From assembly GCA_017656185.1 (NCBI GenBank), contig JACDOK010000021.1:1-34745 (forward strand): a stretch of 34,745 bases of DNA. Reading direction: 5' to 3'. Numbering within the stretch: the stretch's first letter is position 1; each line of letters begins with the position of its first letter. The notes beneath the pieces were generated by a model. It saw nothing but the letters and a program-made list of their open reading frames with translations, was not told the origin of the DNA and did no database searches. Positions 1 through 34,745 of the stretch are shown one piece after another. This DNA comes from Peptococcaceae bacterium. Its GTDB lineage: Bacteria > Bacillota > Desulfotomaculia > Desulfotomaculales > JACDOK01. The translations under genes were made by a program, and so were the position numbers.

Positions 1-47
1 TCCGGTTCTGTGAGGGGCATAAAGAGTAATCGATATGTCTACTCGAC
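1..47 (+). mobile_element. 3' end of a group II intron (domain V tail and domain VI)
   Basis: The window opens with TCCGGTTCTGTGAGGGGC, which matches the 3' half of a group II intron domain V. It is followed by a short hairpin, GAGTA (24-28) pairing with TACTC (39-43), as in domain VI, and ends in CTACTCGAC, a familiar bacterial group II intron 3' terminus. The rest of the intron, including any reverse transcriptase, would lie upstream of the window. The call rests on recognising the motifs; the 5' half of domain V is not visible. If right, the intron ends about 32 bases before cobT. Confidence 0.55.
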
Positions 48-79
48 AACCTTGATATTAGGAATGGAGAGATTACTTT

Positions 80-1129
80 ATGTCATTGCAAGAGATCATT
101 GAAAGTATCCGTCCTATCGACCCTGATCGCCTGCAAAAGGCGCGGGAAAGACTTGATAATCTCACTAAACCACGGGGCAGCCTTGGGGTGTTGGAGCAAA
201 TTGCCGCCCGGATGGCGGCCTTGGACCGGGAGCTCAAGCCTGTGGTTCGCGCGCCGAAAGTTTTTGTTTTCGTGGGTGACCACGGGGTGACGGAGGAGGG
301 TGTCTCGGCATATCCCGCCGAGGTGACCACCCTGATGGTGCATAATTTTCTTAATGGGGGCGCGGCTATCAATGTCCTGGCCCGCTGCGCCGGGGCGGAG
401 GTGCGCGTGGTAGACGTGGGGATGCGGGATGATGTGACGCTGCCCGGATTGGTTAGGCGCAACGTACGCCGGGGGGCGGGCAACATCGCCCGGGGACCCG
501 CTATGCCGGTTGAGGAAGCGTTACAGGCGCTGGCGGTAGGTGTGGAAATGGCTGACCAAGCGCAAGCTGAGGGCAGCACGCTGGTTGGCCTTGGAGAGAT
601 GGGTATCGGTAACACCACTCCTTCGGCGGCCCTTTACGCGGCGCTTTTACCCTGTGAGCCGGAGGAAATAGTGGGCCGGGGCACCGGCTTGGATGACGCC
701 GGTCTGGAGCGAAAGGTGGAAACCGTGCGGCGGGCCCTGGCCGTTAATCGCGAGAGATTGAGCGACCCGCTGTCGACACTGGCTGCTGTGGGCGGTCTTG
801 AAATCGCAGCCATTGCCGGGTTGTGTCTGGGAGCGGCGGCACACCGGCTGCCGGTGGTAGTGGACGGGTTTATCTCAGGTGCCGGGGCCCTGGTGGCTAT
901 GCGGCTGGCGCCTGCCGTGCGGGACTACCTGTTTTTCTCCCACGTTTCGGCGGAGGCCGGTCACCGGGTATTTTTTGCCCGGGAAAACCTGCGTCCCCTG
1001 CTAAGTCTGGATATGCGTTTGGGTGAAGGTACCGGTGCGGCTATCGGGATGCAGATCATCAGGGATGCCGTGGCGATTTACAACGAGATGGCGACTTTCC
1101 AGGATGCCGGCATCGAACCGGGGGCTTAA
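80..1129 (+). CDS. cobT: Nicotinate-nucleotide--dimethylbenzimidazole phosphoribosyltransferase
   Basis: CobT transfers phosphoribose from nicotinate mononucleotide to the lower-ligand base (usually dimethylbenzimidazole), giving the alpha-ribazole phosphate used in the nucleotide loop of cobalamin. The 349-residue length is normal for the family. Family signatures are visible in order: KPRGSLGVLE near residue 30, VGDHGVTEEGVSAYP near 65, GEMGIGNTTPSAAL near 175, GFISGAGALVA near 262 and SLDMRLGEGTGAA near 310, where Glu316 matches the catalytic base position of the family. The ATG at 80 has GGAGA at 66-70. cobS starts two bases after the cobT stop, so the pair is surely co-transcribed. No cobU or cobC is seen; they could lie upstream of the intron tail. 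Confidence 0.97.
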   Translation: MSLQEIIESIRPIDPDRLQKARERLDNLTKPRGSLGVLEQIAARMAALDRELKPVVRAPKVFVFVGDHGVTEEGVSAYPAEVTTLMVHNFLNGGAAINVLARCAGAEVRVVDVGMRDDVTLPGLVRRNVRRGAGNIARGPAMPVEEALQALAVGVEMADQAQAEGSTLVGLGEMGIGNTTPSAALYAALLPCEPEEIVGRGTGLDDAGLERKVETVRRALAVNRERLSDPLSTLAAVGGLEIAAIAGLCLGAAAHRLPVVVDGFISGAGALVAMRLAPAVRDYLFFSHVSAEAGHRVFFARENLRPLLSLDMRLGEGTGAAIGMQIIRDAVAIYNEMATFQDAGIEPGA

Positions 1130-1131
1130 CG

Positions 1132-1866
1132 GTGCGCGGGTTGATTACAGCCCTGCGAACTTTGACGGCCATACCCGTGCCGGGACGCGATGCGCGGCTT
1201 TTGGCGGACGCGCTGCCCTATTTCCCCGTGGTCGGGGCACTCCTGGGCCTGCTGGTAAGCCTTGGAGGATGGGGTTTGCTGGCTGCAGCGCCGGAATGGA
1301 CGGCAGGAGCGGCGGCCCTAATGTTATTGTTGGAAATACTCTTAACGGGCGGGCTGCACACCGACGGGCTGGGGGATGCGGCAGATGCTCTCGGGGCCGG
1401 GGGGGATCGCCGGCGGGCCCTGGCCATTATGAAGGATTCACGGCAGGGGAGCTTTGGGGTTGTGGCCATAGTGCTCGTGCTGCTCTTTAAGTGGGCCGCT
1501 TACTTGCGCCTCCTGGAACTGGTGGGCGGGTGGAAGCTCGTTTGTCTGGCTTTCGCCGTTTCACGGCAGGCCACGGCCCACCTGGCCGCTTTCCAGACAT
1601 ACGCCCGCGCGGGGGGAGGAACAGGCCAACCCTTTGTGGGTGCAAGGCGTGTTTTGCCCATTATCGTTGGTTGGTTGATTGTTGCCGGCGGTTTACTGGT
1701 GACGGCCCGGCCTGCTGCGGCTGCCATAATCCTGGCCGCTGGGCTGGCCTGGCTTTTCGGCCGCTGGTGCCGGGCACGCTACGGCGGGGTAACGGGCGAC
1801 CTGCTGGGTGCCCACACCGAAATATCTTTGGTGGCCGTGTTGTTCTTATTGGTTATCTTGACTTAA
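1132..1866 (+). CDS. cobS: Adenosylcobinamide-GDP ribazoletransferase (cobalamin synthase)
   Basis: CobS joins adenosylcobinamide-GDP to alpha-ribazole (or its phosphate), the last step of cobalamin assembly, at the cytoplasmic membrane. The 244-residue protein is rich in hydrophobic helices (for example residues 33-50, 105-125 and 180-205). It carries the family motif TGGLHTDGLGDAADALG (residues about 73-89), whose acidic residues bind Mg2+, followed by KDSRQGSFGV. Translation starts at GTG 1132, only two bases after the cobT stop, so it is probably coupled to cobT. The gene converges on azlD, with 12 bases between the two stops and no clear terminator hairpin there. Confidence 0.96.
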   Translation: MRGLITALRTLTAIPVPGRDARLLADALPYFPVVGALLGLLVSLGGWGLLAAAPEWTAGAAALMLLLEILLTGGLHTDGLGDAADALGAGGDRRRALAIMKDSRQGSFGVVAIVLVLLFKWAAYLRLLELVGGWKLVCLAFAVSRQATAHLAAFQTYARAGGGTGQPFVGARRVLPIIVGWLIVAGGLLVTARPAAAAIILAAGLAWLFGRWCRARYGGVTGDLLGAHTEISLVAVLFLLVILT

Positions 1867-1878
1867 AAGCTGCCATCG

Positions 1879-2208
1879 TTATGATAAAAGGAATTGACAG
1901 AAAACTACTGCTACCAAGCCTGCGGTAACGGTAATAAACAGGTTTTTGGTCCACCAGGCCACTAAGAAACAGGGAACGGCAGCCAGTAAATACGAGTTGT
2001 GCACAGAAACGGAGAGGGTACTGTTTTGCAGCAGCAGCTGCGGGCTCAAAAGGGCGGCCAGGACGGCCACCGGAATAAAACGCAGCCAGCGAATAAACCC
2101 CTCAGGAATTTTGGTATTGGCCAGGACGACCAACGGCAGCATCCGTGGTATGTAAGTTACTACAGCCATCGCAAAGATTACCCAGAGTTTTTCCGCCATT
2201 TTTCCCAC
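1879..2208 (-). CDS. azlD: AzlD small subunit of branched-chain amino acid exporter
   Basis: AzlD is the small membrane partner of AzlC; together they form a two-component exporter of branched-chain amino acids and their analogues. The protein has about 109 residues and at least three hydrophobic segments (residues about 8-30, 44-60 and 75-105). The motif TYIPRMLPLVVL near residue 18 is typical of the AzlD family. The reading frame overlaps the end of azlC by 31 bases; the internal ATG three codons downstream (MAEKLW) is an alternative start. Its position beside the branched-chain biosynthetic operon supports a role in balancing the pools of these amino acids. Confidence 0.9.
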   Translation of the reverse strand: MGKMAEKLWVIFAMAVVTYIPRMLPLVVLANTKIPEGFIRWLRFIPVAVLAALLSPQLLLQNSTLSVSVHNSYLLAAVPCFLVAWWTKNLFITVTAGLVAVVFCQFLLS

Positions 2209-2924
2209 CCCGCAGCGATGGTAGCGGCCAGTACGGTGGCCAGGATGATATTCCAGTTGCCTTCTAACAGCATCGCAAAAAGGAGAGATAATGTACCGGC
2301 AAGCACGGCGGTAATAATTAACAGGCGGTCGGTTAACTGCATGACCAGCAGGCTGATAAACATCGCTGGCAGGGCAAAGTCCAGCGGCAATTTATCCAGC
2401 CCCGGGATGGCGGAGCCGCATACGGCACCCACCAGCGAGCCGGTGCACCAGGCGCTGTAGGAAGCAAGGTTGGTGCCGTAGGTAAAAAAGTAGTGGTACC
2501 GCTTTTTAGCCAGTTCCGCGCTGTTCAGGGCGAAGGTTTCGTCGGTAATGCCCGTTCCCAGCAGGGCCAGGGTGCTCAAGCGCAGGCGTTGAAAGTAGGG
2601 GGCCAGGGATGTGCTCATCAGCAGGTGCCGCAGGTTAACCAAAAAGGTTGTGGCAATAATGGCCCAGGGACTCATGGCTGCGGCGAACATGCCCACGGCG
2701 ATAAACTGCGCTGCCCCGGCGTAAACCAGGACCGACATAGCCACCGTTTCCAGGATGCTCAGCCCGGCGTCCCGCGCCAGCACCCCGTAGGCCACGCTTA
2801 ATGCGAAATAGCCCATCATTATCGGCACCGCCTGAAGTGCTCCCAGCTTAAACTCCTGCGCCGGTTTGACTTCTGTGCCGGCGTTCCGTTCTTTAATATT
2901 TTCCGTGGGCAATTCGCCCTGCAT
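2178..2924 (-). CDS. azlC: AzlC large subunit of branched-chain amino acid exporter
   Basis: AzlC is the larger integral-membrane subunit of the AzlCD branched-chain amino acid exporter. From the ATG at 2924 it has 248 residues. I chose this start because AAGGAG lies seven to eight bases upstream (2933-2938); a longer GTG-started frame to 2957 lacks such a site. The family pattern GYFALSVAYGVLARDAGLSI near the N-terminus is clear, followed by several membrane helices and the stretch TFLVNLRHLLMS in the middle. It is transcribed divergently from the ilv-leu operon, whose promoter lies about 100 bases away, so both directions are read from one short intergenic region. I see no T-box on the azl side. 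Confidence 0.92.
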   Translation of the reverse strand: MQGELPTENIKERNAGTEVKPAQEFKLGALQAVPIMMGYFALSVAYGVLARDAGLSILETVAMSVLVYAGAAQFIAVGMFAAAMSPWAIIATTFLVNLRHLLMSTSLAPYFQRLRLSTLALLGTGITDETFALNSAELAKKRYHYFFTYGTNLASYSAWCTGSLVGAVCGSAIPGLDKLPLDFALPAMFISLLVMQLTDRLLIITAVLAGTLSLLFAMLLEGNWNIILATVLAATIAAGWEKWRKNSG

Positions 2925-3026
2925 ATTTTTTGCTCCTTGAATAAATTTGGTGCCCACTATTTTAGCACAGCATTTGTTAATGTACTACCATAAAACAAAA
3001 ATCTTCTTTTCCCTTTAAATCATACC

Positions 3027-3055
3027 TTGACAGTACTACTATAAGTTAATATACT
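3027..3055 (+). promoter_or_regulatory. Sigma-A-type promoter of the ilv-leu operon
   Basis: A perfect -35 box TTGACA (3027-3032) is followed, after a 17-base spacer, by TATACT (3050-3055). Transcription would start near 3062, at the beginning of the T-box leader. The match to the housekeeping consensus is strong, which suits an operon controlled mainly by attenuation. Confidence 0.85.
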
Positions 3056-3061
3056 TAGCAT

Positions 3062-3370
3062 TAATATTTTAAGGACAAAGGCGAGGAAGGGGATATACGA
3101 CCCTGTGGCCGGCGCCCGACAGAGAGCCGGGGCAGCTGAGAACCGGTGGGAAGGTGCAGGTGTCGCGATCACCCCGGAGCCGGGAGATGAACGGGTGTTC
3201 CTTAGGGGCATCTTAGTAGTTGACTCCGGGTTGGTGACCCGTTAACAATCACCGCGTGCTCCTGTCGGCACGCAAAGAGAGGCTGCCCGCCAGCACGGGT
3301 GGCAATCAGGGTGGTACCGCGTGAGTGATCCTCTCGTCCCTGGCAGATGTTTCTGACTGGGCGGGAGGTT
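3062..3370 (+). promoter_or_regulatory. T-box leader (tRNA-Ile responsive) of the ilv-leu operon
   Basis: The leader carries the T-box sequence AGGGTGGTACCGCG at 3308-3321, whose bulge pairs with the acceptor end of an uncharged tRNA. Stem I spans roughly 3070-3200 and has the usual purine-rich distal features (GAGAGCCGGGGC near 3122). The specifier codon is most likely ATC at 3168-3170, followed by A and CCCCGGAG, the same spacing as in known T-boxes where the specifier precedes A-NCC-NGGAG. This would read isoleucine. AGGG at 3308-3311 can pair with CCCT at 3338-3341 in the antiterminator, competing with the terminator. Uncharged tRNA-Ile would thus switch the whole operon on. The specifier is read by eye, not by folding. 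Confidence 0.92.
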
Positions 3371-3382
3371 TAATATTTTTTT
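3330..3382 (+). terminator. T-box-controlled intrinsic terminator
   Basis: CCTCTCGTCC (3330-3339) pairs with GGGCGGGAGG (3359-3368) in a ten-pair stem with two G-U pairs, followed by a T-rich run (3369-3382). The 5' arm overlaps the sequence needed for the antiterminator, the usual T-box switch. It lies 66-118 bases upstream of the ilvE start. Confidence 0.88.
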
Positions 3383-3447
3383 AATATCTTCCGGTGTTTA
3401 AATTTCAAATTCATCCAATAAAATTCTATGTTTGGGAGGAGTGGGTT

Positions 3448-4335
3448 ATGGGGCTTGTTATCTACCTGAACGGTGAGTATGTTTCTGAGGAACAAGCGGT
3501 TGTTTCTGTTTTTGATCACGGTTACCTGTACGGCGACGGTGTTTTTGAAGGGATCCGCGCTTATCACGGCAGGGTGTTCAAGCTCAAGGAGCATATTGAC
3601 CGCCTGTATGAATCGGCGCATTCCATACTTCTGAACATTCCGCTGACGCGGGAAGAGATGCAGGAGGTTGTTCTGGAAACCCTGCGCCGCAATAACCTGC
3701 GTGATGCTTATATTCGCCTGGTAGTATCGCGGGGTGCCGGTGACCTGGGGTTGGACCCGAAAAAGTGCCCTAAACCCACGGTCGTTTGTATAGCCGCTTC
3801 CATCCAGCTGTACCCGGCCGAACTGTATGAGCAGGGTCTCGAAGTTGTTACGGTCCCTACCCGGCGCAACTTGGGCGAGGCCGTGAACCCCCGCATCAAG
3901 TCGCTTAACTATTTGAACAATATCCTCGCCAAGATAGAAGCCGGCCTGGCCGGCACTATGGAAGCTATCATGCTGAACGCGGAAGGCTATGTGGCCGAGG
4001 CTACCGGGGACAACATTTTCCTGGTCAAAAACGGCCGCCTGGTTACCCCACCTTCGTATGTAGGCATCCTCGAAGGGATCACCCGCAACACTGTAATGGA
4101 ACTGGCGCGCGAGGCCGGTATCCCGGTAGAGGAGAAGCTCTTTACCCGTCACGATGTTTATGTCGCCGATGAGTGTTTCCTTACCGGTACGGCTGCCGAA
4201 TTGATACCGGTGATCAAGGTGGACGGGCGGCCCATTGGCAGCGGCAAACCGGGTCCCGTTACCTGGCAGCTGATCAGGGCCTTCCGTGAACTGACCAAGG
4301 TCGACGGGCCGGAGATCTACCCTGATGAAGAGTAA
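3448..4335 (+). CDS. ilvE: Branched-chain amino acid aminotransferase
   Basis: IlvE is the PLP-dependent transaminase (fold type IV) for the last step of valine, leucine and isoleucine synthesis. From the ATG at 3448 it has 295 residues, close to the family norm. The frame is open from 3394, but GGGAGGA at 3434-3440 sits correctly before ATG 3448. Visible signatures are FDHGYLYGDGVFEGIR near residue 22, the PLP lysine (Lys151) in RIKSLNYLNN, and ECFLTGTAAELIPV near 245. D-amino acid and aminodeoxychorismate enzymes share the fold, but the ECFLTGTAAE signature and the operon position favour IlvE. It is the first gene after the T-box. Confidence 0.95.
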   Translation: MGLVIYLNGEYVSEEQAVVSVFDHGYLYGDGVFEGIRAYHGRVFKLKEHIDRLYESAHSILLNIPLTREEMQEVVLETLRRNNLRDAYIRLVVSRGAGDLGLDPKKCPKPTVVCIAASIQLYPAELYEQGLEVVTVPTRRNLGEAVNPRIKSLNYLNNILAKIEAGLAGTMEAIMLNAEGYVAEATGDNIFLVKNGRLVTPPSYVGILEGITRNTVMELAREAGIPVEEKLFTRHDVYVADECFLTGTAAELIPVIKVDGRPIGSGKPGPVTWQLIRAFRELTKVDGPEIYPDEE

Positions 4336-4437
4336 CTTGTTATAGGCGGCAGTAGTCGCCCTTACCTTTCTTTCAATATGTAATACCATATGACATACTG
4401 CAGATATAATTTACCATTGCACAAAGGAGTGTTTACA

Positions 4438-6096
4438 TTGCGCAGTGACGCGGCGAAAAAAGGCCTGGAAAAGGCCCCGCACCGTTCCCTCTTTAAAGCT
4501 CTTGGTTTCACTGATGAAGAACTGGAGCGGCCGTTAATCGGCATTGTTAACTCCGAGAATGAGATCGTTCCCGGGCACTTGCACCTGGGAGAACTGGCCG
4601 AAGCCGTTAAAGCGGGAGTACGGATGGCCGGTGGGGTACCGGTGTCCTTCGGCAGCATTGCTGTCTGTGACGGTATCGCCATGAACCACGAGGGAATGAA
4701 GTACTCCCTGGCCAGCCGTGAAATTATTGCCGACAGCGTCGAAATTATGGCCCGGGCGCATGCTTTGGACGGCCTGGTCTTTGTTACGGCTTGTGACAAA
4801 GTTGTGCCGGGAATGTTGATGGCGGCGGCCCGGCTCGACCTGCCCTGTATATTTGTGAGCGGCGGGCCGATGTTGGCCGGCAAGTTCGGGGGGCGGCGTG
4901 TTTCCCTGGTCAATATGTTCGAAGCGGTAGGGGCCGTTAAAGCCGGTAGAATGAGTGAAGATGACCTGGCCGGGATGGAAAACTGTGCCTGCCCCGGCTG
5001 CGGCTCCTGTGCCGGGATGTTTACCGCCAATTCCATGAACTGTCTGACGGAGGCCCTGGGAATGGCTCTGCCCGGCAACGGTACCATTCCGGCCGTCAGT
5101 GCCGCCCGGCGGCGCCTGGCGAAGAAGGCGGGGATGCAGGTAATGGAACTGGTCAAAGCCGGCCTGCGCCCCTCGCAGGTATTAACCACCGATGCTTTTG
5201 CCAATGCCCTGGCGGTGGATATGGCGCTGGGGTGTTCCACCAATACGGTGCTGCACCTTCCGGCGGTAGCCTACGAGGCCGGGGTGAAGATCGACCTGGC
5301 GCTTATTGATGAAATCAGTGCCCGAACCCCCAACCTGTGCCGCCTCAGCCCGGCGGGCCCTTACTACCTGGAGGACCTGGATGAGGCCGGGGGCATCCCG
5401 GCGGTTATGGCCGAACTGGCCAAAAAGGGGCTGCTGAAACTGGACCTTCCCACTGTAACCGGCAGGACGGTGGGTGAAAATATTGCAGGAAAAGAGATTT
5501 TACGTTGGGACGTTATCCGCAGCGCCGATGACCCGTACTCGCCCAGCGGCGGCCTGGCCATTTTAAAGGGCAACCTGGCGCCGGACGGGGCGGTAGTGAA
5601 GGCTTCGGCGGTAGCGCCCGAGATGATGGTCCACCGGGGCCCGGCGCGGGTTTTTGACTCCGAGGAAGAGGCGGTCAAGGCTATTCTTGGAGGCGAAATT
5701 ACCAAGGGGTCGGTGGTTGTGATCCGTTATGAGGGACCGAAGGGTGGTCCCGGTATGCGCGAGATGCTGACGCCTACCGCCAGCCTGGCCGGTATGGGAC
5801 TTGACAAAGACGTAGCCCTCCTTACCGACGGGCGTTTTTCCGGTGCCAGCCGCGGCGCTTCCATCGGGCATATCTCTCCCGAGGCGCAGGAAGGGGGACC
5901 GGTTGCCGTGCTGCAGGACGGTGACATCATTGAAATAGACATCCCCAACCGGAAATTGAACGTGGCTTTAAGTTCCGAAGAAATAGAAAGGCGCCTGGCG
6001 GCCTGGCGGCCGCCGGAACCGAAGATCAAAAAAGGCTACCTGGGGCGGTACGCCAGAACAGTAAGTTCAGCTTCCGAAGGCGCTGTAATCAGATAA
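4438..6096 (+). CDS. ilvD: Dihydroxy-acid dehydratase
   Basis: IlvD dehydrates 2,3-dihydroxy-isovalerate and 2,3-dihydroxy-3-methylvalerate to the 2-keto acids. I place the start at TTG 4438, eight bases after AAAGGAG (4423-4429). This gives 552 residues and the family-typical beginning [20 protein letters not shown]; the upstream ATG at 4390 has no ribosome binding site. Iron-sulfur ligands are seen in [10 protein letters not shown] and in the cysteine-rich [15 protein letters not shown] segment, followed by [11 protein letters not shown]. The C-terminal part has the usual [16 protein letters not shown] motif. It lies 102 bases after ilvE with no obvious terminator between. Confidence 0.96.
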
Positions 6097-6137
6097 AGAT
6101 TGTTTTTAAACCAAATTGTTAACTAGGGAGTGAAAGG

Positions 6138-7793
6138 ATGCTAACCGGCGGGCAAATTCTTATCGAGTGTCTCAAGGAAGAAGGCGTCGATACCATCTTC
6201 GGGTATCCCGGTGGCGCCGTCCTTCCCATCTATGACGCGCTTTATGATGCCGATATCAGGCATATTCTGACCCGGCACGAGCAGGGGGCGGCCCATGCCG
6301 CCGACGGCTACGCCAGGGCTACCGGGCGGGTCGGGGTGTGCCTGGCAACTTCGGGCCCCGGTGCTACCAACCTGGTAACCGGTATTGCCAATGCTTATAT
6401 GGACTCGGTACCGCTGGTGGCCCTTACCGGCCAGGTGCCCACCGGGTTGCTGGGTAAGGACTCTTTCCAGGAAGCCGACATAACCGGTATCACAATGCCG
6501 ATAACAAAACATAACTACCTGGTCAAAGACGTGGCGGACCTGCCTCAGATTATCAAGAACGCCTTTCACATAGCGCAAACAGGACGGCCCGGCCCCGTCC
6601 TCATCGATTTACCCCGGGACGTTACGGCGTCGCAGGCGGAGTACCGCAAAGCCAAGGCTCCCAATTTGCGCAGCTATAAACCCGTAATGGCGGGTGCCCG
6701 CTCTCAGATTTTGAAGGCCGTCAAGCTCATTGCCAAGGCCCAGAGGCCCGTGATTTACGCCGGCGGCGGTGTGGTCAACTCCGGCGGGCACGAGGAACTG
6801 CGGCAGCTGGCCGAAATGCTCATGGCCCCCGTGACTACCACCCTGATGGGGCTGGGGGCTTTCCCCGGCGACCATCCCCTTTCGCTGGGAATGCTCGGGA
6901 TGCACGGTGCCAGGTATGCCAACTATGCCGTGTATGAATCCGACTTGTTAATTGCGGTAGGGGTACGGTTTGACGACCGCGTTACCGGCAAAATCGAAAG
7001 TTTCGCTCCTGAAGCCAAGATTATTCATATCGACATTGATGCCGCCGAGATCGGTAAGAATGTGCCGGTAGATGTTCCCATTACGGGCGACGTCAAAACC
7101 GTGTTAAAACAAATACTGAAGGAACTCAAAGCGCATCCCAACGAAGCCTGGAAGGAAAAAATTGAAGTGTGGAAAAAAGAATACCCCTTGGAATATGATA
7201 CCAACAACGGGCTGCGGCCCCAGGCTGTTATCCGCGAGATCTATCACGCCACCAAGGGTAAGGCCCGTGTAACCACCGAGGTGGGGCAGAACCAGATGTG
7301 GGCGGCCCAGTACTATACGGTGACGCGCCCGCGCAGTTTTATCACTTCCGGGGGGTTGGGCACTATGGGCTTCGGCTTCCCGGCTGCCATCGGTGTCCAG
7401 GTGGGCTGCCCGGACGAGGTGGTGTTCGATATCGCCGGTGACGGCAGCATCCAGATGAATATTCAGGAACTGGCCACCGCCGTGACTTATGAGCTTCCGG
7501 TAAACGTCGCGATCTTAAACAACGGCTACCTGGGGATGGTGCGGCAGTGGCAGGAGTTGTTCTATAACCGCCGTTATTCCTATACCGAACTGCATAATCC
7601 CGATTTCGTCAAGATTGCCGAAGCCTATGGTGCCGAAGGCATCAGGGTGGAGAACAAGGCTGACATCCGCCCGGCGCTGGATCAGGCCATTGCTTCCAGT
7701 AAGCCGGTGCTGATCGACTTTATCATCGAACGTGAAGAAAACGTAATGCCGATGGTGCCTCCCGGTGAGGCCATCAATAAGATGCTGGGTTAG
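6138..7793 (+). CDS. ilvB: Acetolactate synthase large (catalytic) subunit
   Basis: This TPP- and FAD-dependent enzyme makes 2-acetolactate (valine, leucine) and 2-aceto-2-hydroxybutyrate (isoleucine). The 551-residue length is typical. Domains in order: an N-terminal pyrimidine-binding domain with [15 protein letters not shown] and the catalytic glutamate Glu48 in [15 protein letters not shown]; a central FAD-linked domain; and a C-terminal pyrophosphate-binding domain with [15 protein letters not shown] and [13 protein letters not shown] (the GDG...NN Mg-TPP motif). The ATG at 6138 is preceded by GGGAGTGAAAGG. ilvN follows 13 bases downstream. Confidence 0.97.
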
Positions 7794-7806
7794 GGGGAAT
7801 ACCCTT

Positions 7807-8313
7807 ATGAAGAGTACATTGTCCGTTCTGGTGGAAAACCACCCCGGTGTCCTGGCCCGGGTAGCGGGTTTATTCAGCCGGCGGGGTTTCAACATCGACA
7901 GCCTGGCGGTCAGTACCACCGATAACCCCACCATTTCACGCATGACCATTGTGGTGGACGGGGACGAAGCGGTGGTGGAGCAGGTGGCGAAACAGTTACG
8001 CAAGCTGGTGTGCGTAACCAAGGTCCTGGACATTACCAACGAGCCGCACGTTGAGCGGGAACTGGTCCTTATCAAAGTGAATGCCGACGCCCAAGCCCGC
8101 GGTGAGATTATGCAGATCGCCGATATTTTCCGGGCCAAAATTGTCGACGTGGGACGCCGGACCTTGATTATAGAGGTTACCGGTGATAAGGGCAAGATCG
8201 ACGCCATTGAAACGGCCTTAAAACCGTATGGCATCAAGGAAATGGTTCGTACCGGGCAAATCGCCCTGGTGCGCGGCAGCCGCACGGCAATCATAAACAG
8301 TAAGGAGGATTAG
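7807..8313 (+). CDS. ilvN: Acetolactate synthase small (regulatory) subunit
   Basis: IlvN binds the catalytic subunit and confers feedback inhibition, usually by valine. The 168-residue protein has an N-terminal ACT domain (residues about 3-72, with [22 protein letters not shown]) and the conserved C-terminal half found in longer IlvN/IlvH proteins. The frame is open further upstream inside ilvB, but the ATG at 7807 gives the standard [14 protein letters not shown] start and has a GGGGGA site just upstream. It is followed by ilvC after four bases, which points to translational coupling. Confidence 0.96.
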
Positions 8314-8317
8314 TCTT

Positions 8318-9316
8318 ATGAAAGTTTTCTACGATCAGGATGCCAACCTGGAACTTTTAAAGGGCAAAAAGATCGCCGTTATCGGGTACGGCAGCCAGGG
8401 TCACGCCCACGCGCAGAACCTTAAGGACAGCGGACTGGATGTAGTCGTAGGGCTGCGGCCGGGCAGCCCGAGCCGCCGGCAGGCCGAAGCCGACGGGCTG
8501 CAGGTGCGGGATATCGCCGCGGCGGCCGCCGAGGCGCAGATTATTATGATGCTTACTCCTGACGAAACACAGCCGCAAATTTACACCGAACATATCGCGC
8601 CGCACTTGACCGCGGGCAAAGGCTTGATGTTCGCCCACGGATTCAATATTCATTATCACCAGATCGTACCGCCCTCCGATGTCGACGTTTTTATGGTGGC
8701 TCCCAAAGGGCCGGGGCACATGGTGCGTCGTCTTTACCGGGACGGTAAAGGTGTACCCGGTTTGATCGCCGTGTACCGGGATTATACCGGGCAGGCCAAG
8801 GACCTGGCGCTGGCCTACGCCAAGGGCATCGGGTGCACCCGGGCCGGTGTTTTCGAAACATCCTTCCGCGAGGAAACCGAGACCGACCTGTTTGGCGAGC
8901 AGTGTGTGCTCTGCGGTGGTGTGACCGAGCTTATCAAGGCCGGTTTTGAAACCCTGGTGGAAGCGGGGTACTCTCCTGAAGCGGCTTACTTCGAGTGCCT
9001 TCACGAGATGAAGCTTATTGTCGACCTCATCAATGAGGGCGGCCTGACCAAAATGCGCAACAGTATCAGCAACACCGCGGAATATGGCGATTATATGGTC
9101 GGCCGGCGGATCATTACCGAGGAAACCCGCAAAGAGATGCGCCGGGTACTGGCTGAAATTCAGGACGGTACCTTTGCCAAAAAGTGGATTTTGGAGAACC
9201 AGGCCAACCGCCCGGTCTTTAATGCCATCCGCAGGCGGGAACAGGAGCAGCCGCTGGAAAAGATAGGGGCCGAGCTCCGCAAAATGATGCCCTGGTTAGA
9301 GGATAGGAGAGGTTAA
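8318..9316 (+). CDS. ilvC: Ketol-acid reductoisomerase (class I)
   Basis: IlvC isomerises and reduces acetohydroxy acids to dihydroxy acids. The 332-residue length is that of the short class I form. The N-terminal Rossmann fold has [13 protein letters not shown] (residues about 23-35). The following loop, [16 protein letters not shown], contains Arg and Ser residues expected for NADPH use. The catalytic part shows [12 protein letters not shown] and the Mg-binding acidic residues of [23 protein letters not shown] lies seven to eight bases before the ATG. leuA begins one base after the stop. Confidence 0.97.
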
Positions 9317-9317
9317 A

Positions 9318-10835
9318 ATGGCGGATCGCGTTTATCTCTTCGATACCACCCTGCGGGATGGGGAACAATCCCCCGGGGTCAGCTTAAACGTACGGGAAAA
9401 GCTGCAAATTGCCCGGCAGTTAGCCAAACTGGGTATTGACATCATCGAGGCCGGTTTTCCGGTGGCATCACCGGGAGATTTCCAGGGGGTTCAGGCGGTA
9501 GCCCGTGAAGTGCGCGGTATCACGGTTGCCGCCCTGGCCCGGGCCCGCTCGCAGGATATTGACCAGGCCTGGGAAGCTATAAAGGCGGCCGAACAGGCAC
9601 GTATTCACACCTTTATCGCTACCTCCGACGTCCATATGCAGTATAAGCTCCGCATGGACCGGGAACAGGTGCTGGAGGCGGCGGTGGCCGCCGTGCGGCA
9701 CGCCAAGCAATACACGGAAGATGTGGAATTTTCGGCCGAGGACGCCTCGCGTTCCGATCTGGATTTTCTGTGCCGGGTACTGGCCGCCGTCATTGAGGCC
9801 GGGGCGACCACGGTGAACATTCCCGATACCGTGGGTTACGCCGATCCCAATGAATTCGGGGACTTTATCCGGCAGATCATGGAGAAAACCCCCGGCATAG
9901 AAAAAGCCGTCGTCAGTGTCCACTGCCACAACGATCTCGGTTTGGCCGTGGCCAATTCCCTGGCCGCCGTTAATAACGGGGCGCGCCAGGTCGAAGGTAC
10001 GATTAACGGTATTGGTGAGCGGGCCGGCAATGCCGCCCTGGAAGAAGTGATTATGGCCCTGCATACCCGGCGCGACCGTTTCGGAGTTCAAACGGGCGTG
10101 GTTACCGAGGAAATTTACCGGACCTCCAAGCTGGTCAGTACCCTTACGGGAATGCCGGTGCAGTTCAACAAGGCCATTGTGGGTAAAAACGCCTTCCTGC
10201 ACGAATCCGGTATTCACCAGGACGGCGTGTTAAAGGAACGGACCACTTATGAAATAATGGACCCCGCCAAGATCGGCATTACCATGACCAACCTGGTGCT
10301 CGGCAAGCATTCTGGGCGTCACGCTTTCCGGCAGCGTCTTGCCGAGCTCGGTTTTAAACTGACCGAGGAGGAACTTAACCAGGCTTTCGCGCGTTTCAAA
10401 CAACTGGCCGATACCAAAAAGACGATTACCGACGAAGACCTGGAAGCCATCGTAGAAGACGAAATCCGGAAGGTCCCGGCCACCTTTGAGCTGGAATACC
10501 TGCACGTATTCAGCGGGACCACGGTGAAACCTACCGCGGTGACGGCCCTGGTGGTCAACGGGGAGTTAATCCAGGAAGCGGCCTGCGGCAACGGGGCGGT
10601 GGACGCTATCTACCGCTGCATCGAAAAGATCACAGGGCGGAAGTACCCGCTCGTCAGCTACGTCATTGACGCCGTTACCAGCGGTACCGACGCTCTGGCC
10701 AGTGTAACTGTCAAGTTAGCTAACGAGCAGGATAAGATCTATACCGGGCGGGGCGTGGACACCGACGTGTTAAACGCCAGTGCCCGCGCGTATATCAATG
10801 TACTCAATAAGATTGTTTACGACGAACAAAAGTAG
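9318..10835 (+). CDS. leuA: 2-isopropylmalate synthase
   Basis: LeuA condenses acetyl-CoA with 2-ketoisovalerate, the first committed step of leucine synthesis. The 505-residue protein begins with the DRE-TIM catalytic barrel ([16 protein letters not shown] at residues 8-23, [16 protein letters not shown] near 200, [17 protein letters not shown] near 223). It ends with the allosteric LeuA dimer domain (about residue 370 to the end), where leucine normally binds. It starts one base after the ilvC stop and has AGGAGAGG as ribosome site. A second DRE-TIM synthase, cimA, closes the operon; the GERAGN motif and the N-terminal DGEQSPG sequence make this one the true LeuA. Confidence 0.95.
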
Positions 10836-10845
10836 GTGAAACAAA

Positions 10846-12108
10846 ATGCCTATGACCATAACCGAAAAGATTCTGGCCCGCCATGCTGGAAGGGATGAGG
10901 TAAGGCCCGGGGAACTGATCTCGGCTCGTGTTGATGCCGTGCTGGCCAATGATATCACGGCGCCGCTGGCGATCCGGGAATTTTTTAAAATCGGCGTTTC
11001 AGACGTCTTTGATGCAGACCGGGTGATTTTGGTACCCGACCATTTTGTACCCAATAAGGATATCAAATCGGCCGAGCAGGCCAAAATGGTGCGCGATTTT
11101 GCCCGCGAACAACACCTCACGAACTATTTCGAGGTCGGGCGTATGGGTATCGAGCACTGCCTGCTTCCGGAGCAGGGACTGGTCGTGCCGGGTGATGTGG
11201 TGATCGGGGCCGACTCGCACACCTGTACCTACGGTGCGCTGGGCGCCTTCGCCACCGGTGTGGGCAGTACCGACCTGGCGGCCGCCATGGCTACGGGCGA
11301 GATCTGGTTCAAGGTACCGGAATCCCTGAAGTTTGTCTATGAAGGGGAACTGCCGCGCTGGGTGGGCGGTAAGGACCTTATTTTATATACCATTGGAGAT
11401 ATCGGCGTCGAAGGCGCGCTTTACAAGGCGATGGAGTTTACCGGCCCGGTTATTGAAAACTTGTCCATGGACGGGCGTTTTACCATGTGCAACATGGCCA
11501 TTGAAGCCGGGGCGAAAAACGGCATTATCCCGCCCGATGACCGCACGGCCTTTTATGTCCGCGGCCGGGCCAAGCGGCCGTTTACTTTCTACCACAGCGA
11601 TCCGGAGGCCACCTACGCCCGGGTTTATCATTATGATGTCAGTAAGCTGGAACCGCAGGTGGCTTTCCCCCATTCTCCCGCCAACACCCGTGGTGTGAGC
11701 GAAGCAGGGGATATACCCGTTGACCAGGTGGTCATAGGGTCGTGTACCAACGGCCGCTTAGAAGACCTGCGGGTGGCGGCCCAAATACTGGAAGGGCGGC
11801 AGGTGCACCGCAATGTACGGATGATCGTTATTCCCGGTACGCAGAAGATCTACCGGGAGGCCATGGCCGAAGGCCTGATCGCCACCTTTATTGAGGCCGG
11901 CGCGGCCGTAAGCACGCCTACCTGTGGCCCCTGCCTGGGCGGGCATATGGGTATTTTGGCTGCCGGTGAGCGCGCCATCGCTACGACGAACCGCAACTTT
12001 GTCGGGCGCATGGGGCATCCCGAAAGCGAGGTTTACCTGAGCGGCCCGGCGGTGGCGGCGGCATCTGCGATTACGGGGCGTATTACGCACCCGGATGAGG
12101 TGATCTAA
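10846..12108 (+). CDS. leuC: 3-isopropylmalate dehydratase large subunit
   Basis: LeuC is the aconitase-family large subunit holding the 4Fe-4S cluster; with LeuD it interconverts 2- and 3-isopropylmalate and, in the citramalate route, citramalate and 3-methylmalate. The 420-residue length is that of the bacterial/archaeal-type enzyme shorter than the E. coli form. Cluster cysteines are seen in [12 protein letters not shown] (near residue 295) and [13 protein letters not shown] (near 355). The [19 protein letters not shown] stretch near the C-terminus is typical. A dual role fits the presence of both leuA and cimA. The stop codon abuts the leuD start. Confidence 0.96.
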
Positions 12109-12603
12109 ATGAAATTACAGGGCAGAGCCTGGAAGTTCGGCGACAATATTGATACGGATGTGATTATTCCGGCCCGTTACCTGAATACCACCGATCCGGA
12201 GGAACTGGCCAAGCACTGTATGGAAGACGCCGACCCGAGTTTTGCGGCGCGGGTACAGGAGGGCGACATCATTGTAGGTGGCGCTAACTTCGGATGCGGC
12301 AGCTCGCGGGAACACGCCCCTTTGGCCATTAAAAGCGCCGGGGTGGCCTGTGTTATCGCCCGCAGCTTTGCCCGCATTTTCTACCGCAACGCTTTCAATA
12401 TCGGGCTGCCGATTCTGGAATGTTCCGAGGCCGTGGACGGAATCGCGGCTGGCGATACGGTGTCCGTGGACACAGCTACCGGTGTCATTACCAATATTAC
12501 TAGGAGGGAAACCTACCAGGCCCAGCCTATTCCTTCCTTTATGCAGGAGATCATAGCCGCCGGCGGGCTGATCAACTACGTCAAAGGGAAGGCGGTAGAA
12601 TGA
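12109..12603 (+). CDS. leuD: 3-isopropylmalate dehydratase small subunit
   Basis: LeuD supplies the swivelling substrate-recognition domain of the isopropylmalate/citramalate isomerase. The 164 residues include [15 protein letters not shown] near the N-terminus and the family motif [15 protein letters not shown] around residue 57, followed by [17 protein letters not shown]. The start ATG directly follows the leuC stop, with GAGGTGATC upstream. Its stop overlaps the cimA start in an ATGA arrangement, leaving no room for leuB. Confidence 0.95.
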
Positions 12604-14216
12604 ACCCCGTCATCCAGATCTATGATACGACACTCCGCGATGGCGCGCAGAGTGCCGCGGTGTCGTTTTCGGTGGAAGACAAACTCAAAATCACCAGGCG
12701 CCTGGATAAGTTGGGTGTGCACTATGTGGAGGGCGGCTGGCCGGGTTCCAACCCGAAGGATAGGGAGTACTTCCGCCGTATCCGTGAGTATACCCTAAAG
12801 CATGCCAAAATTGCGGCCTTCAGCAGTACGCGCCGGGCCAACACCAAGGTCGAAGACGATCCCAACACGGCCGCGATCCTGGAGAGTAAGGTGCAGGTAG
12901 CGACTATCTTCGGCAAGGCGTGGGATTTCCACGTCAAGAGGGCCCTGCAGACCACTCTTGAAGAGAATCTCCATATGATCCGCGACACCATTTCCTATCT
13001 CAAGCAGCAGGGCCTGGAGGTCATCTTCGATGCCGAGCATTTCTTTGACGGTTATAAGGCCAATCCGGAGTATGCCCTGGCGACCGTCGTCGCCGCCCAG
13101 GAGAGCGGAGCCGGTACCGTGGTGCTGTGCGACACCAACGGCGGTTCGCTGCCTAACGAAATCTTCGATATTGTTGCGGCTGTAAAGAAGGCGTTGAGCG
13201 TACCCCTGGGGATCCATGCCCACAATGACGGCGCCCTGGCTGTGGCCAACAGCTTAATGGCCGTCGAGGCCGGTGCGGTGCAGGTGCAGGGAACCGTCAA
13301 CGGTTTTGGGGAAAGGTGCGGTAACGCCGACTTGTGTGCCGTCATTCCCAACTTAACATTGAAGAAAGGGTTCGAAACCATTCCCCGCCGGAATTTGATC
13401 CACCTGACCGATCTTTCCCGTTACGTCTATGAGTTGGCCAATGCCAGTCCCGACCCCCGCCAGCCTTTCGTGGGTGCCAATGCTTTCGGTCACAAGGGTG
13501 GCGTACACGTCAGCGCACTTATGAAGGACGCCCAAACTTACGAGCACATTGACCCCGGGTTGGTCGGCAACGAACGCCGCGTGCTGGTGTCGGAGCTATC
13601 CGGTTTGTCGAACATGGTTTACAAGTACCGCGAGCTGAACTTTGGTACGCATGATCCCGAAGAAACGCGTAAACTGCTCAACTACATCAAGGAGTTGGAA
13701 TTTCGTGGTTTTCAGTTTGAAGGAGCGGAAGGATCCTTTGAACTGCTACTTAAGAAAGCTTTCAATCACTATGTCAAACCTTTCACACTTGAGAGCATGC
13801 GTATCATCACCGAATTAAACGACAATGGCCATGTTTCTTCGGAGGCCATCATTAAGCTGCGCGTTAAAGACCGTGTGGTACACACGGCGGCCGAGGGGAA
13901 TGGTCCCGTAAACGCGATGGACGCCGCCATGCGTAAAGCCCTGGAAGAATTCTTCCCGGCTATCAAGGATATGAAACTGAACGACTACAAGGTGCGCGTG
14001 CTCGATGAAAAAGCCGGTACCGAAGCCGTGGTCAGGGTTTTGATTGAGACCGGTGACGGTCGTGACTCCTGGGGCACCGTGGGCGTGTCGTCCAACATCA
14101 TTGAGGCCAGCTGGCAGGCCCTGGTTGACAGCTTTGCTTATGGGCTCCTGCGTATCGAGAGGCGTGCGGGTGAAGGCGGAAAATACCAAGAAGACCAAGA
14201 AGGCCAAGAAGGCTAA
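12600..14216 (+). CDS. cimA: (R)-citramalate synthase
   Basis: CimA condenses pyruvate with acetyl-CoA to citramalate, giving 2-ketobutyrate for isoleucine without threonine deaminase. At 538 residues it has the length of the citramalate synthase/LeuA-like subfamily. Visible signatures are [16 protein letters not shown] near residue 8, [11 protein letters not shown] near 40, [16 protein letters not shown] near 203, [15 protein letters not shown] near 230 and a C-terminal dimer domain. The DGAQ variant and GERCGN motif separate it from LeuA. It overlaps leuD by four bases. The last residues ([10 protein letters not shown]) are coded by a nine-base tandem repeat and look like an added tail. No ilvA is seen, so this is probably the isoleucine entry in this operon. 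Confidence 0.93.
14176..14213 (+). repeat. Nine-base tandem repeat at the 3' end of cimA
   Basis: About three imperfect units of AAGAAGGCC (first unit AAGAAGACC) stand at roughly 14186-14213. In the cimA frame they encode a Glu/Gln/Asp/Gly tail; in the +1 frame they would encode a lysine/alanine-rich tail. The repeat may have replaced the original stop region of cimA. No function is evident. Confidence 0.6.
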
Positions 14217-14248
14217 CCCCTGCCGCTGTTTTTAGGTTTGGTTTCATC

Positions 14249-14278
14249 CTGACACTTGTATACCCCCGTGCATAAAAT
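14249..14278 (+). promoter_or_regulatory. Possible promoter of glmM
   Basis: CTGACA (14249-14254) and TAAAAT (14273-14278) are separated by 18 bases, in the 133-base gap between cimA and glmM. The match is good but not perfect. I see no convincing terminator after cimA, so read-through from the ilv-leu operon is also possible. Confidence 0.45.
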
Positions 14279-14349
14279 GTACCAATTGAAGTTGTAAAAT
14301 TTGTATGATAGAGTTGTCTTATGGATGTCGGAGGAGGAGTTACAGGAAA

Positions 14350-15699
14350 ATGGGTAACATGTTCGGTACCGACGGCATTCGTGGGGTTGCCAACCGCGAT
14401 TTATCTCCTGAGCTGGCTTTTACCATAGGGCGTATAGGAGCATATGTCCTTACCCGGGAAACGGGTTTGAATTCTATCGTAATCGGCCGGGACACCCGGC
14501 TTTCGGGCGATATGCTCGAAGCTGCTCTCATCGCCGGCATTTGCTCGGTAGGCGTAAACGTACTGCGGGTGGGTGTGATCCCGACGCCGGGCGTGGCATT
14601 TCTTACCCGCGAACTCAACGCCGGAGCTGGTATTGTCATTTCCGCCTCTCATAATCCCTGTGAAGACAACGGTATCAAATTTTTCGGCGCCAACGGCTTC
14701 AAACTGCCGGACGCCGTGGAAGAGCGGATTGAAAATGCCGTTCTCAACGCAGAAGAATGTCCTTCGCCTACGGGAGCGGGCATCGGGCGGGTGTTTGATG
14801 CCACCGGTGCCGTGGGACGTTATGTTGAGCATGCTAAGACCACCGGGCCCCGCAGCCTGGCGGGTCTTAAGATCGTCGTGGATTGCGCCAACGGGGCGGC
14901 CTTTGAAGTGGCGCCGCGGCTGCTGGAAGAACTGGGTGCCGAAGTCATCCCCTTGAACTGCCGGCCTGATGGTACCAACATCAACCTTAACTGCGGTTCC
15001 ACCCATCCGGAGCCCCTGCAGGATAAAGTGGTTGCCGCCGGGGCCGATCTGGGGCTGGCCTATGATGGTGATGCCGACCGGGTTATTGCCGTCGACCACC
15101 GGGGCCGGCTGGTTGACGGCGACCATATTATGGTCATCTGCGGTCTCCACCTCAAGGAGCAGGGCTTGCTTCCCGGCAACAAAATAGTGGTCACCGTAAT
15201 GAGCAACCTGGGCCTGCACCTGGCCCTGCGCGAGGCGGGTATCGAGGTTTTGCAGACCAAGGTCGGCGACCGCTATGTACTGGAAGAAATGCTCCGCGCC
15301 GGTATCAAACTGGGCGGGGAACAGTCCGGGCATATCATCTTCCTGGATTACAATACCACCGGCGACGGCATCATAACTACGATGCAGCTGTTAAAGGTAA
15401 TGGAAGCCACCGGTTGTTCCCTCGCGGACCTGGCTTCCCGGATGCAGCGCCTGCCGCAGATGTTGAAAAATGTGCGGGTGCAGGATAAAAAGCGCATTAT
15501 GGTACACCCAGCCCTGGTTAAAGCTATTGAGGCCCACGAGGCCGTTATGAAGGGTGAGGGCCGTATTCTGGTGCGTCCTTCAGGTACCGAGCCGCTGGTA
15601 CGGGTTATGGCTGAGTGCAGGGATGAAGATATGCTTGACAGGATTGTTGATGACCTGGTAGAAATTATCAGAAGGGTTGATGAAGGGGGTGTGGCGTAA
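14350..15699 (+). CDS. glmM: Phosphoglucosamine mutase
   Basis: GlmM converts glucosamine-6-phosphate to glucosamine-1-phosphate for UDP-GlcNAc and the cell wall. From ATG 14350 it has 449 residues, the family norm, and starts [15 protein letters not shown]. The frame is open from 14305, but GGAGGAGGAG at 14330-14339 supports ATG 14350. The phosphorylated serine is Ser100 in ISASHNP. The metal loop AYDGDADRV, the sugar-binding GGEQSGHI and the phosphate-binding [12 protein letters not shown] are all present. It is followed by glmS, which makes its substrate, so the two steps are neighbours, separated by the glmS ribozyme leader. Confidence 0.96.
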
Positions 15700-15724
15700 A
15701 TAAAGATATACAACTGAATATCCA

Positions 15725-15952
15725 AGCGCCAGACCCAGCACTCAACGATCAGCAAGTGGCTTCGGAGAACAAGTCTACCGTACAGTAAGGACTCACTGTC
15801 ATTCGGAAACAAGTCCTGCATTGAGTGCTGGGTGACGAGGAGGAGGTTTATCGAAAGATTCGGCGGGTGCCTCCCGGCTGCTCACGGCCGTTAAAGACAC
15901 TACAAAACCGGCAGGTAACTGCCGGGACAAAAGGTGTCGGGTGAGGGAACGC
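15725..15952 (+). ncRNA. glmS ribozyme (glucosamine-6-phosphate-activated self-cleaving RNA)
   Basis: The conserved core is plain: AAGCGCC at 15724-15730 with cleavage expected between A15725 and G15726, then TGACGAGGAGGAGGTTTATC (15833-15852), then GAAAGATTCGGCGGGTGCC and TCCCGG. P3/P3a/P4 material (GGCCG, CCGGCAGG...CTGCCGGG, GGTGTCGGGTGAGG) follows to about 15952. When glucosamine-6-phosphate is abundant, the RNA cuts itself and glmS mRNA is degraded. P1 is a perfect 13-pair stem (15733-15745 with 15821-15833) capped by 75 bases. Its arms are the same sequence as a repeat family found elsewhere in this window, so the stem appears to have been replaced or enlarged by a repeat element. All core elements remain outside it. 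Confidence 0.93.
15734..15832. repeat. CCCAGCACTCA inverted-repeat element, copy 1 (in glmS ribozyme P1)
   Basis: CCCAGCACTCA (15734-15744) and TGAGTGCTGGG (15822-15832) are perfect inverted ends enclosing 77 bases, total 99 bp. The interior holds two near-identical direct repeats (TTCGGAGAACAAGTC near 15771, TTCGGAAACAAGTCC near 15802) and a smaller inverted pair AGGACT/AGTCCT. The span equals that of copy 4 at 29472. Confidence 0.75.
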
Positions 15953-16003
15953 AAAGCGAATACCTGCAGGCTGAGTTTGTCCTTTTTCAGCCTGAAGTAG
16001 GTT

Positions 16004-16028
16004 ATGCCGTGCTTTGGCGGCATTTTTT
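16004..16028 (+). terminator. Intrinsic terminator-like hairpin between glmS ribozyme and glmS
   Basis: ATGCCG (16004-16009) pairs with CGGCAT (16018-16023) and is followed by six T residues (16023-16028). Just before it, CAGGCTGA and TCAGCCTG (about 15967-15996) form another stem. The hairpin lies downstream of the ribozyme but 157 bases upstream of the glmS start, so it would stop ribozyme-bearing transcripts unless it is bypassed or glmS has a second promoter. Confidence 0.6.
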
Positions 16029-16185
16029 CATGCCCTTTAGAACACCTGGTGACCATAGAAAATACCATGGTTAATAGGGGCAGAGATTAAGATGATTCCC
16101 TACAACCCTACTAAGTAACTTATATAAAGTGTAACCCTCCCGGACCCGTGAGGAATGCCTGAACGCAACAAAGGAGGCCTTAAAT

Positions 16186-18018
16186 ATGTGTGGTATTGTC
16201 GGGTACACCGGCAGCCAGCCGGCCGTACCGGTTCTAATAGATGGTTTGCGCCGTTTGGAATACCGTGGTTATGATTCGGCGGGTATTGCCGTGTTTGAAA
16301 ACGGTAGTTTACTGCTTGCCAAAAAAGCGGGAAACCTCTGTGTGCTGGAAGAAGCCATAAAGGGAAACGGTTTCAAAGGCAACACCGGCATTGGTCACAC
16401 GCGCTGGGCGACGCATGGTGCCCCCACTGATATCAATGCACACCCTCATACCGATTGCACGGGAAATATCGCCGTGGTACACAACGGTATCATTGAAAAC
16501 TACCTCGAACTGCGGGAATGGCTGAAAGCCGAAGGACACAAATTCCGTTCCGAGACCGATACCGAGGTGCTGCCGCACCTGATCGAACAGTTCTATAACG
16601 GCGATCTCTACCAGGCCATGCTGGAAAGCGTGCGGAAGTTGAAAGGGAGCTACGCCCTGCTGGCCATAAATATCAATGAACCGGGGCGTGTGGTGGTGGC
16701 GCGGCAGGACAGCCCGCTGGTCCTGGGCCTGGGTGAGGGTGAAAACTTTATTGCTTCCGATATTCCGGCCCTGCTGCCGTATACCCGCCGAACCTACCTG
16801 CTCGATGACGGCGAAGTGGCCGAAGTAACGGCAGACAGTGTTAAAATCGCTACGATAGCGGGCACGGAGGTATCCAAGGAGATCTTTTACGTGCACTGGG
16901 AAGCGGAACAGGCCGAAAAGGGCGGCTACGATCACTTCATGCTCAAGGAAATTCACGAGCAGCCCAAGGCTTTGCGGGACACCATACGCGGGCGCATCTC
17001 CGGCGACTGCCGGCGCGTGACTCTTGATAAGGAACTGCATATCAGCCCTGACCGGATTAAAAACCTGCGCAGGATCTTTATTACCGCCTGTGGTACCGCT
17101 TATCACGCTGGAGTAGTGGGCAAGTACGTCATTGAAAAACTGGCCCGCCTGCCGGTGGAGGTGGACATTGCTTCGGAGTTCCGTTACCGTGATCCTATGA
17201 TCAATCCCGGGGACCTGGTCATCGTAGTCAGCCAATCCGGAGAGACGGCCGATACCCGGGCCGCGCTGCGCGAGGCCAAAAGCCGGGGCGCCCACGTGCT
17301 GGCCATCACTAATGTGGTGGGCAGCTCGGTGGCTCGTGAAGCCGGCGACGTAATTTACACCTGGGCCGGGCCGGAAATCGCCGTGGCCTCTACCAAGGCC
17401 TATGTTACCCAGTTGATTAGCTTCTACCTGTTGGCTTTGTGGTTGGCTGAAAAACGGGGGACCGTTACTCCCAAAAAGCAGCAGGAACTGCTGCAAGCGA
17501 TGAAAACTTTACCCGGCGATGTGGAAGCAATCCTGCACGCATCGGACCGGGTGGAACAGTTGGCACGTACCTATGCCGGTTACGAAAATATTTTCTTTAT
17601 CGGGCGCGGCCTGGATTACGCCGTGGCGATGGAAGGCAGCCTGAAACTCAAGGAAATTTCGTATATTCATGCCGAGGCGTACGCCGCCGGGGAGTTGAAG
17701 CACGGTACCCTGGCCCTGGTTGTGCCCGGTGTTTGTGTAATAGCCCTGGCCACCCAGCCGGAGCTTTTTGAAAAAACGGTCAGTAATATCAAGGAAGTCA
17801 AGGCACGTGACGCCGAGGTCGTGGCCCTTACCTTCGAAGGAATGACCGCCATCAAAGAAGTAGCCGATCACGTCATCTATCTGCCGCCGGCTCACCCGAC
17901 CCTGGCCCCGGTACTGGCGGTAGTGCCGCTGCAGCTCTTTGCTTATTACGCCGCCGTCGCCCGCGGCTGCGAAGTCGACAAACCGCGGAATCTGGCCAAA
18001 TCGGTCACGGTGGAGTAG
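16186..18018 (+). CDS. glmS: Glutamine--fructose-6-phosphate aminotransferase (isomerizing)
   Basis: GlmS makes glucosamine-6-phosphate from fructose-6-phosphate and glutamine, the entry to hexosamine and cell-wall synthesis. The 610-residue length is standard. The N-terminal class II glutamine amidotransferase domain begins MCGIVGYTG, with Cys2 as the nucleophile, and has RLEYRGYDSAGIA and TRWATHGAPTDINAHPH. Two SIS sugar-isomerase domains follow (VVSQSGETADTRAAL near 350; GRGLDYAVAMEGSLKLKE near 475), ending with the typical DKPRNLAKSVTVE. AAAGGAGG lies about ten bases before the ATG. Expression should be tied to the upstream ribozyme. Confidence 0.97.
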   Translation: MCGIVGYTGSQPAVPVLIDGLRRLEYRGYDSAGIAVFENGSLLLAKKAGNLCVLEEAIKGNGFKGNTGIGHTRWATHGAPTDINAHPHTDCTGNIAVVHNGIIENYLELREWLKAEGHKFRSETDTEVLPHLIEQFYNGDLYQAMLESVRKLKGSYALLAININEPGRVVVARQDSPLVLGLGEGENFIASDIPALLPYTRRTYLLDDGEVAEVTADSVKIATIAGTEVSKEIFYVHWEAEQAEKGGYDHFMLKEIHEQPKALRDTIRGRISGDCRRVTLDKELHISPDRIKNLRRIFITACGTAYHAGVVGKYVIEKLARLPVEVDIASEFRYRDPMINPGDLVIVVSQSGETADTRAALREAKSRGAHVLAITNVVGSSVAREAGDVIYTWAGPEIAVASTKAYVTQLISFYLLALWLAEKRGTVTPKKQQELLQAMKTLPGDVEAILHASDRVEQLARTYAGYENIFFIGRGLDYAVAMEGSLKLKEISYIHAEAYAAGELKHGTLALVVPGVCVIALATQPELFEKTVSNIKEVKARDAEVVALTFEGMTAIKEVADHVIYLPPAHPTLAPVLAVVPLQLFAYYAAVARGCEVDKPRNLAKSVTVE

Positions 18019-18027
18019 AAGAGAAGG

Positions 18028-18043
18028 GCCGCCGCAAGGCGGC
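18028..18043 (+). other. GC-rich hairpin after glmS
   Basis: GCCGCC and GGCGGC enclose a GCAA tetraloop ten bases after the glmS stop. There is no T-run, so it is not a complete terminator by itself; it may protect the 3' end. The real T-tract hairpin follows at 18110, and IS21-like repeats now lie between the two. Confidence 0.5.
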
Positions 18044-18056
18044 TGTGTAGAGAAGA

Positions 18057-18108
18057 TAAAGTTGTACACTAGAAAATAATGTTGTACTGAAAAATAAAGT
18101 TGTACACT
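18057..18108. repeat. GTTGTACACT repeat array resembling an IS21-family end
   Basis: Three related units are spaced about 18-20 bases apart: AAAGTTGTACACT (18058-18070), AATGTTGTACT (about 18078-18089) and AAAGTTGTACACT (18096-18108). Multiple short direct repeats of this kind are characteristic of IS21-family terminal regions. No IS21 gene adjoins it; istA and istB remnants occur 12-14 kb away. It may be a solo end left by deletion. Confidence 0.5.
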
Positions 18109-18109
18109 A

Positions 18110-18139
18110 CCCCAGCGTAAAATCTGGGGTTTTTCTTTT
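18110..18139 (+). terminator. Intrinsic terminator after glmS
   Basis: CCCCAG (18110-18115) pairs with CTGGGG (18124-18129), followed by TTTTTCTTTT. It is correctly placed to end the glmS transcript. Confidence 0.8.
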
Positions 18140-18316
18140 ATAGAGATCAACAAAAGAAATCCAGCTTTAATAGAAGTTGATGTAAGGCGATATGGTATGG
18201 TGCCCCTTGATTGTTATGCACAGTTTGTTAGTACATTTTTTGCAAACCCGTTCTTGTAGCATACCAAGTTGAGTTGTGAAAACTTACATATCTTGGGTTT
18301 TTTCTATTTGGTTATT

Positions 18317-19603
18317 CTACCTGTTTGACCTATAGAGGGTGATGTAGGGCTGTCCCCAATTTTTCCCATACACTTCAGCTATCTTGGTTAGATGTTCATC
18401 TGAAGCACTGGATTTTATCTCATCTAGGTAGCTGAAAAATTTGTCTATTGTGTTTAATGAAAAAAGGCGGGTACCATAATTAATTTCGTTACATAGTGGG
18501 ACTTCTCGCAAAAGACCATAGCATTCGTTATCGATAAACATTGCGTCACAGTACGGCAATAATACCGAGATTAGTTCAATATCGGTAATCATTCCACGAC
18601 TTGGTAATCGTTTCTGTCCCGCAGCGGCTTTTCTGGCTAAAGCTGCATAAAGCATAGCCGAGATTCTTAGAAACGGGACGTTCTTTAATGAAGGAGATCT
18701 AAGATATGCTACAATCTTAGACATTATTTCATCTTCATTAATTCCCGCCCTACGGAACACATCCGTGATAGAGTGTATTAGATTAACCGGGGAAGGGGGA
18801 AAAGCAATCTCGTTGGTTACTGCTGCTTGTCCAGTCATTACTTTGACCAGCTTTCCTAACCAATTGCAATAGACTTGCAAGACCGTGCGACCAAATGCCA
18901 TACACTCATCTTCAAATGTGTCCTCAAAGGACTTATTTATTTTCTGCCATTGACGGAATACATCCAAAAATCCTGTGTGTACTTTCTCTCTAGTTTCTCG
19001 TAGCTTGTCCAAAGAATCTTGGTCTCTTTCCCAATTAACTGATATGATATATGGTTCTTGCCAAGCATTGATGTTTCCATGAACAACGGAGTTAATATCT
19101 AAATTAGGGGGCTTATCTTCTTCATTGCCCAGCCAGTTTTTAGCATGTTCGCATATCTGAAACCTTTTAATATCTTCGTGGTGATAGAAGCTAACCCCAT
19201 GTGAAAGCAATTCATACATACGTTTAAGAGTGGGGTAGAACGGTGAAAGGAGTGACTCACTAGTATGAAAATCGGAATCAGGGCAAATGATTAGCTGAAG
19301 TTTACATAAAGTATCCAGCTTTTCAAATAACGTTCTCCAAATGGGATCGATAGTTCCTTTCTGGTATGCTTTAGTATTAGGGTTAAGACTTTTCATCATG
19401 TTGCTAAGCGCCATCTGATCGATGTAGATTACCTTTTTGTTCAGTGGCGGGAGCAAATAACTGGACGAATGCCAGCATTTTTTGCATCGTCTTACATAGT
19501 GCTGGTCGTATATTGATAATACCCCGAAGCTTTTTTGGTCACATTTCGGACAAGTACGATAGGGGGGACGGATAAAGTTTTTAGGATCTATTATAATCTC
19601 CAT
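18317..19603 (-). CDS. Zinc-ribbon protein with a PIN-like domain, unknown role
   Basis: I do not recognise a named family. The 428-residue protein starts at ATG 19603 with AGGAGG upstream (19615-19620). The N-terminus has a four-cysteine zinc ribbon (CPKC at residues 18-21, CKKC at 40-43). It is followed by VIYIDQMALSNMM (Asp62), which resembles the first strand and acidic residue of PIN-like nucleases, and by CDAMFIDNECYGLL with Asp353 and Asp358, which resembles the last acidic strand. A PIN-like ribonuclease fused to a nucleic-acid-binding ribbon is therefore an inference. The gene is AT-rich compared with glmS, faces it head-on, and begins the accessory island, where a defence or toxin role would fit. 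I see no partner antitoxin next to it. Confidence 0.55.
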   Translation of the reverse strand: MEIIIDPKNFIRPPYRTCPKCDQKSFGVLSIYDQHYVRRCKKCWHSSSYLLPPLNKKVIYIDQMALSNMMKSLNPNTKAYQKGTIDPIWRTLFEKLDTLCKLQLIICPDSDFHTSESLLSPFYPTLKRMYELLSHGVSFYHHEDIKRFQICEHAKNWLGNEEDKPPNLDINSVVHGNINAWQEPYIISVNWERDQDSLDKLRETREKVHTGFLDVFRQWQKINKSFEDTFEDECMAFGRTVLQVYCNWLGKLVKVMTGQAAVTNEIAFPPSPVNLIHSITDVFRRAGINEDEIMSKIVAYLRSPSLKNVPFLRISAMLYAALARKAAAGQKRLPSRGMITDIELISVLLPYCDAMFIDNECYGLLREVPLCNEINYGTRLFSLNTIDKFFSYLDEIKSSASDEHLTKIAEVYGKNWGQPYITLYRSNR

Positions 19604-19739
19604 GCCCCCACAGACCTCCTAGCCATTATCTTTTCGTTGAACGGAGCTGAAATTTTGAAGCGACTATTGGGTTGTTTAGCCTAGACCAATATACCCGTTA
19701 AGATTATCAAAACAATTATACCCCAGAGGGAAAACTAGT

Positions 19740-20640
19740 TTAAACGGTAGTAAAAAGGATCCTGAAAAAATTCTGTAGGATTTGAGGGTCAAGTCCAGAT
19801 TTGGTGTATAAAATCCCCTCTGGTAGGGTAGCTGTTTCCCATGCAACTTTGTCTTGCTGGTTTACATTTGTTGGCTCGTTCTTTTCAGTTCTTTTCCACT
19901 CCCAGTATTCATCCATGTTCAGATAGACACGGGGTACTCCATGCCTCATGCTGTGCCATTAACAGGGCCCCGATAAGACGTTCTGCCGATACCTGATTAG
20001 GGAAGATACGAATGACTCGTTCCCTTCGTCGGATTTCCTCGTTGAGACGCTCCACGCCGTTAGTGGTCCGAAGTCGCTTTCGATACCGCTCGGGCAGGGC
20101 CATCACTGCTATGGCGTCCTCAAAACCAACTTCCAGCCGTTCCACCGCCTTGGGAGCCCGATCGGCGTAGTCCCGGCTTGCCTTGTCCATAAGCCGGGGC
20201 GCCGTTGCCAGGTCCGGTGCGTCGAAGATCAACCGCAGCCGCCCGTGCAGTTCGCGTTGCAGAAACTTGGGGCAGGCATCCAGGACATTGCGGACAAAGT
20301 GGGTTTGCCCAGCACTCAGAGAACCTGAGTGCTGGGTACCATGTTGCCCCCTGAAAGTGGGTCTCTACGGCTTTCACAAGGCCTTTATGGTCATCAGAGG
20401 CGACCAGGTCCACCCCGTGCAGCCCTCGCTCCTTGAGACGAGCGAAGAATTCAGATCAGCTAGCCTCCGTTTCACTGTCGCCGATTATCAGCCCCAGGAT
20501 ATTTCACGGCAGCCTTCCCGGTTGCTCCCGGTAGCGACCGTACTCGGCCATCCTTTCGCACGCGGATCACCAGGGCATCTACCAGCAGGAACGGGTATTT
20601 CTGATGAGCCAAGCTCCTTTCATTCCATTCGTGCAGCTAA
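19740..20640 (-). pseudogene. IS256-family (mutator) transposase, broken
   Basis: Read from high to low coordinates, the remnant matches the middle and C-terminal parts of an IS256-type transposase: WNERSLAHQKYPFLLVDAL near 20627, then LKERGLHGVDLVASDDHKG and VKAVETHFQGATW near 20350, then THFVRNVLDACP, LPERYRKRLRTTNGVERLNE and RERVIRIFPNQVSAERLIGA, and YLNMDEYWEW in a shifted frame near 19910. The N-terminal third is missing. There are stops near 20460, more than one frameshift, and a 29-base palindrome in place of the expected Trp-Gln-Arg-Cys-Gln segment. It cannot be functional. Its truncated 5' end borders a GGGGTCAGG-type repeat also found elsewhere in the island. Confidence 0.9.
20307..20335. 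repeat. CCCAGCACTCA inverted-repeat element, copy 2 (in IS256 transposase)
   Basis: CCCAGCACTCAG (20307-20318) and CTGAGTGCTGGG (20324-20335) form a perfect 12-pair stem with a five-base loop. It sits inside the conserved core of the IS256 transposase gene, between codons for GATW and QTHFVRN, so it is an insertion or local replacement. Confidence 0.85.
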
Positions 20641-20657
20641 CGCAGTCCTGACCCCAT
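20641..20657 (-). repeat. GGGGTCAGG module at the truncated 5' end of the IS256 remnant
   Basis: On the minus strand this reads ATGGGGTCAGGACTGCG, the same as the flank of copy 3 near 22780 and close to sequences at 29438, 30467 and 34657. It marks the point where similarity to IS256 stops. The remaining bases to 20904 hold no gene I can recognise. Confidence 0.6.
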
Positions 20658-20904
20658 AAGGCACCGCGTGAATTTTTAAACACCTCCGACTTGCTAGGTC
20701 TTCGGTGTTTAGTTCTAAGGGGTGGGGAATTTTTCCCCGGTGATTATGGGGATTTTATCACCGGTTTTAACAGAATATTGGTCGTTAAAAGTTAAATATA
20801 AAAATTTTTTCTTTTGCAATGTTATTTTTCGACATCGTTCTGCTAACTGCCTCTGATATTATTATATAAATCGGATATTGGATTGAAAGGATGCGCAAGG
20901 GGCG

Positions 20905-22132
20905 ATGTTTAAACGAGAAGATTATGAAGAGTTAGAATATGATAAGCTAAAGTCTTATGCTTGCAAAAGCCGTGATGCAAAAAGAACTTATGATACCGAA
21001 GAACACGAATATAGGACAAGATATGAAAGGGATAAAGACAGGATAATTTATTCAAGAGCTTTTAGGAGGCTCGAATATAAAACACAAGTATACGTCTTCG
21101 ATGTTGATGACCATGTGAGAACACGACTTACCCATACCCTTGAGGTTAGTCGGATAGCTAGAAACATTGCTCGGGTTTTAGGAGTAAATGAAGATCTTAC
21201 AGAGGCGATTGCATTAGGGCACGATTTAGGCCATACGCCTTTCGGCCACGCTGGTGAAAAAGCCTTAGATGAAATTTTATCAAACAATGGCCACTGGGGT
21301 TTTAAACATAACGTTCAAGGCGTTCGAATTGTAGATAGATTGGAAAAGAAATATTTTTCGCATGATGGCCTAAATTTGACTTGGGACGTCAGAGAGGGGA
21401 TCCTCAAACATACGAAATTACCTGATGGACTCCCTCCTGAAAGATACCCCACCAATTGTAAAGACTTAGCGTTAAATATTCCTTTTTCTACAACAGTAGA
21501 GGGGCAGATTGTTAATGTAGCCGATGAAATCGCCCAAAGGTGCCACGACTTGGACGATTGCTGGGAGTTGGGGCTTATCGATTTTGACCGCCTTAAAAAG
21601 CTCGAAATATACCAGGTGATACAGGATTTTTATCTAGAGGAAAGGAAATATGATATGAATCATGAACTTGTCAAAAGAGAAGAAGAAGACAAAAAAAGGC
21701 TTTTCACGCGCTGTCTTACGAGTTTTCTGATTACTGATGTTATTAGGCATTCTGACGAGGTTTTATTCCTCGTTGGAAAAAGAACTCAAGCCTCGGGAAA
21801 TAGATAAAGAAGTAATTCAACATAGCCCCACAGTGAAAAAAATGGTAGAAGATTTTAAAAATTTAATTGAAAATAAGATATTTAATTCTCCAGGGGTTAA
21901 GAGATTAGACAGCTCTGCTAAATCGGTAATCGAACACCTATTTAATACTTTCGCTGAGTTTCCAGAGCAACTTCCAAAAACTACTCAGGAAAAGTATAGA
22001 AAAGCTAGGAAATTGGGTAACGGAAACGAGTTGCTCGTCATAGCAGACTATATCGCGGGAATGACTGACAGGTATGCATACAAACAGTTTAAGGGTACCC
22101 ATGTGTTAAAAAATAAGTTTTCTCAAGTATAA
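20905..22132 (+). pseudogene. dgt: dGTP triphosphohydrolase (HD superfamily), split by a one-base frameshift
   Basis: dGTPases cleave dGTP to deoxyguanosine and triphosphate; some act as phage defence by draining dGTP. The first frame (20905-21807, 300 codons) holds the HD metal site: His77 in RLTHTLEVSRIARN, His106-Asp107 in GHDLGHTPFGHAGE, and Asp207 in VNVADEIAQ. The C-terminal part (ending YIAGMTDRYAYKQF) continues in the next frame to 22132. Removing one T from the TTTT run at 21761-21764 restores a continuous 408-residue reading (SDEV-YSSLEKELKPREID). The catalytic domain is whole, so a truncated product is possible; a sequencing error or slippage at the T-run cannot be excluded. The start has AAGGGG upstream. 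The gene is AT-rich and lies beside restriction genes. Confidence 0.88.
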
Positions 22133-22708
22133 TATAAAACTTAGACACAATTTGGTCACGTAACTAGCCGATACAGAGTGAGTCAACAGGTTCCGGGTAT
22201 TTTTCCTTCCCAGAAATGGTGTTGTGTGGAACCTTATTGAAAGACAGAGAGTCCCTGGCCGTTTGCCACTTCTAACACACCTGATTTGTTAGGATCAGTC
22301 CCACTCCCTCTCCGGGTAACCAAACAGGTGCTACACGATCGATGGAATACAGCGCTGCCTCCTTATAGGTGTCGGTTTTACCGGCTTTCTAAGAGCCGGT
22401 GCGAAGGAGGGCCTCTCCAGTTCTGAAGTGTGCCTTCCTAACATTCCGTTCCCCTTACGCCGGGAGGTTCTTCGGTGCTGCGATCCAAGTTCTTCACACC
22501 TTCCATGGCCTTCGCCTGGCCTACCAAGGCTCGGCTCCTCCTGGTCCCTGGTTTCCCAGGGGGGGTCTTACGACGCGGCAGGATTCACTTTATGTTACGG
22601 ACTGCTAGGTCGCTCGCACCCTAAAAGGTACTTTCTCACGGCGCTTCGGTGCTGGGATCTCTCCTCACACCGGCTGTTAGCTACAGGGCGGCTTGGCCCT
22701 TACCCTGG
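22133..22708. other. Gene-free, GC-rich structured block
   Basis: I see no convincing gene. The block is rich in short inverted pairs and has internal direct similarity: TTCGGTGCTGCGATCC near 22472 and TTCGGTGCTGGGATCT near 22645, each followed by a CTTCACACC/CTCACACC segment. Translations in two forward frames resemble spurious hypothetical proteins that I recall as often annotated over repeated non-coding DNA in clostridia. It abuts copy 3 of the CCCAGCACTCA element. It may be a decayed non-coding mobile element read on the minus strand. Confidence 0.4.
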
Positions 22709-22756
22709 CCCAGCGCTTAGGAAGCTCTTAAATTACAAGCCCTACTGAGTGCTGGG
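22709..22756. repeat. CCCAGCACTCA inverted-repeat element, copy 3
   Basis: CCCAGCGCTTAG (22709-22720) and CTGAGTGCTGGG (22745-22756) form a 12-pair stem with two G-U-type mismatches and a 24-base loop. The right end continues into the second module described in the next entry. Confidence 0.65.
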
Positions 22757-22801
22757 CTGGTACACTTCAGCTTAGCTGGACACGCGCAGTCCTGACCCCA
22801 T
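22757..22801 (-). repeat. GGGGTCAGG module attached to copy 3
   Basis: On the minus strand it reads TGGGGTCAGGACTGCGCG, then TGTCCAGCTAAGCTGAAG, then TGTACCAGC, running straight into CCCAGCACTCAG. The same order of modules is seen at 34648-34712 and, with about ten bases missing, at 29429-29483. Confidence 0.75.
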
Positions 22802-23088
22802 GAGGCTCCCGTCCCTTGAAATGCCTGTCGTTACTGGAATCTTATTTTTAGTCGTCACACATGAGTATGTAGGATTAAAAAAGGTGAGTAACATAGTTAA
22901 CTAATTTCTTTATGCACCAACAAATAACGACATTTTTCAACAAGGATTTTTTAAGCAATAAATTGAACTAAAAAACCAGTTGCAGGAAAACCTTGATTTT
23001 TTGTCCACATGTCTTAACCTTGAAAAACTCTGCTTTTCAAAAGGCTTTTTGCTGAAAAAGGCTGGATGAAGGAGTAAAATAATACAAA
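22802..23088. other. AT-rich stretch without recognisable genes
   Basis: No open frame or RNA gene is convincing. CTTGAAAAACTCTGC / CTTTTCAAAAGG and GCTTTTTGCTGAAAAAGGC near 23040-23063 suggest small A/T-rich hairpins just before the CARF-like fragment. Confidence 0.3.
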
Positions 23089-23381
23089 ATGAGTACAGTC
23101 CTGTTGGCTAACATTGGAAATTCAGATCTTAGGTTTGAAGGGCGGTCTTAGAGGATTAGAGGGCAAAGGGGAAAGAGATTTTAAAGGGGCTTCAAGAGGA
23201 TTTTGAACTGTATCGCTTGGAACTGGAATTTCCCATTTTAGAACCAATCATTAAAGAACTGAACAAGATAACCCTGCTTATACTCTTTGCTACCGACCAG
23301 CATCAGGGGACTACCGAAGAACGATTTTGGAAACGAGATACTTTGCGTGTACAGGACGACGATTACTTGGCTACTTTTTAG
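23089..23381 (+). pseudogene. CARF-like (CRISPR-associated sensor) protein, broken fragment
   Basis: Two short frames look like the start and a later segment of a single protein. The first, from ATG 23089, reads MSTVLLANIGNSDLRFEGR and then stops; the GNSD loop after a hydrophobic strand is typical of CARF domains that bind cyclic oligoadenylate. The second frame, open from 23160 to a stop at 23379, contains LQEDFELYRLELEFPILEPI and then LLILFATDQHQGTTEERFWK, matching the later CARF strand with a TDQ motif. The frame change lies between about 23145 and 23160, and the gene ends abruptly before the methyltransferase. AAGGAG at 23069-23074 precedes the ATG, rather far. No effector domain, cas gene or CRISPR array is visible here. 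Confidence 0.5.
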
Positions 23382-23397
23382 AAACAGGAGGAGCCTG

Positions 23398-26298
23398 ATG
23401 GCACGTAAAAAGAAGGCCAACAAAGAAAAGCGCATCATCGAAACCTATGAACATAAGGACAAGCAGCGCGTCAACAACCCACCAGTTGGGCTGGTGACGC
23501 CGGAAACCGACCCCGACACTGGGCGGAAGAAGCGCTACGCCTACGACCCTCACCTGGACCCTCAACTAGTTTGGGCGGGCAAGGCGGAGCACACGTCCTT
23601 TGAAATACCTACGGTTTCCTTGCACGTCCATGAGCGGATTGCACCGCGCACCATCATCGAGGCGGTCAGGAAGCGTAATGGGAACGGGGCGCAGCAACTT
23701 TCTCTGTTTGAAACCGAACGCCAGGAGCCGCTGCGTCAGGCCATTGCGTTCTATAAACACGCCCACGGCTGGTCGAACCGCCTGATCGCCGGCGACAGCC
23801 TGCTGGTGATGAACTCGCTCTTGGAAAAAGAGGGGCTGGCCGGCAAGGTGCAGATGATCTACATCGACCCGCCCTACGGCATCAAGTACAGCTCCAACTT
23901 CCAGCCCTTCGTCAACAAGCGCGACGTAAAGGACGGCAAGGACGAGGATCTCACAGCCGAGCCGGAGCAGATCAAGGCCTTCCGGGACACCTGGGAGCTG
24001 GGCATCCACTCCTACCTCACCTACCTGCGTGACCGGCTGCTTTTGGCCCGCGAACTGCTCACCGAGAGCGGCAGCATCTTCGTGCAGATCAACGACGAGA
24101 ACGTTCACCACGTGCGCGAGTTGATGGATGAGGTGTTTGGGGCAGAAAACCTGGTAGTCACAATCTGTTTCAAGAAAAAGGCATATCAAGATGCGGCTGC
24201 TCTTGCGCCTGTTAATGATTACCTTGTTTGGTATGCTAAAGATAAAAGAAATCTCAAATTTAGGCCTCTTTACGTAGAACGCACGTTTGAAGGAGATGTA
24301 GGTAAATTCACACGAATTGTCTCACCCGAAGGTAATGATTGGGCAACTTCATCGTTTACGGAAAAAGAACTGGGCGAGAAACTGGCCCAGGGGTGGCGTC
24401 TGATGAGACATGATTATCCACTTGTGAGCCAGGATCCCTCGCCATTGCCAACGCCTTTCAAGTTTGAGGGCGTAACATACGAGCCCCCTTCTAATCGTCA
24501 TTGGAGTGTTAGGTTTCCTGATGGGTTGGAACGGCTTGCATATGTTGGGCGGCTACGCGGTACAGGAACTCGTTTATTCGCAAAAGTCTTCTGGGATGAT
24601 AGACCCATTACTCCCCTCAATAACTTCTGGGACAATCTCAAGGGTGCGGCAAACCCGGTTTATGTCGTACAGACGTATGAAGTAGTTATCCAACGCTGCC
24701 TGCTGATGACCACCGACCCCGGCGACCTGGTGTTCGACCCCACCTGCGGTAGCGGTACTACGGCCTATGTGGCCGAAAAATGGGGCCGGCGTTGGATCAC
24801 CTGCGACACGTCCCGCGTGGCCATTGCCATCGCACGCCAGCGGCTGATGACCGCCGTCTTTGACTACTACGAACTGGCCCACCCGGAGGAAGGCGTGGGC
24901 AGCGGGTTCAAGTACAAGACCGTGCCGCACATCACGCTTAAGTCCATCGCCAATAACCCGGAGATTGACGGCATCTATGCCCGCATGCACCCGGCCATCG
25001 AGCAGGCCCTGGCCGAGCTGAACACGACACTTCGTGAGAATTCTCCGCAGCCCTTCACCGTCACCCGGGGCGGACGAGCCGGAAAGCAGGTGGACTTCCG
25101 CAAGCCCGAAGGCGAAATGGTGAAACTCCCCTCCGGCCAGGAGGCCCCGGCCGGCGCACTGCTGGAATGGGAAGTGCCTTTCGATTTCCCCACCGACTGG
25201 CCGGATGCTGCCCGCAAACCCTTCGCGGCATTCCACGCCGCCCGGCATGCCATGCAGAAGGCGATGGACGAAGCCATCGCTCGTCATGCACCGCAAGAAA
25301 CGCTCTACGACCAGCCGCTCGTCGATCGCAAGAAGGTGCGAGTGACCGGTCCGTTCACGGTGGAGGCGGTGCCCGCTCCGGCGGTCAGATCGGTGGACGA
25401 GATTCTCGAAAGAAAACCGCCCGAGGAAGGGGACGTTTCTGTGGCCCGTTCCGGAGAAACCCAGCGCCAGGCCGAATGGCGCGAGGAACTCCTGCGCACC
25501 GGCATCCGCGGTAAAGCCGGGCAGCACATCCGCTTCTCCCGGCTGGAGCCGCTTCCCGGCTGCCGCTGGCTGCATGCCGACGGCGAGACCCGCCCCAGCA
25601 ATGAGGGCGCCGATTCGGTGCGCGAAGATGCCCCAACCTACAACCCCATGCGGGTGGTGGTCTCCTTCGGCCCCGAACACGGCCCGCTGGAGCAGCGGCA
25701 GGTGCAATTGGCGATTGAAGAGGCGCAAACCCTGGTGCCCAGACCCAAACTCATCGTCTTCGCGGCCTTCCAATTCGACCCGGAAGCGGCCAAGGACATC
25801 GACGAGACCAACTGGCCCGGCGTCACCCTGCTGAAAGTTCAGATGAACGCGGATCTACTGACCGCAGACTTGAAGAAGAAACGCGCCAGCAACGAATCCT
25901 TCTGGCTCATCGGCCAGCCGGACGTACAGGTAGAGCGCATCACCGAAGGTGAGCACAAGGGCAAACTGCGCGTCTCGGTACACGGTTTCGACTATTACAA
26001 CACCAAGACCGGCAACATTGAATCCGGCGGCGCGGATAAGATCGCCCTATGGATGCTGGACACCGATTACGACGGCCGCAGCCTCTACCCGTGGCAGGTC
26101 TTTTTCCCCATGGCCGGTAAGAACGAGGGCTGGGCGAAACTTGCCCGAAACCTCAAGGCCGAGATTGATCCCGATTTGATTGAAGCCTACCGCGGCACGG
26201 TCTCGCTCCCCTTTGAGCCCGGAGAGCACAAACGCATTGCCGTTAAAATCGTGGACGACCGGGGCATCGAAAGCCTGAAAGTGCTGGAGGTGAACTGA
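23398..26298 (+). CDS. mod: Type III-like restriction-modification DNA methyltransferase (Mod)
   Basis: This adenine-type DNA methyltransferase would mark the recognition site of the system. From ATG 23398, preceded by AGGAGG, it has 966 residues, longer than the roughly 600-700 usual for type III Mod. The order DPPYG (residues 157-161, motif IV) before FDPTCGSGTT (446-455, motif I) makes it a beta-class enzyme. The intervening residues (about 250-425) form the target recognition domain and are coded by visibly more AT-rich DNA than either side. The extra 400-odd C-terminal residues are not recognisable to me. It overlaps res by one base (TGATG). High GC and codon use unlike the AT-rich neighbours suggest lateral transfer of the pair. 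Confidence 0.9.
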   Translation: MARKKKANKEKRIIETYEHKDKQRVNNPPVGLVTPETDPDTGRKKRYAYDPHLDPQLVWAGKAEHTSFEIPTVSLHVHERIAPRTIIEAVRKRNGNGAQQLSLFETERQEPLRQAIAFYKHAHGWSNRLIAGDSLLVMNSLLEKEGLAGKVQMIYIDPPYGIKYSSNFQPFVNKRDVKDGKDEDLTAEPEQIKAFRDTWELGIHSYLTYLRDRLLLARELLTESGSIFVQINDENVHHVRELMDEVFGAENLVVTICFKKKAYQDAAALAPVNDYLVWYAKDKRNLKFRPLYVERTFEGDVGKFTRIVSPEGNDWATSSFTEKELGEKLAQGWRLMRHDYPLVSQDPSPLPTPFKFEGVTYEPPSNRHWSVRFPDGLERLAYVGRLRGTGTRLFAKVFWDDRPITPLNNFWDNLKGAANPVYVVQTYEVVIQRCLLMTTDPGDLVFDPTCGSGTTAYVAEKWGRRWITCDTSRVAIAIARQRLMTAVFDYYELAHPEEGVGSGFKYKTVPHITLKSIANNPEIDGIYARMHPAIEQALAELNTTLRENSPQPFTVTRGGRAGKQVDFRKPEGEMVKLPSGQEAPAGALLEWEVPFDFPTDWPDAARKPFAAFHAARHAMQKAMDEAIARHAPQETLYDQPLVDRKKVRVTGPFTVEAVPAPAVRSVDEILERKPPEEGDVSVARSGETQRQAEWREELLRTGIRGKAGQHIRFSRLEPLPGCRWLHADGETRPSNEGADSVREDAPTYNPMRVVVSFGPEHGPLEQRQVQLAIEEAQTLVPRPKLIVFAAFQFDPEAAKDIDETNWPGVTLLKVQMNADLLTADLKKKRASNESFWLIGQPDVQVERITEGEHKGKLRVSVHGFDYYNTKTGNIESGGADKIALWMLDTDYDGRSLYPWQVFFPMAGKNEGWAKLARNLKAEIDPDLIEAYRGTVSLPFEPGEHKRIAVKIVDDRGIESLKVLEVN

Positions 26299-29117
26299 TG
26301 GCCAAGACCACCATCGACCGGTTGATCATCAACTCGCCCTACGAGGAGCCCAAGCACTACTGGCGCTACGACCCCGCCACCAAGCTGTTTGACCTGGTCG
26401 AGGGTCGCCGCCCGGCCGGCTATGTTGTCGCCACGCCGGGCTCCAAAACTTTCGACGACCCCGGAATCTTTGTGGAAATCCCGCTGGTCAACCAGATCCG
26501 CCCGCGCGTCAAGGCCTGGCGCCAGGCCGGTTACCCGGGCGTCACCAGCATCACCAAGCGCCTGCTGGAATACTGGACCGACCCGGAAGAATTCGACACC
26601 CGCCGTTTCTTCTTCGCCCAACTGGAGGCCATCGAAACCCTGATCTGGCTGACCGAAGCCCCCGCCGCCGAGCGGGTGGGCATTGAAATCCCCGGAGACG
26701 GCGGCGCATTTCCGCGCCTGTGCAGCAAGATGGCCACCGGAACCGGAAAAACCATCGTCATGGCCATGCTGATCGCCTGGCATGTGCTCAACAAGGTCGC
26801 CAACCCGCAGGACCTCCGCTTCTCCAAATACGTGCTGGTCATCGCCCCCGGGTTGACCGTCAAGAGCCGCCTGTCGGTGCTCCGTCCTTCCGATCCGAAC
26901 AACTACTATGAGGCTTTCCGCATCGTTCCGCCGGCCCTGCTGGACAAGTTGCGGCAAGGGAAGGTACTCATCCATAACTGGCATGCGCTTTCCTGGGAAA
27001 GCGAAGAGCAGATCCGAAAGAAGCGCAGCGTGGATAAACGCGGCGTCAAGAGCGACGAAGCCTACACCCGTGAAGTGCTGGGCGAGATGGCCAATGCCCG
27101 CAACATCCTGGTGATCAATGACGAGGCGCACCACGCCTGGCGGGTGAACCCGGAAGCCGTCGGCAAATACCTGCGCAGCCGCGACCTGAAAGACAGCGCG
27201 GAAGAGGCCACTGTCTGGATCGGCGGCCTGGATCGTATCCATCGTACCCGCGGGATTCTGCGCTGCCACGACTTCACGGCCACCCCTTTTGCGCCATCAG
27301 GTAAACGCAGCGGCGAAGAGACGCTGTTTAGCTGGATTGTCAGCGACTTTGGGCTGAACGATGCCATCGAATCGGGTCTGGTCAAAACCCCGCGGGTGGT
27401 CATCCGCGACGATGCCGTTCCCGACGCCAAAACCTATAAATCGCGCCTGTACCACATCTACAACGACCCGGAAGTCAAAGACGACCTGAACCGTCGGGCC
27501 AGGCCGGAGGAGCCGCTGCCCGATTTGGTGCTGAATGCCTACTATCTCCTGGGTTATGACTGGCGGGAGACCTACAAGGCGTGGCAGCAAGCCGGCCTGC
27601 CTACACCGCCGGTGATGATCACCGTCTGCAACCGCACCGAGACCGCGGCGCGCGTCAAACACGCTTTCGACCGCAGACAGATTCATATTGACGAGTTATG
27701 CGAACCGGGATACATCCTGCATATCGATTCCAAAGTGCTGGAAGAAGCCGAAGCCCAGGATGAACCGGCCATTCCCCTACCGGCCGCCACTGAAGACGAG
27801 GATGAGGAAGAGAGCGCGCCGGAACCCAAGCTGACCAAAGCCCAGCAGGCCGAGTTGTTGCGCCGAACGGTGGACACAATCGGCCGCAAGGGCGCGCCTG
27901 GAGAACAGATCCGCAACGTCATTTCGGTTGGGATGCTTTCCGAGGGGTGGGATGCCAAAACCGTGACCCACATCATGGGGCTACGGGCTTTTACTAGCCA
28001 GTTGCTGTGCGAGCAAGTGGTCGGCCGGGGCCTGCGCCGCACATCCTATGAGGTCAACCCCGAGACTGGGCTGTTCGAACCGGAGTACGTCAACATCTTT
28101 GGCGTGCCGTTTACCTTCCTGCCGCACGAGAGGGGCAAGGATGGGCCTCCGCCGCCGCCCACGCCCAAAACCCCCGTCGAACCCGATCCGGCCAAACGCC
28201 GGTATGAAATCCGCTGGCCCAACGTGGTGCGGATCGAGCACGTTCTGCGCCCCACCTTAACGCTGGATTGGTCCAGGGTCACATCTTTGACGTTAGACGC
28301 GGCCCAGACGGCCCAGGTTGCCGAGTTGGCTCCAATCTTGGAGGGCAAGCCGGATGTCACCCAAATCAGCCGGATTGAACTGGAGCGGCTGGCGCGCGAA
28401 TTTCGCACGCAACGCATCATCTTCGAGGCTGCGCGTGATGTATTCGATCAGATGCAGGCCGAGTGGCGCGGCAGTAAAGAAGTGCTGCTGGCCCAACTGG
28501 TGCGCCTGGTAGAGCAATTTATTCGCTCCGACAAGATCGTCGTCACCCCACCGCTGTTTTACCAGGATGAACTGCGCCGTCGGTTGATCATCACCCTCAA
28601 CATGTCGCGCGTGGTGCAGCACATTTGGGACGCCGTGCGCTGTGAAAACACCGAGCGGCTGGAACCCGTATTTGATAGCGACCATCCCATTCGCTCAACG
28701 GGTCAGATGCGCACCTGGTACACCGGCAAACCGTGCCAATATACCAAGAAGTCGCACATCAATGTCTGCGTCTACGACAGCGCATGGGAGGCATCCGACG
28801 CCTTTCAATTGGACCAGAGCGAACTGGTAGATGCCTGGGTCAAGAACGACCACCTGGGTTTCGAGATTCTTTATGTGTATCGCGGAGTGGTGAAAAAATA
28901 TCGACCCGACTTCCTGGTCCGACTGAGCAATGGCGACATGCTTGTCCTGGAAACCAAAGGCCAGAAGACAGAGGAAACGCGCGTCAAACACAACTATCTG
29001 GATGAATGGGTGCGGGCGGTCAACGAGCATGGCGGATTTGGCCGCTGGTATTGGGCAGTAGCGTACCAACCGGGAGAGATACGGGACATCCTGAAGCGCC
29101 ATGTAGGTTGCGACTAA
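26298..29117 (+). CDS. res: Type III-like restriction endonuclease, helicase-nuclease subunit (Res)
   Basis: Res uses ATP to translocate and cut DNA lacking the Mod methyl mark. The 939-residue protein has a superfamily 2 helicase core: Walker A ATGTGKT at 146-152, DEAH at 275-278, the TATPF motif III at 327-331 and VVGRGLRR at 574-581. It has a C-terminal PD-(D/E)xK nuclease with YRPDFLVRL (Asp871) and ETKG (Glu885, Lys887). All key residues are present and the frame is intact, so it should be active with Mod. Its start overlaps the mod stop by one base. It may belong to the large-Mod subgroup whose Res partner is annotated by some pipelines as a BPTD_3080-like family; that name is from memory. 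Confidence 0.92.
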   Translation: MAKTTIDRLIINSPYEEPKHYWRYDPATKLFDLVEGRRPAGYVVATPGSKTFDDPGIFVEIPLVNQIRPRVKAWRQAGYPGVTSITKRLLEYWTDPEEFDTRRFFFAQLEAIETLIWLTEAPAAERVGIEIPGDGGAFPRLCSKMATGTGKTIVMAMLIAWHVLNKVANPQDLRFSKYVLVIAPGLTVKSRLSVLRPSDPNNYYEAFRIVPPALLDKLRQGKVLIHNWHALSWESEEQIRKKRSVDKRGVKSDEAYTREVLGEMANARNILVINDEAHHAWRVNPEAVGKYLRSRDLKDSAEEATVWIGGLDRIHRTRGILRCHDFTATPFAPSGKRSGEETLFSWIVSDFGLNDAIESGLVKTPRVVIRDDAVPDAKTYKSRLYHIYNDPEVKDDLNRRARPEEPLPDLVLNAYYLLGYDWRETYKAWQQAGLPTPPVMITVCNRTETAARVKHAFDRRQIHIDELCEPGYILHIDSKVLEEAEAQDEPAIPLPAATEDEDEEESAPEPKLTKAQQAELLRRTVDTIGRKGAPGEQIRNVISVGMLSEGWDAKTVTHIMGLRAFTSQLLCEQVVGRGLRRTSYEVNPETGLFEPEYVNIFGVPFTFLPHERGKDGPPPPPTPKTPVEPDPAKRRYEIRWPNVVRIEHVLRPTLTLDWSRVTSLTLDAAQTAQVAELAPILEGKPDVTQISRIELERLAREFRTQRIIFEAARDVFDQMQAEWRGSKEVLLAQLVRLVEQFIRSDKIVVTPPLFYQDELRRRLIITLNMSRVVQHIWDAVRCENTERLEPVFDSDHPIRSTGQMRTWYTGKPCQYTKKSHINVCVYDSAWEASDAFQLDQSELVDAWVKNDHLGFEILYVYRGVVKKYRPDFLVRLSNGDMLVLETKGQKTEETRVKHNYLDEWVRAVNEHGGFGRWYWAVAYQPGEIRDILKRHVGCD

Positions 29118-29179
29118 TTCACCAGGAGGGGTCACCCGTTAAGTAGTTAACTGGAAATTTTTTTAGGAATTCGCTGCTC

Positions 29180-29390
29180 ATGAGTCTGAAACAGAGCACA
29201 GTGCTGGGGGAGGACTCTCATCCGGAAGGCATACAATTCCTAGAGACCCTGGCTATCTTCGGTTGGAACGCCGACTACATCCAGACCTTCCGACAAATAC
29301 TGGCAAACGAAGGCATCGGCAAGGAATTTGTTCTATCGGTGGTGTGCCTGGATCCCTGGCCAGAGCAAAAAATGCCTGTACCCAGAAGAG
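29180..29390 (+). pseudogene. Unrecognised gene fragment downstream of res
   Basis: From ATG 29180 an open frame begins MSLKQSTVLGEDSHPEGIQF and continues ETLAIFGWNADYIQTFRQIL, then GIGKEFVLSVVCLDPWPEQ. After about residue 70 it runs into the GGGGTCAGG repeat module, so the original gene was probably cut by the repeat. Its base composition resembles the res gene rather than the AT-rich neighbours, so it could be a lost third gene of the restriction operon. I do not recognise the family. Confidence 0.35.
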
Positions 29391-29428
29391 GTCTGGTTCT
29401 GACCCCCGTACGCTTACCTAGACGATGG

Positions 29429-29470
29429 GGGGATAAAGGGGGTCAGGCTTGCGCGTGTCCAGCTAAGCTG
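29429..29470 (+). repeat. GGGGTCAGG module attached to copy 4
   Basis: These 42 bases are identical to 34648-34689: GGGGATAAAGGGGGTCAGG, then CTTGCGCGTGTCC, then AGCTAAGCTG. Here the module joins copy 4 with a single A; at 34690 an extra eleven bases intervene. Confidence 0.85.
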
Positions 29471-29471
29471 A

Positions 29472-29570
29472 CCCAGCACTCAGTGAACAATAAAGGGGTT
29501 ATAAGTCCGTTTTGTTTACCGGCGGCTGCTTTAACACTCCTACCAATCGCTATCAGCTCTGAGTGCCGGG
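29472..29570. repeat. CCCAGCACTCA inverted-repeat element, copy 4
   Basis: CCCAGCACTCA (29472-29482) and TGAGTGCCGGG (29560-29570) are inverted ends with one mismatch around 77 bases, total 99 bp, exactly the span of copy 1. The first 45 bases are identical to copy 5 at the right edge of the window. The interior shows little similarity to copy 1 by eye. Confidence 0.8.
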
Positions 29571-29704
29571 CCCCTACATCCCGTATAAGTAAACGTTCAA
29601 CGTTCAAGGTTCGACGTTGGATTGAGGGTATTTCTCTGGAGTCTTTGTCTGGACAGGATTAACTGAATAAACAGGAATATTTAGGTGATGAGTTGGGGCC
29701 TGAA

Positions 29705-30109
29705 TTAATCACGCCAGGCGGAGATAAATTGGGCGGGGGTTAATACAGTAACACCAAGTTGAGACGGTACTGGAAAATGCTTTGCATTGCCGGTAACAAT
29801 AAAAGTGCCGTCTAGGGCCAGAGCGACTTCTAAGAACGGCTCGTCATCAGGGTCGGGTAACCTTACAGATAAAGGTTGGGCGGCAACCAAAACGCCTTCA
29901 CTTTCAATCTGTGTTAAGATGGCTTCAATGCCTTCTTTCTTAAAACCAAACTTAGGGCGGTAAAGGACCTCGCGGTATTCGGTGAGGATACGGGAATCAT
30001 AGACTACCTGTGCCAAACCTCCGGCAACAAGGCGGAGAATGGTCGCGGCATGGCTGTAGGGCTTGAGTAACCCTGAAACCAGAACGTTGGTATCCAATAC
30101 AATTTTCAT
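29705..30109 (-). CDS. PIN-domain toxin of a toxin-antitoxin pair (COG1569-like)
   Basis: This putative ribonuclease of the PIN family has 134 residues. It begins MKIVLDTNVLVSGLL, with Asp6 as the first metal ligand, has TEYREVLYRPKF near residue 44 (Glu) and LPDPDDEPFLEVALAL then FIVTGNAKHF near 85-110, the remaining acidic residues of the fold. It resembles the group annotated as putative toxin component, PIN family. Its ATG overlaps the antitoxin stop by four bases, the common coupled arrangement, so toxin output depends on antitoxin translation. No downstream gene on this strand follows; the next block is the copy 4 repeat. Confidence 0.87.
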   Translation of the reverse strand: MKIVLDTNVLVSGLLKPYSHAATILRLVAGGLAQVVYDSRILTEYREVLYRPKFGFKKEGIEAILTQIESEGVLVAAQPLSVRLPDPDDEPFLEVALALDGTFIVTGNAKHFPVPSQLGVTVLTPAQFISAWRD

Positions 30110-30393
30110 TTGGCACGACTCCGCCTAACGGCCTTAATTTCCGCATCAATTTCTTCCATTGACATCTTATCCAAGCCCAGTTGCCGGGACCGTTCATGGA
30201 TTTTATTGAGAGCCTCCATTGCGCGAACGCGCCGCAAAGTGGTTAGATATTCTTCTACATTTTTCTCGTTAACGCAGGATAAAACGGCTATTGGTTTGCC
30301 GTTTGAGGTTACGATCATGTCGCCTTGTTCCTGCAGCCGGCGCCAAATTTCCCCAGATTTCATCCTTAGATCTCGCACAGTAATGAACTGCAA
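30106..30393 (-). CDS. Phd/YefM-type antitoxin
   Basis: The predicted 95-residue protein starts at TTG 30393, seven bases after a perfect AAGGAGGT (30401-30408), reading QFITVRDLRMKSGEIWRRLQ. Longer frames to 30447 lack such a site. The N-terminal half (TVRDLR...EIWRRLQEQGDMIVTSNGKPIAVL) is the Phd/YefM DNA-binding fold; the C-terminal half (about residues 55-95) is charged and would wrap the PIN toxin. Members of this family repress their own operon together with the toxin, and a palindrome lies over the promoter. Confidence 0.85.
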   Translation of the reverse strand: MQFITVRDLRMKSGEIWRRLQEQGDMIVTSNGKPIAVLSCVNEKNVEEYLTTLRRVRAMEALNKIHERSRQLGLDKMSMEEIDAEIKAVRRSRAK

Positions 30394-30419
30394 GAGGAAC
30401 ACCTCCTTATACATGGTCT

Positions 30420-30446
30420 GTGCACAAATTATACACAATTGTGCCA
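30420..30446 (-). promoter_or_regulatory. Promoter and operator of the Phd/PIN pair
   Basis: On the minus strand a perfect TATAAT (-10) lies within an inverted repeat: GCACAA and TTGTGC (outer arms) enclose it, and CACAATTGTG is itself a perfect palindrome. A weak -35 (TTTACT) is 17 bases upstream. Overlap of operator and -10 fits autorepression by the antitoxin. Confidence 0.6.
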
Positions 30447-30466
30447 CAAAAGTAAACCTTATGATA

Positions 30467-30481
30467 GGGGCCAGGACTGCG
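30467..30481 (+). repeat. Short GGGGTCAGG-like module
   Basis: GGGGCCAGGACTGCG is close to the GGGGTCAGGACTGCG core seen beside copy 3 and the IS256 remnant. It lies just upstream of the Phd/PIN promoter. The following bases to 30658 show no gene. Confidence 0.4.
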
Positions 30482-30658
30482 GCGCAAGCCCTTTTCGGCT
30501 AAACAATGTTAGACGCTATAAGATAGAATTATACCTACTGCCGTATACAATGAGGTAGTTTTGGAAGGAACCGGCAGACCGGGTGTTGTTGCCAATGCCT
30601 CCTGGATTATAAATAAGGAAAGAGGAAATTAATACACATAGCCAATAGTAGTCTAAGA

Positions 30659-30900
30659 TTATAACGCGTTAGGAAGCCCTTCATTGACTATAAAATAGTG
30701 AGGGGCTTTTTTGTTGCGCCTGGTGACGGAAAGCTTTTTGAACCGGCGGGTGTTAAGCCGTTCGAGGAGGTCTTTAATAGCACTGTTGAGTTCTGCTAGC
30801 GAAAAGAAGGTCCGGTTCCTAAGAGCCTCCAAGATCCAGCGCTCCGCGACCTGCACGCCGGTTTCTACCTTGGCTTTGTCTTTTGGTTTGCGCACCCAAA
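30659..30900 (-). pseudogene. IS21-family transposase IstA, C-terminal fragment
   Basis: The frame carries [20 protein letters not shown], then [20 protein letters not shown] and [14 protein letters not shown], the typical C-terminal region of IS21 transposase IstA. The catalytic DDE domain is absent. Its upstream edge is overwritten by the promoter region of the next toxin-antitoxin pair. No istB follows on the same strand. Confidence 0.85.
30674..30712 (+). terminator. Intrinsic terminator inside the IstA remnant
   Basis: AAGCCCTTCA (30674-30683) pairs over ten positions with TGAGGGGCTT (30699-30708), with one G-U pair, and is followed by a T-run to 30712. It points in the plus direction, though no clear plus-strand gene precedes it. 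It also separates the two divergent toxin-antitoxin units. Confidence 0.65.
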
Positions 30901-30906
30901 AACAAC

Positions 30907-30935
30907 TTGACATTGTCGTATAAATATACGATACT
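30907..30935 (+). promoter_or_regulatory. Promoter with palindromic operator before the second toxin-antitoxin pair
   Basis: TTGACA (30907-30912) and GATACT (30930-30935) are 17 bases apart. The spacer contains TCGTATAAATATACGA (30916-30931), a perfect inverted repeat with two central bases. A protein bound there would cover both promoter boxes, as expected for an autorepressed antitoxin. Confidence 0.7.
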
Positions 30936-30937
30936 TA

Positions 30938-30969
30938 ATACGAATAAAATATGTAATATTTTACGTATA
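30938..30969 (+). promoter_or_regulatory. Second AT-rich inverted repeat downstream of the promoter
   Basis: ATACGAATAAAATAT and ATATTTTACGTAT form a near-perfect inverted repeat around GTA, ending about 20 bases before the ribosome binding site of the antitoxin. It may be a second operator or a leader hairpin. Confidence 0.5.
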
Positions 30970-31005
30970 AACACATATCATATTATAGAAAGGAGTATAG
31001 TCTTT

Positions 31006-31374
31006 ATGGGAGGGTATATATCGATAATGAAAAACAAACCACTTTTTTCTAGCGAGCAAATTATAAATATAAGTGATTTACAGCGTAAATGGAGAAGTGT
31101 TGTTGAACCAAAACTGAATAAACTACCATTTTTGATGATGTTTTCCGGTTCCGAACTAAAAGCTACGATATTAAGCTATGATAAGTTTGAAGAACTTTGG
31201 GAAAAGGTTAATGAAGCCGCGGAGCTGCAATTGAAAATGGAACTGTTATACCGTATTTTTGAGAAGGAAAAGAGTGGTAAAGCTCCGGTATCACTTGCTG
31301 ATGTAGTTTTAAAAACTGATATAACTGCTGAGGAGTTGGAGGCGGCACCGGATGTCGAACTCGAAACTGATTAA
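31006..31374 (+). CDS. Probable antitoxin of a RelE/ParE-like pair
   Basis: The 122-residue protein from ATG 31006 has AAAGGAG at 30989-30995; an internal ATG at 31027 is an alternative. Residues 15-70 (ISDLQRKWRSVVEPKLNKLP, then FLMMFSGSELKATILSYDKF) resemble the Phd/YefM fold in spacing, with the usual statement of a repressible short segment, and the C-terminal half is acidic, as in antitoxins. The identification leans on its position: its end overlaps the start of a RelE/ParE-like toxin by 23 bases, and palindromes cover its promoter. AT-rich composition suggests separate acquisition from the restriction genes. Confidence 0.65.
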   Translation: MGGYISIMKNKPLFSSEQIINISDLQRKWRSVVEPKLNKLPFLMMFSGSELKATILSYDKFEELWEKVNEAAELQLKMELLYRIFEKEKSGKAPVSLADVVLKTDITAEELEAAPDVELETD

Positions 31375-31735
31375 CCTTTTGCCGGACAATATTAAATTTT
31401 ATCCCGCTGCTGTAAAAGATTTTCTTAGTTTGGACAAAAGCCGGCAGGTTAAAGTAGTTAAAGCATTGCAGAAAATAGCAAAGGCCCCTTCTGAATTTGG
31501 CAAAGAATTAGAGAACCAGGCCAGCAGGCTGCTGGCGGGATACCGGAGTATTTACGTAGATAAGAGGTCAATCCGCATTATATGGAAGATTACTGAACTT
31601 AATGTAGTAGAAGTTGCCATAATTGCCGGTATTGCAGAACGTGATGGGATGTTTGCCTATAAATTGGTTTCAAGACGAAAAGATAATTTTGAGAAGTTTA
31701 TAGAGAAGCTGATTGAAGAACAAAATAAAAAATAA
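31352..31735 (+). CDS. RelE/ParE-like toxin
   Basis: The 127-residue basic protein has the pattern of the RelE/ParE superfamily: FYPAAVKDFLSLDKSRQVKV near residue 16, a central LLAGYRSIYVDKRSIRIIWK (the beta-sheet with Arg and Lys residues), and VVEVAIIAGIAERDGMFAYK near 88. Such toxins cut ribosome-bound mRNA (RelE) or block gyrase (ParE); which one applies cannot be told. It starts inside the antitoxin gene with GGAGG upstream. The C-terminal 25 residues are unusually rich in lysine and glutamate. Confidence 0.75.
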   Translation: MSNSKLINLLPDNIKFYPAAVKDFLSLDKSRQVKVVKALQKIAKAPSEFGKELENQASRLLAGYRSIYVDKRSIRIIWKITELNVVEVAIIAGIAERDGMFAYKLVSRRKDNFEKFIEKLIEEQNKK

Positions 31736-31736
31736 A

Positions 31737-31915
31737 TTATAAGTGCGCCCGGTGGGTAAGGCGTTCCAGCAAGGCAGCTGTCAGGGTTTTTCCCCTCAAC
31801 ACTAACACTTCAATCTACTGGGCAAACGCTAAATTACTGGTTACAGTAGCACTGCGGTGCTCGTACTGCTCGGCAAAGAAGTTGAAAAACAGTTCTGCCC
31901 CGGTTCTTGTCTATA
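31737..31915 (-). pseudogene. IS21-family IstB, C-terminal fragment
   Basis: On the minus strand the frame reads RTGAELFFNFFAEQYEHRSA, then TVTSNLAFAQ, a stop, and TLTAALLERLTHRAHL, the C-terminal part of the IS21 helper ATPase IstB. The Walker regions are missing and an in-frame stop is present. It begins two bases after the toxin stop on the other strand. Because it lies on the wrong side of the IstA fragment for a single IS21 copy, it must come from another copy or a rearrangement. Confidence 0.8.
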
Positions 31916-32436
31916 ATAAGATAGGTTCCAGATATCAATAATGGAGAAATTTTATGGTTCTGATGATCTTCTAGTAAAAAGGCATTTGGTTTTTCCATTA
32001 TTTATTCCACTGATGGGCATTGTGTAGGGTGGCAATGAACGGGTGCCGAACTAAAAATGACAACCCCGCTTGTTAGGCAAGCGGGGTTTCATATTGGTGT
32101 ACCCGTTTTAGGATCTATCGACTGGCTTGCAGGGGTTCTCTTATTCGACATTCTTCAACAAAGGGAATACGGGAAAAGTAGCCAAAACGTTTCATAGATC
32201 GGTATTAGCAAGATTATTACATTCAAAGATGTTACCTGATGCGTGACAGATGAAAGTAATAGGTTCCGCAACCCTGTTTCGGCGGGATTATTAAGTTTTT
32301 TGAGTAGGATGTTAAGATGAACGAGAAAAAATTTGCTAAGGTCGGTGCTTTTGAAGGAAATCTTAAATGGCACCATTGTATCAGAAGACGAAATGAGCTT
32401 TATTCTACTGTAATGCCCCCCGGAAATAAGACAACT
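31916..32436. other. Gene-free stretch with one terminator and an IS3 end
   Basis: I find no recognisable gene. It contains the strong terminator at 32062 and, at its right edge, TGTAATGCCCCCCGG (32409-32423), which looks like the terminal inverted repeat of an IS3-family element. The sequence between about 32100 and 32400 is AT-rich and unassigned. Confidence 0.4.
32062..32091 (+). terminator. Strong intrinsic terminator, orphan
   Basis: AACCCCGCTTG (32062-32072) pairs with CAAGCGGGGTT (32078-32088) in a perfect 11-pair stem with a five-base loop; TTTC follows. No gene precedes it closely on the plus strand (the nearest is the RelE/ParE-like toxin, about 330 bases upstream). Confidence 0.6.
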
Positions 32437-32592
32437 TTAAGCAGCTGATTTCCGGAGACAATTCCTAAACTGTACCGGTGACCGATAGTCTAAAGCTGAG
32501 TGCATACGCTCTTCGTTGTAGAACTTCACCCAGTTAGTTATCACAGCTTCAGCCTCGGTAAAACTACGAAATTGATGCTGCCAGACGCATTC
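32437..32592 (-). pseudogene. IS3-family transposase OrfB, C-terminal fragment
   Basis: On the minus strand the frame reads EECVWQHQFRSFTEAEAVIT, then NWVKFYNEERMHSALDYRSP and VQFRNCLRKSAA before a stop at 32437-32439. The FYNEERMHSALDYRSP pattern is the end of the DDE integrase domain in IS3-family OrfB. The element's terminal repeat lies 14-28 bases beyond the stop. The upstream part has been replaced by the ATPase fragment on the other strand. Confidence 0.85.
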
Positions 32593-32594
32593 TT

Positions 32595-32812
32595 CGGCTC
32601 AATTACCTGGTGCGGACCCGGGGGTTTGGGCTTTTAACAGGAGAAGTGGGCGCGGGTAAGTCCACCTCCCTGCGGGCCTTTACCCACGGTTTGGAAGCTT
32701 CAGCCCACCAGGTACTGTATATCTCGCAGTCGGGGTTATCCCCGCGGCATCTGTACCGGGAACTATGCCTGCAGATGGGACTGACGCCGCCTTTTCTTGC
32801 CGCGGATTGCAG
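32595..32812 (+). pseudogene. Transposon AAA ATPase (ExeA/TniB-like), N-terminal fragment
   Basis: The frame reads RLNYLVRTRGFGLLTGEVG, then AGKSTSLRAFTHGL (Walker A GEVGAGKST), then ISQSGLSPRHLYRELCLQMG and LTPPFLAADC, typical of the ATPase partner of DDE transposases. After AADC similarity stops and the frame ends at 32840. The Walker B half and the partner transposase are absent. Both ends are chimeric junctions: the IS3 fragment on the left, the DUF6544-like gene on the right. Confidence 0.8.
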
Positions 32813-32877
32813 CCAATGTGAGAAAGGGGCGGCCAATTAATGTTAGTAACGACAGAATGATGAAAGGGATTGATGAT

Positions 32878-33735
32878 ATGCCTAAAATTGCACTTATTAT
32901 AATCAGTATTCTAGTATTTATTATTTTCTTCGTTTTCACAGTTTCATTTATAGCAAATTTCCTGTTCAACCAAAATGTAAAAAAAGAAGTTAGAGAATTG
33001 TTTAATAGTAACGTGGAAAATAAAGATGAAATTATTCAAAAAGCTGATTTGGAAATGTTACCACTCTGCGTTCAAAAATGGCTGGAATATTCCCAAGTGA
33101 TTGGAAAAGAGAGAATTAGAACGGTTCGCTTAAAACAAAAAGCAGTTATGAGGATGAAAGAAGGACAGCCATGGATGCCTACTGAAGCTGAACAGTACTT
33201 TACGATAGACGAACCCGGATTTATTTGGAAGGCCAAAGTTAAAGCTGCTCCATTATTACACATAGTGGGAAGAGATAAGTATTATGAAGGCAAAGGAAAC
33301 ATGCTGATTAAAATTCCTTCATTGATAACGGTTGCGGATTCCAAAGGAAAAGAACTGGATCAGGGTACGCTGTTACGATATCTCGCTGAGACGGTGTGGT
33401 TTCCAACTGCGGCTTTAAGCAGCTACATCACATGGGAAGAAATCGATGCAAATTCAGCCAAGGCTACCATGAGCTACAGAGGGGTAACCGCATCAGGGGT
33501 ATTTATGTTTAACGAGAAGGGTGAAGTTATTAACTTTGTTGCTGAAAGATACGGGCAATTCGATGGACAGTATGTATTGGAAACATGGTCGGTTCTTATA
33601 AGGGATTATAAGGAATTTAATGGTATAAGGATTCCTACCAAAGGGGAAGTCATATGGAAATTAAAAACGGGAGATTTCAGTTGGTATCATTTTGAGATTA
33701 CGGAAATTGAATACAACAAACCAGTTGTTTATTAA
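32878..33735 (+). CDS. DUF6544-like protein with N-terminal membrane anchor
   Basis: From ATG 32878, with GAAAGGG nine bases upstream, the protein has 285 residues. Residues 4-30 form a hydrophobic anchor, so the rest is probably outside the membrane. The body carries CVQKWLEYSQVIGKERIRTV, EAEQYFTIDEPGFIWKAKVK, LDQGTLLRYLAETVWFPTAA and ITWEEIDANSAKATMSYRGV, which I recognise as the DUF6544 pattern; its biochemical role is unknown. The frame extends upstream into the transposon ATPase remnant, but that part is chimeric and I exclude it. It is AT-rich and stands alone. Confidence 0.75.
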   Translation: MPKIALIIISILVFIIFFVFTVSFIANFLFNQNVKKEVRELFNSNVENKDEIIQKADLEMLPLCVQKWLEYSQVIGKERIRTVRLKQKAVMRMKEGQPWMPTEAEQYFTIDEPGFIWKAKVKAAPLLHIVGRDKYYEGKGNMLIKIPSLITVADSKGKELDQGTLLRYLAETVWFPTAALSSYITWEEIDANSAKATMSYRGVTASGVFMFNEKGEVINFVAERYGQFDGQYVLETWSVLIRDYKEFNGIRIPTKGEVIWKLKTGDFSWYHFEITEIEYNKPVVY

Positions 33736-33898
33736 TAATTCAGGTACTGATGCTAATATTGTGGTGGGCGGGCGCAGAGACCTACCCCTACGATAAGTTA
33801 CTTAGCAGGGATATACGGGAGCCTTTGCAAGGCTCCCGTGAGCTAAAGAGAAATACCCTATTCTTAGGTACCAGGCACTTAACTTGCAGAGATCTACA
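33736..33898. other. Intergenic region with a perfect hairpin
   Basis: ACGGGAGCCTT (33815-33825) and AAGGCTCCCGT (33829-33839) form a perfect 11-pair stem with a three-base loop, between the converging DUF6544-like gene and the second PIN toxin. Neither side has a proper T-run, so it is at best a weak bidirectional terminator. Confidence 0.5.
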
Positions 33899-34318
33899 TT
33901 ATTTAGTGTTCTGCAAAACATCCCAGAATTCTTGTGGCAGAACGATCTTGGTTTCGGATACTCTTTTAAGAGGATAAATGTGTTTTCTGTCTCCGGTAAC
34001 CAAATAATGGGCCTTCCCTTCAACAGCACATTCCAGGATACGGTTGTCATCTTCCTTGGATTTAATTAAAGAGAGGCGTATCTTGGGATTAATTATCAAA
34101 GCAGCACTGTTCTCAACAACTTCTACCATTGTTTTCACGTTTTCTACCGGCAAACCAAATTTATTCCTTAGAATGCGGTCCAACTCAGTTAATATAAACG
34201 GGGAAGTTATAAGCTTGTAGCGTCCATAAATGGCATACCGTATTATCTTGTCGGGGATTCCGCCCGGGAAAACCAAGCCAGAGATGAGAACATTCGTATC
34301 CAGTACCGCACGTAACAT
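33899..34318 (-). CDS. PIN-domain toxin, second copy type
   Basis: The 139-residue protein begins MLRAVLDTNVLISGLVFPGG (Asp7), with LTELDRILRNKFGLP near residue 43 (Glu) and KEDDNRILECAVEGKAHYLVTGD near 88-110, the acidic set of PIN ribonucleases. It belongs to the same broad group as the toxin at 29705 but is clearly different in sequence and is more AT-rich. It starts ten bases after the antitoxin gene, so both are on one transcript. Confidence 0.87.
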   Translation of the reverse strand: MLRAVLDTNVLISGLVFPGGIPDKIIRYAIYGRYKLITSPFILTELDRILRNKFGLPVENVKTMVEVVENSAALIINPKIRLSLIKSKEDDNRILECAVEGKAHYLVTGDRKHIYPLKRVSETKIVLPQEFWDVLQNTK

Positions 34319-34328
34319 CTAACGGCTT

Positions 34329-34565
34329 TTAATGCCTCTCCTGGTCAATCAATCGTTCAATGTCATTTTCATCTTGTATCCCCAGTTCTCCGGCCCGGGC
34401 CGAAGCGGTCATCTGAACAGTTTCGTATTTCCGCAAATTAATATATTGGCGCAATGCTTCACGTACCATTTCGCTTTTGGTTCGTTGTTCTTTTTGAGCT
34501 AATTCTTCTGCTTGCCGAGCCAACAGTGGAGGCAAAGATACGCTCCATACCTTAGTTTCCCGCAT
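34329..34565 (-). CDS. Ribbon-helix-helix (CopG-like) antitoxin
   Basis: The 78-residue protein reads KVWSVSLPPLLARQAEELAQ then KEQRTKSEMVREALRQYINL, the beta-strand plus two helices of the RHH DNA-binding fold; the acidic C-terminus (IQDENDIERLIDQE) would bind the toxin. AAGGGGTGAG precedes its ATG. RHH antitoxins bind short palindromes, and one lies just downstream of the predicted transcription start. Confidence 0.88.
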   Translation of the reverse strand: MRETKVWSVSLPPLLARQAEELAQKEQRTKSEMVREALRQYINLRKYETVQMTASARAGELGIQDENDIERLIDQERH

Positions 34566-34589
34566 ATACTCACCCCTTGCGAATACTCT

Positions 34590-34647
34590 GTAATACTAAG
34601 TATTACTCGACTGTTTTCAGTATATAAGTGATTACTATTGATGTAAA
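34590..34647 (-). promoter_or_regulatory. Promoter and operator of the RHH/PIN pair
   Basis: On the minus strand TTTACA (34642-34647) and TATACT (34619-34624) are exactly 17 bases apart. The perfect palindrome GTAATACTAAGTATTAC (34590-34606) lies at about +6 to +22 and is a probable operator for the RHH antitoxin. The -35 box directly borders the repeat module that begins at 34648. Confidence 0.75.
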
Positions 34648-34700
34648 GGGGATAAAGGGGGTCAGGCTTGCGCGTGTCCAGCTAAGCTGGAGTGTACCAG
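34648..34700 (+). repeat. GGGGTCAGG module attached to copy 5
   Basis: The first 42 bases are identical to 29429-29470. TCCAGCTAAGCTGGA (34677-34691) is a perfect palindrome here. GAGTGTACCAG then joins the module to copy 5, as in copy 3 (with one base change). Confidence 0.85.
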
Positions 34701-34745
34701 CCCAGCACTCAGTGAACAATAAAGGGGTTATAAGTCCGTTTTGTT
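34701..34745. repeat. CCCAGCACTCA inverted-repeat element, copy 5 (cut by window end)
   Basis: The visible 45 bases are identical to the start of copy 4 (29472-29516). If the copy is full, its TGAGTGC right end should appear about 54 bases beyond the window. Confidence 0.8.

Follow-up and report, generated by a model that had tools for sequence, protein, structure and literature searches.

The glmS ribozyme is a self-cleaving RNA switch that governs the synthesis of a cell-wall sugar. Its P1 stem in a Peptococcaceae bacterium is a member of a family of short palindromic repeats that is dispersed over the genome of this organism. Repeats of the genome appear to supply variable arms of regulatory RNAs. 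The ribozyme was found in a stretch of 34,745 nt (contig JACDOK010000021.1, positions 1 to 34,745; hereafter the window), in which it lies in the leader between glmM and glmS.

The glmS leader, its P1 stem and the repeat family

The features of the locus, all of them on the + strand, are as follows:

14305–15699, glmM (phosphoglucosamine mutase), the gene upstream of the ribozyme; PGM_PMM domains I–IV
15714–15949, glmS ribozyme-riboswitch (RF00234); cmscan 108.8 bits, E 7.7e-25, model positions 1–167 of 167
15734–15832, palindromic repeat element of 99 nt, comprising all of P1 except the closing pair A15733-T15833; exact inverted ends, modal length of the family
15734–15744, left arm of the element and 5' strand of P1, CCCAGCACTCA; sequence and motif search
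15745–15821, interior of the element and loop of P1, an imperfect hairpin when folded
15822–15832, right arm of the element and 3' strand of P1, TGAGTGCTGGG; sequence and motif search
15834–15949, core and 3' peripheral helices of the ribozyme, conserved and intact (GACGAGG...); RF00234 alignment
16186–18018, glmS (glutamine-fructose-6-phosphate aminotransferase), the regulated gene; GATase_6 and SIS domains

Outside P1, the ribozyme agrees with the RF00234 consensus in the Rfam alignment. The GCGCC motif in the sequence places the predicted cleavage site between A15725 and G15726, and the whole leader folds with a z of -4.0. Judging from the intact core, the ribozyme has presumably retained its activity. 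In P1, each of the 11 pairs contributed by the element has a probability of 0.96–1.0 when the element is folded alone, and an extra A-T pair (15745/15821) extends the arms. A preliminary description of this DNA had already reported a conserved ribozyme core, P1 arms identical to the inverted ends of a repeat family and a P1 loop of 75 bases; all of this was borne out by the full-length match to RF00234, by the exact 11-mers found at the size of the family and by a loop that indeed has 75 nt once the further A-T pair is formed. Its assignment of the family to an island was too narrow, since the copies are dispersed genome-wide, over many contigs.

With up to one mismatch, the P1 11-mer occurs 83 + 89 times in the 2.3-Mb genome, compared to 7 + 3 occurrences of a reversed control pattern, and nine times in the window, where 0.5 occurrences are expected from shuffled sequences. 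Complete elements of 96–103 nt with exact 10-bp ends number 25 in the genome, among them the glmS P1 with its 99 nt, as opposed to 0 for the control. Among 34 distinct elements sampled in the genome, 24 had a length of 97–103 nt and ten of 29–47 nt, with a mode of 99 nt. The family is non-coding, occurs across the order, has inverted ends of 11–12 bp (CCC(A/G)GCACTCA) and occurs in three main sizes, as hairpins of 27–29 nt, as forms of 40–51 nt and as the common form of 93–103 nt. A structured loop as conserved feature of the family was ruled out: the interiors of the dispersed copies have a mean folding z near 0 and are no more structured than expected by chance, so that only the arms are conserved.

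The best match to the interior of the P1 copy elsewhere in its genome has 31.9 bits and lies mostly in the arm (BLAST against the own genome). At its 12th base, the copy belongs to the CAA/TTG subtype, which is common in family f17 and in the P1 stems of other families but rare in the own genome, whose elements are dominated by the CAG/CTG subtype. Because of the interior without a close match and of the subtype, the P1 element is not a recent duplicate but probably an old copy.

One short copy in the window is located within a former gene:

20308–20336, unstranded, 29-nt short form of the repeat inside a remnant of a Mutator/IS256-type transposase

This copy splits and frame-shifts the remnant, whose C-terminal part (PF00872) is encoded at 19909–20232 on the minus strand; an uninterrupted copy of this transposase was not found in the own genome. 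At L090, L098, L105, L106 and L121 of the same genome, elements are flanked by a different short unit, CGTATCACAG or CGAATGACAG, which is likewise dispersed. It alternates with small hairpins and seems to be a separate repeat system.

P1 stems of related ribozymes

The comparison set comprised 113 genomes of the order, and a class-wide search returned the same 113. Among the genomes searched, the family of the window (f1) is represented by its own genome (G000) alone, and only sister families displayed the unoccupied state of the exact locus. The CCCRGCACTCA end has high copy numbers in most genomes of family f17, in genus g8, in a related genus of f8, in the own genome and in a single genome of f2, whereas control counts were near zero. 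Ribozymes of the glmS type were found in 98 of the 113 genomes, and the P1 stems of most of these were read out. Many relatives have short private hairpins as P1, which commonly start with AACC(C) and end with (G)GGTT. Arms of the repeat build P1 in six families (f1, f2, f5, f15, f16 and f18), represented by G000 (f1), G076 (f2), G004 (f5), G014 (f15), G015, G066 and G067 (f16) and G017 (f18). The ribozyme of G004 was only partially matched in the genome-wide search and its arms were detected by the P1 pattern search; a direct scan gave a full-length match of 91.1 bits. Further, P1 of G028 (f18) holds a short remnant of the repeat, and P1 of G062 (f17), which is different and larger, has the element nested in its loop. 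Several relatives with arms in P1, including G062 and G076, are rich in the repeat; G014, G015, G017 and G067 have few copies, only somewhat above the control.

Unoccupied counterparts are found close by. In genus g43, P1 of G066 carries the element, whereas G063, G064 and G065 have CCCGGCGTGTTGCCGGG or a similar sequence. Short P1 stems were also found in the sisters G058, G049 and G005, near G000, G004 and G014, and in the other f2 genomes as compared to G076. In a comparison of eight P1/element copies whose arms have diverged, 92 of 96 cells held standard pairs. The repeat is found in P1 recurrently, and the pairing of P1 is maintained. The sister genomes have the short P1 without the element for which the preliminary description had proposed to search the glmS leaders of relatives. 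The same arms and loop in relatives free of the repeat, which it had named as the observation that would contradict its reading, were not encountered: the arm-bearing relatives differ in their loops. Of its suggestion that P1 is a plausible safe landing site, the residence stands, as it recurs across families, while the landing, i.e. mobility, is read from presence and absence of the element.

The f17 glmS leaders at L122–L126 have enlarged P1 stems of 169–255 nt, most of which carry repeats of a second dispersed class, present in dozens of copies in the respective genomes, and some enlarged P1 stems of f17 contain (GAAGTCA)-like heptamer palindromes. In L123, a further CCCGGCACTCA end is located between the ribozyme of G061 and glmS, ~120 nt downstream of the ribozyme (G061:C206:5726-5736). 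At L249 (G022), one element has seven tandem copies of the arm TGAGTGCTGGG at its right end, and at the g8 loci L237–L252 a larger palindromic repeat, whose outer arms resemble GTAAATATTCAGT...ACTGAATATTTAC, often encloses the element.

Other RNA hosts and the structure of occupied sites

Rfam scans covered about 100 distinct element loci. The glmS leaders were excluded from the count because glmS was the starting point; six of the loci were found within other leader RNAs, two of them in cobalamin riboswitches, one in a SAM-I riboswitch, one in a c-di-AMP riboswitch and two in T-box leaders. In the own genome, a 40-nt form lies inside a cobalamin riboswitch (L119 1022-1061; 127.7 bits), and in G060 a 97-nt form occupies the same stem of a cobalamin riboswitch (96 bits). 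G060 also has a 98-nt form within a stem of a c-di-AMP riboswitch (97 bits), and in G055 P3 of a SAM-I riboswitch has a 28-nt form as its tip. The T-box leaders belong to G060 (88 bits, E 6e-18) and G061 (76 bits, E 7e-15); both scores are under the curated cut-off of 93, with the T-box sequence itself present. Despite the many copies in g8, none of the 14 g8 loci scanned had an element inside a leader RNA. If leaders are roughly allowed to make up at most 1% of the non-coding DNA, with an assumed coding fraction, about one hit is predicted, and the Poisson chance of at least six hits is about 6e-4, or about 0.02 at 2%, both as order-of-magnitude estimates. The flanking DNA, ~200 kb in total, yielded no more than two leaders without an element (a sodium and a c-di-GMP riboswitch). 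The preliminary description had considered a tolerance guided by RNA structure for the glmS ribozyme; since the same repeat is found in cobalamin, SAM-I, c-di-AMP and T-box leaders, this is a general pattern.

Group II introns host the repeat in domain I in the window and in G007, G022 and G062. The window contains the following copies:

22590–22709, - strand, group II intron D1–D4 match (RF02003, 79.7 bits) with a 48-nt form of the repeat in domain I at 22709–22756
29472–29570, + strand, 99-nt repeat that follows a 5' fragment of a group II intron
34701–34745, + strand, repeat behind the same intron 5' fragment as at 29472, cut by the end of the window

In the intron copies (22590–22756, 29439–29570, 34648–34745; L264), either the 48-nt or the 99-nt form is present at one place of domain I, as if the forms were swapped between identical ends.

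Two sites could be compared in their occupied and unoccupied states. The group II intron of G051 has the tip CCAG-CTCTTC-CTGG, at which G007 and G022 have a 28-nt palindrome, CCCAGCACTCAG-ACGT-CTGAGTGCTGGG. In a multicopy sequence, one G051 copy contains a 51-nt element and the other copies have a small native GCC-loop-GGC hairpin. In both pairs, the native hairpin tip is replaced. Other candidates for unoccupied sites were rejected: the comparison of the G085 element with G042 was ambiguous, with a 5-nt difference remaining, and that of L250 with G007 looked like an internal deletion within the element.

In 99 copies, no consistent excess of flanking direct repeats of 2–12 nt was detected, and the immediate flanks did not lengthen the pairing of the elements. 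Therefore, the element is sharply bounded, unlike a transposon that forms target duplications. A search for an autonomous partner, i.e. a correctly oriented pair of arms 0.5–3 kb apart, gave none among the 100 of 172 arms of G000 that were listed, in a genome of 82 contigs. From presence and absence of copies, we infer that the repeat is or was mobile, although neither a target duplication nor an autonomous partner among the listed arms speaks for transposition. More tentatively, it might have an insertion specificity for hairpin tips, in single-stranded DNA or via RNA, by which riboswitches, ribozymes and group II introns would be preferred safe harbours and the repeat a recurring generator of their variable helices. 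This possibility, which we regard as rather doubtful at present, is indicated by the tips that are replaced and not merely split in both pairs with an unoccupied copy, by the same cobalamin stem being occupied in two families and by the host stems of most RNA classes, which are natively CC...GG, like the element.

Origin of the element in P1 and comparison with known systems

Very probably, P1 houses a dispersed palindrome of the REP/MITE type that survives in peripheral helices as its arms rebuild the helix it has displaced. In this mechanism, a structured RNA would receive a copy of the repeat in one of its peripheral helices of variable length, and the copy would replace the tip of that helix; the two ends of the element would then pair and restore a GC-rich helix that keeps the register of the conserved core. 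Because the self-complementary ends rebuild the helix, the RNA would still fold and stay functional, and the inserted copy would be kept. P1 of the glmS ribozyme was shown by compensatory mutation to be purely structural, and deletions in P1 are tolerated (PMC7125110). Since P1 is also outside the active site, GlcN6P-activated cleavage should go on.

The agreement between P1 and the repeat has next to no chance of being a coincidence of GC-rich sequences. P1 stems of the order usually read AACCC...GGGTT, so that three of the 11 pairs are expected regardless, but the 11-mers of both sides match exactly, the length is the modal 99 nt, the genome has 172 near copies, and the arms recur in P1 of six other families. 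An alternative with more weight, albeit still unlikely, is that the P1 of the order had one ancestral element which was repeatedly lost or shortened, in which case P1 would be no recurrent landing site. The right-hand interior AGTCCTGCA beside the arm, common to G000 and G004, and the CCCGG/CCGGG kept in short P1 stems of f16 would fit such a history; these f16 stems (CCCGGC...GCCGGG) could have arisen by erosion of the element instead of showing the state before insertion, and since short stems could be eroded elements, the direction of single P1 changes is unproven. On the GlmS tree (64 rows), however, the presence of the element in P1 needs seven changes, at least six of which are forced by well-supported branches; the changes in this minimum are mostly gains, and losses alone need more events. 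Moreover, both the stems and the loops of P1 are unrelated in most families, and the element of G062 (f17) occupies the loop of a P1 of a different type.

An independently selected, non-mobile RNA hairpin, which for example binds a protein or protects from nucleases, would account for the recurrence of one 11–12 bp helix, each time with an unrelated loop, in leaders of the glmS, cobalamin, SAM-I, c-di-AMP and T-box types, as well as for conservation that is limited to the arms, with interiors no more structured than expected by chance (mean z near 0). We consider such a function of the CCCRGCACTCA helix quite improbable as an explanation, because most copies, dozens per genome, are found outside known leader RNAs, one copy splits a transposase gene, the length of the element is fixed near 98 nt and drifting P1 arms have one-sided changes. 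A dispersed palindrome resident in peripheral helices enables direct tests of the way in which selfish palindromes are tolerated, and perhaps put to use, by catalytic RNAs, and of hairpins as insertion targets versus hairpins as sites where copies survive.

The family shares terminal inverted repeats of 11–12 bp, a length of ~98 nt, the lack of coding capacity and dozens of copies per genome with MITEs, but not a target-site duplication (99 copies); with REP/BIME elements, it shares a palindromic unit (27–29 nt and longer forms), dispersal and the absence of target duplication. Like MITEs, REP/BIME elements and Rickettsia palindromic elements (PMC10969869), it is short, dispersed and multicopy with inverted ends and stem-loop transcripts; unlike these, it is resident in riboswitch stems, and neither a target duplication nor, among the listed arms, a partner transposase was found. 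On riboswitches, the review on MITE/REP elements remarks only that riboswitches or terminators might be formed by MITEs and that potential T-box motifs are present in BOX elements (PMC10969869). A single palindromic repeat family that provides variable stems to the glmS ribozyme and to several classes of riboswitches was not found reported in the open-access literature.

Repeats within structural RNA genes are already known. STRR repeats in the RNase P RNA of heterocyst-forming cyanobacteria were reportedly described by Vioque in 1997 (cited in PMC4046671). STRR and the repeat described here are both dispersed genomic repeats in a catalytic RNA gene, but STRR are tandem short repeats in one RNA, whereas here self-pairing palindromes are present in a metabolite-sensing ribozyme and in several riboswitch classes. 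Compared to known glmS ribozymes (RF00234), the full-length match, the intact core and the place upstream of glmS are the same, but P1 is a 99-nt dispersed repeat and not a short private hairpin. Peripheral helices of riboswitches and ribozymes vary greatly in length, and their origin has rarely been traced. Many riboswitches tolerate long non-conserved stem-loop insertions at specific sites (Barrick and Breaker 2007, PMC2258182); here, by contrast, a source of such insertions is identified, with a single dispersed family supplying the variable helices of group II introns and of five classes of regulatory RNA.
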